This document shows positions 1 through 64,000 of a DNA stretch of 64,000 nt, in pieces. How positions within the stretch are numbered: position 1 is the first letter of the stretch; every line of letters starts with the position of its first letter. Both the position numbers and the translations under genes were made by a program. Below the pieces are notes generated by a model that saw nothing but the letters and a program-made list of their open reading frames with translations, did no database searches and was not told the origin of the DNA. Source of the DNA: Streptomyces iakyrus (GTDB lineage Bacteria > Actinomycetota > Actinomycetes > Streptomycetales > Streptomycetaceae); contig NZ_JNXI01000014.1 of the NCBI RefSeq assembly GCF_000717055.1, positions 248,001 to 312,000 on the forward strand, given 5' to 3'.

Positions 1-1
1 C

Positions 2-994
2 GTGTCGGCTCCCGACCGGGTCTGGGTGGACCGGGGCGGGGGACTGGAGCTGACGCCGGTGCGCTTCGCCGACGCGGCGGCAGTGCGACGGCTCGCCCAG
101 CGCCTCGCAGCGGTGGCCGGGCGCCGCCTGGACGACGCCCGGCCCTGGGCCGACGCCCGGCTGCCCGACGGCACCCGGCTGCACGCGGTGCTGCCACCGG
201 TGGCGGTGGGCTGCGCCTGCCTGTCACTGCGGGTCGTACGGCCGCGTGCCTTCACGCTCGCCGAGCTGGTCGCGGCGGGCACGGTGCCGCCGGGCGGGGA
301 CCGCATGCTGCGCGCCCTGCTCGACGCCCGGCTGTCCTTCCTCGTCAGCGGAGGCACCGGCACCGGCAAGACCACGCTGCTCAGTGCCCTGCTGGGGCTG
401 GTGGGACCGGACGAGCGGATCGTCCTCGCCGAGGACTCGGCGGAACTGCGGCCCGACCATCCGCACGTCGTGCGGCTGGAGACCAGACCTGCCAACCAGG
501 AGGGAGCGGGCCTCGTGACCCTGGAGGACCTGGTGCGCCAGGCCCTGCGGATGCGGCCGGACCGGCTGGTCGTGGGCGAGGTGCGCGGGCCCGAAGTGGT
601 GCATCTGCTGGCCGCGTTGAACACCGGCCATGAGGGCGGCTGCGGAACCGTGCACGCCAACGCCGCCGCCGATGTACCGGCCCGGCTGGAGGCGCTGGGC
701 ACGGCCGCCGGGCTCGACCGGGCCGCGCTGCACAGCCAGTTGGCGGCCGCCCTCTCCGTGGTGCTGCACCTGGTGCGCGACCGTGCCGGGCGGCGGCGGA
801 TCGCCGAGGTGCACGTGCTGGAACGGGACGCGTCGGGCCTGGTGCGGACGGTGCCGGCGCTGCGGTGGGGAGCGGAGGCGTTCGTGCGTGAGCGGGGGTG
901 GGAGCGGCTGCGGGGGCTGCTCCGGGGCGGGGCGAAAGGGACCGGACCGGGCGAGGCCGGGGTGGAGGGGGCGGGTCATGACGGGGATGCCTGA
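2..994 (+). CDS. tadA: TadA/CpaF-type secretion ATPase (5' end missing)
   Basis: This is the cytoplasmic ATPase that powers assembly of a Tad (Flp) pilus. A Walker A motif GGTGTGKTT lies near residues 117-125 of the visible part, an aspartate-box/Walker B region LAEDSAELRPDHPH follows, and RPDRLVVGEVRGPEV near residue 185 is typical of the type II/IV secretion ATPase family. The window begins inside the gene. The visible part opens at a GTG at base 2, but family members carry a longer N-terminal domain, so the true start is upstream. The 3' end overlaps tadB by 17 bases, which implies translational coupling. It is the first visible gene of a run ending in TadE-like proteins, the helicase/secretion neighbourhood of actinobacteria. 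Family assignment is firm. Confidence 0.93.
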   Translation: MSAPDRVWVDRGGGLELTPVRFADAAAVRRLAQRLAAVAGRRLDDARPWADARLPDGTRLHAVLPPVAVGCACLSLRVVRPRAFTLAELVAAGTVPPGGDRMLRALLDARLSFLVSGGTGTGKTTLLSALLGLVGPDERIVLAEDSAELRPDHPHVVRLETRPANQEGAGLVTLEDLVRQALRMRPDRLVVGEVRGPEVVHLLAALNTGHEGGCGTVHANAAADVPARLEALGTAAGLDRAALHSQLAAALSVVLHLVRDRAGRRRIAEVHVLERDASGLVRTVPALRWGAEAFVRERGWERLRGLLRGGAKGTGPGEAGVEGAGHDGDA

Positions 995-1850
995 GATGTC
1001 GATGGGTGCGGCTGTTGCATGCGTGGGGGCGGCGGTCTGGCTGCTGGGTGAGCGCCAGGAGGCGGCGCGACGGGCACGGCTGCTGCTCACGAGCGGCGAA
1101 GCCTCGGGGAGCGGGCCTCTCGGATGGCGGCGGGTGGCCGTTGAACTGCGGCACGTCCGTGGGCGGCTGCGGCCCGAGTGGTGGTCACCGGTGGCCGGGC
1201 TGGTCCTGGCGGTGCTCGGGGCGTCGGTGCTGCCGGCCGTCCTGAGTGCGGCCGGGGTGCCGTTGCTGCGGCGGGTCCGGCTGGCCGGCCGGGCGCGGCG
1301 GGACCGGGAGCGACGGGCCGAGGCGGTGGTCGCGTTGTGCGCAGCGCTCGCCGGGGAGGTACGGGCCGGACGCCAGCCGGGAGAGGCGCTGTTGCGGGCC
1401 GCGCGGGACTGCGGCGGGCTCGCGGACGCGCAGGCGACGGTGCTGGCGGCGGCACGGTTCGGCGGTGACGTGCCGGACGCGCTCGCCACGGCGGCCCGGC
1501 AACCGGGTGCCGAGGGCCTGCGGGGACTGGCGGCGTGCTGGCGGGTCGCCGTGGACCAGGGCGCCGGGCTCGCCGCCGGACTCGACCGGCTGGCCACCGC
1601 CCTGCGCGCCGAACGGGATCAGCGGTCCGATCTGCGGGCCCAGCTGGCGGGCGCCCGGGCCACGGCGGTGATGCTCGCCGGGCTGCCGGCCCTGGGGCTT
1701 CTCATCGGCACCGCCCTGGGGGCCGATCCCCTGCACGTCCTGCTGCACACCGGTGCGGGGCTGGGCTGCCTGGTGGCCGGCGGGGTGCTGGAGGGCCTGG
1801 GGCTGCGGTGGGTGCAGCGGATCGTGCGGGGCGCGGAGGCGGCGACATGA
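978..1850 (+). CDS. tadB: TadB-like type II secretion F-domain membrane protein
   Basis: This 290-residue inner-membrane protein is the likely partner of the TadA ATPase at the base of the pilus. It has a hydrophobic N-terminal segment, a second pair near residues 70-90, a soluble helical domain with VVALCAALAGEVRAGR (the usual T2SSF/TadB core), and two C-terminal membrane segments (MLAGLPALGLLIGTALGA and LLHTGAGLGCLVAGGVLEG). The ATG at 978 is used because it overlaps the end of tadA. Longer in-frame extensions would run far into tadA. Its stop overlaps the start of tadC in an ATGA arrangement. Confidence 0.88.
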   Translation: MTGMPEMSMGAAVACVGAAVWLLGERQEAARRARLLLTSGEASGSGPLGWRRVAVELRHVRGRLRPEWWSPVAGLVLAVLGASVLPAVLSAAGVPLLRRVRLAGRARRDRERRAEAVVALCAALAGEVRAGRQPGEALLRAARDCGGLADAQATVLAAARFGGDVPDALATAARQPGAEGLRGLAACWRVAVDQGAGLAAGLDRLATALRAERDQRSDLRAQLAGARATAVMLAGLPALGLLIGTALGADPLHVLLHTGAGLGCLVAGGVLEGLGLRWVQRIVRGAEAAT

Positions 1851-2638
1851 GCGGCGCAGAAGTTGTCCACAGGCTGGGGGTGGCCGTGGGAATCGTGCTG
1901 GCCTGCGCCTGGCCGGCGCGATGGGTGGTGGAGGCTCGACGCCGCCGGAGGATGCGCCGGCGGTTGGCCGGGCTGCCGGGAGTCCGGGAAGCGGCTGTTG
2001 CCGTCTCACGGCGGGCATGGTGTGGGGCCGCGCGGACGTGGCTGGCCCCTGTGGGCGTGGCGTGCGCCGGATGGGTGCTTGCCGGGGGCCTCACCGGCGC
2101 AGCGGTGGGACTGGTGGGCGCGGTGGGGTTGTGGCGGTGGCGGCTCAGACAGGAGACGCCCGGCGCGGACCCTGGGGCGCCCGACCTCGCCGAGGCCGCG
2201 CGTCAGCTGCCGCTGGCCGCCGACCTGCTGGCAGCCTGCATCACCGCGGGCGCCGGCCCGGTGATCGCCGCGCAGGCGGTGGGTGAGGCCCTGGGCGGCC
2301 CGGTCGGCGATGCCCTCGCCCGGGGTTCGGCTGAGGTACGGCTGGGCGGCGAACCGGGCTCCGCCTGGCGGACGTTGGGTGCTGTCCCGGGCGCCGGAGG
2401 TCTGGCCCGGCTGCTGGAACGGGCCGATGTGTCCGGACTGCCCGCCGCGGTACCGGTCGCGCGGCTCGCGGCGGAGGCCCGGGCCGACTGGGGCCGAGCC
2501 GCGACGGCCCGGGCCCGGCGGGCGGGCGTGATGGTCAGTGCGCCGGTCGGGCTGTGCTTCCTGCCCGCGTTCATCACGGTCGGCGTGCTGCCCGTGGTGA
2601 TCGGGCTCGCGGACGGAGTGCTCGGAGGGGGTGGTTAA
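1847..2638 (+). CDS. tadC: TadC-like type II secretion F-domain membrane protein
   Basis: This is the second F-domain membrane protein of the Tad machine (263 residues), starting at an ATG that overlaps the tadB stop. It has an N-terminal membrane segment (LGVAVGIVLACAWPARWV), a central pair (WLAPVGVACAGWVLAGG and GAAVGLVGAVGLW), a cytoplasmic domain with LPLAADLLAACITAGAGP, and a C-terminal hydrophobic stretch (APVGLCFLPAFITVGVLPVVIGL). The cytoplasmic LAADLLAACxxAG motif is typical of actinobacterial TadC. It is followed by a 77-base gap before the pilin gene. Confidence 0.86.
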   Translation: MSGAEVVHRLGVAVGIVLACAWPARWVVEARRRRRMRRRLAGLPGVREAAVAVSRRAWCGAARTWLAPVGVACAGWVLAGGLTGAAVGLVGAVGLWRWRLRQETPGADPGAPDLAEAARQLPLAADLLAACITAGAGPVIAAQAVGEALGGPVGDALARGSAEVRLGGEPGSAWRTLGAVPGAGGLARLLERADVSGLPAAVPVARLAAEARADWGRAATARARRAGVMVSAPVGLCFLPAFITVGVLPVVIGLADGVLGGGG

Positions 2639-2715
2639 TGACGCGGCGAACGGCCGGAAGCAGTGAGCAGTGAGCTGTCAGCAACAGGAGTTCGGACTTT
2701 CCCACGGGGGTTCAG

Positions 2716-2925
2716 ATGTATCAGGCGGTACGGGCAGGGCTGCGTGCCCTGGTGTGCGGGATGCGTGCGGCGCGGAGGGACGCGGGGATGGTGACGTCCG
2801 AGTACGCGATGGGAATCGTCGCGGCGGTGGCGTTCGCGGTGGTGCTCTACAAGGTCGTCACGAGCGGCCCGGTCAGCGCGGAGCTGCAGAACATCGTGAA
2901 GGAAGCCCTCAATGCGCGGATGTGA
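2716..2925 (+). CDS. DUF4244 Flp/Tad-type pilin
   Basis: This 69-residue protein is a probable structural pilin. After a basic N-terminus comes a type IV prepilin-like signature, DAGMVTSEYAMGIVAAVAF: a Gly, a Glu five residues after it, then a continuous hydrophobic helix (residues ~34-55), as expected for cleavage by a prepilin peptidase and packing into a fibre. A short amphipathic tail follows. The position between tadC and tadE matches the actinobacterial DUF4244 family. The start is the ATG preceded by a GGGGG stretch. The last 14 bases overlap tadE. No prepilin peptidase gene is in the window. Confidence 0.85.
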   Translation: MYQAVRAGLRALVCGMRAARRDAGMVTSEYAMGIVAAVAFAVVLYKVVTSGPVSAELQNIVKEALNARM

Positions 2926-3271
2926 GCGGGGCGCGGACCGGGGGTTCGTGACGGCGGAGTCGGCCGTGGTGCTGCCCGTTCTGGTGATGTTCGCGATGGC
3001 GCTGGTGTGGGGGCTGCTGGTCGTGGCCGCGCAGATCCAGTGCGTGGACGCGGCGCGGACGGGCGCGCGTGCGGCGGCCCGGCAGGACCCGCCCGGGACG
3101 GTCGTGAAGCTGACCCGCGAGGCGGCGCCGCCGGGCGCGAAGGTGACCGTCAGCCGGGACGCCCAGCACGTGCGGGTGGTCGTCGTGGCGGAGCCGCCGG
3201 TGCTGCGGGGGCTGTCCTTCACCGTGCGCGAGGAGGCCGTGGCCTCGGCGGAGGAGGCGGTGGGCCGGTGA
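2912..3271 (+). CDS. TadE-family pseudopilin
   Basis: This 119-residue protein has the TadE pattern: a short charged N-terminus, FVTAESAVVLPVLVMFAMALVWGLLVVAAQ as a single membrane helix with the conserved TAESA glutamate, then CVDAARTGARAAARQD leading into a small extracytoplasmic beta-rich domain. It is a likely minor pilin of the Tad apparatus. The ATG start has AAGGA eight bases upstream and overlaps the DUF4244 pilin gene by 14 bases. The stop overlaps the GTG of the next gene, so translation of the three is probably coupled. Confidence 0.88.
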   Translation: MRGCERGADRGFVTAESAVVLPVLVMFAMALVWGLLVVAAQIQCVDAARTGARAAARQDPPGTVVKLTREAAPPGAKVTVSRDAQHVRVVVVAEPPVLRGLSFTVREEAVASAEEAVGR

Positions 3272-3963
3272 GACGGCGCCGAAGGAATCCCGAGCGGGAC
3301 CGGGCATCGGCCGCCGTCCGGGGTGCCGGCTCGGGCCGGGGGCCGGTCGACGCCGAGCAGGGCGCTCGGGGTGTCGGATCGGGCCGGGGGTCCACCGACG
3401 TCCGGAGGGTCGGCCCGGGCCGTGGGGGCACGGACGTCCGGAGTGGCGGCGCGGGACGGGGGCCGGTCGGCCTCCGGGGTGCCGGATCGGGCCGGCGGTC
3501 CGCCGACGTCCAGGGTGTCGGCTCGGGCCGGAGATCCACCGGCGTCCGGAGAGGCGGCCCGGACCGGGGGTCTGCCAGCGTCTGGAGTGTCGGGGCGATC
3601 GCCGTTCTGTGCGTGGTGTTCGGTGTCGTTCTCGCGCTCGGACAGGCCGTCGTCATCCGCCATCGTGCGGCGGGCGGTGCGGATCTCGCGGCGCTCGCCG
3701 CGGCGGACCACTGGGCCGACGGGGGCACGGCTGCCTGTGCCCGGGCCGGCCGGGTGGCCCGGGCGCAGGGCGTGCGGCTCGTGCGGTGCGAGGTCGCCGG
3801 GGAGATCTCGGACGTGACGGCGGCGTCGGGCCGCGGACCCTTCACCGCGGAGGTCAGGGCCCGGGCGGGGCCTGCGACGGGTCTGCTGGATCTCCCGGAG
3901 GCTGCCCAGGTGCCTCGTCCGCCGTCTCCTTCTCCTCGGGAGCCCCCTCCAGCAGCACCGTGA
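3268..3963 (+). CDS. TadE-like protein of the helicase/secretion neighbourhood, with N-terminal repeat expansion
   Basis: This 231-residue protein starts at a GTG overlapping the tadE stop (GTGA). The recognisable part begins near residue 99 with DRGSASVWSVGAIAVLCVVF, a single membrane helix, then LALGQAVVIRHRAAGGADLAALAAAD and a region with two cysteines (TAACARAGR, RLVRCEVAG). This matches the TadE-like protein found next to a DECH helicase and Tad genes in actinobacteria. Family members as I remember them are about 100 residues shorter. The extra length is a 12-residue repeat (36-bp period) upstream of the helix. The final 110 bases overlap the convergent helicase gene. Confidence 0.8.
   Translation: MRRRRRNPERDRASAAVRGAGSGRGPVDAEQGARGVGSGRGSTDVRRVGPGRGGTDVRSGGAGRGPVGLRGAGSGRRSADVQGVGSGRRSTGVRRGGPDRGSASVWSVGAIAVLCVVFGVVLALGQAVVIRHRAAGGADLAALAAADHWADGGTAACARAGRVARAQGVRLVRCEVAGEISDVTAASGRGPFTAEVRARAGPATGLLDLPEAAQVPRPPSPSPREPPPAAP
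3319..3582 (+). repeat. 36-bp coding minisatellite in the TadE-like gene
   Basis: About seven tandem units occur, the first imperfect. Six are exactly 12 codons, with a peptide pattern like [36 protein letters not shown] and RRGGPDRGSASV. The last unit looks like the native segment that leads into the membrane helix (DRGSASVWSVG), which suggests the array grew by duplication of this N-terminal segment. The period is a multiple of three, so reading frame is kept. Confidence 0.85.
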
Positions 3964-6301
3964 GGAGCCGCACGGCCCCCCTCTTGTGCAGCGGGTCGTT
4001 GCCGTTGCCGCACTTGGGGGACTGGATGCAGGACGGGCAGCCGGCGTCGCACTCGCAGGAGGCGATGGCCTGGCGGGTGGCGGTCAGCCAGGTGCGGGCC
4101 GTGTGGAAGGCACGCTCCGCGAAGCCCGCGCCACCCGGATGGCCGTCGTAGACGAAGACCGTGGGCAGGAGCGTATCGGGGTGGAGCGGGATCGACACGC
4201 CGCCGATGTCCCAGCGGTCGCACGTCGCGAAGAGGGGCAGCAGGCCGATCGACGCGTGTTCGGCGGCGTGCAGGGAGCCGCCGAGGATCTCGGGGTTGAT
4301 CCGGGCCCGGTCCAGCTGGTCCTCGGTGACGGTCCACCACACGGCGCGGGTGCGCAGCGTACGGGGAGGGAGGTCGAGTTTGGTCTCACCGAGCACTTCA
4401 CCGGTGATGAGCCGTCGGCGGAGGAAGGAGACGACCTGGTTGGTGACCTCGACGGAGCCGTAGCAGAGGCGGCCGTCGCCCCAGGGGATCTCGACGTCCG
4501 TCTCCAGGACGGAGATCGACGTCGTGTCGCGGGCGACCGTGGAGTAGGGCGGGGCGGCCTCCTCGACGAGGGCGACGGAGTCCTCCAGGTCCAGCGACCT
4601 GACCAGGTACGTGCGGCCCTGATGGAGGTGGACCGCCCCCTCGTGCACCGTCGAATGCGCGGCGCCCGCGTCGACCGTGCCGAGCAGCCGGCCCGTGCCG
4701 GTCTCGACGACCTGGACCGGGCGTCCGCCCTCACCGCGGATGTCGGTCAGGTCGGCGGCGCGCTCGCGGCGGGTCCAGTGCCAGGCCCGGGTGCGGCGGC
4801 GCAGCAGCTTCGCGGCCTCCAGTTGCGGCAGGAGTGCTTCGCCGGCCGGGCCGAACAGGTCGAGGTCCTCGTCCGTCAGCGGCAGCTCCGCGGCGGCCGC
4901 GCACAGGTGGGGGGCCAGCACGTAGGGGTTGTCGGGATCGAGGACGGTCGATTCGACGGGCTGGTCGAACAGGGCCTCGGGGTGGTGGACGAGGAAGGTG
5001 TCCAGCGGGTCGTCGCGGGCCACCAGGACGGCCAGTGCGCCCTGCCCGGACCGTCCGGCGCGGCCCGCCTGCTGCCAGAGGGAGGCGCGCGTGCCCGGGT
5101 AGCCGGCGATGACGACCGCGTCGAGGCCGGAGATGTCGATGCCGAGTTCGAGGGCGTTCGTCGCTGCGAGGCCCAGGAGTTCACCCGAATGGAGGGCTTG
5201 TTCGAGAGCGCGGCGTTCCTCGGGGAGATAACCGCCCCGGTACGCCGCGACACGCCCGGCCAGCGACCGGTCGACCTCGGCCAGACGCTCCTGGGAGATG
5301 ACCGAGATCAGCTCGGCGCCGCGCCGGGAGCGGACGAAGGCGACCGAGCGCACGCCCTGCACGGTGAGGTCGGTCAGCAGGTCGGCGGCCTCGGCGGTGG
5401 CCGTGCGGCGGACGGGGGCGCCCTTCTCGCCGTGCAGCTCGGTCAGCGGCGGCTCCCAGAGGGCGAAGACCAGTTCACCGCGCGGGGAGGCGTCGTCGGC
5501 CACCTCCAGCACCGGCACACCGGTCAGGCGGCGGGCTGCCACCGCGGGCTCGGCGGCGGTGGCGGAGGCCAGCAGGAACACGGGCGACGCGCCGTAGCGG
5601 GCGCACAGCCGGCGCAGCCTGCGCAGCACCTGGGCGACGTGCGAGCCGAAGACACCCCGGTAGGTGTGGCACTCGTCGATGACGACGTACTTCAGCGACT
5701 TCAGGAAGGAGGACCAGCGGGGGTGGGACGGCAGGATGCCGCGGTGCAGCATGTCCGGGTTCGTCAGGACGTAGTTGCCGTACTGGCGGATCCACTCGCG
5801 TTCCTCGAACGGAGTATCGCCGTCGTACACGGCCGCGCGAACGGAATGGCCCAGGGGATGTGAAAGTTCCTTCACGGAACGGCACTGGTCCGCCGCGAGT
5901 GCCTTGGTGGGAGCCAGGTAGAGGGTGGTCGCGCCGCGGCCGTTCGGAGCCTGTGCGCCCTCCACGAGGGCGGACAGGACCGGCACGAGGTAGGCCAGGG
6001 ACTTGCCGGAGGCCGTGCCGGTGGCGACGACGACGGAATCGCCGTCCAGGGCGTGCTCCGCCGCGCGCGCCTGGTGGGCCCAGGGATGCTCGATGCCCGC
6101 GGCTCGCACGGCCGCGACCACCTCGGCGCGGATCCGGTCCGGCCAGACGGCATGCCGACCCTCACGTGGGGGCAAGTGCTCCGTATGAGTAATGCGCGCA
6201 GCCCTGCCCGGACCGGACGCGAGCCGGTCCAGGACCGCGTCCGGCGCGGGTCGGGAGGCAGGGTCCGTCCGGGTTCGATCGGATCGGTGATTCTTGGCCA
6301 T
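3854..6301 (-). CDS. DECH-box superfamily 2 helicase with DUF1998 (Hrq1/SftH-like)
   Basis: This 815-residue ATP-dependent helicase is probably involved in DNA repair. Walker A is ATGTASGKS at residues 93-101, the DEAH-type box is VVIDECHTY, and the helicase C domain ends with YPGTRASLWQQAGRAGRSGQG (motif VI). The C-terminal DUF1998-type domain carries a cysteine cluster CECDAGCPSCIQSPKCGNGN, the likely metal-binding site of Hrq1-like helicases. The start is set at the ATG giving MAKNHRSDR; the longer open frame would run through the bldG leader and coding region. It is convergent with and overlaps the TadE-like gene by 110 bases. Its link to the Tad genes is conserved in actinobacteria but unexplained. 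Confidence 0.92.
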   Translation of the reverse strand: MAKNHRSDRTRTDPASRPAPDAVLDRLASGPGRAARITHTEHLPPREGRHAVWPDRIRAEVVAAVRAAGIEHPWAHQARAAEHALDGDSVVVATGTASGKSLAYLVPVLSALVEGAQAPNGRGATTLYLAPTKALAADQCRSVKELSHPLGHSVRAAVYDGDTPFEEREWIRQYGNYVLTNPDMLHRGILPSHPRWSSFLKSLKYVVIDECHTYRGVFGSHVAQVLRRLRRLCARYGASPVFLLASATAAEPAVAARRLTGVPVLEVADDASPRGELVFALWEPPLTELHGEKGAPVRRTATAEAADLLTDLTVQGVRSVAFVRSRRGAELISVISQERLAEVDRSLAGRVAAYRGGYLPEERRALEQALHSGELLGLAATNALELGIDISGLDAVVIAGYPGTRASLWQQAGRAGRSGQGALAVLVARDDPLDTFLVHHPEALFDQPVESTVLDPDNPYVLAPHLCAAAAELPLTDEDLDLFGPAGEALLPQLEAAKLLRRRTRAWHWTRRERAADLTDIRGEGGRPVQVVETGTGRLLGTVDAGAAHSTVHEGAVHLHQGRTYLVRSLDLEDSVALVEEAAPPYSTVARDTTSISVLETDVEIPWGDGRLCYGSVEVTNQVVSFLRRRLITGEVLGETKLDLPPRTLRTRAVWWTVTEDQLDRARINPEILGGSLHAAEHASIGLLPLFATCDRWDIGGVSIPLHPDTLLPTVFVYDGHPGGAGFAERAFHTARTWLTATRQAIASCECDAGCPSCIQSPKCGNGNDPLHKRGAVRLLTVLLEGAPEEKETADEAPGQPPGDPADPSQAPPGP

Positions 6302-6460
6302 CGGCACCGAGTGTGTCACTGGCGTGACGGACAATGGAGCCAAGGCGTCGTGCACGCCTGCCGGTAAGTGATTGAATGCCAACGCGGCTGGCGAAGCGTC
6401 CAGGGGCTGAAGCCGAATGCCCCTAGGGCGACCGCTCGATAGCAAGGTGCTGGAGGATCC

Positions 6461-6802
6461 GTGGACCTGTCCCTGTCGACCGAAACCATGGGCGATCGCA
6501 CGATCGTCAGGGTCGGTGGCGAAATCGACGTATATACCGCGCCCAAGCTGCGCGAGCAGTTGGTCGAGCTGGTGAACGACGGCAGTTTCCACCTTGTCGT
6601 CGACATGGAGGGCGTGGACTTCCTCGACTCCACCGGGCTCGGCGTACTGGTCGGCGGCCTGAAGCGCGTGCGTGCCCATGAGGGCTCCCTGCGCCTGGTC
6701 TGCAACCAGGAGCGCATTCTGAAGATTTTCCGTATCACCGGCCTCACCAAGGTGTTCCCGATTCACACCTCGGTCGAGGAAGCGGTTGCGGCCACCGACT
6801 GA
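6461..6802 (+). CDS. bldG: BldG, STAS-domain anti-sigma factor antagonist
   Basis: This 113-residue protein is the Streptomyces developmental and stress regulator BldG, an anti-anti-sigma factor. It is a single STAS domain with the phosphorylation motif DFLDSTGLG; Ser57 is the residue expected to be phosphorylated by cognate anti-sigma kinases. The start is a GTG five bases after a GGAGG. The next gene encodes an ATP-binding anti-sigma-like protein, as in the S. coelicolor bldG locus, so the two are probably cotranscribed. Loss of bldG in S. coelicolor blocks aerial growth and antibiotic production (established knowledge). Confidence 0.97.
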
Positions 6803-6924
6803 CACCGGACCCGGGCCACACGCCCGGGCCGGCCGTCGTTCGGCAGAAGTCAAGACCGAGGGGGCCCGGGCTTTCGGCGGCCCGGAGCCTCCCGACAGCA
6901 CGCCCGTAGTTGCGAGGGGGATGC

Positions 6925-7359
6925 ATGGCCACCGTTGAGCTCCGCTTCAGCGCGCTGCCCGAGCACGTCAGGACCGCCCGGCTGGTGGCGGCAGCGGTGG
7001 CGCGCAGGGCCGGAGTGGACGAGGCCGTCCTCGACGAGGTCAGGCTCGCCGTCGGCGAGGCGTGCAGCCGGGCCGTCGGGCTGCACCAGATCGGCGGCAT
7101 CTCGGCACCGGTGAAGGTGATGCTGATCGAGGAGGAGAAGCAGTTCTCCATCGAGGTCGGCGACGAGGCCCGGCACGCGGTGGCCGGCGAGGGTGCCGGC
7201 GCCGGTCCCGGCGACCCCGACGGTGAGGCCGACGAGGACGAAATGGGCCTCGCGGTCATCAGCGGGCTCGTCGACGACGTCGAGGTCAGCGCGGGAGAGC
7301 ACGGCGGGCTGATCAAGATGACCTGGCCGACCACGCCACCGCCGACGATCCTGGTCTGA
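6925..7359 (+). CDS. ATP-binding anti-sigma factor-like protein, bldG partner
   Basis: This 144-residue protein has a GHKL/HATPase fold like SpoIIAB/RsbW. VRLAVGEACSRAV is the N-box helix, with the acidic/asparagine position read as E-A-C-S rather than the usual E-A-x-x-N, and LAVISGLVDDVEV corresponds to the GL/ALI part of the G-boxes. Start: the ATG at 6925 has GAGGGGG just upstream; an in-frame TTG five codons earlier overlaps that ribosome-binding site. It lies 122 bases after bldG and is probably in its operon, where it would bind BldG or a sigma factor. The weak N-box raises doubt about kinase activity. A strong terminator follows. Confidence 0.85.
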   Translation: MATVELRFSALPEHVRTARLVAAAVARRAGVDEAVLDEVRLAVGEACSRAVGLHQIGGISAPVKVMLIEEEKQFSIEVGDEARHAVAGEGAGAGPGDPDGEADEDEMGLAVISGLVDDVEVSAGEHGGLIKMTWPTTPPPTILV

Positions 7360-7384
7360 CCCCGCCACCGCACACCGTTCGTCC

Positions 7385-7410
7385 GAAGGGCCCCACCCGT
7401 GGGGCCCTTC
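7385..7410 (+). terminator. Rho-independent terminator of the bldG operon
   Basis: A perfect 10-bp stem (GAAGGGCCCC / GGGGCCCTTC) with a six-base loop lies 25 bases after the anti-sigma gene stop. There is no long T run, as is common in Streptomyces. Confidence 0.8.
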
Positions 7411-7581
7411 GTCATGTGCGGGTGTCAGTGCTCGCCTTTACAGTAGTTCCTGTGCCGTTCATCGCGTGAATTCGTTCACGATCATTCGCGCGCTCTCCGG
7501 CAGCCTCGGAATGCTTTCAGGGCATTACCTCGGACGTCCAATTCCGTTTATCGCGCTCTGTTTTGATCAGGTTCCGGTACC

Positions 7582-7587
7582 TACAAT
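7582..7587 (+). promoter_or_regulatory. Candidate -10 element for hppA
   Basis: TACAAT in an otherwise AT-richer 7440-7590 stretch, 43 bases before the hppA start. The -35 side is poor (TTTTGA-like, about 17 bases upstream). The call rests on one hexamer only. Confidence 0.35.
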
Positions 7588-7630
7588 CCCGTCCACATCT
7601 TGAGCTCAGCCCAAGCGTCAAGGAGGACGA

Positions 7631-10036
7631 ATGGCGGGGCTTTCCCTCTCACAACAGTCGGGCCATCCCACCGACCTCGCGGCCGCCGTGCTGACCGATG
7701 GCAACCGCGTCCTCATCGTGGTCATCGCGGTCGTCGCGCTGGCGGCACTGGCGGTCGCGGGCGTCCTGGTGCGCCAGGTACTCGCGGCCGGCGAGGGCAC
7801 CGACAGCATGAAGAAGATCGCGGCGGCGGTCCAGGAAGGCGCGAACGCCTATCTGGCACGTCAGCTGCGCACGCTCGGCGTATTCGCCGTGGTCGTGTTC
7901 TTCCTGCTCATGCTGCTGCCCGCGGACGACTGGAGTCAGCGTGCCGGACGTTCGGTGTTCTTTCTGATCGGAGCGGCGTTCTCGGCGGCCACCGGCTATA
8001 TCGGCATGTGGCTCGCCGTGCGCAGCAATGTGCGTGTCGCCGCGGCGGCGCGTGAAGCCACCCCGGCGGAAGGCGAGCCGGAAAAGGATCTGACCGCCGT
8101 TTCGCACAAGGCGATGAAGATCGCCTTTCGCACGGGCGGCGTGGTCGGCATGTTCACGGTCGGCCTCGGCCTGCTCGGCGCCTCCTGCGTGGTGCTGGTC
8201 TACGCGGCCGACGCGCCGAAGGTGCTCGAAGGTTTCGGCCTCGGGGCCGCGCTGATCGCGATGTTCATGCGTGTCGGCGGTGGCATCTTCACCAAGGCGG
8301 CCGACGTCGGCGCCGACCTGGTCGGCAAGGTCGAACAGGGCATTCCGGAGGACGACCCGCGCAATGCCGCGACCATCGCCGACAACGTGGGCGACAACGT
8401 CGGAGACTGCGCGGGCATGGCGGCCGACCTCTTCGAGTCGTACGCAGTCACCCTGGTCGCCGCGCTGATCCTCGGCTCGGCTGCCTTCGGCGACGCCGGG
8501 CTCGGCTTCCCGCTGCTCGTGCCGGCGATCGGTGTGATCACCGCCATGATCGGCATCTTCGCGGTCGCGCCCCGGCGCGCCGACCGCAGCGGCATGAGCG
8601 CCATCAATCGCGGGTTCTTCATCTCCGCGGTGATCTCGCTGGTGCTGGTGGCGGTGGCCGTCTTCGTCTACCTGCCGGGGAAGTACTCCGAGCTCGACGG
8701 GGTCACCGACGCCGCGATCCTGGGCAAGGACGGCGACCCGCGGGTCCTCGCGCTCGTCGCGGTGGCCATCGGCATCCTGCTCGCCGCCGTGATCCAGCAA
8801 CTGACCGGCTACTTCACCGAGACCACCCGCCGGCCTGTGCGGGACATCGGCAAGAGCTCGCTCACCGGCCCGGCCACCGTCGTCCTCGCCGGTATCTCCG
8901 TCGGTCTCGAATCCGCCGTCTACACCGCCCTGTTGATCGGCCTCGGTGTGTACGGGGCGTTCCTGCTCGGTGGTACGTCGATCATGCTGGCGCTGTTCGC
9001 GGTGGCCCTGGCCGGCACCGGCCTGCTCACCACGGTCGGTGTGATCGTCGCGATGGACACCTTCGGGCCGGTCTCCGACAACGCGCAGGGCATCGCGGAG
9101 ATGTCCGGCGACGTCGAGGGTGCGGGCGCGCAGGTGCTCACCAACCTGGATGCGGTCGGCAACACCACCAAGGCGATCACCAAGGGCATCGCGATCGCCA
9201 CGGCCGTGCTCGCGGCGGCGGCGCTGTTCGGGTCGTACCGCGACGCGATCATCACCGGCGCGCGGGACGTGGGCGAGAAACTCAGCGGGGAGGGCGCCCC
9301 GATGAGCCTGATGATGGACATCTCCCAGCCCAACAACCTCGTGGGCCTCGTCGCGGGCGCGGCGGTCGTCTTCCTCTTCTCGGGGCTGGCGATCAACGCC
9401 GTGTCACGGTCGGCGGGTTCCGTGGTCTACGAGGTGCGGCGGCAGTTCCGCGAGAAGCCCGGGATCATGGACTACAGCGAGAAGCCGGAGTACGGCAAGG
9501 TCGTCGACATCTGCACCAAGGACGCCCTGCGCGAGCTCGCCACCCCCGGTCTGCTGGCGGTGATGGCGCCCATCTTCATCGGGTTCACGCTCGGCGTCGG
9601 GGCGCTCGGCGCGTTCCTGGCGGGCGCGATCGGCGCGGGCACGCTGATGGCGGTGTTCCTCGCCAACTCCGGTGGCGCCTGGGACAACGCCAAGAAACTC
9701 GTCGAGGACGGCCACCACGGCGGCAAGGGCGGCGAGGCCCACGCGGCGACCGTGATCGGAGACACGGTCGGCGACCCCTTCAAGGACACCGCGGGTCCGG
9801 CGATCAACCCGCTGCTGAAGGTCATGAACCTGGTGTCGCTGCTCATCGCACCGGCGGTGATCAAGTTCTCCTACGGCCCCGACAAGAGCGTCGGAGTGCG
9901 GATTCTGATCGCCGTCCTCGCGTTCCTCGTGATCGCGGGGGCGGTGTACGTGTCAAAGCGGCGCGGTATCGCCATGGGTGACGAGGACAACGCCGGTTCG
10001 GCACCCAAGTCGGCCGATCCGGCGGTGGTTTCGTAG
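7631..10036 (+). CDS. hppA: Membrane-bound proton-translocating pyrophosphatase
   Basis: This 801-residue integral membrane enzyme couples pyrophosphate hydrolysis to proton pumping. About 16 hydrophobic segments are visible. The substrate loop is DVGADLVGKVEQGIPEDDPR, followed by the NVGDNVGDCAGMAADLFESY motif; a second metal/substrate site is near DTVGDPFKDTAGPAINPLLK. The residue that separates K+-dependent from K+-independent enzymes is a lysine here (GNTTK, Lys514), so it should be K+-independent and H+-pumping. Start: ATG with AAGGAGGA upstream. The N-terminal extension with FSLSQQS-type residues and its length are usual for Streptomyces. Single-gene unit. Confidence 0.97.
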   Translation: MAGLSLSQQSGHPTDLAAAVLTDGNRVLIVVIAVVALAALAVAGVLVRQVLAAGEGTDSMKKIAAAVQEGANAYLARQLRTLGVFAVVVFFLLMLLPADDWSQRAGRSVFFLIGAAFSAATGYIGMWLAVRSNVRVAAAAREATPAEGEPEKDLTAVSHKAMKIAFRTGGVVGMFTVGLGLLGASCVVLVYAADAPKVLEGFGLGAALIAMFMRVGGGIFTKAADVGADLVGKVEQGIPEDDPRNAATIADNVGDNVGDCAGMAADLFESYAVTLVAALILGSAAFGDAGLGFPLLVPAIGVITAMIGIFAVAPRRADRSGMSAINRGFFISAVISLVLVAVAVFVYLPGKYSELDGVTDAAILGKDGDPRVLALVAVAIGILLAAVIQQLTGYFTETTRRPVRDIGKSSLTGPATVVLAGISVGLESAVYTALLIGLGVYGAFLLGGTSIMLALFAVALAGTGLLTTVGVIVAMDTFGPVSDNAQGIAEMSGDVEGAGAQVLTNLDAVGNTTKAITKGIAIATAVLAAAALFGSYRDAIITGARDVGEKLSGEGAPMSLMMDISQPNNLVGLVAGAAVVFLFSGLAINAVSRSAGSVVYEVRRQFREKPGIMDYSEKPEYGKVVDICTKDALRELATPGLLAVMAPIFIGFTLGVGALGAFLAGAIGAGTLMAVFLANSGGAWDNAKKLVEDGHHGGKGGEAHAATVIGDTVGDPFKDTAGPAINPLLKVMNLVSLLIAPAVIKFSYGPDKSVGVRILIAVLAFLVIAGAVYVSKRRGIAMGDEDNAGSAPKSADPAVVS

Positions 10037-10246
10037 GAAGGTTTCCGGGCCCTGGCTCAAGGTGCGGGCGGGCGGCGCGTGTTGACGCGTCGCCCGCCCG
10101 CGCTGTGTGGGTACACGCTCACGCGTGAGCCTTATCTCGCTTGGTGCAAAAGGTTACAAAACGGTCTTAATAGACGTCCGGCGTGCGGTTGCCGTGCATC
10201 TGGCGTGTATGTTCCGGGGCCGAGAGCCATGGAAGGGACCAAACCG

Positions 10247-10819
10247 GTGAACAAGAAGCTCGCGGCCGCACTGTCCGGCGGTGCGGTACTGGTACTGGCG
10301 CTGTCGGGCTGCGGCGGCGACGACAGCAACGAGAAGCTGGACTCCTGGGCCAAGCAGGTCTGTGACGCCGTACAGCCGCAGGCCAAGAAGATCGAGTCGG
10401 CCAATGCCGCGATCCAGAAGGAGACCTCCGACAACAGCACGCCGGAGGACGTCCAGAAGACCGACGCCCAGGCCTTCCAGGACATGTCCGACGCCTACAA
10501 GGCGATCGGGACCGCCGTGAACAAGGCCGGGGCCCCGGACGTCGAGAACGGCGAGAAGAAGCAGCAGGACGCGGTCAAGGAGCTCAACTCCATCTCCGCC
10601 TCGTACGCCTCGCTGAAGAAGCAGGTCGACGGGCTCGACACCAAGGACCAGGGCAAGTTCGCCGACGGTCTGAAGGACATCGCCACGGAGCTGGACAAGC
10701 TGAGCCAGAGCGGGAACGACGCCCTCAGGAACCTGGAGGAGGGCGAGGTCGGCCAGGCGATGGCCAAGCAGTCCAGCTGCAAGGCGGCCACGGCGTCGGC
10801 AGGGGCCACGCAGAGCTGA
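10247..10819 (+). CDS. Small secreted lipoprotein, helical
   Basis: This 190-residue protein has a lysine-containing N-region, a hydrophobic stretch and the lipobox LSGC near residue 21, so it should be lipid-anchored on the outer face of the membrane. The mature part is charged and helical, with heptad-like runs around SDAYKAIGTAVNKA, VKELNSISASYASLKKQVDGL and ATELDKLSQSGNDAL. One cysteine follows near the end (QSSCKAATA). The GTG start has GGAAGGGA upstream; an in-frame ATG six codons earlier overlaps that site. No enzymatic motif is seen; the function is unknown. Confidence 0.8.
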   Translation: MNKKLAAALSGGAVLVLALSGCGGDDSNEKLDSWAKQVCDAVQPQAKKIESANAAIQKETSDNSTPEDVQKTDAQAFQDMSDAYKAIGTAVNKAGAPDVENGEKKQQDAVKELNSISASYASLKKQVDGLDTKDQGKFADGLKDIATELDKLSQSGNDALRNLEEGEVGQAMAKQSSCKAATASAGATQS

Positions 10820-10902
10820 GGCCCCGAGCGGCGGGCCGTGCAGGCACGCGGGCGCGACGGCTGAGCCGTAGGTGACCGCCGGTGTCCGATGTGCCGTACG
10901 GC

Positions 10903-10954
10903 GCGAACGCGTGCGCATCGCCGTACGTGGCGAACGCGTGCGCATCGCCGCACG
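10903..10954. repeat. 25-bp direct repeat upstream of the methyltransferase gene
   Basis: Two copies of GCGAACGCGTGCGCATCGCC followed by G(T/C)ACG, starting at 10903 and 10930 (27-bp spacing), differ at one base. They sit 40-90 bases before the next gene's start, so they could be an operator or simply a local duplication. Confidence 0.7.
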
Positions 10955-10993
10955 GGCACGTGCGGCGCCCGCACCGGCGGCCACAATGGGGGC

Positions 10994-12523
10994 GTGAGTA
11001 ACGCCAGCCAGTCACCCCTGCCCCCGCTGCCCGCCTCCGACCGTCCCGAAGCCGCCGCCCGGCTCCGGGACGCCCTGCTCGCGGCCTCCTTCACCGCCGA
11101 CGGGCTGCTCGAACTGCTCGGCGCCCCCGCCTACGCGGCACTGGCCCGCAGCGAAACCGTGCCCGCGCTCCGGGCGACCCGCGGGGACACCCCCCTGGAG
11201 ATGCTCGTCCGGCTGTTCCTGCTGCAGCAGCCCGTGCCGCACGCGCGCGTCGCGGAGGTCCTGCCCGTGGACGCCTGCCTGGAGAGCGGCTGGCTGGCCC
11301 GGGCCGACGGGGACGAACTCGCCGCGACGGTGGACGTCCGGCCCTACGGCGGGCCCGGCGGCGAGGACTGGTTCATCGTGTCGGACCTCGGCTGCGCGGT
11401 CGGCGGCGCCGGCGGGATCGGCCGGCGCGAGGAGGGCGTCGTCCTCGGAGTCGGCGGCGCCTCGATGACCCTCGCCGGAATCACCGTCCGCAAGCCCGTC
11501 GCCGCCGCGCTCGACCTCGGCACCGGCTCCGGCATCCAGGCCCTGCACGCCGCGCAGCACGCCACGCGCGTGGTGGCCACCGACCTCAACCCGCGCGCCC
11601 TGCACATCACCGCCCTCACGCTGGCGCTGTCCGGCACCGCGTCCGCCGACCTGCGCGAGGGCTCCCTCTTCGAGCCCGTGCGCGGCGACGAGACGTACGA
11701 CCTGATCGTCTCCAACCCGCCCTTCGTGATCTCGCCCGGCGCCCGGCTCACCTACCGCGACGGCGGGATGGGCGGGGACGATCTGTGCCGCACGCTCGTT
11801 CAACAGGCGGGCGACCGTCTGAACGAGGGCGGGTTCGCCCAGTTCCTGGCGAACTGGCAGCACGTGGAAGGGGAGGACTGGCAGGACAGGCTCAGGTCAT
11901 GGGTACCCCGGGGCTGCGACGCGTGGATCGTGCAGCGCGAGGTGCAGGACGTCAACCAGTACGCCGAGCTGTGGCTGCGTGACGCGGGCGATCACCAGGG
12001 CGACGCGGCGGAGTACCAGGCGCGGTACGACGCATGGCTCGACGAGTTCGAGGCGCGCAAGGTGAAGGCCGTCGGCTTCGGCTGGATCACCCTGCGCAGG
12101 ACGGGTGCCGCCGTGCCCTCGCTCACGGTGGAGGAGTGGCCGCACCCGGTCGAGCAGCCGCTCGGCGACACGATCCGGGCCCACTTCGACCGGCTCGACC
12201 ACCTGCGCGACCACGACGACGCCGCGCTGCTCGAAGGGCGTTTCCGGCTCGCCGCGGAAATCGTGCAGGAGCAGGTCGGGCTGCCCGGCGCGGAGGACCC
12301 CGAGCACGTCGTGCTGCGCCAGAACCGCGGCATGCGCCGGGCGACCCGGGTGGACACGGTCGGTGCGGGCTTCGCGGGCGTGTGCGACGGCACGATGAGC
12401 GCGGGCCGCATCCTCGACGCCATCGCCCAGCTGATCGGGGAGGACCCGGTGCTGCTGCGCGACCGCACACCGGCCCAGATCCGGCTGCTGGTCGAACAGG
12501 GGTTCCTGGAGCCGGTCCGCTGA
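10994..12523 (+). CDS. Class I SAM-dependent methyltransferase with NPPF motif
   Basis: This 509-residue protein has a Rossmann methyltransferase core in its middle: ALDLGTGSGIQALHAAQHA (motif I), VVATDLNPRALHITALTL (motif II) and VSNPPFVISPG (motif IV, the NPPF/Y seen in N-methyltransferases acting on amide or adenine nitrogen, such as HemK/RsmC-type enzymes). The N-terminal ~150 residues form a helical domain, and the C-terminal ~190 residues (from ~320) form a separate domain. The architecture matches a conserved actinobacterial family, but the substrate is not known to me. The GTG start gives MSNASQSP. A strong hairpin overlaps the stop codon. Confidence 0.85.
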   Translation: MSNASQSPLPPLPASDRPEAAARLRDALLAASFTADGLLELLGAPAYAALARSETVPALRATRGDTPLEMLVRLFLLQQPVPHARVAEVLPVDACLESGWLARADGDELAATVDVRPYGGPGGEDWFIVSDLGCAVGGAGGIGRREEGVVLGVGGASMTLAGITVRKPVAAALDLGTGSGIQALHAAQHATRVVATDLNPRALHITALTLALSGTASADLREGSLFEPVRGDETYDLIVSNPPFVISPGARLTYRDGGMGGDDLCRTLVQQAGDRLNEGGFAQFLANWQHVEGEDWQDRLRSWVPRGCDAWIVQREVQDVNQYAELWLRDAGDHQGDAAEYQARYDAWLDEFEARKVKAVGFGWITLRRTGAAVPSLTVEEWPHPVEQPLGDTIRAHFDRLDHLRDHDDAALLEGRFRLAAEIVQEQVGLPGAEDPEHVVLRQNRGMRRATRVDTVGAGFAGVCDGTMSAGRILDAIAQLIGEDPVLLRDRTPAQIRLLVEQGFLEPVR

Positions 12524-12549
12524 GCGGACCGCCGAGGGGCGGCCTCGGG
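12513..12549 (+). terminator. Tandem hairpins at the methyltransferase 3' end
   Basis: CGGTCCGC-TGA-GCGGACCG is an 8-bp stem whose loop is the stop codon itself. A second hairpin (CCGAGG / CCTCGG) follows directly. No T run follows, so it may act as a transcript end or as an RNA stabiliser. Confidence 0.55.
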
Positions 12550-12746
12550 GGGCTTCGAGGCGGCTCGCCAACAAATTCGAGTCGATTTGAACACCTCGTC
12601 CGAGACGGTTCGTGAGGAACCGGACGACCTTGATCCGCCCCTGTGTCGCCCCGGCGTTCACCTCGGGTTCGTCTGCCCGCCGCCTGCGCGTGTCAGCCTC
12701 CCGTGGCTGGGAATGCGCGGACAGGGGAAAAGGGGCGCGGCGGGTC

Positions 12747-12944
12747 ATGGAGAGTGCACCGGCGATCTTCGCGGGAGCGGTGTTCTCCCTGTTCGGAGGC
12801 GGGCTGCTGGCGTGGACGGCGACGCGCGTGCGTCAGGACCGGCCCGTCGCCGAGGGTGTGCGGCCGGTCGCGTCGGCGGCCTTCGCAGCCCTCGTCGCGG
12901 TGCTCGCCCTGGCGGCCGGAACCTGGTGCTTCACCCGCCTCTGA
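12747..12944 (+). CDS. Small membrane protein, unknown function
   Basis: This 65-residue protein has two predicted membrane helices (SAPAIFAGAVFSLFGGGLLAW and AAFAALVAVLALAAGTWCF) separated by a short charged loop (TATRVRQDRPVAEG). The ATG is preceded by a GGGGCGCGG purine-poor stretch, so the ribosome-binding site is weak. A longer open frame begins 45 codons earlier, but that part looks non-coding. Its position before topA resembles a small hypothetical gene seen there in other Streptomyces (memory only). Its function is not recognised. Confidence 0.6.
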   Translation: MESAPAIFAGAVFSLFGGGLLAWTATRVRQDRPVAEGVRPVASAAFAALVAVLALAAGTWCFTRL

Positions 12945-13082
12945 GACCCCCTCCGGCGACGTGCCCGTGGGTGACCGGGACGTCGCACTGCGTACGGGGC
13001 CGGGCCGGCTCCCGCTACGCCGGGCGGCAGGATTGGTGGTAGTCGGGTTACCGTTCGAGTGGCCGTTGCGGGCTTTTCCCGT

Positions 13083-13113
13083 TTGACACGGGGGCGGGAT
13101 GTACCGTCACACT
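13083..13113 (+). promoter_or_regulatory. Candidate topA promoter
   Basis: A perfect -35 hexamer TTGACA (13083-13088) is followed 17-19 bases later by a poor -10 region (GTCACACT). It lies about 80 bases before the topA TTG. In Streptomyces, topA is induced by changes in supercoiling, so an unusual -10 or spacer may be functional. This is inference from one good hexamer. Confidence 0.45.
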
Positions 13114-13190
13114 CCGCAGCGTCACCACGTACCCAGCCCCGGTAAGCGACTCCGGGGAGGCCCCAGCGTCGACCGGAGAGAAGAGCGAAG

Positions 13191-16034
13191 TTGTCCCCGA
13201 CCAGCGAGACCGCGAAGGGCGGCCGCCGACTCGTCATCGTCGAGTCGCCTGCCAAGGCGAAGACGATCAAGGGCTATCTCGGCCCCGGCTACATCGTCGA
13301 GGCGAGCGTCGGGCACATCCGCGACCTTCCCAACGGCGCCGCCGAGGTGCCCGAGAAGTACACCGGCGAGGTCCGCCGCCTCGGTGTGGACGTCGAACAC
13401 GACTTCGCGCCGATCTATGTGGTCAACGCCGACAAGAAGGCGCAGGTCAAGAAGCTCAAGGACCTGCTGAAGGAGTCCGACGAACTCTTCCTCGCCACCG
13501 ATGAGGACCGCGAGGGCGAGGCCATCGCCTGGCACCTCCAGGAAGTGCTGAAGCCCAAGGTCCCGGTCAAGCGGATGGTCTTCCACGAGATCACCAAGGC
13601 CGCGATCCAGGCCGCCGTGGCCAACCCGCGCCAGCTCAACCAGAAGCTCGTCGACGCCCAGGAGACCCGCCGCATCCTCGACCGCCTCTACGGCTACGAG
13701 GTCTCGCCGGTCCTGTGGAAGAAGGTCATGCCGCGCCTGTCGGCCGGCCGTGTCCAGTCGGTCGCCACACGTCTCGTGGTGGAGCGGGAACGCGAGCGCA
13801 TCGCCTTTCGTTCGGCTGAGTACTGGGACCTGACGGGCACCTTCGCGACCGGCCGCGCGGGAGACTCGTCGGACCCGTCGTCGCTGGTCGCGCGTCTGCA
13901 GACCGTCGACGGCAGGCGGGTCGCGCAGGGCCGCGACTTCGACTCCCTGGGACAACTGAAGAGCGCGAACACCCTCCACCTCGACGAGGCGAACGCCCGC
14001 GCCCTGGCCGTCGCCCTGGAGCAGACGCGGTTCGCCGTCCGCTCCGTCGAGTCCAAGCCGTACCGCCGCTCGCCGTACGCCCCGTTCCGTACGACGACGA
14101 TGCAGCAGGAGGCCAGCCGCAAGCTCGGCTTCGGTGCGAAGGCCACGATGCAGGTCGCGCAGAAGCTGTACGAGAACGGCTACATCACCTACATGCGTAC
14201 GGACTCCACGACCCTGAGCGACACGGCGGTCGCCGCCGCCCGTGCCCAGGTCACGCAGCTGTACGGCGCCGACTACCTGCCGCCGCAGCCGAGGACGTAC
14301 GCCGGGAAGGTCAAGAACGCGCAGGAGGCCCACGAGGCGATCCGCCCCTCGGGTGATCGTTTCCGCACTCCCGCCGAGACCGGGCTGACCGGTGACCAGT
14401 TCAAGCTCTACGAGCTGATCTGGAAGCGGACCGTCGCCTCCCAGATGAAGGACGCGACCGGCAACAGCGTCACGGTGAAGATCGGCGGCACGGCGGCCGA
14501 CGGCCGGGACGTCGAGTTCAGCGCGTCCGGCAAGACGATCACCTTCCACGGCTTCCTGAAGGCCTACGTCGAGGGCGCCGACGACCCGAACGCGGAGCTC
14601 GACGACCGCGAGCGCCGGCTGCCGCAGGTCTCCGAGGGCGACGCCCTGAGCGCCCAGGAGATCACGGTCGACGGGCACGCCACCAAGCCCCCGGCCCGCT
14701 ACACCGAGGCCTCCCTGGTCAAGGAGCTGGAAGAGCGCGAGATCGGCCGCCCGTCGACGTACGCGTCGATCATCGGCACGATCCTCGACCGCGGCTACGT
14801 GTTCAAGAAGGGCACGGCCCTGGTGCCGTCCTTCTTGTCCTTCGCCGTGGTCAACCTCCTGGAGAAGCACTTCGGGCGGCTCGTCGACTACGACTTCACC
14901 GCCAAGATGGAGGATGACCTCGACCGCATCGCCCGCGGTGAGGCCCAGTCCGTGCCGTGGCTGAAGCGGTTCTACTTCGGCGAGGGCACGGTCAGCGGCG
15001 GCGCGGCCGACGCCGGCAACGGCGACGGGGACCACCTCGGCGGCCTCAAGGAACTGGTCACCGACCTGGGCGCGATCGACGCCCGCGAGGTGTCCTCGTT
15101 CCCCGTGGGCAACGACATCGTGCTGCGCGTCGGGCGCTACGGCCCCTACATCGAGCGCGGCGAGAAGGACACCGAGCAGCACCAGCGCGCCGACATCCCC
15201 GACGACCTGGCGCCCGACGAGCTGACCGTCGACCTCGCGGAGGAGCTGCTCGCCAAGCCGAGCGGCGACTACGAGCTGGGCACGGACCCGGCCACCGGCC
15301 ACACGATCGTCGCCAAGGACGGCCGCTACGGCCCGTACGTGACGGAGGTCCTCCCCGAGGGCACCCCGAAGACGGGCAAGAACGCGGTCAAGCCGCGCAC
15401 GGCGTCCCTGTTCAAGACGATGTCCCTCGACACGGTGACCCTCGACGACGCCCTCAAACTGATGTCGCTGCCGCGTGTCGTCGGCGCCGACGCCGAGGGC
15501 CAGGAGATCACCGCGCAGAACGGCCGCTACGGCCCGTACCTGAAGAAGGGCACGGACTCGCGCTCGCTCCAGGCCGAGGAGCAGCTCTTCACGATCACGC
15601 TGGAGGAGGCGCTGGCGATCTACGCCCAGCCCAAGCAGCGTGGCCGGGCCGCGGCCAAGCCGCCGCTGAAGGAGCTGGGCACCGACCCGGTCAGCGAGAA
15701 GCCGGTCGTGGTCAAGGACGGCCGCTTCGGCCCGTACGTCACCGACGGGGAGACCAACGCGACCCTGCGCTCGGGCGACAGCGTCGAGGACATCACCCCG
15801 GAGCGCGGTTACGAGCTGCTCGCCGAGAAGCGCGCCAAGGGGCCGGCGAAGAAGACCGCGAAGAAGGCGGCTAAGAAGGCGCCGGCGAAGAAGACGACGA
15901 CGGCCAAGAAGACCGCGGCGAAGAAGACCACGACCGCGAAGAAGACGACGGCGAAGAAGACCACCGCGAAGAAGACGGCCGCCAAGACGGCGACGGCCAA
16001 GACGGCGACCGCTGCCAAGTCCGCGGAGGACTGA
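13191..16034 (+). CDS. topA: DNA topoisomerase I (type IA)
   Basis: This 947-residue enzyme relaxes negative supercoils. The TOPRIM domain opens with VIVESPAKAKTI and has the acidic triad LATDEDREGEAIAWH. The active-site tyrosine is Tyr334 in YITYMRTDST. The C-terminal half holds repeated small domains with GRYGPYV/GRFGPYV motifs (four or five copies) in place of zinc fingers, and the last ~65 residues are a Lys/Ala tail (KKTAAKKTTTAKKTTAKK-like) that promotes processive DNA binding in Streptomyces TopA. The start is a TTG, supported by the purine-rich GGAGAGAAGAG upstream and by continuity of the conserved N-terminus SPTSETAKGGRRLV. Confidence 0.97.
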   Translation: MSPTSETAKGGRRLVIVESPAKAKTIKGYLGPGYIVEASVGHIRDLPNGAAEVPEKYTGEVRRLGVDVEHDFAPIYVVNADKKAQVKKLKDLLKESDELFLATDEDREGEAIAWHLQEVLKPKVPVKRMVFHEITKAAIQAAVANPRQLNQKLVDAQETRRILDRLYGYEVSPVLWKKVMPRLSAGRVQSVATRLVVERERERIAFRSAEYWDLTGTFATGRAGDSSDPSSLVARLQTVDGRRVAQGRDFDSLGQLKSANTLHLDEANARALAVALEQTRFAVRSVESKPYRRSPYAPFRTTTMQQEASRKLGFGAKATMQVAQKLYENGYITYMRTDSTTLSDTAVAAARAQVTQLYGADYLPPQPRTYAGKVKNAQEAHEAIRPSGDRFRTPAETGLTGDQFKLYELIWKRTVASQMKDATGNSVTVKIGGTAADGRDVEFSASGKTITFHGFLKAYVEGADDPNAELDDRERRLPQVSEGDALSAQEITVDGHATKPPARYTEASLVKELEEREIGRPSTYASIIGTILDRGYVFKKGTALVPSFLSFAVVNLLEKHFGRLVDYDFTAKMEDDLDRIARGEAQSVPWLKRFYFGEGTVSGGAADAGNGDGDHLGGLKELVTDLGAIDAREVSSFPVGNDIVLRVGRYGPYIERGEKDTEQHQRADIPDDLAPDELTVDLAEELLAKPSGDYELGTDPATGHTIVAKDGRYGPYVTEVLPEGTPKTGKNAVKPRTASLFKTMSLDTVTLDDALKLMSLPRVVGADAEGQEITAQNGRYGPYLKKGTDSRSLQAEEQLFTITLEEALAIYAQPKQRGRAAAKPPLKELGTDPVSEKPVVVKDGRFGPYVTDGETNATLRSGDSVEDITPERGYELLAEKRAKGPAKKTAKKAAKKAPAKKTTTAKKTAAKKTTTAKKTTAKKTTAKKTAAKTATAKTATAAKSAED

Positions 16035-16102
16035 GGCCGTTCGAGCCCTGTGCGAACCCGGACCACGGCGTCCGGGACTTCGCCCGGGGTTCGGAAAGCG
16101 AA

Positions 16103-16131
16103 CGCCCCGGCAACACTTCGGTGTCGGGGCG
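16103..16131 (+). terminator. topA terminator hairpin
   Basis: CGCCCCG pairs with CGGGGCG, with an inner ACAC-TTCG-GTGT stem and a three-base bulge (GCA). The TTCG tetraloop makes it very stable. It lies 70 bases after the topA stop. Confidence 0.7.
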
Positions 16132-16187
16132 TGCGCATGCCAGGCCGCGCCCTCCAGGGTGTCGGTGGCTCCCGATAGGCTGAACGC

Positions 16188-19100
16188 ATGACGCGAGCCG
16201 ACCACCCAACGGCCCCTCAGCCCGCCCCCGACGACGCCCTGGTCGCGGACTCCCGCGAGCGTGCCGTCCGCGCCCTGCTGCGACGACCGCAGCTGAAGCG
16301 GTTGTGGAGCGCACAGCTCGTGGGCGGCGTGGGCGACACCCTCGCCCTTCTCGTACTGGTCCTCCTGGCACTTCAGGCGGCCATCGCCGAGGGCTCGTTC
16401 GGGGGCGGCTACCGGGGCGTGGCGTTCGCAGTGGCGACCGTTTTCGGGGTGCGCATCCTCGCGACGCTGCTGTTCGGCGCCGTTCTGCTCGGCCCGCTCA
16501 CCGCGCTCACCTCGCAGGACGGCCCGCTCGACCGCCGCTGGACCATGGTGGGCGCCGACGGCCTGCGCGCCGCGCTGCTCATCGTCGCGCCCCTGTGGAT
16601 CGACTGGACGCCCGAGAACGCACTGGCCGTCCTGCTCGTCACGGCCTTCGTGATGGGGGTCGCCGAGCGGTTCTGGACGGTGTGCCGCGAGAGCGCGGCC
16701 CCCGCGCTGCTCCCCGCACCGCCGCCGGAGGGCGCTACGGTCCGGCCGCTGCCCGACCACATGGATGCGCTGCGCCGCCTGTCGCTGCGCACCGGCTTCG
16801 TGGCCATCCCCCTCGCGGCCGTCGCCCTGGTCGTCGCGGCCCTGTTCAACAACCTGCTGGGCGCCGGCATCGACTGGTTCGGCCAGCACCAGGCGGCCCT
16901 CGCCTCCTACGTGGCCGCGGGCCTGTTCGCCGCGTCCCTGTCCGTGCTGACCTTCCTCGAGCTGCCCGGTACGCGCACCCCGCGCGCGCGGTCGCCGCTG
17001 GAGGGGCTGCGCCGCCCGAAGACCGGCACCGGCTCCGACAAGGGCCGCACCGGCGCGATGCCGCTGCTGGTCCTGTCCTGCGCGGCCGTCACCGCCGCGG
17101 TGTCGGCCGCCGTCGCCGTCGCCGTGCTGCACGCCAAGGACCTGGGCGGCGGCCCGGTCCTCTACGGCCTGTTCGTGGCCGCGCTGACCGGCGGTGTGGT
17201 CGTCGGCATCCGTACGGCGCCCGCCCTCGTGCCCGCCCTGTCGCGCCGCCGGCTGCTCGCGCTGACGATCGCCCTCACCGGCGTCGCCCTGCTGGCCGCC
17301 GGGCTGGTCCCGGACGTCACCACCGTGCTGCTGATCCTCGCGCTGGCCGGTGTCGGCGCGGGCCTGTCCGCCAACATCGGGCACACCCTGCTCGACCAGG
17401 AGACCGAGGAGTACCGGCGCTCCCGCACGACGGAGCACCTGCACGCGGTCGTCCGGGTCTGCGTGGCGCTCGGCGCGGTGATCGCCCCGCTGGTGGCGGC
17501 GGCGATCGGGCCGCACCGGCTGGAGAGCGGCAAGTTCGTCTTCGCGCACGGTGGCGCGGCCTTCACGCTCATGCTGACCGGCGCCCTGCTGCTGCCCGTC
17601 GCCGCGCTGGTGCTGGCCAAGGTCGACGACCGCTCCGGTGTGCCACTGCGGCAGGACCTGAAGGACGCGCTGCTCGGCGGCGACGACCCTCAGCAGGGGG
17701 CCGCGGCCTCCGGCTTCTTCATCGCCCTGGAGGGTGGCGACGGGGCCGGCAAGTCGACGCAGGCCGAGGCGCTCGCCGAGTGGATCCGCGCCAAGGGTCA
17801 CGAGGTCGTGCTGACGCGCGAGCCGGGGGCGACGCCGGTGGGCAAGCGGCTGCGGTCGATCCTGCTGGACGTGTCGAGCGCGGGGCTGTCGCACCGCGCT
17901 GAGGCGCTGCTGTACGCAGCCGACCGGGCCGAGCACATCGACACCGTCGTACGGCCCGCCCTGGAGCGTGGTGCGGTCGTCATCTCCGACCGGTACATCG
18001 ACTCGTCCGTCGCCTACCAGGGCGCCGGCCGTGATCTCTCGCCGACCGAGATCGCCCGGATCAACCGCTGGGCGACGAACGGGCTGGTGCCGCATCTGAC
18101 CGTGCTGCTGGACGTCGCCCCGGAGACCGCGCGTGAGCGGTTCACCGAGGCGCCGGACCGGCTGGAGTCGGAGCCTGCGGAGTTCCACGCGCGCGTGCGG
18201 GCCGGTTTCCTCACCCTGGCCGCCGCCGACGCCGGGCGCTACCTGGTGGTGGACGCCGGCCAGGAGCCCGAGGCCGTCACGACGGTCATCCGGCACCGGC
18301 TCGACCAGGTGCTGCCGCTGTCCGAGGCCGAGATCAAGGCCCAGGAGGAGGCGCGGAAGAAGGCCGAGGAGGAGGCCCGCCGCAAGGCCGAGGAAGAGGC
18401 TGCCCGCAAGGCCGAGGAGGAGCGCCTGGAGCGCGAGCGCCAGGAGCAGCTGGCCAAGCTGCGCGCTGAGGAGGAGGAGCGCAAGCGCCGCGAGCTGGAG
18501 GAGGCGCAGCGCCGCGAGGCCGAACGGCAGGCGGAGGAGGCCCGTCGCCGGGCCGAGGAAGCGCAGCGGAAGGCCGAGGAGGAGCGGGCCCGGCTCCTCG
18601 CGGAGGAGAAGGCCCGCGCCGAGGAAGAGGCCCGCCGCAAGGCCGAGGAGGAGCGGCGCCGCAAGCAGGCCGAGGAGGAGGCGCGACTGCGTGCCGAGGC
18701 CGAGGCGCTCCGCCTGGAGAAGCAGCGCAAGGCCGAGGCGGCGCTGCTGCGGGCCGAGGAGGCACGCCGGCTCGCGGAGGCGGCTGCCGCCGCGGCCGAG
18801 GCCGGGCCGAAGAGCTCCGCCCCGAAGAGCTCACCCATGCAGGGCGCGCCCGCAGCGACCGCTCAGGACGCGGTGACCGTGCCCACCCCGGTGGTGACAC
18901 CGGGCGGTGCGGGGGACGACACGACCGTGCTGCGCCCGGTGCGGGACGACGAGCGGAGTGCGGGCCGGTCCTCCGGGGAGTCCGAGGCCGAGGTGACGGC
19001 GGAGCTGCCGATGCCACCGGCTGCCGGGGACCAGACGGAGGTCCTTCCGCCGGTCCCGCCTCGCGCCGGGGACGAGACCGAGGTCCTGCCGCCGGTGCGC

Positions 19101-19457
19101 GACCGGGACGCCTCCGGAGCGGCCGACGAGACGGCGGTACTGCCTCCGGTCCGCCCGGAGGACGCCGAGGAGACGGCCGTCCTGCCGCCGGTGCGCGGGG
19201 ACGAACCGGCGGACCGGGTCCCGCCCGGGTACTTCCGGAAGGACGCCCCGGACACCCGGCCCGACGGCACCGAGGACCGTACGCGGGAGATGCCCCAGGT
19301 CGACGCCGACGGGACGCCGCGCCGCCGCCGGTCCGACTGGGCCGAGGAGACGCCGCTGGACGACCTGCCCTCGCTGGCGGACGAGCTGCTCGGACCGCAC
19401 GACGACGAGCCGGACGACCGGCGCGGACGCCGGGGCAGGGGCGGCCGGGGGCGCTGA
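16188..19457 (+). CDS. tmk: Membrane-anchored thymidylate kinase fusion protein
   Basis: This 1089-residue fusion has four parts. Residues ~1-490 are an MFS-like membrane domain with about 12 hydrophobic segments. Residues ~505-715 are a thymidylate kinase (P-loop GGDGAGKST at 516-524, DRYIDSSVAYQG, the LID region and FHARVRAGF), which makes dTDP from dTMP. Residues ~715-865 are a long charged Ala/Glu/Lys/Arg coiled coil. Residues ~880-1089 are disordered and acidic, with five T(E/A/T)VLxPV repeats. Streptomyces typically have this fused form. What the membrane part transports, if anything, is unknown. The ATG start has no clear ribosome-binding site. holB follows, as tmk-holB do in many bacteria. 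Confidence 0.93.
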   Translation: MTRADHPTAPQPAPDDALVADSRERAVRALLRRPQLKRLWSAQLVGGVGDTLALLVLVLLALQAAIAEGSFGGGYRGVAFAVATVFGVRILATLLFGAVLLGPLTALTSQDGPLDRRWTMVGADGLRAALLIVAPLWIDWTPENALAVLLVTAFVMGVAERFWTVCRESAAPALLPAPPPEGATVRPLPDHMDALRRLSLRTGFVAIPLAAVALVVAALFNNLLGAGIDWFGQHQAALASYVAAGLFAASLSVLTFLELPGTRTPRARSPLEGLRRPKTGTGSDKGRTGAMPLLVLSCAAVTAAVSAAVAVAVLHAKDLGGGPVLYGLFVAALTGGVVVGIRTAPALVPALSRRRLLALTIALTGVALLAAGLVPDVTTVLLILALAGVGAGLSANIGHTLLDQETEEYRRSRTTEHLHAVVRVCVALGAVIAPLVAAAIGPHRLESGKFVFAHGGAAFTLMLTGALLLPVAALVLAKVDDRSGVPLRQDLKDALLGGDDPQQGAAASGFFIALEGGDGAGKSTQAEALAEWIRAKGHEVVLTREPGATPVGKRLRSILLDVSSAGLSHRAEALLYAADRAEHIDTVVRPALERGAVVISDRYIDSSVAYQGAGRDLSPTEIARINRWATNGLVPHLTVLLDVAPETARERFTEAPDRLESEPAEFHARVRAGFLTLAAADAGRYLVVDAGQEPEAVTTVIRHRLDQVLPLSEAEIKAQEEARKKAEEEARRKAEEEAARKAEEERLERERQEQLAKLRAEEEERKRRELEEAQRREAERQAEEARRRAEEAQRKAEEERARLLAEEKARAEEEARRKAEEERRRKQAEEEARLRAEAEALRLEKQRKAEAALLRAEEARRLAEAAAAAAEAGPKSSAPKSSPMQGAPAATAQDAVTVPTPVVTPGGAGDDTTVLRPVRDDERSAGRSSGESEAEVTAELPMPPAAGDQTEVLPPVPPRAGDETEVLPPVRDRDASGAADETAVLPPVRPEDAEETAVLPPVRGDEPADRVPPGYFRKDAPDTRPDGTEDRTREMPQVDADGTPRRRRSDWAEETPLDDLPSLADELLGPHDDEPDDRRGRRGRGGRGR

Positions 19458-19644
19458 CACCTCCGGGGACCCCGCGGCAGCCCCGGCTTCCCGCAGGGGC
19501 GGCCGGGCCGCTGACGCCTCCGGCGGACCGCCGCGGGAAACCGGCTTCCGCGCTGCGAGCCGGGTGAGGGCGGCAGGCGATGTCAGTGGCCGCCCCCACA
19601 ATGGATCTCGCAAGGCAGTACGTGACGGAAGGGCGGCGTGACCC

Positions 19645-20850
19645 ATGACCGTGTGGGACGACCTCGTCGGGCAGGAGAGGGTGAGCGAGCAGCTGGCCGC
19701 CGCCGCCCGGGACGCCGACGCCCTGGTCACCGCGGCCACCACCGGCACCCCGCCGCCCGAGGCGTCGAAGATGACCCACGCGTGGCTGTTCACGGGCCCG
19801 CCCGGCGCCGGGCGGAACCAGGCGGCGCGCGCGTTTGCGGCGGCCCTGCAGTGCGTCAGCCCCGACCGCGCCCTCGGCGGCTCCCCGGGCTGCGGCTTCT
19901 GCGACGGCTGCCACACGGCACTGATCGGCACCCACGCCGACGTCACCACCGTCGCCGCGGTCGGCACGCAGATCCTCGCCGACGACATGCGCGACACCGT
20001 CCGCAAATCGTTCACGTCGCCGGCCAACGGCCGCTGGCAGATCATCCTCGTCGAGGACGCCGAGCGGCTGAACGAGAAGTCGGCCAACGCTGTCCTGAAG
20101 GCGGTGGAGGAGCCCGCCCCGCGCACGGTGTGGCTGCTGTGCGCCCCCTCCATCGAGGACGTCCTGCCGACCATCCGCTCCCGCTGCCGCCACCTGAACC
20201 TGAGCACCCCCAGGGTCGACGCCGTCGCCGACATGCTCGTCCGCCGCGAGGGCATCGAGCCGGACGTCGCCGCCGCGGCGGCCCGGGCGACCCAGGGCCA
20301 CGTCGACCGGGCGCGCCGCCTGGCCACCGACCCGGCCGCGCGCGCCCGCCGTGCCGCCGTGCTCAGGCTGCCGCTGCGCGTCGAGGACATCGGCGGCGCG
20401 CTCAAGGCCGCCCAGGAGCTCGTCGACGCGGCCGCCGAGGACGCCAAGCAGCTCGCGGAGGAGACGGACTCCAAGGAGACCGAGGAGCTGAAGGCCGCGC
20501 TCGGCGCCGCCCAGGGCGGCCGCATGCCCCGGGGCACCGCGGGCGTGATGAAAGACCTGGAGGACAAGCAGAAGCGCCGCAGAACGCGCACGCAGCGTGA
20601 CAGCCTCGACCTCGCCCTGACCGATCTCACGGCCTTCTACCGCGACGTCCTCGCCCTCCAGCTCGGCTCGCGCGTGGCCATCGCCAACGCGGACGCCGAG
20701 GACGCCCTGGAGCGCCTCGCCCGGGGCAGCTCCCCGGAGTCCACCCTCCGCCGCATCGAGGCGATCGCCGCCTGCCGCGACGCCCTCGACCGCAACGTGG
20801 CGCCGCTGCTCGCGGTGGAGGCGATGACGATGGCACTCAGAGCGGGCTGA
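19645..20850 (+). CDS. holB: DNA polymerase III subunit delta'
   Basis: This 401-residue AAA+ clamp-loader subunit begins MTVWDDLVGQERVSEQL, a conserved actinobacterial start. A zinc finger (CVSPDRALGG...GCGFCDGCHTAL) follows the altered P-loop FTGPPGAGRNQ, which lacks the Walker A lysine, as expected for a non-hydrolysing delta' subunit. IILVEDAERLNEKSANAVLKAVEEP and RSRCRHL are the Walker B/sensor and SRC-type motifs. A mid-protein acidic helix (AAAEDAKQLAEETDSKETEEL) is an actinobacterial addition. It lies 187 bases after the thymidylate kinase fusion. Confidence 0.95.
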   Translation: MTVWDDLVGQERVSEQLAAAARDADALVTAATTGTPPPEASKMTHAWLFTGPPGAGRNQAARAFAAALQCVSPDRALGGSPGCGFCDGCHTALIGTHADVTTVAAVGTQILADDMRDTVRKSFTSPANGRWQIILVEDAERLNEKSANAVLKAVEEPAPRTVWLLCAPSIEDVLPTIRSRCRHLNLSTPRVDAVADMLVRREGIEPDVAAAAARATQGHVDRARRLATDPAARARRAAVLRLPLRVEDIGGALKAAQELVDAAAEDAKQLAEETDSKETEELKAALGAAQGGRMPRGTAGVMKDLEDKQKRRRTRTQRDSLDLALTDLTAFYRDVLALQLGSRVAIANADAEDALERLARGSSPESTLRRIEAIAACRDALDRNVAPLLAVEAMTMALRAG

Positions 20851-20958
20851 GGGACCGGCCGGACACCTGGGCCGGACGTGCGGTTGACGCCGTAACTCGT
20901 ACGAGGCACGCCACGCACGCACGGCACTCATTCGGTCGCCCAGAGTTACGCTCGCTGG

Positions 20959-22575
20959 ATGTACACACGGCGCACCCCCCGCTCCGCCTCCGGCTCCGGC
21001 GGTCTCCACCGCAGGACACGAAACCGGGCCAAGACCGCCGCAGGTCTCCTCGCCACGGCCGCGTTGCTCGTCTCCGCCTGCTCCTCCGGCAGCGCGACGA
21101 CGTCCGCCGCCTCCGCGGCGGCGGAGGCGGCACTGGTCGCGCTGCCGCAGGCCACGCCCGCGGCGCTCTCGTCGTACTACGGGCAGAAGCCGGCCTGGCG
21201 CGGCTGTGGTGTGCCCGGCTTCGAGTGCGCCACCCTCAAGGCACCGCTCGACTACGCCGAGCCGTCCGCCGGCGACATCCGGCTGGCCCTCACCCGCAAG
21301 AAGGCCACGGGACCCGGCAAGCGGCTGGGCTCGCTGCTCGTGAACCCCGGCGGGCCGGGCGGCTCGGCGATCGGCTACGTCCAGGCGTACGCGGGCATCG
21401 GCTACCCGGCCGAGGTGCGGGCCCGCTACGACATGGTGGCGGTCGACCCGCGCGGCGTGGCCCGCAGCGAACCCGTCGAGTGTCTGGACGGACCGGGCAT
21501 GGACCGGTACACGCAGACGGACGCCACGCCCGACGACGGCAAGGAGACGGACGGGCTGGTCGCGGCGTACCGGACGTTCGCCGAGGGCTGCGGCGCGGAC
21601 GCGCCCCGGCTGCTGCGCCACGTGTCCACCGTGGAGGCGGCCCGGGACATGGACATCGTGCGGGCGGTGCTCGGCGACGAGAAGCTGAACTTCGTCGGGG
21701 CCTCCTACGGCACCTTCCTCGGGGCGACGTACGCCGGGCTCTTCCCGGACCGGGCGGGCCGGCTGGTGCTGGACGGCGCGATGGACCCGTCGCTGCCGGC
21801 CCGGCGGCTGAACCTGGAGCAGACGGCGGGCTTCGAGACGGCGTTCCGGTCCTTCGCGAAGGACTGCGTACGGCAGGCCGACTGCCCGCTGGGCGGCAAG
21901 GGCACTTCGCCCGAGCGGGTCGGCGCGAACCTCAAGGCGTTCTTCGAGAAGCTCGACACACGGCCTGTCCCCACCACCGACGGTCGCAAGCTCACCGAGT
22001 CCCTCGCCACGACCGGTGTGATCGCGGCCATGTACGACGAGGGCTCCTGGGAGCAGCTGCGCGAGGCCCTGACGTCCGCGATGAAGAAGAACGACGGCTC
22101 CGGACTCCTGGTCCTCTCCGACGGCTACTACGAGCGGGACGCCGACGGCGCCTACAGCAACCTGATGTTCGCCAACGCGGCGGTGAACTGCCTGGACCTT
22201 CCGGTCTCCTTCGACACCCCCGAGGAGGTGCGCGGAGCGCTGTCCGAGTTCCAGAAGGCGTCGCCGGTCTTCGGCGAGGGCCTGGCGTGGGCGGCCCTGA
22301 ACTGCGCGTACTGGCCGGTGCACGCCACGGGCGAGCCGCACCGCATCGAGGCGAAGGGCGCGGCGCCCATCGTCGTGGTCGGCACGACCCGGGACCCGGC
22401 GACCCCGTACCGCTGGGCGCAGGCCCTGGCCGGCCAGCTCTCCTCGGCCCGCCTCCTCACCTACGAGGGCGACGGCCACACGGCCTACGGCCGCGGCAGC
22501 TCCTGCATCGACCGGACGATCAACGCCTACCTTCTGCGCGGCACCCCGCCCACGGACGGAAAGCGCTGCTCATAG
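20959..22575 (+). CDS. Secreted alpha/beta hydrolase, tripeptidyl aminopeptidase-like lipoprotein
   Basis: This 538-residue protein has a twin-basic N-terminus (RRTRNRAKTAAGLLATAALLVSAC) and a VSAC lipobox, so it should be exported and lipid-anchored. Catalytic features are the oxyanion region LVNPGGPGGS, the nucleophile elbow GASYGTF, and a C-terminal TAP-like domain with GTTRDPATPYRW (Asp) and YEGDGHTAYG (His). This is the peptidase-family S33 layout of Streptomyces secreted tripeptidyl aminopeptidases. The likely role is release of tripeptides from extracellular proteins. The cysteines CLDGPG, CGADAP, CVRQADC and CAYWPV may form disulfides. Confidence 0.9.
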   Translation: MYTRRTPRSASGSGGLHRRTRNRAKTAAGLLATAALLVSACSSGSATTSAASAAAEAALVALPQATPAALSSYYGQKPAWRGCGVPGFECATLKAPLDYAEPSAGDIRLALTRKKATGPGKRLGSLLVNPGGPGGSAIGYVQAYAGIGYPAEVRARYDMVAVDPRGVARSEPVECLDGPGMDRYTQTDATPDDGKETDGLVAAYRTFAEGCGADAPRLLRHVSTVEAARDMDIVRAVLGDEKLNFVGASYGTFLGATYAGLFPDRAGRLVLDGAMDPSLPARRLNLEQTAGFETAFRSFAKDCVRQADCPLGGKGTSPERVGANLKAFFEKLDTRPVPTTDGRKLTESLATTGVIAAMYDEGSWEQLREALTSAMKKNDGSGLLVLSDGYYERDADGAYSNLMFANAAVNCLDLPVSFDTPEEVRGALSEFQKASPVFGEGLAWAALNCAYWPVHATGEPHRIEAKGAAPIVVVGTTRDPATPYRWAQALAGQLSSARLLTYEGDGHTAYGRGSSCIDRTINAYLLRGTPPTDGKRCS

Positions 22576-22682
22576 CCTTGTCCCCAGCCCCGGAGGGCCC
22601 GCCTCCGGGGCTGGTGCGGAGCACCCTTGGAAACTGTGTAGACTTACCGTCGTTGCTGATCGCACCATAGTGCGGACAGCGC

Positions 22683-22756
22683 GCCGCCTTAGCTCAGATG
22701 GCCAGAGCAACGCACTCGTAATGCGTAGGTCTCGGGTTCGAATCCCGAAGGCGGCT
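22683..22756 (+). tRNA. tRNA-Thr (anticodon CGT)
   Basis: The acceptor stem GCCGCCT pairs with AGGCGGC and a T discriminator follows. The D arm is AGCTCAGATGGCCAGAGC, the anticodon loop ACTCGTAAT places CGT (decodes ACG, Thr), and the T arm is TCGGG-TTCGAAT-CCCGA. The 74 bases form a full cloverleaf. CCA is not encoded. It lies about 110 bases after the hydrolase gene and is followed by a strong terminator. Confidence 0.96.
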
Positions 22757-22762
22757 CACCTG

Positions 22763-22800
22763 AAACCCCAGGTCGGATGGACTCCGACCTGGGGTTTTGT
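22763..22800 (+). terminator. tRNA-Thr terminator
   Basis: A perfect 15-bp stem (AAACCCCAGGTCGGA / TCCGACCTGGGGTTT) with a five-base loop and a short T run. It may also serve the convergent ABC transporter gene 135 bases away. Confidence 0.88.
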
Positions 22801-22934
22801 CGTTCAGCGCACGTGGTAGCGGCGTCGCGCGCGGGCCGCCCGGGTGTCGGGGGGTCTCAGTTCTCGCTCGCCCTGCGCCGCACGGCTTCCTCGGGCAGCG
22901 TGCTCCTCTGGATCGGCCGGCGCGTCCGGCAGGA

Positions 22935-25436
22935 CTACTCGCGCATGCCCGCCAGCTCCACCGGCCGGGTGCGCAGGGCGAACGATGCGGGCAGCGTGGC
23001 CGCGAGGACCGCGAGGAAGGCGCTCGCGGCGATCACCGCACCCACCGTAGGCCAGGGCACCACGATCGCGGAGCGTACGTCGAGCAGGCCGAGGGCGGTG
23101 CGGACGCCGAGCAGGTTCACCGCCGAGACGGCCGCGCCGAGCACCGCGCCGACCACCACGACCATCACCGACTCGACGGCGACCAGGCGCAGCACCTGGG
23201 TCTTCGTCGCGCCCGTCAGGCGCAGCGCGGCGAGGTCGCGGACCCGGTCCGTGGTGGCCATGACCAGCGTGTTGGCCAGTGCGATGCCCGTGTAGACCAG
23301 GGCGATGGCCAGGATCATCAGCAGGCCGAGCCGGGTGGACTCGCTGGAGCGCGGGTAGTGCTCGTCGATCCACTGCCCGGCGCCGAGCACCTCGATGCCG
23401 CTCGCCTCGCCCGCCGCGTGCAGCCGCCGGTGGACGGCGGCCCGGTCCGCGCCGGCGGCGACCTTGATGTCGACGCGGTCGACGCCCGCGCCGGCGGCGT
23501 TGCGCGCCGTGAGGTACACGCCGTTGTTGCCGGTGCCGATCCCGAGGACCGCGGCGATCCTGAGGTTCACCTTGCGGCCGTCGCCCAGCCAGACGGGCAC
23601 CCGGTCGCCGATGCGGGTGGTCAGCCATTCCTCGTTGACGACGATGCTGTCGTCGTCGAGGTCTACCAACTTCCCTGCCACGACGGGGACTTGAGACACC
23701 GCAGACAGCTCCGTGCCGCTGTCGACGGCGCGGGCCTCGGAGCGGACGAGGGCGGTGCCCTCCTCCAGGACGGTCACCCCGGTCGAGCGGGACGTGCTGA
23801 CCGTGACGCCGGGGACGTCACGGGCCGCCCGGACGAACCCGTCGGGCAGGGCCCGGTCCCCGTCGCCGGACGAGACCACGTAGTCGGCCCGCGTCTGGGT
23901 GCGGGCCTCGGAGGCCTTTGCCTCGTTGACGGTGGCGGTCGTACCCATCAGGGAGCAGGCGAGCGCCACGGTGATGATGACCGGCGCGGCCACGGCCGCC
24001 GTCCGGCGCACCCCCGCCGCCGCGTTCTCCCGCGCCAGCATGCCCACGGCGCCCGGCAGCCGGGCGGGCAGCCAGGTCAGCAGCCGGGTCAGCGGCCGCA
24101 CCAGCAGCGGCGCGAGCAGGGCCGTCGCCACGATGAGCAGCATCGGCTGGGTGATGTACGTCTTGCGCTTCAGCACGTCACCGGGGTTGTCCACCAGCGC
24201 CATGACGAGCAGGCCGAGGCCGGTGAGCAGCACGGCGGCGGCCACCAGGAGGCGGCTCCACGGCATGGTGCCGCTGTCGACGGCGGACTCCCGCAGCGCC
24301 GCCGTCGGGCCGGTCCGGCCCGCGCGGAAGGACGCCACGACGACACCGCACAGGGCCACCGTCAGGCCGGTCCAGAAGGCGACATGGAGCGGCCAGGCCT
24401 GCTCACCGATCCGGAACCAGGTCGGGGCCAGGCCCTCTCCCGCCATCCACGAGGCGAGCCACGGCGCGGCCCACCGGCCCAGCCAGCACCCCGCGCCCGA
24501 TGCGAGCACCCCGATCACCAGGGCCTCCGCGCAGACCATGCGCCGCACCTGGCCGGGTGTCGCGCCCGCCATCCGCAGCAGTCCGAACTCCCGCCTGCGC
24601 TGCGCCACCGCGAAGGTGAACGTCGAGGCGACCACGAACACCGAGACGAACGCGGTGATGCCGGCCGCCGTGCCGAGCAGGGCGTTCACGGAGACCAGGG
24701 CCTCCTTGTCGCGGTCCGGGTCGGGGTCGGCGCGCCGCCGGTCGTCGCCGGCGAGGACGGTCATGCCCGAGCCGGTGCCGAGCGCCGCGCGGACGGCGGC
24801 CGGGTCGGCGTCCACCGTCACCCGGTCGATGCGCGGGGACAGGCGTGCGGCCTCGGCGGCGGTGAAGAACACCGCCGACTCGAAGCCCGCCGCAGGCACC
24901 GTGCCGACCACGGTGCGGGTACCGGCGCCCTCGGGCGTGACGACCTGGATCCGGTCCCCGGCGCGCACCTGCGCGCCGGGCCCGGTCGTGACGACGACTT
25001 CGCCGGGCGACGTGGGGGCGCGTCCGGAGGTGAGACGGTACGGCGTGGCCGCCGCGACGGCCCAGGAGTGGCCCACGAGCGCGGTGTCCGCACCGATCCG
25101 CCGGTCCGCGTCCGGCACCGAGACGGGGAACGTACGGTCCTCGGTCACGGGACCCACCGTGGCCAGCTCGGCCGCCAGCTTCTCCGGAACCGCACGGGGG
25201 TTGGTCAGCGTCGACGTCCGCACCCCGATCGGGGTGTCGGCCTTCACCTCGTCCGTGCCCTGCACCACGACCCGCGCCGCGGCGAACCGCTCGGCGCCCC
25301 GCTCCGGCGCGTCGAACGTGGCCGCGAGTGCGAGGCCCGTGGTGGCGATGAGGCCGACCCCGAGCGCGAGCGCGACGAACGAACCGACGAACGTGACCCA
25401 GCGGGTGCGCATTCCGCGCAGCGCGAGACTCAGCAC
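22935..25436 (-). CDS. ABC transporter permease, FtsX/MacB type, two FtsX domains
   Basis: This 833-residue permease has about ten membrane helices: one at the N-terminus (TFVGSFVALALGVGLIATTGL), a large extracytoplasmic domain, three helices near residues 260-400, a central pair, a second extracytoplasmic domain, and three C-terminal helices (ILAIALVYTGIALANTLVM, VVGAVLGAAVSAVNLLG, VIAASAFLAVLAATLPASFAL). The duplicated FtsX layout fits peptide/lipoprotein export or antibiotic-resistance transporters. The GTG start overlaps the ATPase stop (GTGCTGA). The substrate is unknown. Divergent two-component genes nearby may regulate it. Confidence 0.9.
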   Translation of the reverse strand: MLSLALRGMRTRWVTFVGSFVALALGVGLIATTGLALAATFDAPERGAERFAAARVVVQGTDEVKADTPIGVRTSTLTNPRAVPEKLAAELATVGPVTEDRTFPVSVPDADRRIGADTALVGHSWAVAAATPYRLTSGRAPTSPGEVVVTTGPGAQVRAGDRIQVVTPEGAGTRTVVGTVPAAGFESAVFFTAAEAARLSPRIDRVTVDADPAAVRAALGTGSGMTVLAGDDRRRADPDPDRDKEALVSVNALLGTAAGITAFVSVFVVASTFTFAVAQRRREFGLLRMAGATPGQVRRMVCAEALVIGVLASGAGCWLGRWAAPWLASWMAGEGLAPTWFRIGEQAWPLHVAFWTGLTVALCGVVVASFRAGRTGPTAALRESAVDSGTMPWSRLLVAAAVLLTGLGLLVMALVDNPGDVLKRKTYITQPMLLIVATALLAPLLVRPLTRLLTWLPARLPGAVGMLARENAAAGVRRTAAVAAPVIITVALACSLMGTTATVNEAKASEARTQTRADYVVSSGDGDRALPDGFVRAARDVPGVTVSTSRSTGVTVLEEGTALVRSEARAVDSGTELSAVSQVPVVAGKLVDLDDDSIVVNEEWLTTRIGDRVPVWLGDGRKVNLRIAAVLGIGTGNNGVYLTARNAAGAGVDRVDIKVAAGADRAAVHRRLHAAGEASGIEVLGAGQWIDEHYPRSSESTRLGLLMILAIALVYTGIALANTLVMATTDRVRDLAALRLTGATKTQVLRLVAVESVMVVVVGAVLGAAVSAVNLLGVRTALGLLDVRSAIVVPWPTVGAVIAASAFLAVLAATLPASFALRTRPVELAGMRE

Positions 25437-26188
25437 GACGCCACCGCCGAGACCTTCGACGCGATGGCGCTCAGGGCGGTCATCCGCTGGGCGACCTGCT
25501 CCGCCGTCGGCGTGTACAGCTCGCCCTGGACCGTGCCGTCGGCGAGGAAGAGCACCCGGTCCGCGTAGGAAGCGGCGACCGGGTCGTGCGTCACCATGAT
25601 CACCGTCTGGCCGTGGTCGACCATCGTCCGCAGCAGCGTCAGCACCTCGCGGCTCGTGGTGGAGTCCAGGGCGCCCGTCGGCTCGTCGCCGAACAGCACC
25701 TCCGGCTTGGTGACCAGGGCGCGGGCGAGCGCCACGCGCTGCTGCTGGCCGCCCGACATCTCGCTGGGCCGGTGCCCGGCGCGCTCGCGCAGGCCGACCT
25801 GCTCCAGGACGTTCAGGACCTCGGACCGCCTGGGGCGGCGGCCCGCGAGCCGCAGCGGCAGCCCGACGTTCTGCTCGGCGGTCAGCGCGGGCAGCAGGTT
25901 GAAGGCCTGGAAGACGAACCCGATGCGCCGCCGGCGCAGCAGCGTCAGCTTCTTCTCGCTCAGCCGGGTCAGATCGGTCTCGCCGAGGAAGACCTGGCCC
26001 CCGGTCGGCCGGTCGAGCCCCGCCGTGCACTGCAACAGGGTCGACTTGCCGGAGCCCGAGGGGCCCATCACGGCGGTGAAGGTGCCCCGCGGGATGTCGA
26101 GGCTGACCTGGTCGAGGGCGGTGACCGCGTTGTCGCCTGTCCCGTAGGACCGGGTCACGGAGCGGAGCCGGACGGCTGCTTGATTCAT
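25430..26188 (-). CDS. ABC transporter ATPase, MacB/LolD type
   Basis: The 252-residue ATPase carries Walker A GPSGSGKST, signature MSGGQQQRVALARAL, Walker B EVLFGDEPTGALD and the switch histidine VTHDP. This MacB-like set pairs with FtsX-type permeases. The ATG giving MNQAAVRLRSV is chosen; a GTG three codons upstream is also possible and would abut the stop of the DedA gene. It is translationally coupled to the permease through an overlapping stop/start. Confidence 0.93.
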   Translation of the reverse strand: MNQAAVRLRSVTRSYGTGDNAVTALDQVSLDIPRGTFTAVMGPSGSGKSTLLQCTAGLDRPTGGQVFLGETDLTRLSEKKLTLLRRRRIGFVFQAFNLLPALTAEQNVGLPLRLAGRRPRRSEVLNVLEQVGLRERAGHRPSEMSGGQQQRVALARALVTKPEVLFGDEPTGALDSTTSREVLTLLRTMVDHGQTVIMVTHDPVAASYADRVLFLADGTVQGELYTPTAEQVAQRMTALSAIASKVSAVASC

Positions 26189-26197
26189 GGTGTCCAC

Positions 26198-26968
26198 TCA
26201 ATCGGGCCCGTTCGACGGTGACATCGCAGCGGGACGGAGTCTTGGGGGTGGAGGTAGCTCCACCCTCCTGTGTGGCCCGTCAGGGGACGTGTCATAAGCG
26301 GGCGAGGGCGGATTCGTATGGGCGTCACTGGAGCAGGGAGTGTTGGGGTGTTGGGGCGTTGGAGGCCTCAACCGGCGGTGGCGAGCAGGGGCGTTCGCCT
26401 GGGCCTTCCTGCTGCTGAGGTACGACAGCAGCATCGGCAGGGAGCTGGTCAGCAGCAGCACGGCGCGGCCGGCGGCGAGCACCCCCGAGCCGCCCCATTT
26501 CTGCCAGGAGCCGCCCGCGACCATCCCGACCGCCACAGAACTGGGCGCCCACAACAGGCTGCCGAGCAGGGACAGGCCGACGAAGCGGGCCCAGGGCACG
26601 CCGACGGCACCGCACATCACCGGCACCAGCGTGCGCAGCAGCGCGTTGAAGCGGCCGAGCAGCACCGCCCGGGCGCTGTAGGCGCCGACGGTGTGCAGCG
26701 CCGCGCGGCAGCCGGGCGAGCCGGTCACCCGGTCCGGCAGGTTCGCGACGAGCCGGGGACCCCACCGGCGCCCCACCAGATGACCGATCACATGGCCCGC
26801 CGGCGCGCCGAGCACCGCCATCGCGACCGCGGCGGGAAGCGGAAGCGCGCCGTGATGCGCGAGCACGCCGCTCGCCATCAGGGCGGTCTGCGAAGGGAAC
26901 AGCATGCCGAGCAGAGGGAGCGCCGGCTCCGCCATGGGAAGCAGGAAGACGATCAGCAGCGTCAGCAC
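26198..26968 (-). CDS. DedA-family membrane protein with long proline-rich tail
   Basis: This is a DedA/SNARE-associated-type protein, a family linked to lipid-carrier recycling and membrane homeostasis. Hydrophobic segments include LTLLIVFLLPMAEPALPLLG, GALPLPAAVAMAVLGAPAG, FVGLSLLGSLLWAPSSVAVG and AVLLLTSSLPMLLSYL; the loop RFNALLRTLVPVMCGAVGVPW matches the conserved DedA R-F-x-P-x-x-R region. The start is uncertain: the GTG at 26968 directly precedes the first helix, but the frame stays open 50 codons further. After the last helix, ~60 residues of Pro/Arg-rich sequence run to the ABC ATPase gene and may be a read-through extension. Confidence 0.75.
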   Translation of the reverse strand: MLTLLIVFLLPMAEPALPLLGMLFPSQTALMASGVLAHHGALPLPAAVAMAVLGAPAGHVIGHLVGRRWGPRLVANLPDRVTGSPGCRAALHTVGAYSARAVLLGRFNALLRTLVPVMCGAVGVPWARFVGLSLLGSLLWAPSSVAVGMVAGGSWQKWGGSGVLAAGRAVLLLTSSLPMLLSYLSSRKAQANAPARHRRLRPPTPQHPNTPCSSDAHTNPPSPAYDTSPDGPHRRVELPPPPRLRPAAMSPSNGPD

Positions 26969-27167
26969 ACGGGCACAGCCGCCAACTGTTCCTGGGTCCA
27001 GCCCATTTCGGTCCTCTCGCAGTGCCGTCGCCCCGTCCGGGGCCCTTGCAGCAGACCGCGCGGGGGCGTCCCGGCACATCGCAGCCAGGCCCAGTCCTGG
27101 CCGGTAGCCCGTGCCCACCTCGATGGTGGAGCTAGCCGGGTGGTCCGGGCCGGAAAGGTCTCATAAC

Positions 27168-28448
27168 GTGCGGCGCATGCACCCCCCGACGATCTGGACC
27201 CGGCTCCACCTGCGCCGCTACGTACGCAGCGGCTGGCCCTGGCGCGCCGCGCTGTACCTGCTCAGCAGTGCGGTCCTCGGCCTGATCACCCTGCTCACGC
27301 TCGTGCTGCTCGCCGTCGCGGGCAGCGTGCTCACCGTGGTCGTCGTCGGCCTTCCGCTGCTGCTCGTCCTCGTCCTCACCGGGGTGCCGCTGGCCTCGGT
27401 CGAGCGCAGCCGGCTGCGTCTGATCGACAGCGAGCCGCTCGCCGATCCGCACCGCGAACCCGACCGCACCGGCCTCACCGCCTGGCTGCGCACCCGGCTC
27501 CAGGAACGTGCCACCTGGCGCGAGCTGGGCTACGCGGTGCTCTTCGGCTTCCTGCTGTGGCCCCTCGAAGCACTGGTCGTGGGCTCCGTCCTCCTCGTGT
27601 GCGGCGGGCTGCTCGCGACGCCGGTGATGCTGGCGGTCGACGGCGAGGAGGCACGGGTCCTCAAGATGTGGATCGTGGACAGCTGGCCCGGGGCGCTCGC
27701 GGCGGCGCTCGCCGGGCTGCTGCTGATGCCCGTCTTCGCCTATCCGCTCGGCGCGATCGCCGCGGGCCGGGCCGCCCTGACCCGCTTCCTGCTGGCCTCG
27801 CCGACCGGCGAACTGAACTCGAAAATCAAGGAGTTGGGCCGCTCCCGGGTCCGTCTCGTGGACGCCTTCGAGGCGGAACGGCGCCGCATCGAACGCGATC
27901 TGCACGACGGGGCGCAGCAGCGGCTCGTCGCCCTGTCCATGACGCTCGGTCTGGCCCGCCTCGACGCGGCGGACGGCCCGCTCGGCCCGCTGCTCGCCAA
28001 GGCGCAGGACGAGGCGGCCACCGCCCTGGTCGAAATCAGGGAGCTGATCCGGGGCATCCACCCCCAGGTCCTCACCGACCGGGGCCTGGTGGCGGCCGTG
28101 GAGGATCTCGCGGACCGGTCGACGATTCCGGTCGACGTAGAGCTCGACCTGCCGGTCCGGCCGCCGGAGGCCATTGAGACGGCCGTGTACTTCGCGGTCA
28201 GCGAGGCCCTCGCCAACGTCGCCAAGCACAGCGGCGCGAGCTGGGCCGTGGTGCGGGGCGGCCTGGAGAACGGGCAGCTGGCCGTGGAGGTCGAGGACGA
28301 CGGTCACGGAGGCGCGGACACCGGGCGGGGGACGGGCCTGCAGGGCGTTGCCGATCGCGTCTCGGTCCTCGACGGCCGCCTGCTGGTGTCCAGTCCGGCC
28401 GGCGGGCCCACCGTGTTCCGCCTGCTGGTACCCTGCTCAACCCCCTGA
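27168..28448 (+). CDS. Sensor histidine kinase, HisKA_3 (NarL-partner) type
   Basis: This 426-residue kinase has an N-terminal sensor domain with at least four membrane helices (AALYLLSSAVLGLITLLTLV, TVVVVGLPLLLVLVLTGV, LGYAVLFGFLLWPLEALVV, LAAALAGLLLMPVFAYPLG), typical of the Streptomyces putative-sensor family. The dimerisation helix is ERDLHDGAQQRLVALSM with phospho-acceptor His246, and the ATPase domain has SEALANVAKHSGA (N box) and GRGTGLQGVADRV (G box). The GTG start has GGAAAGG nine bases upstream; an ATG three codons later lacks one. The response-regulator gene follows 24 bases on. It is divergent from the DedA-ABC operon, a likely target. Confidence 0.92.
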   Translation: MRRMHPPTIWTRLHLRRYVRSGWPWRAALYLLSSAVLGLITLLTLVLLAVAGSVLTVVVVGLPLLLVLVLTGVPLASVERSRLRLIDSEPLADPHREPDRTGLTAWLRTRLQERATWRELGYAVLFGFLLWPLEALVVGSVLLVCGGLLATPVMLAVDGEEARVLKMWIVDSWPGALAAALAGLLLMPVFAYPLGAIAAGRAALTRFLLASPTGELNSKIKELGRSRVRLVDAFEAERRRIERDLHDGAQQRLVALSMTLGLARLDAADGPLGPLLAKAQDEAATALVEIRELIRGIHPQVLTDRGLVAAVEDLADRSTIPVDVELDLPVRPPEAIETAVYFAVSEALANVAKHSGASWAVVRGGLENGQLAVEVEDDGHGGADTGRGTGLQGVADRVSVLDGRLLVSSPAGGPTVFRLLVPCSTP

Positions 28449-28472
28449 TACGACCGCATGATTGAGGAACTG

Positions 28473-29138
28473 ATGCTGCGCATCGTGCTGGCCGAGGACA
28501 GTGTCCTGCTCCGCGAAGGACTCGTCGGCCTCATGGAGCGCTTCGGGCACCAGGTGGTCGCAGCGGTGGGTTCCGCGGACGAGCTCACCGACGCGGTCGC
28601 CGCGCACGAACCCGACATCGTGGTGACCGACGTACGGATGCCGCCCGGCTTCTCCGACGAGGGCCTGCGTGCCGCGATCGCCCTGCGCCGCCGCCGGCCC
28701 GGACTGCCGATCCTGGTCCTCAGCCAGTACATCCAGCGGTCCTACGCCGAGGACCTGCTCGACTCCTCCGACGGCACCGGGGTGGGCTATCTCCTGAAGG
28801 AACGGATCGGCCACGTCGAGGAGTTCGTCGACGCGATGCACCGGGTCGCGGAGGGCGGCACGGTCGTCGACCCCGAGGTGGTGCGCCAGCTGATCAGGCA
28901 CCGGCGCGACCCGCTGGCCCGGCTCACCGCGCGCGAGCAGGAGGTGCTCGCGCTGATGGCGGAGGGCAAGTCCAACGCGTCGATCGCCGCGGCCATGGTG
29001 GTGAGCGAGGGCACCGTCAGCAAGCACTTCGGCTCCATCCTCACCAAGCTCGACCTCTCCCTCGACGACACGACCAACCGCAGGGTCCTCGCAGTCCTCG
29101 CATACCTGCGCGGCCGGCCAGGAGTGGAACCCGCCTAG
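28473..29138 (+). CDS. NarL/LuxR-family response regulator
   Basis: This 221-residue protein has a receiver domain with the phosphorylation site Asp53 (IVVTDVRMPP) and conserved VLSQYIQRSYAEDLL region, and a C-terminal LuxR helix-turn-helix (LTAREQEVLALMAEGKSNASIAAAMVVSEGTVSKHFGS). The ATG giving MLRIVLAEDSV is chosen because GAGGA precedes it; an upstream in-frame ATG at 28458 lacks a ribosome-binding site. It pairs with the kinase 24 bases upstream. Confidence 0.94.
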   Translation: MLRIVLAEDSVLLREGLVGLMERFGHQVVAAVGSADELTDAVAAHEPDIVVTDVRMPPGFSDEGLRAAIALRRRRPGLPILVLSQYIQRSYAEDLLDSSDGTGVGYLLKERIGHVEEFVDAMHRVAEGGTVVDPEVVRQLIRHRRDPLARLTAREQEVLALMAEGKSNASIAAAMVVSEGTVSKHFGSILTKLDLSLDDTTNRRVLAVLAYLRGRPGVEPA

Positions 29139-29380
29139 CCGGCCGGGGCCGCGCGGATCAACGGTACGGCCGGCGCGGACGACCTGCCCCGGACGGACCG
29201 CGGCTCAGCTGTGCGGCCGGCCCGCGACTGAGCCGGTTGCCCCGCAGTGCCGCCCGGGTCCGCCTGCACTGATCGGCGTAGGCGAACCGCCGTCCGGCAG
29301 GCGTCCGCGAAGGGTCCGTACCGTGAACGGCTAGCATCGCCGGTCAGTCCGTCAGCTGCCGACCGGGACGAGGTGAGGAC

Positions 29381-30274
29381 ATGGGGGCGCCCCGCATCGC
29401 CGTCGCCGTGGTGACGATGGGCAACCGGCCCGCGGAGGTCGACGCCCTGCTGGAGTCCGTGGCCAAGCAGGACGTGCCGCCCGAGCGGATCGTCGTCGTC
29501 GGCAACGGCTGCCCGCTGCCCGACTTCGCCCGGCGGCTGTCGCTGCCCGGCGAGGTCACCGCCGTCGAGCTCGACGAGAACCTGGGCTGCCCCGGCGGGC
29601 GCAACGCGGCCCTGGCCCGGCTGCGGGAGTTCGGCGACATCGACGTCGTGGTGGACCTGGACGACGACGGTCTGCTCGTCGACGCCGATGTGCTGCGCCG
29701 CGTACGGGATCTGTACGCCGCCGACGAGCGGCTCGGCATCGTCGGCTTCCGCATCGCCGACGAGCTCGGTGAGACGCAGCAGCGGCACGTGCCCCGGGTC
29801 GGCAACTCGGACCCCCTCCGGGGCGGTTACGTCACCGGCTTCCTCGGTGGCGGGCACGCCCTGCGGATGGCGATGCTCGACGAGGTCGGCGACTGGCCCG
29901 CCGAGTTCTTCTTCGCGCACGAGGAGACCGACCTCGCATGGCGCGCGGCGGACGCCGGCTGGCGGATCCTGTACGCCCCGGAGCTGCTGCTCCGGCATCC
30001 GAAGACCTCGCCCGCCCGGCACGCCATCTACTACCGGGTGAACGCCCGCAACCGGGTCTGGCTGGCCCGCCGCCGGCTGCCGCTCGCGCTCGTCCCCGTC
30101 CACCTGGGTGTGTGGGTGCTGCTCACCCTCGCCCGGAACCGGTCCGGCGCCGGGCTGCGCGCGTGGTTCGGCGGATTCGTGGAAGGGGTACGGGAGCCGG
30201 CGGGGGAGCGGCGGCCGATGCGGTGGCGGACGGTGTGGCGGCTCACCCGGCTGGGGCGGCCGCCCGTCATCTGA
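29381..30274 (+). CDS. Family 2 glycosyltransferase
   Basis: This 297-residue GT-A fold enzyme has the N-terminal strand IAVAVVTMGNRPAEVDALLESV, the NENLGCPGGRN-type loop (here DENLGCPGGRNAAL), a DLDDDG metal/nucleotide-binding motif, and FFAHEETDLAWRAADAGW, the conserved ED-type acceptor/catalytic region. One C-terminal hydrophobic stretch (LALVPVHLGVWVLLTLARN) may associate with the membrane. GAGGTGAGG precedes the ATG. It stands alone between the two-component system and the SARP gene. The acceptor is unknown. Confidence 0.9.
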   Translation: MGAPRIAVAVVTMGNRPAEVDALLESVAKQDVPPERIVVVGNGCPLPDFARRLSLPGEVTAVELDENLGCPGGRNAALARLREFGDIDVVVDLDDDGLLVDADVLRRVRDLYAADERLGIVGFRIADELGETQQRHVPRVGNSDPLRGGYVTGFLGGGHALRMAMLDEVGDWPAEFFFAHEETDLAWRAADAGWRILYAPELLLRHPKTSPARHAIYYRVNARNRVWLARRRLPLALVPVHLGVWVLLTLARNRSGAGLRAWFGGFVEGVREPAGERRPMRWRTVWRLTRLGRPPVI

Positions 30275-30643
30275 CGCCGGCCGGCAAGGCCGGCAGGGCG
30301 TCGGAGAGATTGAGTGGGCCCCGGCCGTTCACCTCCGCCGACCGGGACCCGGACCCGGCCGCGGCGGCGACACTCCCCCGAGTTGCGCGTCCAGACGCGC
30401 GCACCGCCGGGCCAGATCCGATGTAGTGATCACATCAGGCTTTGCCAACGGATCGCTAACATATGGCCAACGGTTCGCCGTTGCGTCGTCTGCTGGCCGG
30501 CCGGAAGTCGCCGGACCGAGACCGACGACGGCCGGGGCGGCGGCGGATTGCGGCGGAGCAGGCGAGGATCAAGGTGGCGGAAACCAGCCGCCCGGGGATG
30601 GGAGATCGTCAGGGCGGGGTGCACGGGGGGTAAGGGCGTGACG
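30275..30643 (+). other. 369-base leader region of the SARP gene
   Basis: No gene is supported. It begins with a GCCGGC/GCCGGC hairpin that may end the glycosyltransferase transcript (30280-30297). It holds the palindrome GTGATCAC (30426-30433) and a pair of direct repeats (listed separately). Confidence 0.6.
30444..30478 (+). promoter_or_regulatory. Direct-repeat candidate operator before the SARP gene
   Basis: GCCAACGGATCGC and GCCAACGGTTCGC start at 30444 and 30466. They are 22 bp apart, close to two helical turns, and separated by the AT-rich TAACATATG. SARP proteins bind direct repeats spaced by whole turns, so autoregulation or a promoter-35 overlap is plausible. This is inference from spacing alone. 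Confidence 0.5.
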
Positions 30644-33600
30644 ATGCGGTTCGGGCTGTTGGGGCCGCCGGTGCTGTTCTACGACGCCCAGGGCGTCGCC
30701 CGGAACACGGCCCGGGCGATCTCAGGCCCCAAGTCCCGCGTGCTGCTGACCGCGTTGCTCCTCGACGCCGGGCGGGCCGTCTCCGTCGAGTCGCTCAAGG
30801 ACGCGCTGTGGGGCGAGGCGGCGCCCGTGTCCGCCCAGGCCTCCCTGCACAACCACATCGCCCGGTTGCGACGGCTGCTCGACGATCCGGAACGGCTGCG
30901 CACCGTGCCGTCCGGGTACGCGCTGCGGATCGACGAGGGCGAGCTGGACGTCCACCTCTTCGACGCCCACGTCGCCGAGGCGCGTGCCGCGCACACCGGC
31001 CGGGACTGGGAGCGGGTCGTGCGCGTGTGCACGGACGCGCTCGCACTGTGGCGGGGTGCCCCGCTCGCCGGACTGCCTCCCGAGGTGGGCGGGTACGCCT
31101 TCGCGCAGCGGCTGTGCGAGGCCCGGCTGCTGCTCCTGGAGTGGCGCGGTGACGCCCAGTTGGCGCTGGGCGGCCCACGGCTCCACGAACTGGTGCCGGA
31201 GTTGGCCGTGCTGACCGGTGAGTATCCGCTGCGGGAGGCGTTCTACCGGCAGTTGATGCTCGCCCTGCACCGCACCGGCCGTCAGGCCGAGGCCCTGGCC
31301 GTCCACCGCGACCTGCGCACCCGCCTCGTCGGCCAGCTCGGCATCGAGCCGGGGCCGGGAGTGCGGGAGGCGCATGTCGAGGTGCTGCGGGGGGTCACGG
31401 GGGGCGGTGGCAGGGGAGGGCCGGGTGAACCGGACCGGCCGGTACCCTCCCCGGCCCAACTGCCGCCCGCACCCACCCATTTCATCGGCCGCACCTCCCT
31501 GCGCGAGTCCCTGCGCCGGGCGCTCACGGCACCCGGCCCGCACCCCACCGCCGTCATCAGCGGCATGGCCGGCGTCGGCAAGAGCGCGCTCGCCCTGCAC
31601 GTCGCCCATCAGCTGGCGGAACGTTTCCCCGATGGACAGATACACCTCGACCTGCACGGCGTCACCCCGGGCATGCCCCCGCTCACCGCTGCTCAGGCGG
31701 TCAACGCCCTGCTGCGCGACCTCGGTACGGAACCCTGCCGTATCCCGGAAGAGCCGGACTCCGCTGCCGCGTTGCTGCGCTCGCTGCTCGCGCCGACGCG
31801 CACGCTCCTGGTGCTGGACGACGCCGCGAGTGCCGCGCAGGTACGGCCGCTCCTGCCGGGGGGTGCCGGGTGCGGGGCGATCGTCACCAGCCGTTCGCCG
31901 CTGACCGCCCTCGACGGCGCGGCCAGGTTCCCGCTCGCCCCGCTGTCTGACGAGGAGAGCGCCGAACTGCTGCGCAGGGCCTCGGGCCGCGACGGCCTGG
32001 ACGGTACGGACGCCGCCCGGCTCCTCGTCGAGCTCACGGGCAGGCTCCCGCTGGCCCTGCGGATCGTCGCCGCCCGGCTCGCCGCCCGTTTGGCCCTGAC
32101 CCCCGACGCCCTGGCCGGGCAACTCGCCGCCGCAGACAGCCGCTTGCACCACCTGGAGTACGACGACCTGAGCGTCCGCCGCTCCCTGGCCGTCGCGCAC
32201 GACGCCCTCGCCGCCTCCGAGCGGGAGACCGACCGGGACGCGGCCCGCATTTTGTGCCGTATCGGCGCGCTCGGCCTGCCCACGTACGGCGCCCCGCTGC
32301 TCGCCCGCCTCACCGGCACCGGCGAACCCCGCACCGAGGCCGCCCTGGAACGCCTCCTCGACGTGGCCCTGCTGGAGGAGTCGGCGTACGGCCGCTACGC
32401 ACCGCACGACCTGGTGCGCGACTTCGCCCGTGAACGGGCCGGGGAGCGGGAAACCGCCCATGCCGAGACGGATACCGACGCTGAGGCCGACACAGACACC
32501 GACGCCGACACCGACACCGTCGGCACGGCGCTGCACTGGTACGCGGCCGTCGCCGAACGCGTCCTCGCCGCGATCGTGCCCTCCGGCCTCGACCTGGACG
32601 ACCGCCGCCGGCCCACCCCGTCCCAGCCGAGCGGCCACCCGGCCCACGTCGGCGCCGTCGCCCCCTTCGCAGGACCCGGGGCGGCCTTCGCCTGGGGGGA
32701 CAGGGAGCTGGAGAACGTCGTCACCCTGGTCGAGCGGTACGCGGACGACCCGTCCGGGCAGCGCGCCGGTCTGGTCTGCACGCTCGTCCGGCTGATCTTT
32801 CCCTACGCGCATCGCCGCGGGCGCGTCGCCGAGATGGAGGTGCTCGGACAGGCCGGCCTCCGGGTGGCCCGGCGGCTCGGAGACGCGGAAGCGGAGGCCT
32901 ACGCGCTGGCCGATCTCGCCGGGTTGCACTTCCTGACCGGCCGGCACAACGACGCCCTCGCGCTCAACGACCGGGCACTCGCCCTCTGGCGGCGGCTGGA
33001 CCGCTCTTCCTGGATCCGCCGCTGCCTCAACAACCGCGGCCTGCTGCTGGACGGGCTCGGCCGACGCGGCGAGGCGGGTGAGGCACTGGCGCGGAGCCTG
33101 CAGTACGCACGGCAGCTGAACGACCCGTACGGCGAGGCCGTCACCCGCAGCCACCTCGGCAAGCTCGTCGAGCACACCGACCCGCGGGCCGCCATCGAGG
33201 AGCACCGGCGTACGCTCGCCCTCGGGGACGAGATCGGAGCCGTGATCGTGCGGCACTCCGCGCACTGCAACATCGGGTACGCGCATCTGCGGCTCGGCCG
33301 GCCGGCCGCCGCCCTGCCGCACTTCGAGGAGAGCCTGCGCATCCTCGGCGGTCACGGCGACTGGCACGGTGAGTCCCAGACCCGGCTCGGTCTGGTCCGT
33401 GCCCTGCGTCTGCTGGGCCGCAGCGGGCGGGCCGCCCGCGAGTGCGCCGAGCTGCTGGGCCGGGCCGACGCCCGCGCCGACCGCTACACCGGCGGTCTCG
33501 CCCGCCACCAGCACGGGCTGCTGCTGCAGGAGCTGGGGTACATCGGCGCTGCGCGCGAGGAGTGGAGCTCGGCTCTCGCGGCCCTGGAGGGAACGGACGA

Positions 33601-33727
33601 GCAGACGGTCGTCGCAGAGCTACGCGCGTTGCTCGCCCCGGCCGACCGGTCACCCGGCGGCCTCGACGACACCCCGGCCGATCCGGCTACTTGGCGTCCG
33701 CGTAGCACTCCACCACCGCCGTCGTGA
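30644..33727 (+). CDS. AfsR/SARP-family transcriptional regulator with NB-ARC and TPR domains
   Basis: This 1027-residue regulator has the AfsR layout. Residues ~1-90 are an OmpR-like winged helix (MRFGLLGP, KSRVLLTALLLDAGRAVSVESL, HNHIARLRRLLDD). Residues ~95-250 are the bacterial transcriptional activation domain (LALWRGAPLAGL, LTGEYPLREAFYRQLMLALHRTGRQAEAL). The NB-ARC ATPase has P-loop GMAGVGKS at 307-314 and Walker B LLVLDDA. TPR repeats fill the C-terminus. A TD/AD simple repeat (32463-32520) separates NB-ARC from TPR. The ATG at 30644 is spaced seven bases from AAGGG; a GTG two codons upstream is an alternative. The target is not visible; no antibiotic cluster adjoins. The 3' end overlaps the convergent polymerase gene by 41 bases. 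Confidence 0.92.
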   Translation: MRFGLLGPPVLFYDAQGVARNTARAISGPKSRVLLTALLLDAGRAVSVESLKDALWGEAAPVSAQASLHNHIARLRRLLDDPERLRTVPSGYALRIDEGELDVHLFDAHVAEARAAHTGRDWERVVRVCTDALALWRGAPLAGLPPEVGGYAFAQRLCEARLLLLEWRGDAQLALGGPRLHELVPELAVLTGEYPLREAFYRQLMLALHRTGRQAEALAVHRDLRTRLVGQLGIEPGPGVREAHVEVLRGVTGGGGRGGPGEPDRPVPSPAQLPPAPTHFIGRTSLRESLRRALTAPGPHPTAVISGMAGVGKSALALHVAHQLAERFPDGQIHLDLHGVTPGMPPLTAAQAVNALLRDLGTEPCRIPEEPDSAAALLRSLLAPTRTLLVLDDAASAAQVRPLLPGGAGCGAIVTSRSPLTALDGAARFPLAPLSDEESAELLRRASGRDGLDGTDAARLLVELTGRLPLALRIVAARLAARLALTPDALAGQLAAADSRLHHLEYDDLSVRRSLAVAHDALAASERETDRDAARILCRIGALGLPTYGAPLLARLTGTGEPRTEAALERLLDVALLEESAYGRYAPHDLVRDFARERAGERETAHAETDTDAEADTDTDADTDTVGTALHWYAAVAERVLAAIVPSGLDLDDRRRPTPSQPSGHPAHVGAVAPFAGPGAAFAWGDRELENVVTLVERYADDPSGQRAGLVCTLVRLIFPYAHRRGRVAEMEVLGQAGLRVARRLGDAEAEAYALADLAGLHFLTGRHNDALALNDRALALWRRLDRSSWIRRCLNNRGLLLDGLGRRGEAGEALARSLQYARQLNDPYGEAVTRSHLGKLVEHTDPRAAIEEHRRTLALGDEIGAVIVRHSAHCNIGYAHLRLGRPAAALPHFEESLRILGGHGDWHGESQTRLGLVRALRLLGRSGRAARECAELLGRADARADRYTGGLARHQHGLLLQELGYIGAAREEWSSALAALEGTDEQTVVAELRALLAPADRSPGGLDDTPADPATWRPRSTPPPPS

Positions 33728-35432
33728 ACGGGAACCGCACGGGCGTCTCCCCGAAGGTCAGCCGTCCGGCCAGGGCCGCAGCCTCCCGGATCGCCGCCAC
33801 GACCGTCTCCGTCTCCTCCTCGGGGCAGTGCACGATCACCTCGTCGTGCTGGAAGAAGACCAGCTCGGCCGCCAGCCCCGCGCAGGCCTTGCGCAGCGCG
33901 GCGAGCAGCAGCAGTGCCCAGTCGGCGGCGCTGCCCTGGACGACGAAGTTGCGGGCGAAGCGGCCGCGGGCGCGGGCGTTCGTGGACGCGTAGCCGGGCA
34001 CCCACTGCCCGCCGTCCGGCTGGTCGTCCTCCCCGGAGCCGGAGCCGGAGCCGGAGCCCGAGCCGAAGCCGAAGCCGGTGCCGACGGCGGCCGTGGGGAT
34101 GCCGGCCTCCTCCGTCGCGTCGTCCGTGCCCCGGGCCGCGGGTGGGCAGGTCCGGCCGAGCCAGGTCCGCACGAGCCGGCCCTCCTCACCGGCCCGGGCC
34201 GCGTCGTCGACGTAGGCCACCGCCCTGGGGAAGCGGCGTCTGAGCGCGGCGAGGTTCTTCAGGCCGTCCCCGGAGGTCTGGCCGTAGACCGCTCCGAGCA
34301 CGGCGAGTTTGGCCTGGGAGCGGTCGCCGGAGAAGGCGCGGTCGGAGACGGACTGGTACAGGTCGGTCTCCCGGCCGGCCACCTCCATCAGGCCCGGGTC
34401 GCGGGAGATCGCGGCGAGGACGCGCGGCTCCATCTGGTCGGCGTCGGCGACGACGAGCCGCCAGCCGGGGTCGGCGACCACGGCCCGCCGGATCACCTTG
34501 GGGATCTGGAGCCCGCCTCCGCCGTTGGTCACCCAGCGCCCCGTGACCGTCCCGCCCGCGAGGAACTCGGGTCTGAACCGCCCCTCGCGCACCCAGTCCT
34601 GGAGCCAGGACCAGCCGTGGGCCACCCAGATGCGGTACAGCTTCTTGTACTCGATGAGGGGCTTCACGGCGGGGTGGTCGACGGTCTCGATCTCCCAGCG
34701 GCGGGTCGAGGAGATCTTGATTCCGGCCTGGGCGAAGGCCTTGACCACGTCGGCGGGCAGGTCGGGACGGACCCGGCGGCCGAACGCGGCGGACACCTCG
34801 TCGGCCAGCTCGGCCAGCCGGCGCGGCTCGCCGCCGCCCGCGTACCGCTCGCCCAGCAGGTCGTGCAGCACGGCGCGGTGCACCTCGGCGCTCCAGGGCA
34901 GCCCGGCGCGGTTCATCTCGGCGGCCACCAGCATGCCCGCCGACTCGGCGGCCGTCAGCAGCCGCATCCGGTCGGGGTGCTCGGCCCGCTCGTGCCGCCT
35001 GTGCTGCTCGGCGTAGACGGCGAGGAGGTCCGACAGGGGCAGGTGGACGCCCTGCGGCTCGAACAGCGAGGACTGCGAGCCCGGTTCGGCGGCGCGCTGC
35101 GGCGGATCGGGCGGTACGGGGCCGCCGCGCAGCCGGGCCAGGGCGGCCGCGGCCGAGCGGGGTTCCCCGTAGCGCCCCTCGTGGCCGAGGAGGAGGGTCT
35201 CGGCGGCCTCGATGTCGTAGCACCGCTCGGCTCGCACCCCCGCGGCGAGCAGGCGCGGGTACACCTCGGCGGTGGACCGCCACACCCACCGCGTGACGCC
35301 GGGCCGGCTCCGGACGGCCTCGGCGGCGTCCGCCTCCCGGCGCACCGGGCCGGAGGGCAGCCCGTCCGGACCGAGGGGGGCGACGTCCACGCCACCGTCC
35401 TCGGCCGGAGCGAGCGCCCACCGGTCGGCCAT
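33687..35432 (-). CDS. DNA polymerase I-like protein (3'-5' exonuclease/polymerase family)
   Basis: This 581-residue family A polymerase-like protein is shorter than PolA (no 5' nuclease). Motif A reads VVADADQMEPRVLA in place of DYSQIELR. The O-helix region is KLAVLGAVYGQTSGDGLKNL, and motif C is FQHDEVIVHCPEEE with the HDE catalytic triad. The N-terminal part has only traces of a degenerate exonuclease fold. A Gly/Ser run (GFGFGSGSGSGSGSG, 34030-34080) sits between the fingers and the final palm segment. Streptomyces carry this as a second, non-PolA polymerase; its role is probably repair. It overlaps the SARP gene tail. Confidence 0.88.
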   Translation of the reverse strand: MADRWALAPAEDGGVDVAPLGPDGLPSGPVRREADAAEAVRSRPGVTRWVWRSTAEVYPRLLAAGVRAERCYDIEAAETLLLGHEGRYGEPRSAAAALARLRGGPVPPDPPQRAAEPGSQSSLFEPQGVHLPLSDLLAVYAEQHRRHERAEHPDRMRLLTAAESAGMLVAAEMNRAGLPWSAEVHRAVLHDLLGERYAGGGEPRRLAELADEVSAAFGRRVRPDLPADVVKAFAQAGIKISSTRRWEIETVDHPAVKPLIEYKKLYRIWVAHGWSWLQDWVREGRFRPEFLAGGTVTGRWVTNGGGGLQIPKVIRRAVVADPGWRLVVADADQMEPRVLAAISRDPGLMEVAGRETDLYQSVSDRAFSGDRSQAKLAVLGAVYGQTSGDGLKNLAALRRRFPRAVAYVDDAARAGEEGRLVRTWLGRTCPPAARGTDDATEEAGIPTAAVGTGFGFGSGSGSGSGSGEDDQPDGGQWVPGYASTNARARGRFARNFVVQGSAADWALLLLAALRKACAGLAAELVFFQHDEVIVHCPEEETETVVAAIREAAALAGRLTFGETPVRFPFTTAVVECYADAK

Positions 35433-35485
35433 GCCGCGAGTGTGACAGGGGGGTCTGACAACGCCCCCGACGCTCGCCTCCGTGG

Positions 35486-35550
35486 AAGCCCCCGTAAGCC
35501 CCCGTAAGGCCTCGTAGGGCCTGGTGAGGCCTCTTGAGGCGCGTCAGGCC
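35486..35550. repeat. Degenerate 10-bp periodic repeat
   Basis: About six to seven units with exact 10-base phasing: AAGCCCCCGT twice, AAGGCCTCGT, AGGGCCTGGT, GAGGCCTCTT and GAGGCGCGTC. It lies between the ClpC2-like gene and the polymerase gene, reaching into the last codons of the former. It may act as a terminator (several GCCTC/GAGGC pairings are possible). Confidence 0.65.
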
Positions 35551-36281
35551 TGGTCCGTCTCCTGCTGCGCCTGCATGATCTTCTCCAGCACCGCCCCGAC
35601 GTACTGCTCGGCCCGCTCCTTGTCGATGCCGAGGCCGCTGAGGACGCCCTCGCCGTTCTCGTGCTCCAGCAGGGCGAGCAGGATGTGCTCGGTGCCGATG
35701 TAGTTGTGGCCCAGGCGCAAGGCCTCGCGGAAGGTGAGCTCCAGGACCTTCTTGGCCGCCTGGCCGTACGGCACGAGCTCCGGGACCTCGTCGAGGGCGG
35801 GCGGAAGAGCCGCCGTCGCCGCCTCGCGGACCGCGTCGAGCGAGACGCCCTGCTTGATGATCGCCTTCGCGGCGAGGCCGTCCGGCTCGGCCAGCAGACC
35901 GAGGACGAGGTGCTCGGGCAGGCCCTCGGCGTTGCGGGCGGCCTTGGACGCGTTGTGCGCGGCCATCACCGTGTTGCGGGCGCGGGGCGTGTACCGGTTG
36001 AAGCCCTGGCTCGGGTCGAGGTCGTTCGACTCCTTCGGCACGAACCGCTTCTGCGCGGCCTGCCGGGTGACGCCCATGCTCTTGCCGATGTCCGTCCAGG
36101 AGGCGCCGGACCGCCGGGCCTGGTCGACGAAGTGGCCGATCAGGTGGTCGGCCACGTCGCCCAGGTGGTCCGCGGCGATCACCGCGTCCTGGAGCTGGTC
36201 CAGCGGCTCGGGGTGGACCTTCTTGATGGCCGCGATGAGGTCGTCGAGGCGGATGGATGACGTGGTGTCGGGGTTCGTCAT
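35544..36281 (-). CDS. ClpC2-like protein: DNA-binding N-terminus plus tandem Clp N-domain
   Basis: This 245-residue protein has no ATPase domain. Residues ~50-80 (SGASWTDIGKSMGVTRQAAQKRF) form a helix-turn-helix. From about residue 95, two Clp repeat-type N-domain halves follow (YTPRARNTVMAAHNASKAARN...LPEHLVLGLLAEPDGLA and FREALRLGHNYIGTEHILLALLEHENGEG). This fits mycobacterial ClpC2, which as I recall binds ClpC1-targeting cyclic peptides such as cyclomarin and represses its own promoter. Two palindromes start three bases from the initiation codon, consistent with autorepression. It is divergent from the DUF2786 gene. Confidence 0.88.
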   Translation of the reverse strand: MTNPDTTSSIRLDDLIAAIKKVHPEPLDQLQDAVIAADHLGDVADHLIGHFVDQARRSGASWTDIGKSMGVTRQAAQKRFVPKESNDLDPSQGFNRYTPRARNTVMAAHNASKAARNAEGLPEHLVLGLLAEPDGLAAKAIIKQGVSLDAVREAATAALPPALDEVPELVPYGQAAKKVLELTFREALRLGHNYIGTEHILLALLEHENGEGVLSGLGIDKERAEQYVGAVLEKIMQAQQETDQA

Positions 36282-36283
36282 GT

Positions 36284-36328
36284 GTCAACCGTAGGTTGCG
36301 CCCGGGTGGCTGTCAACCAGGGGTTGAC
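36284..36328. promoter_or_regulatory. Twin palindromic operator of the ClpC2-like gene
   Basis: Site 1 is GTCAACC-GTA-GGTTGCG (36284-36300, five to six matched pairs) and site 2 is GTCAACC-AGG-GGTTGAC (36312-36328, perfect 7-3-7). Centres are 28 bp apart. Both sit in the 84-base divergent gap between the ClpC2-like ATG and the DUF2786 GTG, so a bound regulator would control both genes. Confidence 0.85.
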
Positions 36329-36365
36329 GCCTCGATCGGCAGGGGAGCCATGGCACCATCGGCCC

Positions 36366-37478
36366 GTGAGTACGTCCAGCACCGTCGATCGCGCGTTCGC
36401 ATCGGCCCTCTACGAGACCGGCGAGACGGCCCTGGACGCCGGCGCGTCCCTGCTCGCCTCCGACCCGGCGGCCGACGCCGAACTCGCCCGGCGTGGGTAC
36501 GAGTTCGTGGCCGGGGCGTGGCGGCGCGGCTGGCAGCCGGCCGATGTCGTGCGGATCGTGCGGCGCGAGCTGGACGACGTGCACGTGCTGCTGGCGGCCG
36601 CGCTGATCCGCGCCCAGGCCCCCGGCGACGGCCCCCGCGGCCGCCGCTGGAACGCCCAGCTCGCGAGGCTCCCCGACGACGTCGCGCCCCGCACCGACCG
36701 CTTCTCGCACGCCACCGCCGTGCTGGAGCTGTACCGCCTGCTGCTGCGGCTGCCGGCGCTGGAGGACCTCGACGAGGCGCCCGGGCAGGCGGCCGGAGGG
36801 GCGGTGACCGAGTCCCGCATGCTCACCCGTATCCGCGCGCTGCTCGCCAAGGCGGAGGCCACCGGGTTCCCGGAGGAGGCCGAGGCGCTCAGCGCCAAGG
36901 CGCAGGAGCTGATGGCCCGGCACAGTGTCGACGAGGCGCTGCTCGCGGCGCGGGCGCCGTCGCCGGACACGCCCGGGGCCTGCCGGATCGGGGTCGAACC
37001 GCCGTACGAGCAGGCCAAGGCGGTGCTGCTGGACGCCGTCGCCGGCGCCAACCACTGCCGGGCGGTCTGGAACGAGCCCCTCGGCTTCTCCACCGTCGTC
37101 GGCTTCGAAACCGACCTGGAGGCGGTCGAACTCCTCTACACCTCGCTCCTCGTGCAGGCCACGACCGCGATGACCAAGGCGGAGGCGAGACAGCGGGCGG
37201 GCGGGCGCAAGCGCACCAAGACGTTCCGGCAGTCCTTCCTCGCGGCCTACGCCCACCGCATCGGCACCCGGCTGGCCGCGGCGGCCGAGACCCAGGTGAC
37301 CGACGACCTGCTCCCGGTCCTCGCCTCCCGCGAGGTCGCCGTGACCGGGCGGCTGGACCGGATGTTCCCGGAGACCACCACGACCCGGCTGCGCGGGGTG
37401 CGCGACGCGGCGGGCTGGACGGAGGGCGCACAGGCGGCGGACCGTGCCCAGGTCAGGCACCGGCCGCCGTTGCGCTGA
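36366..37478 (+). CDS. DUF2786 domain protein
   Basis: This 370-residue soluble protein has the DUF2786 signature MLTRIRALLAKAEATGFPEEAEALSAKAQELMARHSVDEALL at about residues 155-196, a zinc-free helical motif found in many actinobacterial proteins of unknown role. The C-terminal part carries FRQSFLAAYAHRIGTRL, as in other family members. The GTG start (STSSTVDRAF) is preceded by only a weak purine stretch. The gene is divergent from the ClpC2-like gene and shares its operator region, so it may be part of the same response. Its function is unknown. Confidence 0.78.
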   Translation: MSTSSTVDRAFASALYETGETALDAGASLLASDPAADAELARRGYEFVAGAWRRGWQPADVVRIVRRELDDVHVLLAAALIRAQAPGDGPRGRRWNAQLARLPDDVAPRTDRFSHATAVLELYRLLLRLPALEDLDEAPGQAAGGAVTESRMLTRIRALLAKAEATGFPEEAEALSAKAQELMARHSVDEALLAARAPSPDTPGACRIGVEPPYEQAKAVLLDAVAGANHCRAVWNEPLGFSTVVGFETDLEAVELLYTSLLVQATTAMTKAEARQRAGGRKRTKTFRQSFLAAYAHRIGTRLAAAAETQVTDDLLPVLASREVAVTGRLDRMFPETTTTRLRGVRDAAGWTEGAQAADRAQVRHRPPLR

Positions 37479-37500
37479 CGCCCGCCGCGCCGCTCTCCCG

Positions 37501-38028
37501 TCAGTCGCCCGAGGTCTCGAAGCCGCTCACCGAGGCCTGCGCTCCGTTCTTCCGGGCGACCTCGCCGTACGTCCACTCCAGATCGTGCGCGGTGTTGGTG
37601 TCGCCGGGCAGGGTGAAGGACGCCTTGAGCACGTCGAGGCTCTCCGCGGAGCCCGCCTCGCCGCGGACGTAGGTGATCGTGAAGGACGTGGTGCCGCCCT
37701 TTGCGAGGGTCAGCGACTGGGCCTTCGCGCCCTCGTCCGGGGAAACGGACGTCGTGCCGTCCTTGAAGTGCAGGTCGACGCCGGGGAAGCCCTTCAGCGA
37801 GCACTGCGCACCCTTGTTGGTGAGCGTGACGGTGACGGTGCCGGTGTCTCCGGCGGCCGGGGCGGCGCCCGCACCGACCTCCACGCCCATGTCGCCGAGC
37901 GCGCAGGCCGAACCGCTCTTCCGGTCCGCGTTCTTGACGTCGTCACCACCGGTCTTGTCGTCGTCGCAGCCGGTCAGCAGGAGCGTCGTGGCGAGGGCGG
38001 CTGCCAGGGCGAAGGGGAAGGTGCGCAT
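37501..38028 (-). CDS. DUF4232 lipoprotein
   Basis: This 175-residue secreted protein has a signal peptide with lipobox LTGC (TFPFALAAALATTLLLTGC), then an acidic linker and a DUF4232 beta-sandwich domain: VTLTNKGAQCSLKGFPGVDLHF, with a Cys pair (SACALGDM and AQCSLKGF) that likely forms a disulfide. The ATG has AGAGGA upstream. The family is common in Streptomyces as cell-surface proteins of unknown binding role. It converges with the DUF2786 gene; only 22 bases separate the stops. Confidence 0.88.
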   Translation of the reverse strand: MRTFPFALAAALATTLLLTGCDDDKTGGDDVKNADRKSGSACALGDMGVEVGAGAAPAAGDTGTVTVTLTNKGAQCSLKGFPGVDLHFKDGTTSVSPDEGAKAQSLTLAKGGTTSFTITYVRGEAGSAESLDVLKASFTLPGDTNTAHDLEWTYGEVARKNGAQASVSGFETSGD

Positions 38029-39049
38029 GGGGTCCTCTGGGCGTGTCGTACGGAAGCGGCTTCGGGCCCCTGGATCATCACGCACCCGGGTCCCGCAGGG
38101 GCACGCACCCCCTGCGATTCCCCCGAACGCCGGACGCCCACACGCCCTCACGCAGGGCTTGACCGCTTCTCCCCGCAAGCCCTCACCGAACCTCGGCACG
38201 CCGCCCCTCGGCGCTGCCCGGGGGCCGCGCGGTCGGGCGCGAGCCCTGGTTGCTGGTTGGCGGACATCCGTTGCGATGCCCGGGCCTGCCCAGCCGGGCG
38301 CGGGCCTTGGTTGCTGGTTGGGCGGACATCCGTTGTGATGCCCGGGGCTGCCGGTCGGGCGCAGGCGGTGGCTGCCTCTCCGGCGGACGCTGGTTTCGAT
38401 GCCCGGCGCCTGCCCGGCCGGGCGGGGGCCTTGGTTGCTGGTTGGACGGACGCCCTTGCGATGCCCGGGGCTGCCGGTCGGGCGCAGGCGGTGGCTGCCT
38501 CTCCGGCGGACGCTGGTTTCGATGCCCGGCGCCTGCCCGGCCGGGCGCGGGCCTTGGTTGCTGCTTGGACGGACGCCCTTGCGATGCCCGGGCCTGCCGG
38601 CCGGGCGCGGGCCTTGGTTGCTGCTTGGACGGACGCCCTTGCGATGCCCGGGCCCGGCCGGCCAGGTCCATCCGGCCCGTGGCCCCGGGCTCGTCGCCTT
38701 GCTGCAGGCCAGCAGAACCCACGCCGAACCGGTGCGCCCGGGGGCACCGCCCGGCGGCCGCCGCCCCGCGAGAGGCCCGCCGGCGCGGACGCCCGCGGCA
38801 TTTTCCTGCCCGGTGCGGGGCGGCTGGGCAAAAACCGGCCCGGACACCCGGCCGGCCGGTCCGGCGGGAGGGGGCCCGGGCCGCTTCTCCGGCAGACGCC
38901 CGTTGCGATTCCCCGAACCCCGCCGGGGGATTGCACGGCCGGTGCCTCTGGCCACGCCCCGCTGGCCTCCGGATCCAGCCACCACCCCGAACGCCGGACG
39001 GGCCACGGCCCCGCAGGGGATCCGTGACCCGTCCGTGCGGATGCCGGTG
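38029..39049. other. 1.0-kb gene-free spacer with tandem repeats
   Basis: No start codon with a ribosome-binding site and no protein family is recognisable. Several frames are open on both strands, as expected for very GC-rich repeats. Its centre is a tandem array (listed next). Diverged fragments of the same unit seem to recur near 38890-38930 (CTCCGGCAGACGCCCGTTGCGATTCCC resembles the array's CTCCGGCGGACGCTGGTTTCGATGCCC, given here only as a comparison of positions 38895-38921 with 38378-38404). Confidence 0.6.
38231..38670. repeat. Tandem array of ~61-bp units in two alternating types
   Basis: Units begin with GATGCCC at 38275, 38337, 38398, 38460, 38521, 38583 and 38643, after a partial first copy at 38231. 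Lengths are 62, 61, 62, 61, 62 and 60. Type A carries GCGGGCCTTGGTTGCTG; type B carries GCAGGCGGTGGCTGCCTC. The order is A, A, B, A, B, A, A, so a 123-bp B-A pair (38337-38459) is duplicated at 38460-38582. Type A units often contain a GCCCGGCCGGGC palindrome. Confidence 0.92.
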
Positions 39050-39577
39050 TCAGCCGAGGCCCGCCGTCGGGAAGCCCGTGGGGAGCTTGCCGCCCTCGGC
39101 CTTCGTGTAGGTCTCCGCGCCGAGGCCGCCCTCCCAGGTGACCTTCAGGCTGCTCTTGTTCACGGAGTCGACCATGCCGGTCGCCCGGTCCTTGGAGCCG
39201 TCCGTGCACTTCAGGCGGATCATCCGCATCCCGGACTCCTCGCCCGCGGTGCCGCTGCACACGCTCCCGCCCGTGGCGAACAGCGCGGCCTGCTTGCCGG
39301 TGATCACCAGGGCCACGGCCTTGCCGCCGGTCGTCGCGAGCCAGCTGCCCGCCAGCTCACCGCCGGCCGACCCGTCGGAGCCGGAGCCGGAACCGGATCC
39401 GGAGCCCCCGCCGGTCGCCGCGGACGCCGAGTCCGAGGGGGACGGACCGGACGCCGAGTCGTCCCCCGAGCCGCCGTCGCTGCTGCACGCGCTGAGCACG
39501 AGCACGCCCGCCAGTCCCGCGGCCGCCGCCGCGACGCGCACGGCGCCGGAGCGACGCGAGAAGATCACCGAAGTCAC
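39050..39577 (-). CDS. Lipoprotein with Ser/Gly linker, unknown function
   Basis: This 175-residue protein has signal peptide AVRVAAAAAGLAGVLVLSAC (LSAC lipobox), a Ser/Asp/Gly low-complexity linker with a (GS)n run, then a ~100-residue C-terminal domain (GSWLATTGGKAVALVITGKQAALFATGGSVCSGTAG) with two cysteines. The start is a GTG. It could be a cell-wall lipoprotein that spans the peptidoglycan with its flexible linker. The function is not recognised. It is followed downstream, on the same strand, by the 61-bp repeat spacer. Confidence 0.75.
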   Translation of the reverse strand: MTSVIFSRRSGAVRVAAAAAGLAGVLVLSACSSDGGSGDDSASGPSPSDSASAATGGGSGSGSGSGSDGSAGGELAGSWLATTGGKAVALVITGKQAALFATGGSVCSGTAGEESGMRMIRLKCTDGSKDRATGMVDSVNKSSLKVTWEGGLGAETYTKAEGGKLPTGFPTAGLG

Positions 39578-39691
39578 TGCAAGCCCCCAAGCTGTAGCCG
39601 GCCGACCGGCCCGGACGGCACCGGCCGGCCTCCTGGCCGGAACGATCGCAGCAAGCTACCAGGGCCCGTCAAGGGCCCCCTCGAACGCCTC

Positions 39692-39997
39692 TTACCAGGA
39701 CGACTTGCGCACCCCGGGCAGATACCCCGCGTGCGCCTGCTCCCGCAGACTCACCCGGGACAGCCCGAACGCCCGGAAGTAGCCGCGCGGCCGGCCGTCC
39801 ACCTGGTCGCGGTTGCGCACCCGCGTGGCGCTCGCGTCCCGCGGCTGCCTGCGCAGCTCCGCCTGTGCGGCGAGCCGTTCGGCCTCCGTCGACGACGGCC
39901 TCCGGATGATCTCTTTCAGTTCGGCCCGCCGGGCGGCGTACCGCGCGACGACCTCCTGCCGCTTGTCGTTCTTCGCGATCTTGCTCTTCTTGGCCAT
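39692..39997 (-). CDS. rpsN: 30S ribosomal protein S14, zinc-free paralogue
   Basis: This 101-residue S14 ([44 protein letters not shown]) lacks the CxxC...CxxC zinc ribbon found in the housekeeping actinobacterial S14, so it is the C-minus form that replaces the zinc form when zinc is scarce. Its ATG overlaps the rpmB stop (TGATG), so it is translationally coupled to rpmB. Control by the Zur box upstream of rpmB is inferred from the known S. coelicolor system. Confidence 0.96.
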
Positions 39998-40233
39998 CAG
40001 ATCCTCACTCCCCGGGCGCGGATCCGGGCGACGGCCGCCTCGATCCCGATCGTGTCGACGGTCTTGATCCCCTTGGTGCTGAGCCGGAGACGGACGTACC
40101 GGCCCTCGCTCGGCAGCCAGTAGCGCTTGGACTGGATGTTGGGGTCGAACCGGCGTGACGTGCGCCGGTGCGAGTGCGAGATGCGGTTGCCGAAGCCCGG
40201 CTGTGCGCCGGTCAGCATGCAGTGCGCGGACAT
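39997..40233 (-). CDS. rpmB: 50S ribosomal protein L28, second copy
   Basis: This 78-residue L28 ([45 protein letters not shown]) lacks the paired CxxC motifs of zinc-binding L28; only one cysteine remains. The start is set at the ATG giving MSAHCMLTG. It heads the leftward arm of the divergent zinc-responsive cluster, with the Zur box 38-52 bases upstream of the ATG. Confidence 0.96.
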
Positions 40234-40270
40234 GGGTGGTGACGTACCTCTCCGTCTCAGGTGATGTAAA

Positions 40271-40285
40271 TGGAATTCATTTTCA
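40271..40285. promoter_or_regulatory. Zur box between rpmB and rpmG
   Basis: TGGAATTCATTTTCA matches the Streptomyces Zur consensus (TGNAAATNATTTTCA-like, from memory) and is centred on the palindrome GAATTC. It lies in the 65-base gap between divergent rpmB and rpmG. Repression in zinc-replete cells would affect both arms. Confidence 0.85.
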
Positions 40286-40298
40286 GTAGCATAGCGGC

Positions 40299-40463
40299 AT
40301 GGCACGCAACGAACTCCGTCCGGTCATCAAGCTCCGGTCCACCGCCGGGACCGGCTTCACCTACGTGACCCGCAAGAACCGCCGCAACGACCCGGACCGA
40401 CTGACCCTGCGCAAGTTCGATCCGGTCGCCGGCCGCCACGTCGAATTCCGAGAGGAGCGCTGA
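40299..40463 (+). CDS. rpmG: 50S ribosomal protein L33, zinc-free paralogue
   Basis: This 54-residue L33 ([44 protein letters not shown]) lacks the two CxxC motifs of zinc L33. There is no ribosome-binding site. A TAGCAT -10-like element at 40287-40292 would put the transcription start at or next to the ATG, so the mRNA is probably leaderless and the Zur box would fall between -35 and -10. The rpmE gene follows two bases after the stop. Confidence 0.95.
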
Positions 40464-40465
40464 CC

Positions 40466-40714
40466 ATGCGCGAGGGAATCCACCCGGCGTACGGCCCCGT
40501 CGTCTTCCGTGACCGTGCCGCGAACTACGCCTTCCTCACCCGCTCGACGATGACGAGCGAGAAGACCATCGAGTGGGAGGACGGCCGGACCTACCCGGTC
40601 GTGGACGTCGAGATCTCCGACGTCAGCCACCCCTTCTACACCGGCACGGCCCGCGTCCTGGACACCGCAGGCCGCGTGGAGCGCTTCGAGCGCCGGTACG
40701 GAAAGAAGGGCTGA
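40466..40714 (+). CDS. rpmE: 50S ribosomal protein L31, type B (zinc-free)
   Basis: This 82-residue type B L31 ([44 protein letters not shown]) lacks the zinc-binding cysteines of the type A form and has the longer loop typical of type B. GAGAGGAG lies eight bases before the ATG, inside the rpmG 3' end. It is the second gene of the rightward zinc-starvation operon. Confidence 0.96.
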
Positions 40715-40717
40715 CCC

Positions 40718-41992
40718 ATGGCTGTCCCTCCTGGGCTCCCCGTCGTGATCGTCGGCGGGCTGCACGCCGATGCCCGCAGGGCGGCCGTCGCGCGGCTGCT
40801 CGCCGACGTGCCCGGCAGCGTCGTCCTCCACCACGACCTCGCGACGGCCGCGGCGGGCACGGTCGTACGGACCATCAGGGACGCCTCCGGCATCCTCGAC
40901 GCGGGGGAGGCGCCGCTCGTCAACGACTGCGCCTGCTGTGCCCTGCGCGAGGACCTGGTCCCGGAGCTGGAGCGGCTCCGGGACACCGGCGGCACCCGGC
41001 TCGCCGTCGTCGAACTGTGGGACTCCGTCGAGCCCAAGGCCATGGCCGAGGTCGTCACGGCCGGCGGTCTCACCGTCACCGGCGTGATCACCGCTGTCGA
41101 CCCGGCCCTGGTCCTGCCCTACCTCGGCAACGGCGACGACCTGGCCGACGGCGGTCTCGCCGCCGCGGCCACCGACCAGCGGACGGTTGCCGACACCTTC
41201 GCGCGCCAGCTGGAGTACGCGCCCGTCCTCGCGGTCGCCGATTCCCCGGAGGCCGACGACGAGGACCGCGAGCTCCTCGCGCAGCTGCACCCGACGGCCC
41301 GCCAGGTGCGCATCGGGCAGGACCTCGCGCCCGAAGCGGCCGAACCGTCCGAACCGTCCGAACCATCCGAACCATCCGAACCATCCGAACCATCCGAACC
41401 GTCCGATCCGTCCGGCGACGGCCTGACCGTGCCGACCCCGCGCCGGCGGGCGCTCTCCCCCCTGGCCCAGGCCGCCCTGGCCGGCTTCGACGTCGAGGCG
41501 GCCGCCGCCGCCCAGCACCCGGCCTGTGCCCTGCTCCCCGCCGAGGCCGACGCACACGGCGTCTCCACCCTGGTGTGGAGCATGCGGCGGCCCTTCCACC
41601 CGGAGCGGCTGTACGCCGCGCTGGAGGACCTGACCTGTGCGGCCGCCCGCAGCCGGGGCCGGTTCTGGCTCGCCGACAAGCCCGACACACTGTTCCACTG
41701 GGACGCGGCGGGCGGGGCCCTGTGCGTGGAGAGCACGGGCCCGTGGCTGGCCTCCCTGCCGGACGCGGCCTGGGACATGGTCCCGCCGGTGCGCCGGGCC
41801 GCCGCCGCGCTGGACTGGCACCCCGAGCACGGTGACCGCTGCCAGCACCTCGTCTTCACCTCGCCCGGCCTCGACCGGGACGGCCTGGAGCGGCTGCTGG
41901 AGTCCTGCCTGCTGACCGACGCCGAGTACGCCGCCGGGCCCGACGCCTGGCAGCGGCTGCCGCACGCCTTCGACACCCTCCTGGAGGTCTGA
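40718..41992 (+). CDS. COG0523 (CobW/YciC-like) protein with degenerate P-loop
   Basis: This 424-residue protein belongs to the COG0523 metallochaperone GTPases. It has CACC at residues 71-74 (the CxCC motif), followed by [25 protein letters not shown] and [15 protein letters not shown], and a C-terminal CobW-C-like domain with [15 protein letters not shown]. The Walker A motif, normally GxxGxGK(T/S), reads [13 protein letters not shown] here and lacks the lysine, so canonical GTP binding is unlikely unless another site substitutes. An eight-copy EPS repeat sits at residues 209-232. Its place in the Zur operon points to a zinc-homeostasis role. Confidence 0.88.
41342..41413 (+). repeat. 9-bp coding repeat (Glu-Pro-Ser array)
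   Basis: Eight tandem copies of GAACC(A/G)TCC, the last GATCCGTCC, in frame in the COG0523 gene. It encodes an extended acidic Pro-rich linker between the two domains. Confidence 0.95.
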
Positions 41993-41997
41993 CCCTC

Positions 41998-42234
41998 ATG
42001 CCGCGCAAGCCCGAACGCAAGCCCGTCAAGAACCGGCCCAACCCCCTGGACCAGGCCGGGATCACCTACATCGACTACAAGGACACCGACCTGCTGCGGA
42101 AGTTCATCTCCGACCGCGGCAAGATCCGCAGCCGCCGCGTCACCCGGGTGTCGTCCCAGCAGCAACGCCGGCTGGCCAAGGCCATCAAGACCGCCCGGGA
42201 GATGGCACTGCTCCCGTACTCCACCACCCGCTGA
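41998..42234 (+). CDS. rpsR: 30S ribosomal protein S18, second copy
   Basis: This 78-residue S18 ([68 protein letters not shown]) lacks the N-terminal cysteines of the housekeeping S18, so it is the zinc-free paralogue. It starts five bases after the COG0523 gene and ends the rightward zinc-responsive operon. Confidence 0.96.
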
Positions 42235-42384
42235 CCCCTCAGCCCCGCCCGGACCAGTTCCACGCGCGACGGGCGGGGGCCCTGCCCCCACCGCGACCGG
42301 CTCGCCGGCTGCTGTCGGCCGACCGGTGCTGGGCCCCGCGGTGTGCGGCCGGGACTGGGCGGGCAGTCGGTGGCACCGGTAGGC

Positions 42385-42881
42385 GGTGGGGTTCTTCGTA
42401 CGTGACGGATGGGGCCCCTGCCCATGCTGCGACGGGTTCGTCGACCACTGTCGGAGCGGTCTCGTTCAGCCGGCGGGCCGCCACGCACACATGCCTGACC
42501 GGGTGGGGTTCTCCATGCGTGACGGATGGGGGACCCCGGCCCGAGCCGCGACGGGCCCGGAGACGGCTGCCGGCCTGCGGGCCGTGCCCGCGACCGGTGG
42601 CCCGCACCAGGCCAGACGCCGACGCCACCGCCGGCGACCGCCGCCCGGCCCAGCCGGCCACGGCCCCGCGCGGGCACGCGTGATCAGGTCCAAGCGTGAT
42701 GGCTGTGGGATCCCCGGCCCCGGCTGTCGGCTCAAGGGTGGCCGGGGCACGCAACCGGCGTCCGGGACCGCACGGGACACCGGCGCCACCGCCGGCGCCC
42801 GCCCCCGGCTCGGCCGACCACAGCCGACGCGTCCGCCCGCGCGCCCGGGTGAGGTTCCCCACGCTTGACGGACGGGGACCC
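42385..42881. repeat. Four dispersed copies of a ~35-bp element
   Basis: Copies are at 42385-42418, 42502-42537, 42681-42715 and 42847-42881. The first two share GGTGGGGTTCT, then CGTGACGGATGGGG. The fourth reads GGTGAGGTTCC...CTTGACGGACGGGGACCC, and the third is most diverged (CAGGTCC...CGTGATGGCTGTGGGATCCCC). Spacings of 117, 179 and 166 are irregular, so it is not a tandem array. Confidence 0.7.
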
Positions 42882-43381
42882 TCCGGCGCACGGCGCGCCG
42901 ACACCCTCCGCCGCCCGGCCACGGGGTCCGCCCCGGGCGCCCCGGACCGGGCCGGACGCCGGTCGAGGCGGGCGCCCGGAGGCCGCCGGCCGGAGTGGGG
43001 TGCGCGGGACGACGGGGGCCGGAAGCCGGGCACGGTATCCGGCGATCGTCCGAGCGGCGCACCGGTCACAGGGACGACACCGGCCTGCTGCGGCCGGCCT
43101 ATTTCCCCCCGTCCCCGCAGGCAGCGGCCGTCTTCCGGATGCGGGTCGGCCGGTCGAACGGCCGACTCGGGGCCCGGCCCCTCAGCTCCCGCTTCTTCGG
43201 CACGGCACCCGCCGTGCCCCTCGTCCCGCCGCCGAGTGGATGCTCCGCCTCCACCGGACCTCCGCCGAACCCACCGACTTCGGTGCAGGCCCCGGGGAAC
43301 GAGAGGTGCGGCCAAGCCGTCAAACAGTCAAGAACTTCGGTAAAGCGGTCGTCACAGCTGTAACCGCGGGACCACCCCGCG

Positions 43382-43427
43382 TGCACGTGCATCTGCCCAT
43401 GCATCTGCACATGAACAGGGCTATGAT
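43382..43427 (+). promoter_or_regulatory. Operator A and -10 element of the DUF397 gene
   Basis: The 27-base motif at 43382-43408 begins TGCACGTGCATCTGCCCA and contains GCATCTGC twice, 12 bases apart. It recurs inverted at 44414-44440 with one mismatch. A TATGAT hexamer (43422-43427) lies 13 bases after it, so a protein bound here would cover the -35 region. The gene starts 81 bases downstream. Confidence 0.8.
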
Positions 43428-43489
43428 CCGGGTCAGTTGACCACTGCATCAATGGCCACACCAGCCAGTGCACCACCGGGGAGCGACCT

Positions 43490-43732
43490 GTGGACCACGA
43501 CGTGTACAACGGTATGGCGGCCGCCGGGCTGCACGGTGTGGCCTGGCAGAAGAGCCGGCACAGCAACTCGCAGGGCTCGTGCGTGGAGTTCGCCCGGCTG
43601 CCGGGCGGAGACGTCGCCGTCCGCAACTCACGCTTCCCCGACGGCCCCGCCCTGGTCTACACCCGTGCGGAGATCGAGGCCATGCTGCTGGGCGTGAAGG
43701 ACGGCGAGTTCGACCACCTGGTCGGCGGCTGA
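43490..43732 (+). CDS. DUF397 (BldB-type) small protein
   Basis: This 80-residue protein has the DUF397 core WQKSRHSNSQGSCVEFARLPGGDVAVRNSRFPDGPALVYTRAEIEAML, the family that includes the developmental regulator BldB. GGGGAG precedes the GTG start. Such proteins lie next to WhiJ-type regulators in Streptomyces and may bind and modulate them (as described for Scr1/Scr2 in S. coelicolor, from memory). Here an ATP-binding gene and a WhiJ-type gene follow. Confidence 0.92.
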   Translation: MDHDVYNGMAAAGLHGVAWQKSRHSNSQGSCVEFARLPGGDVAVRNSRFPDGPALVYTRAEIEAMLLGVKDGEFDHLVGG

Positions 43733-43792
43733 CGATCCGACAGACCCCGGTGAAACCGGGGCAATCGGCGCTCATTACGCGGTAACGCGCGT

Positions 43793-43823
43793 AGAACCGC
43801 GACGCGAGGAAGCGCCGCGGTTT
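43793..43823. terminator. Bidirectional terminator in the triad
   Basis: GAACCGCG pairs with CGCGGTT(TC) across a 15-base loop, between the convergent DUF397 and ATP-binding genes. A smaller CCCCGG/CCGGGG hairpin is at 43745-43761. Confidence 0.6.
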
Positions 43824-43824
43824 C

Positions 43825-44340
43825 TCATTCCCCGTTCGGCCGCGATCCGGTCCGCGGCAGCCGGAACAGCGCCCAGACCACCTTGCCGTCGAGCGCGCCC
43901 GCGAGCGGGTGCCAGCCCCAGCTGTCGCTGAAGGAGTCGACCAGGAACAGCCCGCGGCCCGACTCGGCCGAGAAGTCGTCGGTCTCCCGGGTCACGGGAC
44001 TGTCGTGACTGGGGTCGCGCACCGCACACACCAGCCGCTCGGTCCACCGCATCAGGTGCAGCCGCACGGGAGGCTCACGGCCGTTCACGCACGCGCCGTT
44101 CGCCGGCAGCCCGTGCCGCAGGGCGTTGGTGACGAGTTCCGAGACCACCAGGCAGACGTCGTCGAACCGGTCGCCCATGTCCCACTGGTCGAGGGTTCTG
44201 CGGGTGAACCGCCGTGCCTCGCGCACCGCTTCGTAGCGGGCGGGCAGAGCGCAGGAGGCGGCGTCGGACACGGCCGCGGGATCCAGCGGCGGAAGGCCCT
44301 GCCGTAACGGCTCGAGCATGGTCGATCCATTCGTCCCCAT
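43825..44340 (-). CDS. ATP-binding regulator (RsbW/AbaA-like HATPase)
   Basis: This 171-residue single HATPase domain has SELVTNALRHG (N box), CAVRDPSHDSPV (G1 box, D-P-S type) and ESGRGLFLVDSFSDSWGW (G2 box), followed by GKVVWALFRL. All ATP-binding motifs are intact. This is the AbaA-like partner found in WhiJ/BldB-type gene sets. The ATG giving MGTNGSTMLEP has GGGAG eight bases upstream; a GTG three codons earlier overlaps it. Operator B lies 74 bases upstream of the start. Confidence 0.9.
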   Translation of the reverse strand: MGTNGSTMLEPLRQGLPPLDPAAVSDAASCALPARYEAVREARRFTRRTLDQWDMGDRFDDVCLVVSELVTNALRHGLPANGACVNGREPPVRLHLMRWTERLVCAVRDPSHDSPVTRETDDFSAESGRGLFLVDSFSDSWGWHPLAGALDGKVVWALFRLPRTGSRPNGE

Positions 44341-44413
44341 GCGAGGCACTCCCGGGAATTCGCGGTCGGTGCGATGCAGCGGTGGTGCGGGACCATGGTT
44401 TCGGATGCGTACA

Positions 44414-44440
44414 GCAGATGCAAGGGCAGATGCACGTGCA
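44414..44440 (-). promoter_or_regulatory. Operator B, inverted copy of operator A
   Basis: Reading on the minus strand, TGCACGTGCATCTGCCC is followed by TTGCATCTGC, matching operator A at 26 of 27 bases. Distance to the ATP-binding gene start (73 bases) is close to that of operator A to its gene (81). It lies in the 307-base divergent gap between the ATP-binding and WhiJ-type genes, so it could serve both. Nothing else is recognised in that gap. Confidence 0.8.
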
Positions 44441-44647
44441 GGTGACCGGAATGAGTCGTCCCGTACCGCTTGTTGGTCAATTTTTCCGTCATCTTCGCGT
44501 CCCTCTTTGGCCGTTCACATGCCTTCTTCTTGCTCCCGCGCGCGAGCGTCGACCGTCTCGATTCCGTTTCCGTAACCGGACGAGTACTGCTCGGAGTGTT
44601 TTAGTGGCAGACTGCGGCCCCTGAAGACGTTGGGGAGGCTGGCGAAC

Positions 44648-45508
44648 GTGAGCGCGGGAGAGCCGGGATCGGTGGTGCGGCGCATGCTGCTCGGATCACA
44701 ACTCAGGCGACTGCGTGAGGCGCGGGGCATCACGCGCGAGGCGGCGGGCTATTCGATCCGCGCCTCCGAGTCGAAGATCAGCCGGATGGAGCTGGGCCGG
44801 GTGAGCTTCAAGACCAGAGACGTCGAGGACCTGCTGACCCTGTACGGCATCACGGACGAGCAGGAGCGCGCCTCCCTGCTCTCCCTGGCCAAGGAGGCCA
44901 ACGTCGCGGGCTGGTGGCACAGTTACTCGGACGTGCTGCCCAGCTGGTTCCCGACCTACGTCGGCCTGGAGGGCGCCGCCTCGCTGATCCGGGCGTACGA
45001 GGTGCAGTTCGTGCACGGCCTGCTGCAGACCGAGGCGTACGCCCACGCGGTGGTCCGGCGCGGCATGCAGGGCGCGAGCGAGGCCGATGTCGAGCGCCGC
45101 GTGGCGCTGCGGCTGGAGCGCCAGAAGTACCTCGTCGACGAGCGCGCGCCCGACTTCCACATCATCCTGGACGAGGCCGCCCTGCGCCGTCCGTACGGCG
45201 ACCGCGCGGTGATGCGGGGCCAGCTCCAGCACCTCATCGACATCTCCGAGCGGCCCAACGTGCGGCTACAGGTGGTGCCGTTCAGCCTCGGCGGCCACTC
45301 CGGCGAAAGTGGCGCGTTCACGATCCTCAGCTTCCCGGAGTCCGACCTCTCGGACGTGGTCTATCTGGAGCAGCTCACCAGCGCGCTGTACCTGGACAAG
45401 GCCGAGGACGTCGCCCAGTACGAGAAGGCGCTCAAGGAGCTGCAGAGCGACAGCCCGGGTCCTTCGGAGAGCCGGGACCTTCTGCGGGGCCTGCTCCAGC
45501 TCTCCTGA
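44648..45508 (+). CDS. WhiJ-type XRE regulator with DUF5753
   Basis: This 286-residue regulator has an N-terminal helix-turn-helix (LGSQLRRLREARGITREAAGYSIRASESKISRMELGRVSFKTRDVEDLLTLYG) and a DUF5753 effector domain (YVGLEGAASLIRAYEVQFVHGLLQTEAYAHAV, PNVRLQVVPFSLGGHSGESGAFTILSFPE). This is the WhiJ-like architecture. GTG at 44648 has GGGGAGG nine bases upstream; a TTG six codons earlier overlaps that site. It is the best candidate to bind operators A and B. DUF397 and HATPase partners are immediately upstream. Confidence 0.93.
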   Translation: MSAGEPGSVVRRMLLGSQLRRLREARGITREAAGYSIRASESKISRMELGRVSFKTRDVEDLLTLYGITDEQERASLLSLAKEANVAGWWHSYSDVLPSWFPTYVGLEGAASLIRAYEVQFVHGLLQTEAYAHAVVRRGMQGASEADVERRVALRLERQKYLVDERAPDFHIILDEAALRRPYGDRAVMRGQLQHLIDISERPNVRLQVVPFSLGGHSGESGAFTILSFPESDLSDVVYLEQLTSALYLDKAEDVAQYEKALKELQSDSPGPSESRDLLRGLLQLS

Positions 45509-45604
45509 AGTACTCCTCCAACTCTCCTGAAACACAAGTACGATGACGTGTGATCAGATCGTGAAGGCGCGATCAGAGGTCTGCCAGGGATCGAGGGATC
45601 ACAC

Positions 45605-47068
45605 ATGTCGTCGTCCTACTTCACCGACCTTGCACAGCAGTACATCGACGGTGAGTGGCGCCCGGGTACCGGCTCCTGGGACATCATCGACTTCAACCCG
45701 TACGACGACGAGAAGCTGGCGTCGATCACCATAGCCACGGTCGACGAGGTCGATCAGGCGTACCGGGCGGCGGCCCGCGCCCAGAAGCAGTGGGCCGCGA
45801 CCAACCCCTACGCCCGCCGGGCGGTCTTCGAGAAGGCGCTGCGCCTGATCGAGGAGCGCGAGGCCGAGATCTCCGAGGCCATCATCGCCGAGCTCGGCGG
45901 CACGCGCCTGAAGGCCGCGTTCGAGCTGCACCTCGCCAAGGAGTTCCTGCGCGAGGCGGTCCACCTGGCCCTGGCACCCGAGGGCCGGATCATCCCCTCG
46001 CCGGTGGACGGCAAGGAGAACCGCGTCTACCGCGTGCCGGTCGGGGTCGTGGGTGTGATCAGCCCCTTCAACTTCCCGTTCCTGCTGTCGATCAAGTCCG
46101 TCGCCCCGGCGCTCGCGCTCGGCAACGCCGTGGTGCTCAAGCCGCACCAGAACACGCCGATCGTCGGCGGCTCCCTGGTCGCGAAGATCTTCGAGGACGC
46201 GGGGCTGCCCGGCGGACTGCTGAACGTGCTCATCACCGACATCGCCGAGATCGGCGACGCCTTCCTGGAACACCCGGTCCCCAAGGTCATCTCCTTCACC
46301 GGCTCCGACGCCGTCGGCCGGCACGTGGCGACCGTCTGTGCCCGGCTGTTCAAGCGCTCCGTCCTCGAACTGGGCGGCAACAGCGCGCTGGTCGTCCTCG
46401 ACGACGCCGACATCGACTACGCGGTCGACGCGGCCGTCTTCAGCCGGTACGTCCACCAGGGCCAGGTCTGCATGGCCGCCAACCGGGTCCTCGTGGACCG
46501 TTCGGTCGCGGACGAGTTCACCGAGAAGTTCGTCGCCAAGGTGAAGACCCTCAAGGCGGGCGACCCGCGCGACCCGGAGACCGTCATCGGCCCGGTCATC
46601 AACTCCTCGCAGGCGGACGCCGTCTCCGGCGTCGTCGAGCAGGCCCTCGCCGAGGGCGCCACGGCCCTCGTGCGCGGCGGGCGGACCGACAACCTCGTCG
46701 AGCCGTCCGTGCTGACGGACCTCCCCGCCGACTCGGCGCTCCTCAAGCAGGAGGTCTTCGGGCCGGTCGCGTTCCTCGTCCCGTTCGACGGCGAGGAAGA
46801 GGCCGTACGCCTCGTCAACGACACCCCCTACGGCCTGAGCGGTGCCGTCCACACCGGGAACATCGAGCGCGGCGTCGCCTTCGCCAAGCAGATCGACACG
46901 GGCATGTTCCACGTGAACGACGGCACCGTGCACGACGAGCCGATCGTCCCCTTCGGCGGTGAGAAGCACTCGGGCATCGGCCGGCTCAACGGCGACACGA
47001 TGCTCGACTCGTTCACCACGACCAAGTGGATCTCGGTGCAGCACGGCCGCAGCGGATTCCCGTTCTAG
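45605..47068 (+). CDS. NAD(P)-dependent aldehyde dehydrogenase
   Basis: This 487-residue enzyme has the ALDH fold: ISPFNFPFLLSIKSVAPALALGNAVVLKPHQ (cofactor site), SFTGSDAVGRHV, catalytic Glu255 in LELGGNSALVV and catalytic Cys289 in GQVCMAANRVLVD. QEVFGPVAFLVPFD and PFGGEKHSGIGRLNG complete it. It resembles benzaldehyde/vanillin dehydrogenase-type members, but the substrate cannot be read from the sequence. AGGGATCGAGGGATC precedes the ATG. Single-gene unit, closed by a strong terminator. Confidence 0.94.
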   Translation: MSSSYFTDLAQQYIDGEWRPGTGSWDIIDFNPYDDEKLASITIATVDEVDQAYRAAARAQKQWAATNPYARRAVFEKALRLIEEREAEISEAIIAELGGTRLKAAFELHLAKEFLREAVHLALAPEGRIIPSPVDGKENRVYRVPVGVVGVISPFNFPFLLSIKSVAPALALGNAVVLKPHQNTPIVGGSLVAKIFEDAGLPGGLLNVLITDIAEIGDAFLEHPVPKVISFTGSDAVGRHVATVCARLFKRSVLELGGNSALVVLDDADIDYAVDAAVFSRYVHQGQVCMAANRVLVDRSVADEFTEKFVAKVKTLKAGDPRDPETVIGPVINSSQADAVSGVVEQALAEGATALVRGGRTDNLVEPSVLTDLPADSALLKQEVFGPVAFLVPFDGEEEAVRLVNDTPYGLSGAVHTGNIERGVAFAKQIDTGMFHVNDGTVHDEPIVPFGGEKHSGIGRLNGDTMLDSFTTTKWISVQHGRSGFPF

Positions 47069-47081
47069 AGCTCGTACCGCC

Positions 47082-47118
47082 CGGGCCCTTGCGGACAGAA
47101 CCTGACCGCAAGGGCCCG
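47082..47118 (+). terminator. Aldehyde dehydrogenase terminator
   Basis: A 13-bp stem (CGGGCCCTTGCGG / CCGCAAGGGCCCG) with an 11-base loop begins 13 bases after the stop codon. Confidence 0.85.
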
Positions 47119-47173
47119 TAGCTTGGTCGGTGTCGGGGGGAGAGGCCCCCAGTTCCGGCGAAAGGCGGCGGTC

Positions 47174-47725
47174 ATGGTCATGCACGTTCCGGCGGAGGCA
47201 CACGGCGACGAGCGCGGGGCGCTCCTGGCCTTCATCGCCGAGCAGCGCGGCGGCGTCCGCCGCGCGGTGCTCGGGCTGACGGACGAGCAGGCCTCGTCGC
47301 GGCCGAGTGCCAGTGAGCTGTCCCTCGCCGGGCTGGTCAAGCACGTCGCCGAGGTCGAGCAGATGTGGATCTCCCTGGCCAAGGGCGAGCCGCCGGCCGT
47401 CGTGCGGGACCAGAGCAACTGGCATGAGTGCTTCCGGCTGGTCGAGGGCGAGACGGTCGCGTCGCAGCTGGCGTACTGGGAGAAGGTCGCCGCCGAGACG
47501 GAGGCGTACATCCGCTCGGTGCCGAGCCTCGACGACACCTTCGCCCTGCCGGCGCAGCCCTGGTTCCCGCCGGACGGCCGGGTCTCGCACCGCTGGCTCT
47601 GCCTCCACCTGATCCGCGAGACGGCCCGGCACGCCGGTCACGCCGACGTCATCCGCGAGTCCCTCGACGGCAGGACGGCCTTCGAGCTGGTGGCCGAGGA
47701 ACAGCGGGTGGTGGCCGAGGCATAG
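47174..47725 (+). CDS. DinB-family (DUF664) protein
   Basis: This 183-residue four-helix protein has the DinB metal-site pattern: LAGLVKHVAEVEQMW (first His) and LIRETARHAGHADVIRE (second and third His), with WFPPDGRVSHRWLCLHL before it. Members include bacillithiol/mycothiol-dependent S-transferases and related metal-binding enzymes. In a mycothiol-producing actinomycete a thiol-transferase role is possible but not shown. The ATG at 47174 has AAAGGCGG upstream; a second ATG two codons on is also possible. Confidence 0.88.
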   Translation: MVMHVPAEAHGDERGALLAFIAEQRGGVRRAVLGLTDEQASSRPSASELSLAGLVKHVAEVEQMWISLAKGEPPAVVRDQSNWHECFRLVEGETVASQLAYWEKVAAETEAYIRSVPSLDDTFALPAQPWFPPDGRVSHRWLCLHLIRETARHAGHADVIRESLDGRTAFELVAEEQRVVAEA

Positions 47726-47735
47726 CCTTGGCCGC

Positions 47736-48377
47736 ATGTCAACGATCCGCCTCCTCGTGCTCGGCGCGGTCCGTATGCACGGGCGGGCCCACGGCTACCA
47801 GGTGCGCAACGACCTGGAGTACTGGGGCGCGCACGAGTGGTCCACCGCCAAGCCCGGCTCGATCTACCACGCGCTGAAGCAGATGGCGAAGCAAGGGCTG
47901 CTGCACGCGCACGAGATCGCCCCGTCCACGGCCGGCGGTCCGCCGCGCACGGAGTACGAGATCACCGGGCCGGGGACCGAGGAGTACTTCCGGCTGCTGC
48001 GGGAGGCGCTGGTCACCTACGACCAGCGCGGGGACCTGAAGACGGCGGCCGTCGGCTTCGTCGTCGACCTGCCGCGGGCGGAGGCGGTCGCGCTGCTGAA
48101 GGAGCGGACCCTGCGGATCGAGCAGTGGCGGACCTCCGTCCTGGAGCACTACGTGCCCGAGGAGGGCCCCGGGCAGCTCGGGCACATCGGCGAGATCATG
48201 AACATGTGGGTCCACACGGCCGACTCCGAGGCCGAGTGGACCCGCGGTCTCATCGAGCGCATCGAGGGCGGCGCCTACACCTTCGCCGACGAGGGCGACC
48301 CGTTCGTCGGGGTCCTGGCCCCGGGCGAGGAGAACCCGTACGCGACGGGGGAGCGGCATCCCGGGGACGACCACTAA
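47736..48377 (+). CDS. PadR-family transcriptional regulator
   Basis: This 213-residue repressor has a PadR winged helix (LVLGAVRMHGRAHGYQVRNDLEYWGAHEWSTAKPGSIYHALKQMAKQGLLH) and a Vir-type C-terminal helical domain (VALLKERTLRIEQWRTSVLEHY), the usual PadR dimerisation part. It starts 10 bases after the DinB gene without a clear ribosome-binding site. Its stop codon lies inside the first palindromic operator of the ABC operon that follows, so PadR most likely represses that operon and senses its substrate. Confidence 0.93.
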   Translation: MSTIRLLVLGAVRMHGRAHGYQVRNDLEYWGAHEWSTAKPGSIYHALKQMAKQGLLHAHEIAPSTAGGPPRTEYEITGPGTEEYFRLLREALVTYDQRGDLKTAAVGFVVDLPRAEAVALLKERTLRIEQWRTSVLEHYVPEEGPGQLGHIGEIMNMWVHTADSEAEWTRGLIERIEGGAYTFADEGDPFVGVLAPGEENPYATGERHPGDDH

Positions 48378-48436
48378 TCAAGTTTGACGAATGGCTGGGG
48401 CGGGGATACCTTCGAACCTGTAGTCAAGTTTGACTA
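48375..48436. promoter_or_regulatory. Paired PadR operators and promoter of the ABC operon
   Basis: TAATCAAGTTTGACGA (48375-48390) and TAGTCAAGTTTGACTA (48421-48436) share TCAAGTTTGA; the second has perfect 7-base arms. Centres are 46 bp apart. TTGACG (48384-48389) and ATACCT (48406-48411) form a plausible promoter with 16-base spacing, so operator 1 covers -35 and operator 2 covers the start site. Confidence 0.82.
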
Positions 48437-48450
48437 GATGGGGAGGGTCA

Positions 48451-49401
48451 GTGGCCGACGCGGCGATCACCGTCGAAGGCGTGGAGAAGACGTACGGCGA
48501 CAAGAAGGCGCTGGACGGGCTCGACCTCACGGTCGCGCGCGGCACGGTGCACGGGGTGCTCGGCCCGAACGGCGCGGGCAAGACCACCCTCGTGAGGGTC
48601 CTGTCCACCCTGCTGCGGCCCGACGCGGGCCGGGTCGGGGTGGCCGGGCACGACGTGGTGCGCGAGGCGTACGCCGTGCGGCTGCGCATCGGCCTGCTCG
48701 GCCAGCACGCCGCGCTCGACGAGGAGCTCGGCGGCCGGCAGAACCTGGAGCTCTTCGGCCGGCTGCACCACCTGGGCGCCCGGCGGGCACGCGCGCGTGC
48801 CGGTGAACTGCTGGAGCGCTTCGGCCTGGCCGACACCGGCCGCAAGGCGGTCCGTCAGTACAGCGGCGGCATGCGGCGCCGCCTGGACCTCGCCGCGTCC
48901 CTGATCACCGAGCCGGAGGTGCTGTTCCTGGACGAGCCCACCACCGGCCTCGACCCGCGCGGCCGCGCCGAGGTGTGGTCCTCCGTCCGCTCCCTGGTCG
49001 GGGGCGGCACGACGGTGCTGCTCACCACCCAGTACCTGGAGGAGGCCGACCAGCTCGCCGACCGTATCTCGGTCGTCGACGCGGGGCGGGTCATCGCCGA
49101 GGGCACGGCGGACGAGCTGAAGGCCGAGGCCGGCGGCGACCGCATCGACGTGGTCCTGCGCGACGCCGGCCAACTGGGGGCGGCCGTCGCCCTGCTGCCC
49201 CTCACGGGGATCGGCGTCGACGCCGACCGCCGGCTGCTGAGCGCCCCGGTGTCCGACCGCATGGAGGCCCTCTCCGGGGTCGTACGGGCCCTCCACGACG
49301 CCGGGATCGAGGCGGAGGACGTCGCCCTGCGCCGCCCGACGCTGGATGAGGTGTTCCTGCACCTCACCGGAGACGACCGCCGAGTGAAGGAGACCGCGTG
49401 A
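48451..49401 (+). CDS. ABC transporter ATPase, DrrA type
   Basis: This 316-residue ATPase has Walker [10 protein letters not shown], the signature [15 protein letters not shown], Walker [16 protein letters not shown] and the Q-loop [10 protein letters not shown], with a DrrA-like C-terminal domain ([16 protein letters not shown]). This is the daunorubicin-resistance (DrrA) subfamily of drug or lipid exporters. GGGGAGGG precedes the GTG start. Its stop overlaps the permease start (GTGA). Likely regulated by the adjacent PadR. Confidence 0.95.
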
Positions 49402-50159
49402 CCGCTCATGCCCTGACCGATTCCTGGACCATGACCCGCCGGGAACTCGCCCGCTGGGGACGGCAGCCCGTGCAACTGGTCGTCAACCTGGTCTTCCCGG
49501 TGATGCTGCTGCTGATGTTCGGCTACCTCATCGGCGGCGGCCGGGGGGTGAGCGGCGAGTACCGCGACTACCTGATCCCCGGCATGCTCGCGCTCACCAT
49601 GGCCTTCGGCCTGGAGGGCACGATGCTCGCGGTCACGCAGGACCTCAACAAGGGCGTGATCGACCGGTTCCGCTCGATGCCGATGGCCAACGGGGCGGTC
49701 CTCGTGGGCCGTTCGGCCGCCGACATGCTCCAGTCGGCGATGGCCCTCGTCGTGCTCATCGGCGTGGGCGTCGCCCTCGGCTGGCGCCCCGGCGGCGGCC
49801 CGGAGGCCCTCCTGGCAGCCGTGGGCCTGCTGCTCCTGTTCCGGTTCGCCATGCTGTGGGCCGGCATCCACCTCGCCCTGGTGGCGGGCAAACCGGAGCT
49901 GGTCCAGGCCGTGCAGATCCTGGTCTGGCCAGTCGGCTTCCTCTCCAACGCGCTGGCCACGCCAGGCTCCATGCCCGGCTGGCTGGGCACGGTCGTCGAA
50001 TGGAACCCGATGTCCCACACGGCCACGGCCGTCCGGGACCTGTTCGGTGTGCCCGGCACGGAGTCCGGGCACGCATGGGCCGCGGTCGTCTGGCCCCTGG
50101 CCCTCCTCGCGGTGTTCTTTCCGCTGGCGGTACGGAGGTTCGCCCGGCTGAGCCGCTAG
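49398..50159 (+). CDS. ABC-2 type permease, DrrB type
   Basis: This 253-residue permease has six hydrophobic segments ([109 protein letters not shown]) and the ABC-2 signature around [14 protein letters not shown]. It forms a drug-export-type transporter with the ATPase just upstream. The substrate is unknown; PadR pairing suggests export of a toxic small molecule. Confidence 0.94.
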
Positions 50160-50284
50160 GCCCGGTGGCTGGGGGTGGGGTGGTCGGCCGGCGGGGGAGG
50201 GGGCCGGGCCCGCCGGCTCCGGAGCCGAAGCACCCGCGACGGACCCCCCCCCGCCCCTGCCCCGCGAACCCGCCGACCCAGCCC

Positions 50285-51691
50285 TCAGTGGTGGAAGCTC
50301 GTCGCCGCGCCCTTGTCCTGCGTCAGCGGGCGCGACTGGCGGCGCAGTTCCGGCAGCAGTCGTTCCAGGTCCTGCGCGAGCAGCTCCGCGAGGTCCGCGG
50401 AGAAGCCGTTGCGGCACACCACCCGCAGCACGGACAGGTCCTCCCGGTTCGGCGGGAAGGTGTAAGCGGGCACCAGCCAGCCGCTCTCGCGCAGCCGCCG
50501 GGACACGTCGAACACGTCGTACGCCGTCACGTCCGGCGCGGTCGTGAAGGCGAACACCGGCAGTTCGTCGCCGCGGGTCAGCAGCCGGAAGTCGCCGAGC
50601 GCCTCGACCCGCCCGGCCAGTCCCGTGGCCACGTCGCGCGCGGCCTGCTGGACGGCCCGGTAGCCGTCCCGGCCCAGCCGCAGGAACGTGTAGTACTGCG
50701 CCACGACCTGCGCGCCCGGCCGGGAGAAGTTCAGCGCGAACGTCGGCATGTCGCCGCCCAGGTAGTTCACCCTGAACACCAGCTCCTCCGGCAGGGCCTC
50801 CGCGTCCCGCCACAGCGCCCAGCCGACGCCCGGGTAGACCAGCCCGTACTTGTGCCCCGAGGTGTTGATCGACGCCACCCTCGGCAGCCGGAAGTCCCAC
50901 ACCAGGTCCTCGTCGAGGAAGGGCGCGACCATGGCCCCCGACGCCCCGTCCACGTGCACCGGGATGTCCAGCCCGGTCCGTTCCCGCAACGCGTCCAGCG
51001 CCGCGCACAGGTCCGCGACCGGCTCGTAGGACCCGTCGAAGGTGGAGCCGAGGATGCCGACGACGCCGATGGTGTTCTCGTCGCACAGTTCTGCCGCGGC
51101 CTGCGGGTCGAGGTGGAACCGCTCTCCCTCCATGGGCACCAGCCGGGCCTCCACCTCCCAGAAGTTGCAGAACTTCTCCCAGCAGACCTGCACGTTGACG
51201 CCCATGACCAGGTTGGGCCGCGCCCCGGGGTAGCGGTCGGCGTTGCGTTGCGCCCAGCGCCGCTTCAGCGCCATCCCGGCGAGCATGCACGCCTCGCTCG
51301 ACCCGGTCGTCGAACACCCCACGGCAGTGGACGGGTCGGGCGCGTTCCACAGGTCGGCGAGCATCGCCACGCAGCGCCGCTCCAGCTCGGCGGTGCGCGG
51401 GTACTCGTCCTTGTCGATCATGTTCTTGTCCCGGCACTCCGCCATCAGCACCCCGGCCTCCGGCTCCATCCACGTGGTGACGAACGTGGCGAGGTTCAGC
51501 CGGGCGTTGCCGTCGAGCATCAGCTCGTCGCGTACCAGCTGGTGGGCGGTCGACGGTGCCATGGGCTGGTCCGGGAGCCGATGGGTGGGCGGGGCCTCGG
51601 CCATGTCGCCGAGCGGGTTGGCCACGCCGTAGAAGGGGTTGACGGACAGGCGGCGTCCGGCGGCCCGATGGGGGCCTTCGTGGAGCGGCAT
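50285..51691 (-). CDS. gadB: Glutamate decarboxylase
   Basis: This 468-residue PLP enzyme converts glutamate to GABA, consuming a proton. The N-terminal DEYPRTAELERRCVAMLADLWNAP and CSTTGSSEACMLAGMALKRRW are typical of group II decarboxylases; the PLP-binding lysine is in NTSGHKYGLVYPGVGW. The C-terminus ends SFHH, resembling the pH-sensitive tail of E. coli GadB (KSFHH-type end). GGAGG precedes the ATG. It is downstream of a ClC-type channel gene on the same strand, separated by 48 bases; no GadC antiporter gene is in the window. Confidence 0.95.
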   Translation of the reverse strand: MPLHEGPHRAAGRRLSVNPFYGVANPLGDMAEAPPTHRLPDQPMAPSTAHQLVRDELMLDGNARLNLATFVTTWMEPEAGVLMAECRDKNMIDKDEYPRTAELERRCVAMLADLWNAPDPSTAVGCSTTGSSEACMLAGMALKRRWAQRNADRYPGARPNLVMGVNVQVCWEKFCNFWEVEARLVPMEGERFHLDPQAAAELCDENTIGVVGILGSTFDGSYEPVADLCAALDALRERTGLDIPVHVDGASGAMVAPFLDEDLVWDFRLPRVASINTSGHKYGLVYPGVGWALWRDAEALPEELVFRVNYLGGDMPTFALNFSRPGAQVVAQYYTFLRLGRDGYRAVQQAARDVATGLAGRVEALGDFRLLTRGDELPVFAFTTAPDVTAYDVFDVSRRLRESGWLVPAYTFPPNREDLSVLRVVCRNGFSADLAELLAQDLERLLPELRRQSRPLTQDKGAATSFHH

Positions 51692-51739
51692 GGTGCCTCC
51701 AGGGGGGTCCAGGGGTTTCGGAAGGGGGAGGAGAGGGCG

Positions 51740-53032
51740 TCAGCGGACGGGCGTGCCGTCCGCGTGCAGCTGCATCTGCGGCCGGCCCGTCACCAGCAGC
51801 CAGGCCGGCAGCGAGGCGATGCAGAGCACGGCGATGATCCCCGGCGAGGCGACCAGCACCGCGGCGACGAACAGGCTCACCCAGCCCTGCCGGGTGATGG
51901 CCAGCAGCAGGCCGAGCACGGCGGCCGAGACACCGACGGAGGGATGCACCCCGGACACCGCGGCGTGGGCGCCCAGGCCGAGGGCGGTGCCGACGAACAC
52001 CGCCGGGAAGATGCGCCCGCCCCGGAAGCCGCAGGACGCGGCGACCAGCAGCGCGGCCAGCTTCACGACGGTCAGCAGGGCGTACTCCCCGGCCGACCGG
52101 CCGTCCGGGTCGCGCGCGAGCTCGGCGATCTCGTCGAGCCCCTTGAACAGGGTCAGATGGCCGCCCAGGGCCGCGAGGGCGCCCAGCACGAGGCCGCCCG
52201 CCGGGAGCATCAGCATCGGGTGCCGCAGCCGGCGGAAGGCGCCGTGGACGTAGGGGAAGGTCCGCACGGCGGCCATGCCGAGCAGGGCGGCCACGGAAGC
52301 GACCACCATCGCCGCCAGCAGGTCGCTCCAGCCGGGCCGGCCGAAGGCGGGCAGGTCCAGGTCGAAGCTCGGATGGTCGATGAGGGTGGCGGTCAGGGCA
52401 CCGGCCGTGCCGGCGGTCAGCGGGGCGAAGACGTTGTCCCACAGCAGTCCGCGGGTCTCGCGCACGGCCAGCGCCTCGGAGATCACCAGGGCCGCCGCGA
52501 CCGGCGTGCCGAACAGGGCGCCGATCGTCGCCGCCTCGGCGAGCGCCGGCCAGACCCGGCCCGGCGCCCGTGGCACGAGACGGGCGCCCAGCCAGGCCGC
52601 CAGGGCGACGTTCACGGTGATGACCGGATTCTCGGGGCCGAGGCTGGGCCCGCCGGCCAGCATCAGCACGGTCACCAGCACCAGCCCCGGCAGCACGACG
52701 GGTGGCAGGACGGGGGCGTCGAGCCCGACGGTCGCCGGATCCGGGCCGGCGTGCCCCGGCGCCTTCCACACCACGAGCCCGACCGCCACCCCCGTCGCGA
52801 AGAGCATCACGAACATCCACGCGACGGAGTACCGGCCGATCCCCAGCGCGTCGGGCAGCGGCCCCCAGAGCACGTCCTGGAGCTGCTCGGCGGCGACTTC
52901 GACCCCCACCAGGATCAGGCTGGACATGATCCCCACGGCGAGAGCGGGCAGGATCGTCGGCAAGAGCGTGCGGGCGGGAGTCGCGGGGGTGACGGAGGGC
53001 GCCTGCTGCGCGGGATCCTGGACCACGCGCAC
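51740..53032 (-). CDS. ClC-family chloride channel/antiporter-like protein
   Basis: This 430-residue membrane protein has about ten helices. Selectivity-type motifs are GGPSLGPENP (in place of GREGP or GKEGP; the glutamate is kept) and FRGGRIFPAVFVGTALG (G-x-F-x-P type). The N-terminal cytoplasmic tail is short and there is no CBS domain. Similarity to voltage-gated chloride family ion-channel proteins of Streptomyces is clear. GTG start; no ribosome-binding site is obvious and other GTGs lie nearby. The pairing with gadB suggests charge compensation during acid stress, as ClC-ec1 does in E. coli. Confidence 0.86.
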   Translation of the reverse strand: MRVVQDPAQQAPSVTPATPARTLLPTILPALAVGIMSSLILVGVEVAAEQLQDVLWGPLPDALGIGRYSVAWMFVMLFATGVAVGLVVWKAPGHAGPDPATVGLDAPVLPPVVLPGLVLVTVLMLAGGPSLGPENPVITVNVALAAWLGARLVPRAPGRVWPALAEAATIGALFGTPVAAALVISEALAVRETRGLLWDNVFAPLTAGTAGALTATLIDHPSFDLDLPAFGRPGWSDLLAAMVVASVAALLGMAAVRTFPYVHGAFRRLRHPMLMLPAGGLVLGALAALGGHLTLFKGLDEIAELARDPDGRSAGEYALLTVVKLAALLVAASCGFRGGRIFPAVFVGTALGLGAHAAVSGVHPSVGVSAAVLGLLLAITRQGWVSLFVAAVLVASPGIIAVLCIASLPAWLLVTGRPQMQLHADGTPVR

Positions 53033-53070
53033 ACCATAAACGCCTCAAAGTGGACACATCGCAAACACGC

Positions 53071-53101
53071 TTGCACCTCACGTGGCGTGAGGCCCGACCG
53101 T
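53071..53101 (+). promoter_or_regulatory. tipA: tipA promoter with MerR-type operator
   Basis: TTGCAC (53071-53076) serves as -35. CCTCACG-TGG-CGTGAGG (53076-53092) is a perfect 7-3-7 palindrome in the spacer, followed by GACCGT (53096-53101) as a -10 with the long 19-base spacing of MerR-type promoters. The known tipA promoter of S. lividans has the same arrangement (from memory). Confidence 0.88.
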
Positions 53102-53128
53102 GGAGCACGGAAGAAGAAGGGAGCGGAA

Positions 53129-53890
53129 GTGAACTACTCCGTGGGACAGGTCGCGGGCTTCGCCGGCGTCACGGTGCGCACACTGCACCACTACGACGAC
53201 ATCGGCCTGCTCGTCCCGAGCGAACGCAGCCACGCGGGTCACCGGCGCTACAGCGACACCGACCTCGACCGGCTGCAGCAGATCCTGTTCTACCGGCAGC
53301 TCGGCTTTCCGCTCGACGAGGTCGCCGCCCTGCTCGACGATCCGGACACGGACCCGCGCGCACACCTGCGCCGGCAGCACGAACTGCTGACCGCCCGGAT
53401 CGAGAAGCTGCGCAAGATGGCGGCGGCCGTGGAGCACGCCATGGAGGCACGCAAGATGGGACTCAACCTCACGCCCGAGGAGAAGTTCGAGGTCTTCGGG
53501 GGCCAGGACCCGGAGCAGTACGCCGAGGAAGTGGAGGAGCGCTGGGGCGGCACCGACGAGTACGCCGAGTCGCAGCGCCGCACCGCGCGCTACACCAAGG
53601 AGGACTGGAAGCGCATCCAGGCCGAGGCCGCCGACTGGGGCGAGCGCTACGGCGCCCTGATGTCGGCGCAGGAGCCGCCCGCCGGCGAGGCGGCCATGGC
53701 CCTGGCGGAGGAGCACCGGCAGCACATCTGCACGTGGTTCTACGAGTGCTCCTACGACATCCACCGCTGCCTGGGGGAGATGTACGTCTCCGACGAGCGG
53801 TTCAAGGCGTTCTACGACGCGATGCGCCCCGGTCTCGCCGAGCACCTGAGGGACGCGATCGCGGCCAACGCGGCACGTCACACCTCCTGA
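53129..53890 (+). CDS. tipA: TipA, MerR-type thiopeptide-responsive regulator
   Basis: This 253-residue protein is TipAL. The MerR helix-turn-helix (YSVGQVAGFAGVTVRTLHHYDDIGLLVPSERSHAGHRRYSD) and dimerisation helix come first; the C-terminal TipAS domain binds thiopeptides. An internal ATG at codon 110 (MGLNLTPEEKFEVFGG) fits the start of TipAS. Cys214 in IHRCLGEMY matches the cysteine that forms the covalent bond with thiostrepton in known TipA. The GTG start has GAAGGGAG upstream. Length equals that of S. lividans/coelicolor TipAL. Autoregulated through the promoter above. Confidence 0.97.
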   Translation: MNYSVGQVAGFAGVTVRTLHHYDDIGLLVPSERSHAGHRRYSDTDLDRLQQILFYRQLGFPLDEVAALLDDPDTDPRAHLRRQHELLTARIEKLRKMAAAVEHAMEARKMGLNLTPEEKFEVFGGQDPEQYAEEVEERWGGTDEYAESQRRTARYTKEDWKRIQAEAADWGERYGALMSAQEPPAGEAAMALAEEHRQHICTWFYECSYDIHRCLGEMYVSDERFKAFYDAMRPGLAEHLRDAIAANAARHTS

Positions 53891-53892
53891 TC

Positions 53893-53925
53893 CCTGACCC
53901 GGGAGTGCCTCACTCCCGGGTCAGG
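53893..53925. terminator. Bidirectional terminator between tipA and the YbjQ-family gene
   Basis: A perfect 15-bp stem (CCTGACCCGGGAGTG / CACTCCCGGGTCAGG) with a three-base loop overlaps the end of the convergent YbjQ-family gene. Confidence 0.85.
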
Positions 53926-54275
53926 ACCACCGCCGTGCCGTACGCGCACACCTCGGTGCCCACGTCCGCCGCCTCCGTCACGTCGAAACGGAACGCCACG
54001 ACGCCGTTGGCGCCCCGCGCGCGTGCCTGTTCGACGAGTCGTTCCATGGCCTGGTTGCGGGTCTGCACGAGCGTCTTGGTGAGCCCGCGCAGCTCGCCGC
54101 CGACGATCGACTTCAGCCCGGCGCCGATCTGGCTCCCGACGTGGCGGGAGCGCACGGTCAGGCCGAAGACCTCGCCGATCACCTCACGCACGTGATAGCC
54201 GGGTACGTCGTTCGTGGTGACGACGAGGACCTCGGGCTCCGGGCCCTGGCCGCCGCCGTATTCATCGATGCCCAT
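53910..54275 (-). CDS. YbjQ/UPF0145-family protein (DUF74)
   Basis: This 121-residue soluble protein has the YbjQ pattern: VLVVTTNDVPGYHVREVIGEVFGLTVRSRH, KSIVGGELRGLTKTLVQTRNQAMERLVEQARARGANGVVAFRFDV. It forms oligomeric rings in known structures; the function is unknown. A Gly-rich N-terminal stretch (GIDEYGGGQGPEPE) precedes the domain. The start is the ATG giving MGIDEYGG; the open frame continues upstream without a supported start. Convergent with tipA. Confidence 0.9.
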   Translation of the reverse strand: MGIDEYGGGQGPEPEVLVVTTNDVPGYHVREVIGEVFGLTVRSRHVGSQIGAGLKSIVGGELRGLTKTLVQTRNQAMERLVEQARARGANGVVAFRFDVTEAADVGTEVCAYGTAVVLTRE

Positions 54276-54410
54276 GGTCCACAGCTTTGACCGGGACCGC
54301 GCACAGTGCATCCTGAGTACGCCCATGGAACCTGGGTCGTGACGGCTGCGTTGATACGTTGAGGCAGCCAGCCCCAGCCCGTACCCCCCAGCAGCAGGAG
54401 CCACATCCCC

Positions 54411-55319
54411 GTGACCACGCTTGCGCTCGGCCCCGAGTGGCTCAGCCCGGACTACCTGATCGAGACCTTCGCCCTGCCGGGCATCCTGCTCATCGTCTTC
54501 GCCGAGTCCGGACTCTTCGCCTTCCTTCCCGGCGACTCGCTGCTGTTCACCGCGGGCCTCTTCGTCGCCCAGGGCCAGTACATCAGCCAGCCGCTGTGGC
54601 TGGTCTGCACGCTGATCGTGCTCGCCGCCGTCATCGGCGACCAAGTGGGCTACATGATCGGCAAGTTCCTGGGCCCGAGGCTCTTCAACCGTCCCAACTC
54701 CAAGCTCTTCAAGCAGGAGAACCTGGACAAGGCCCACGAGTTCATGGAGAAGTACGGCCCCAAGGCGATCGTCCTGGCCCGCTTCGTCCCGATCGTGCGC
54801 ACCTTCGCCCCCATCGTGGCCGGCGCCGGCCGCATGAAGTACCGCACGTTCCTGACGTACAACATCATCGGCGGCATCGCCTGGGGCACCGGCGTCACCC
54901 TCGCGGGGTACTGGCTCGGCCAGATCGACTTCATCAAGAAGAACGTCGAGTCGATCCTCATCCTGATCGTCCTGCTCTCCGTCGTCCCGATCATCATCGA
55001 GTACCTGCGCGACCGCTCGAAGAAGAAGCGCGCGGCGGCGCAGGCCCCCGCGGAGCGGCAGCAGCAGCCCCCCGCCATGGACGACGCGACGACCCAGCTC
55101 CGCCGCATCGCCCCGGACGACCAGCCGCCCCACCAGCAGCCGCAGCATCAGCCCCCGTACGGCAACGGGAACGGCTACGACGACCAGCAGTACTACGGCC
55201 AGTACCCCCAGAGCCCGGGCTACGGCCAGCAGCAGGGCGGCCACCAGCAGCCCGCCCCGGGCTACGGCCACCAGCAGCCGTACGGCACGCAGCAGGGGCC
55301 TTACAACAACGGCTACTGA
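54411..55319 (+). CDS. DedA-family membrane protein with Gln/Tyr/Gly-rich tail
   Basis: This 302-residue DedA protein has the family core: FAESGLFAFLPGDSLLFTAG, a V-x-G-D-Q-x-G-Y motif (AVIGDQVGYMIGKFLG), KYGPKAIVLARFVPIVRTFAPIVAGAGRMKYRTF, and two C-terminal helices. DedA proteins take part in polyprenyl-phosphate lipid recycling. After residue ~205 the protein carries a ~95-residue disordered tail rich in Gln, Pro, Gly and Tyr (YGQYPQSPGYGQQQGG), which is not part of the family. GTG start with GGAG ten bases upstream. This is the second DedA in the window. Confidence 0.93.
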   Translation: MTTLALGPEWLSPDYLIETFALPGILLIVFAESGLFAFLPGDSLLFTAGLFVAQGQYISQPLWLVCTLIVLAAVIGDQVGYMIGKFLGPRLFNRPNSKLFKQENLDKAHEFMEKYGPKAIVLARFVPIVRTFAPIVAGAGRMKYRTFLTYNIIGGIAWGTGVTLAGYWLGQIDFIKKNVESILILIVLLSVVPIIIEYLRDRSKKKRAAAQAPAERQQQPPAMDDATTQLRRIAPDDQPPHQQPQHQPPYGNGNGYDDQQYYGQYPQSPGYGQQQGGHQQPAPGYGHQQPYGTQQGPYNNGY

Positions 55320-55406
55320 ACCGACTGTCCTGGGGCGCGGGGAACTGCGCGAACACCCCACCGGCCCGCGGCCGCCGACGTACGCCCAGCCCCGACCTCC
55401 TCGGCG

Positions 55407-57104
55407 CTAGAAACCCCTCGTGCGCTTGGCGGCCCGCCGCTTCTCCGCGGACCCGATCCGCAGGAACATGCGGGAGATCTCCGACCCGAGATTCACCCCG
55501 ATGGCGATGGCCATGGCGAGCGCCACCGCCTTCGACAGCGACACCAGCCCCTCGTCCACCTCGTTCTGCGCGATCGCCAGCAGCCCGAAGTACGTCGCGG
55601 AACCCGGCAGCAGGGGCCCGATCGCCGCGGTCGTGTAGGGCAGGGCGGACGCAAACTGATAGCGCGACAGCAACTGCCCGAACAGCCCCACCAGGCCCGC
55701 CGCCGCCGCGGTGGAGGCCACCGGCGAGATGTCCCCCACGTAGTGCATCGCGCCGTACACCACCCACGCGACACCGCCGTTCAGCGTCACCCACATCACG
55801 GTGGATCGTTCCTGCTGGAGCAGCACCGCGAACGCCAGGGACAGCAGCATCGACGCGCCGATCATCATCACCGGGTCGTCGGAGGCCCCGAGCGCCTGGT
55901 CCGGGTTGAGCCGAGCCCCCAGCTGCACGCCGAAGTACAGCACCAGCAGCACACCCGCGACGATGCCGACGAAGAAGTACATGACCTCCAGCAGCCGCGC
56001 GGACGCGGTGATGTAGAAGCCGGTCAGACCGTCCTGCACGCCCGCCACCAGCGCCCGCCCGGGCAGCAGCGCGAACAGCCCACCGGTGATCACCGCCGAC
56101 GCCTTCACGTCGACGTGGGCCAGCGTCAGCGCGATCCCGATCGCGGCCGGCGGCGTCGCGGCCACGGTGAACTGGTAGAACTCCGGCAGCCCGCGCCCCG
56201 CGCACAGCCACGCCAGCCGGTCACCGAGCATCGCGCCCAGCGCCGCCGCGATGAACACGATCAGGTCGCCGCCCACGAGCACGGAGGCCGCACCCGCCAG
56301 CAACCCGCTCGCACCGGTCAGCGCCCAGCCGGGGTAGGGGTGCCGGTTACGGCGGATCTCCGCCAGCCGCCGGTAGGCCTCCTCCAGGGAGACGGCCGTC
56401 TCGTGGTCACTGAGGTCGTCCACCAGCTGGTACACGGCCGCCAGCCGCGTGTAGTCGGTGCCCCGGCGGCGCACCGTCCGCGACGCCGTGACCGGGTCGT
56501 CGACCAGGGACGGCTGGTAGGAGATGGCCAGCAGCGTGAAGGTGACGTTGGGCTCGCAGCGGTCCAGGCCGTAGGACCGGCAGACGGCGAACATCGCCGC
56601 CTCCACGTCCTCGGCGCCCTCACCGCCCGCCAGCAGCAACTCGCCGATACGCAGCGTCAGGTCGAGCACACGCGGCACCGCAGGACCGCTCTCGTCGCCG
56701 CCGCGCTGGATCGCCTCCGGCGCCGGCCGCTCCGCCACCGGCATGCGCAGCATCGTGCGCATCCGGTCCTGCCACGGCACGTCCTTGGTCAGACTGACCA
56801 CGGGGATCCCGGTCGGCGGCGTGAAGGCCGACGGAGCGTGCTTCGCGCTGTAGGTGCTCGGCGGGGTGAACGCCGACCCCTCCTGCTCCGCCGAGGGCGC
56901 CGCCTGCACGTCGAGCCCTTGCGGCACCGCGAACTCGGACGTCGTCTCGGGCTCCGCACCGGCCGTTCTGTGCAGGGCCAGGCCCTCGGGGATCGCGAAC
57001 TCGGACGTCGTCGACATGTCCCCGTCGACGCCGGTCCCGGCCGGAGGCAGGAACCCACTCCTCGCCTCGTCCGACTTCGGTTTGCGGTCCTCCGCGTCCG
57101 TCAC
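55407..57104 (-). CDS. Threonine/serine exporter family (ThrE-like) membrane protein
   Basis: This 565-residue protein has a ~190-residue soluble N-terminus with two duplicated segments (TTSEFAIPEGLAL/TTSEFAVPQGLDV and SAFTPPS/SAFTPPT), then the ThrE domain (DUF1212 part, DYTRLAAVYQLVDDL, followed by about ten membrane helices). It should export small amino acids such as threonine or serine. The GTG at 57104 (VTDAEDRK) is chosen for its AGGGAG; a GTG eight codons upstream is also possible. The gene ends near the DedA stop in a convergent arrangement. Confidence 0.88.
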   Translation of the reverse strand: MTDAEDRKPKSDEARSGFLPPAGTGVDGDMSTTSEFAIPEGLALHRTAGAEPETTSEFAVPQGLDVQAAPSAEQEGSAFTPPSTYSAKHAPSAFTPPTGIPVVSLTKDVPWQDRMRTMLRMPVAERPAPEAIQRGGDESGPAVPRVLDLTLRIGELLLAGGEGAEDVEAAMFAVCRSYGLDRCEPNVTFTLLAISYQPSLVDDPVTASRTVRRRGTDYTRLAAVYQLVDDLSDHETAVSLEEAYRRLAEIRRNRHPYPGWALTGASGLLAGAASVLVGGDLIVFIAAALGAMLGDRLAWLCAGRGLPEFYQFTVAATPPAAIGIALTLAHVDVKASAVITGGLFALLPGRALVAGVQDGLTGFYITASARLLEVMYFFVGIVAGVLLVLYFGVQLGARLNPDQALGASDDPVMMIGASMLLSLAFAVLLQQERSTVMWVTLNGGVAWVVYGAMHYVGDISPVASTAAAAGLVGLFGQLLSRYQFASALPYTTAAIGPLLPGSATYFGLLAIAQNEVDEGLVSLSKAVALAMAIAIGVNLGSEISRMFLRIGSAEKRRAAKRTRGF

Positions 57105-57223
57105 TGCCTGGCGCTCCCTGTACGACACGTCAGCCTCGTACCCCCCACAGCCTCAGTATGCGCACAGACGGACGAACGGGCCGCACGCGCAGGCGTGCGG
57201 CCCGTCAGCAACAGGAGAAGGGG

Positions 57224-57715
57224 TCAGTGACCGCCGCTCTCCTTGAAACGCTTGTAGGACCGCTCGATCTCGATCTCGGCGTCCGTACGGCCCACCCAGT
57301 TGGCGCCCTCGACCGACTTGCCGGGCTCCAGGTCCTTGTAGACCTCGAAGAAGTGCTGGATCTCCAGGCGGTCGAACTCCGACACGTGGTGGATGTCCCG
57401 CAGGTGCTCCACGCGCGGGTCCGTCGACGGCACGCACAGCAGCTTGTCGTCGCCGCCCGCCTCGTCCGTCATGCGGAACATGCCGATCGCGCGGCAGCGG
57501 ATCAGGCAGCCCGGGAACGTCGGCTCGTCGAGGATGACCAGCGCGTCCAGCGGGTCGCCGTCCTCCCCGAGGGTGTTCTCGACGAAACCGTAGTCGGTCG
57601 GGTAGGCGGTCGAGGTGAAGAGTCGCCGGTCCAGGCGGATACGACCGGTCTCGTGGTCCACCTCGTACTTGTTGCGCGAACCCTTCGGAATCTCGATCGT
57701 GACGTCGAACTCCAC
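57224..57715 (-). CDS. ppa: Inorganic pyrophosphatase (family I)
   Basis: This 163-residue soluble enzyme hydrolyses pyrophosphate. The metal-binding motif [18 protein letters not shown] with its conserved Asp residues is present, as are [17 protein letters not shown] and the Lys/Tyr residues near RSYKRF. The GTG giving [12 protein letters not shown] is chosen because GGAGGAG lies six bases upstream; the ATG at 57730 overlaps that site. The window thus has two unrelated pyrophosphatases (this and hppA). It is divergent from dacB. Confidence 0.97.
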
Positions 57716-57794
57716 CGGTGGCTCCTCCATGATCAACACATAGTTCTGGTGGTTAAGTGTCCCTCACGCAGGTGTGTGATCGCGAAAGGGGCTG

Positions 57795-59384
57795 GTGGTC
57801 GTGCCAGAGCTGAGGCCTTGGCGGGCCGCGAAGCCGCACGTGGTGCGGCTCGCGGATGCCGTACGACCGCGCCTGGCCCGGGCCGCAGCAGCCACGAAAC
57901 CACGGCTCGCGCGGCTCGCGAGAGCCGCAAAACCGCAGGTCGCGAAGGGTGCGCGGCCGAAGACCTGGCAGTACACCGCGGGCGCCGCCACCGCCGGACT
58001 CGCACTGACCGCCGGTGTGGTGACCGCCGCCGGTCCCTGGGACTCCTCGGGTCAGCGTACGGCCGAGCGGGACCGGGCAGTGGCCCTGGGCCGCGCGGGT
58101 GGCACAGATCACGGCAGCGCCCCCGGCGCGCCCGGGCGGCCCCGCCCCGCCGCCCCCAGCGCCGGACCGGTGCTGACCGGCCTCGGCGGCGTCAGCACCG
58201 TCAAGTCCGCCCCGGACGGCAAGGCCCTCACGGACGCCCTCACGCCCCTGCTGAAGGACCCCGCCCTCGGCCCGCGGCCCGCCGCCGCGGTCATCGACGT
58301 GACCACCGGCAGGCGCCTGTTCGGCGCATCCTCCGGCACCGCGCTCACCCCCGCCTCCACGACGAAGGTCGCCACGGCCGTCGCCGCGCTGTCGGCGATG
58401 GGCGCCGACCACCGCCTCACCACCCGCGCGGCGCTCGAACCCGACACGAAGGAAGTCGTCCTGGTCGGCGGCGGCGACCCCACGCTCACCGACCGCGAGA
58501 AGGCGGGCCCGTGGGCGAGCCTGCGCACCCTCGCCGCCGGGACGGCCGCCGCCCTCGCCGACCGGGGCGTCCGCGAGGTGACCCTCTCCTACGACACGAC
58601 CCGCTACGCGGGCGACGAAATGCACCCGATCGGGGTCGACGGCAACCTCGCCCGCGTCACCCCCCTGATGGCCGACGAGGGCCGCACCGACGACTCGACG
58701 AGTGGCCCGGCCCAGCGCCTGCCCGATCCGGCCGCGGACGCCGCCCGCCGGTTCGGGGAGCTCCTGAAGTCCCACGGCATCAAGACCACGGCCCCCGGCC
58801 CGTCCAAGGCCACGACCCGGGCCAAGACCCTCGCGGCGGTCTCCTCGCCCCCGCTCTCCGCCGTCGTCGAACGCATGCTGACCAACAGCGACAACGACAT
58901 CGCCGAGGCCCTCGCCCGCCAGACGGCCGTCGCCACGGGCAACCGTGCCGACTTCGCCGGCGCCGGCAAGGCCATCAGCGGCCAACTGCGCAAGCTCGGC
59001 CTCCCCGTGAAGGGCGCCGCCTTCAAGGACGGCAGCGGCCTGAACCGCGCCGACCGGCTGACCCCCGACCTCCTCACCGCCCTGCTCGCCAAGGCCGCCG
59101 ACCCCTCCCACCCCGAGCTCCGCCCGGCCCTCACCGGCCTCCCCGTCGCAGGCTTCACCGGCACCCTGACCACCCGTTACACGGACGGAGCATCCGGCGT
59201 GGTCCGCGCCAAGACCGGCACCCTCTCGGGCGTCCACACCCTCGCGGGCACCCTCGTCGACGAGGACGGCCGCCTGCTCGCCTTCGCGTTCATGGCCACG
59301 GACACGGACCCCGGCAGACCGGCGGCGACCCAGCAGGCACTGGACCGGATCGCGAGCGCGCTGGCGGCGTGCGGCTGCCGGTGA
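57795..59384 (+). CDS. dacB: D-alanyl-D-alanine carboxypeptidase/PBP4 (peptidase S13)
   Basis: This 529-residue penicillin-binding protein trims peptidoglycan cross-links. Active-site motifs are STTK (SxxK, in LTPASTTKVATA), SDN (SxN, in LTNSDNDIAE) and KTG (VVRAKTGTLSG). The N-terminus is unusual: a basic Ala/Arg/Lys/Pro-rich cytoplasmic region with near-repeats (AAKPHVVRLAD, ATKPRLARLA, AAKPQVAKGA) before one membrane anchor (AGAATAGLALTAGVVTAAG). GTG start at 57795; a GTG two codons later is also possible. Divergent from ppa, as in S. coelicolor. Confidence 0.94.
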   Translation: MVVPELRPWRAAKPHVVRLADAVRPRLARAAAATKPRLARLARAAKPQVAKGARPKTWQYTAGAATAGLALTAGVVTAAGPWDSSGQRTAERDRAVALGRAGGTDHGSAPGAPGRPRPAAPSAGPVLTGLGGVSTVKSAPDGKALTDALTPLLKDPALGPRPAAAVIDVTTGRRLFGASSGTALTPASTTKVATAVAALSAMGADHRLTTRAALEPDTKEVVLVGGGDPTLTDREKAGPWASLRTLAAGTAAALADRGVREVTLSYDTTRYAGDEMHPIGVDGNLARVTPLMADEGRTDDSTSGPAQRLPDPAADAARRFGELLKSHGIKTTAPGPSKATTRAKTLAAVSSPPLSAVVERMLTNSDNDIAEALARQTAVATGNRADFAGAGKAISGQLRKLGLPVKGAAFKDGSGLNRADRLTPDLLTALLAKAADPSHPELRPALTGLPVAGFTGTLTTRYTDGASGVVRAKTGTLSGVHTLAGTLVDEDGRLLAFAFMATDTDPGRPAATQQALDRIASALAACGCR

Positions 59385-59467
59385 CCGCCACCCGCCCCGC
59401 GCGCCCACGACCGGCCCCCGCCCTCGCCGCCCTGCCCCAGCGGTCGGCGCTCACGTACGGTTGACGC

Positions 59468-60595
59468 ATGACGAGCATCGGTGGTGCTTCAACCGGCATG
59501 GTCGACTGGAATCTCGCGGTCGCGACCGCGACCCGGCTCGTACGGCCGGGCCCTGAGGTCAGTCGCGACGAGGCCCGGGCCGTCGTCGCTGAGCTGCGCC
59601 GGCATGCCAAGGCCTCGGAGGAACACGTCCGCGGATTCACCCGGCTGGGCACCGAGGAGGGGCACGACACCCCCGTCCTCGTGGTCGACCGCCCGGGCTG
59701 GATCCGGGCGAACGTCGCCGGGTTCCGGGAAATCCTCCGGCCCCTGCTCGACAAGATGCAGGAACGGCGCGGCAACACCCCCGGCGGCTCCGTGATGAGC
59801 GCCGTCGGCGGCAAGGTCACCGGCGTCGAACTGGGCATGCTGCTGTCCTTCCTGGCCTCCCGCGTCCTCGGCCAGTACGAGACCTTCGCCCCGGCCACCC
59901 GCGAACTCCCCTCCGGCGCGAACGGCGGCGGCCGGCTCCTCCTCGTCGCCCCGAACATCGTCCACGTCGAGCGCGAACTCGACGTCGACCCCCACGACTT
60001 CAGGCTCTGGGTGTGCCTGCACGAGGAGACCCACCGCACCCAGTTCACCGCCGTGCCCTGGCTGCGGGACCACCTGGAGGGTGAAATCCAGGCCTTCCTC
60101 CAGGAGACCGACGTCGACCCCATGACCGTCCTGGAACGCGTCCGGGAAGCCGCCCAGACCCTCGCCGGGGGCCGCCCCGAGGCCGAGGAGGACGACGGCG
60201 GACGCTCACTCGTCGAGATCGTCCAGACCCCCGCCCAGCGCGAGATCCTCGGCCGCCTCACGGCCGTCATGTCCCTGCTGGAGGGCCACGCCGACTTCGT
60301 GATGGACGGCGTCGGGCCGGACGTCGTCCCGACCGTCGGGGAGATCCGCGAGAAGTTCCAGCAGCGCCGCGCCAAGGGCGCCTCCCGCCTGGACCTCGCC
60401 CTGCGCAAGCTGCTCGGCCTGGACGCCAAGCTCCGCCAGTACCGGGACGGCGAACGCTTCGTGCGGGCCGTCGTCGACGAGGCCGGCATGGACGGCTTCA
60501 ACCGCGTGTGGACCTCGCCCAACACCCTCCCCACCAAGGCGGAGATCGCCAAACCGGCGGACTGGGTCGCGCGGGTGCACCGCAGGGCCGAGTAG
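59468..60595 (+). CDS. Zinc-dependent metalloprotease-like protein (DUF2342 family)
   Basis: This 375-residue protein has a thermolysin-like motif HEETH in LCLHEETHRTQFTAVPWLRDHL and a downstream GHADFVMDGVGP region that may supply a further ligand. This is the actinobacterial family often called zinc-dependent metalloprotease or F420-biosynthesis-associated. Substrate unknown. The position between dacB and tilS is conserved in Streptomyces (from memory). No ribosome-binding site is visible before the ATG; it may be leaderless. Confidence 0.87.
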   Translation: MTSIGGASTGMVDWNLAVATATRLVRPGPEVSRDEARAVVAELRRHAKASEEHVRGFTRLGTEEGHDTPVLVVDRPGWIRANVAGFREILRPLLDKMQERRGNTPGGSVMSAVGGKVTGVELGMLLSFLASRVLGQYETFAPATRELPSGANGGGRLLLVAPNIVHVERELDVDPHDFRLWVCLHEETHRTQFTAVPWLRDHLEGEIQAFLQETDVDPMTVLERVREAAQTLAGGRPEAEEDDGGRSLVEIVQTPAQREILGRLTAVMSLLEGHADFVMDGVGPDVVPTVGEIREKFQQRRAKGASRLDLALRKLLGLDAKLRQYRDGERFVRAVVDEAGMDGFNRVWTSPNTLPTKAEIAKPADWVARVHRRAE

Positions 60596-60791
60596 TGAAC
60601 ATCGCGGGAAGGTCGTGAAAGGAAACCGGCCGACGGCAGGCGAACGCCCCTCCAATCACCCGTCCGAGGGACCGTGAGGCAGGGGTAGGCGTGCAATGCT
60701 CGGGGAACGGCCCGGTTCTGTCACCATCTACACACTCTGCGTGACCGGCACGCGGGCTCACCCCCCGAAAACTTCATGAAGGGAACCGGAC

Positions 60792-61823
60792 ATGGGTCCC
60801 CATCCTGCGGTCGCGGCGATACGCCTGGCGGTCCGCCGCGTCCTCCACGACCTCCTCACCGAACACCACCGCGCCCCCGCCGCGGTCCCGCACGCCCTCT
60901 CCCACGAGTCCCCGCCGCTCGTGCTCGTGGCGTGCTCCGGCGGCGCCGACTCCATGGCCCTGGCCTCCGCCCTCGCCTTCGAGTCCCCCAAGCTCGGCGT
61001 CAGAGCCGGCGGCATCACCGTCGACCACGGCCTCCAGCCCGGCTCCGACGCCCGCGCCGCGGAGGTCGTCCAGCGCCTGCGCGAACTCGGCCTCGACCCC
61101 GTCGACTCCGTCGCCGTCACCGTCGGCCGCACCGGCGGGCCCGAAGCCGCCGCCCGCGACGCCCGCTACGCCGCACTCGACACCGCCGCCGAACGCCACG
61201 GCGCCGCCGCCGTCCTGCTCGGCCACACCCGCGACGACCAGGCCGAGACCGTCCTCCTCGGCCTCGCCCGGGGCTCCGGCATCCGCTCCCTGTCCGGAAT
61301 GGCCGCGGTCTCGGGGGCCGGCGGCCGCTACCGGCGCCCCTTCCTGGAGCTCGACCGGCAGACCGCCCGCAAGGCCTGCATGGTCCAGTCCCTGCCCGTC
61401 TGGGACGACCCCCACAACGCCGACCCCGCCTACACCCGCTCCCGGCTGCGCCACGAGGGCCTGCCCGCCCTGGAGAAGGCCCTCGGCAAAGGCGTTGTCG
61501 AAGCCCTCGCCCGCACGGCCCGGCTCTCCCGCGACGACGCCGACGCCCTCGACTCCTGGGCGAGTCAGGCCGAGGCCACCGTCCGCGACGCCGCGGGGCT
61601 GCTGGAGTGCGCCAAGCTCTACGCCCTGCCGCCCGCCGTACGCCGCCGCGTCCTGCGCCGGGCCGCCATCGAGGCCGGGGCACCCGCCGGGTCGCTGTTC
61701 GCCCGCCACATCGAGGAAATCGACCGGCTGATCACCGGCTGGCGCGGCCAGGGAGCCATCAACCTCCCCGGCAAGGTCGTGGCCCGGCGGCAGGGTGGCA
61801 GACTGGTGATTCGGCAAGGCTGA
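60792..61823 (+). CDS. tilS: tRNA(Ile)-lysidine synthase
   Basis: This 343-residue ATP pyrophosphatase modifies C34 of tRNA-Ile(CAU) to lysidine. The PP-loop SGGADS is at residues 49-54; [29 protein letters not shown] and [10 protein letters not shown] are TilS hallmarks. The C-terminal part is short, as in other actinobacteria. GAAGGG precedes the ATG. It is followed by hpt and ftsH, the conserved tilS-hpt-ftsH order. Confidence 0.96.
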
Positions 61824-61885
61824 ACCACGACCCCTCCCCGCAGTCGCCAGGAGGGGCCGCTCGGCCGGTGGGACGACCGAAAGTG

Positions 61886-62446
61886 ATGCGGGTGGACGCG
61901 AAAGACATGGGTGCCGACCTCGAGAAGGTGCTCATCACCAAGGAAGAGATCGACGCCAAGCTGGCCGAGCTGGCAGCGAAGATCGACGCGGAGTACGCGG
62001 GCAAGGATCTGCTGATCGTCGGAGTCCTCAAGGGCGCGGTGATGGTCATGGCCGACCTCGCCCGGGCTCTGTCCACCCCCGTCACCATGGACTGGATGGC
62101 CGTATCCTCGTACGGGGCGGGCACCCAGTCCTCCGGTGTGGTGCGGATCCTGAAGGACCTCGACACCGACATCAAGGGCAAGCACGTCCTGATCGTCGAG
62201 GACATCATCGACTCCGGCCTGACCCTGTCCTGGCTGCTCTCCAACCTCGGCTCGCGCGAGCCCGCATCTCTCAAGGTGTGCACGCTGCTGCGCAAGCCCG
62301 AGGCCGCGAAGGTGGCCATCGACGTGGAATGGGCCGGGTTCGACATCCCCAACGAATTCGTCGTGGGATACGGCCTTGACTACGCCGAGAAGTACCGCAA
62401 CCTCCCGTTCGTCGGTACGCTCGCGCCCCACGTGTACGGCGGCTGA
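61886..62446 (+). CDS. hpt: Hypoxanthine phosphoribosyltransferase
   Basis: This 186-residue purine-salvage enzyme converts hypoxanthine or guanine with PRPP to IMP or GMP. The PRPP-binding loop is [14 protein letters not shown], and the N-terminal [18 protein letters not shown] and catalytic [10 protein letters not shown] loop are in place. The ATG giving MRVDAKDMG is chosen; a GTG immediately before is possible. It lies 62 bases after tilS. Confidence 0.96.
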
Positions 62447-62632
62447 GAACCCGGCCGCGGTGCCGTGCCGGTGATCGGGAACCCCAGCGGGCGTCCCGCC
62501 GTTGGAGCAGGCGTAGGCGGATCGCCAGCCGTCCCACGCGGCTACAGGTGACAATGCTGGGGTACCGTCCGAAGAACAGTCTTTATCAAACTCACTATGG
62601 CAGGAGGGACGGGGCGGCACCGCTCCGTATGG

Positions 62633-64000
<1,368 letters not shown>

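Follow-up and report, generated by a model that had tools for sequence, protein, structure and literature searches.

The window, a 64,000-nucleotide stretch of the Streptomyces iakyrus genome (contig NZ_JNXI01000014.1, positions 248,001 to 312,000), carries on its minus strand a gene whose product has the layout of ClpC2 (coordinates are those of the window):

35544..36281, minus strand: clpC2, an open reading frame of 245 amino acids with an ATG start, stop codon included; it matches Clp_N and its closest solved chains are ClpC2 proteins.
36030..36281, minus strand: N-terminal domain (residues 1-84), matched over residues 6-71 by the N-domain of Mycobacterium tuberculosis ClpC2 (8ADA).
36042..36107, minus strand: helix-turn-helix (HTH) segment (residues 59-80), with a proposed recognition helix at 73-80, drawn from the AlphaFold2 model and sequence conservation.
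35586..36002, minus strand: C-terminal ClpC1-NTD-like domain (residues 94-232, including F94, Y172, E181, R185 and R189), from Pfam, PDB sequence matches and alignment.

Pfam detects Clp_N (PF02861, 1.4e-24) in two stretches of the product and no ATPase domain in its 245 residues, which places it outside the AAA+ proteins of the ClpC/ClpA kind; the NCBIfam ClpA and ClpB models touch only its N-domain part, far under their cut-off. In a PDB sequence search the C-terminal domain is best matched by the ClpC2 chains 9p2p (7.4e-72, query residues 84-237), 8b9o and 8ad9, and the N-terminal domain by 8ada over residues 6-71 (1.9e-28 and 4.6e-30). The protein combines the N-terminal helical domain of ClpC2 type, recognised by the 8ada match, with a ClpC1-NTD-like domain that stands without an ATPase. 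An AlphaFold2 model built from 41 aligned sequences (mean pLDDT 90.6, pTM 0.66) has helices at residues 12-22, 26-57, 62-69 and 73-80, followed by the Clp_N helices, with a poorly predicted link at residues 85-88; in the model, helices 26-57, 62-69 and 73-80 form an HTH-like arrangement. No HTH family exceeded the Pfam cut-off in the product, the best being Myb_DNA-bind_8 (E 0.23, residues 62-80). Foldseek searches with the model ranked 8b9o and 8ad9 at the top, and 9p2p, 9p39 and 9p4h were absent among the best 50 matches listed (library up to 8 April 2026). The closest named proteins, at 97-98% identity, come from Streptomyces collinus, S. iakyrus and S. qaidamensis, and a full-length clpC1 lies about 55 kb from clpC2. 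Judged by sequence, the product is a ClpC2 orthologue. The first-pass annotation had described an HTH joined to tandem Clp N-domains without an ATPase; Pfam, the PDB matches and the model bear out this layout as that of the ClpC2 family, and the two Clp_N stretches exist, but they are merely the repeats of an ordinary two-repeat ClpC1-type N-domain.

Two palindromes precede the start codon, and neither has a strand of its own:

36284..36300: proximal operator GTCAACCGTAGGTTGCG, a palindrome with its outer two bases mismatched, 2 nt from the ATG.
36312..36328: distal operator GTCAACCAGGGGTTGAC, a perfect palindrome.

The two sites are 28 bp apart, in register, and follow the GTCAAC-n5-GTTGAC pattern of ClpC2 operators, the proximal copy with two outer mismatches; their earlier placement three bases from the ATG is right if one counts to the A of the ATG, 2 nt lying between. 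The published mycobacterial operator is CGTCAAC-n5-GTTGACG, which sits 1-2 nt ahead of the ORF and is, in many cases, present twice and superimposed on the -35 and -10 boxes (PMC10030653). By sequence comparison, the operator of S. iakyrus clpC2 is this same element.

The 9.13-Mb genome of S. iakyrus contains a single copy of the perfect palindrome, at clpC2, and a single copy with one mismatch, elsewhere. The latter (L002) has no twin and is flanked by a kinase-like frame and the end of a permease-like one; by arithmetic it is at about chance frequency, and it was dropped as a second operator. Another operator-like site (L004) has two mismatches. Single sites with up to three mismatches number 411, versus 281 for a reversed control pattern, and being so common, a loose single site means nothing. 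A relaxed twin pattern matched the genome once. The same pattern was found in 73 of 150 Streptomyces genomes, one match in each, while the control pattern gave none across all 150, and all 73 matches lie at clpC2 (listed places compared by eye with orthologue coordinates). In Streptomyces, the twin site is confined to clpC2. A chance palindrome is ruled out by its uniqueness in its own genome, by the 73 genomes set against no control match, and by its presence in 118 of the 118 orthologue loci scanned.

Orthologues of clpC2 (E <= 3.4e-90) are present in 122 of the 150 Streptomyces genomes by tabulated count, two of them incomplete; in three others the gene runs over two frames (G010), is truncated where the contig ends (G139) or is represented by a member of a divergent class only (G064). 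The gene is dispensable, since 25 of the 150 genomes are devoid of it. The 118 loci comprised 107 of the 122 Streptomyces orthologues and 11 from outside the genus, and both palindromes stand in every one, 27-30 bp apart and each with at most two mismatches, which upholds the earlier expectation that they accompany close orthologues. A stricter twin pattern matched 85 of 394 genomes of the class. Records naming an organism or MAG supplied 80 loci; an N-domain match is present in 62 (absent in 18), and 61 of these 62 carry the twin site, the exception being Catenulispora (L331). In a wider set of 257 distinct N-domain relatives from the fetched loci, with duplicates excluded and a few fragments included, the twin site accompanies 225 and is absent from 32 at the threshold used; in two of five twin-less relatives inspected (L218 and L331) a variant occurs whose half-sites are separated by one additional base. 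The 32 rule out the HTH motif alone as a predictor of the operator. Viral carriage was likewise rejected, as none of the 44 pattern matches in viral contigs is a relative.

Six of the 150 Streptomyces genomes (G064, G122, G024, G068, G011 and G081) harbour a divergent ClpC2 class (L122-L127) of 233-234 aa and 36-38% identity. Its members are nearly the same in sequence and all have a twin operator, yet their neighbourhoods are unrelated; the class looks like a gene spread by transfer. The six 20-kb neighbourhoods, with families assigned by a rough purpose-made gene finder, have no common neighbour family except one found in two, and lend no support to a self-resistance gene of a gene cluster. 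The clpC2 frame is interrupted and the operators are retained in L141 (G010) and in L203 (G756), which has three operators; these frames reflect decay or sequencing error.

The operators look like the promoter itself, within which two boxes may be placed:

36311..36316, minus strand: putative -35 TTGACA, part of the distal operator (its right arm, read in the clpC2 direction).
36288..36293, minus strand: putative -10 TACGGT, which lies within the proximal operator at a spacing of 17 nt from the -35; the transcript is predicted to be leaderless, starting at the ATG.

TTGAC ends the distal site of all 225 operator-bearing proteins, and TANNNT recurs at an invariant position within the proximal site of 220 of them, against 4 for the distal site. 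The spacer between the two boxes is 17 in 148 cases and 18 in 52 (24 were not matched), the start codon follows the proximal site by 2 nt in 170 and by 3 nt in 49, and it is ATG in 221. A generic promoter scan returned no promoter at clpC2, where TACGGT fits TANNNT only. This fixed geometry would widen the proposal of Taylor 2023 that the operators lie over the -35 and -10 boxes of a leaderless transcript.

On the other side of the operators a second gene is transcribed divergently:

36366..37478, plus strand: DUF2786/DUF7168 gene (Pfam), with a GTG start inferred from relatives; a divergent neighbour of clpC2, whose membership of the circuit is not supported.

Between the end of the distal operator and the inferred GTG lie 37 nt, and a divergent DUF2786 gene is kept at 48 of the 118 loci, all of them in Streptomyces; on these grounds the operators could be regarded as a shared bidirectional switch that serves mainly the clpC2-DUF2786 pair. 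We consider this very unlikely: at 70 of the 118 loci the operator occurs without DUF2786 in the stretch examined, the distance from the operator to the first aligned DUF2786 residue varies from 7 to about 1100 bp, and in many loci a CACGAT/TACGAT-like box resembling a -10 precedes the DUF2786 GTG whatever that distance, moving along with the start (by eye). The DUF2786 gene, earlier named a candidate co-regulated partner, loses that standing on the same three counts. Its repression in this particular strain is possible, because the operator is this close (37 nt) to the inferred GTG, but is not conserved. In eight loci (L010, L011, L012, L023, L037, L068, L069 and L077) the gap between clpC2 and DUF2786 contains a second palindrome of the GTCCACA-N3-TGTGGAC type, 82-154 bp upstream of clpC2, which we take to be reminiscent of DnaA boxes. 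A tandem array (38222-38663; unit of about 61 bp, 7.2 copies, 123-bp higher order) lies beside the DUF2786 region, and 8.5 copies of the hexamer CCGGAG (34033-34083) encode a Gly/Ser-rich stretch of a DNA polymerase A-like protein (gene at 33687-35432).

Which part of ClpC2 reads the operator can be approached by comparing the proteins that bear it. In Taylor 2023 (PMC10030653) DNA binding is assigned to the C-terminal domain, namely to a helix with R185 and R189; the R185A/R189A exchange weakens DNA binding in vitro and causes about twofold derepression in vivo. Both arginines are kept in 203 of the 225 operator-bearing proteins, as would be expected if this helix were the sequence-specific reader and the N-domain only dimerised. 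Among the 22 without the pair, however, L139, L141 and L203 are fragmentary or have an interrupted frame, R189 is replaced by Lys in two, and five (L054, L204, L205, L206 and L330) have both arginines replaced and the operator retained. Furthermore, five proteins of 81-96 aa (L210, L381/L422, L423, L424 and L398/L425) consist of the HTH region without Clp_N, and a twin operator lies 2 nt before the start of each; four of them belong to one genus (G849, G855, G821 and G833). The fifth, L210 (81 aa; operator spacing 26, one mismatch), has no C-terminal domain, and the R shown there is an alignment artefact. The N-domain of ClpC1 keeps the first of the arginines, yet ClpC1 displays little operator specificity (Taylor 2023, PMC10030653), and the N-domain crystal of the same study, obtained after proteolysis, spans residues 4-72, so that the solved domain stops before helix 73-80 of our model. 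Residues G59, W62, I65, G66, G70, Q74, A75, A76, Q77 and R79 are each kept in at least 220 of the 225 proteins. Because the five HTH-only and the five doubly substituted proteins keep the operator, we propose that the N-terminal HTH, rather than the C-terminal Arg pair, is probably the source of specificity; many of the 32 twin-less N-domain relatives have a similar HTH, which counts against it. Reading by the R185/R189 helix is quite unlikely. The C-terminal arginines would assist, perhaps through general contact with DNA, and would link ligand uptake to release. L204, L205 and L206, which occur in one family, are short ClpC2-like proteins (186-199 aa) with reduced Clp_N and a twin operator.

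Outside Streptomyces, twin sites extend beyond clpC2. The genus of genome G377 is probably Nocardia, a Nocardia protein being nearest to 41 of its 47 ClpC2 proteins (duplicates included; at most 27 named proteins compared). A strict twin site is found in 67 of its 69 genomes, 21 of which have two or three. According to the loci read, the site adjoins an FAD-dependent monooxygenase in 15 genomes (G198, G377, G867, G817, G862, G830, G849, G839, G807, G856, G835, G832, G818, G833 and G855), with an interrupted frame in G830. The best solved matches of this enzyme are tetracycline destructases, and it scores 124.8 of the 550 bits at which the NCBI tetracycline destructase family is cut off, far below. 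Elsewhere in the genus the twin site adjoins a methyltransferase (G839, G837 and G806, with a fragmentary match in G858) or an EXLDI protein (TIGR04342; G772, and by eye a similar case in G814), and in several loci a PEP-utilising protein lies across the site from its neighbour. A methyltransferase homologue in a genome from another family (G497) also starts 2 nt from a twin site. The methyltransferase was rejected as a conserved regulon member, its association with the site being sporadic: 18 of 148 genomes of the class sample yielded 22 matches, and the twin site accompanies only the query's own copy (21 without), besides the three in the Nocardia-like genus. In G589 (L143, 1500-1545) a small protein of 81 aa, with the look of a membrane protein, is preceded at 2 nt by a twin operator.

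The monooxygenase of G849 and G855 has an HTH-only gene opposite it, on the far side of the operator; in other monooxygenase loci only remnants of such a gene are left (by eye), with the operator retained. This persistence beside the remnants suggests that ClpC2 itself may read the monooxygenase operators there. The ClpC2 N-domain could be a portable repressor module, its HTH recognising a twin operator that is also a leaderless promoter; it would be fused to a drug-trapping or a degenerate Clp_N or occur alone, with additional targets in the Nocardia-like genus (monooxygenases with PEP-utilising proteins, methyltransferases, the EXLDI protein); to us this reading appears evenly poised between right and wrong. 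If true, ClpC2 in that genus would serve a small detoxification regulon as its sensor, besides being a self-repressing sponge.

The ligand pocket is conserved in S. iakyrus. The residues that form the cyclomarin pocket of M. tuberculosis ClpC2, Q94, F96, F172 and E181 (Taylor 2023, PMC10030653), correspond in alignments to Q92, F94, Y172 and E181, of which Y172 is a conservative change common to 114 of the 225 operator-bearing proteins; the equivalent change in ClpC1, F80Y, has been crystallised with cyclomarin A (3wde). For mycobacterial ClpC2, self-repression, operator binding, release by cyclomarin and protection as a sponge have been reported (PMC10030653), and the derepression by cyclomarin is large (PMC10030653; review). 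The earlier statement that ClpC1-directed cyclic peptides release ClpC2 from its own promoter holds for mycobacteria and cyclomarin, with a qualification: in M. tuberculosis cyclomarin raises ClpC2, and ecumicin and ilamycin do not, although all three compounds bind (PMC12913811).

Family membership, operator and promoter geometry, their conservation and, in Streptomyces, the restriction of the twin site to clpC2 are established here. For this strain we infer the binding, release and ligand steps, together with reading by the HTH. Ligand-free ClpC2 dimers would occupy both palindromes, which would also be the leaderless promoter, and keep transcription off, the N-terminal HTH recognising the sequence. 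The ClpC1-like pocket of the C-terminal domain would bind a peptide of the cyclomarin type or, under stress, perhaps an unfolded client; loaded ClpC2 would leave the operator and be made in quantity, and the abundant protein would titrate the ligand away from ClpC1. We regard this self-repressing drug sponge, with its operator-promoter and HTH reader, as the likely explanation of Streptomyces clpC2 as a whole. The drug need not be the natural signal, because heat also induces mycobacterial clpC2, for which a holdase role has been discussed (PMC10030653). On that ground, the natural role of ClpC2 might instead be proteostatic, as a stress-induced holdase or a competitor for ClpC1 clients or adaptors, drug capture being a side effect of the shared pocket; the wide occurrence of clpC2 in 122 of 150 Streptomyces genomes, some of them without known exposure to such peptides, would agree with it. 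The large cyclomarin derepression in mycobacteria argues against this alternative, and the absence of the gene from 25 genomes fits an optional defence better than core proteostasis, so that we hold it to be rather unlikely. Returning to the drug sponge, ClpC1 is a target of actinobacterial peptide natural products. Should the antibiotic-producing genus have the same sense-and-sponge circuit, this bears on how such peptides are tolerated, and a ClpC2-promoter reporter in a harmless Streptomyces could screen for ClpC1 ligands. The comparison makes testable which part of ClpC2 reads DNA; it points to the proposed recognition helix, which follows directly on the stretch covered by the solved N-domain. 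Operators at other genes point to candidate ClpC2-controlled genes beyond clpC2.

The circuit and its operator are already known from mycobacteria (Taylor 2023, PMC10030653). New here are the twin-site conservation, the promoter geometry, the candidate HTH reader and the extra twin-site genes of one genus; Streptomyces lies outside the operator alignment of Taylor 2023. A literature search, most subscription papers aside, retrieved no description of an ATPase-less Streptomyces ClpC2 or of ClpC2 targets beyond clpC2. The name "ClpC2" in the ADEP papers on S. hawaiiensis refers to a Clp-ATPase partner of ClpP1P2, and with it our protein has only the name in common, a naming clash. The HTH region of the antitoxin RelI (Rv2664) resembles ClpC2 residues 22-84 (9sdc, 9e-06), a similarity already in print (PMC13284704). 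RelI is paired with the RelS toxin, and its authors found no cis-element upstream (PMC13284704); it is devoid of Clp_N, whereas the clpC2 product, with 245 aa and Clp_N, is not of RelI type. The N-terminal domain of ClpC1 has the same fold and drug pocket as ClpC2, but is part of an ATPase and has no HTH, and the 3.2 kb around the clpC1 gene of S. iakyrus contain no operator with up to two mismatches. The closest solved relatives are 9p2p, 9p39 and 9p4h, deposited as "ATP-dependent Clp protease ATP-binding subunit ClpC2" (residues 84-237, 7.4e-72). Mycobacterial ClpC2 (Rv2667 and its M. smegmatis orthologue; 8ADA, 8AD9, 8B9O; Taylor 2023) agrees with the S. iakyrus protein in layout, in N- and C-domain sequence, in the sequence and place of the operator, in promoter overlap and in the leaderless start, which is predicted here; it differs by F172 in place of Y172, and in the view taken of the reader, which in Taylor 2023 is the C-terminal Arg pair and in our proposal the HTH.
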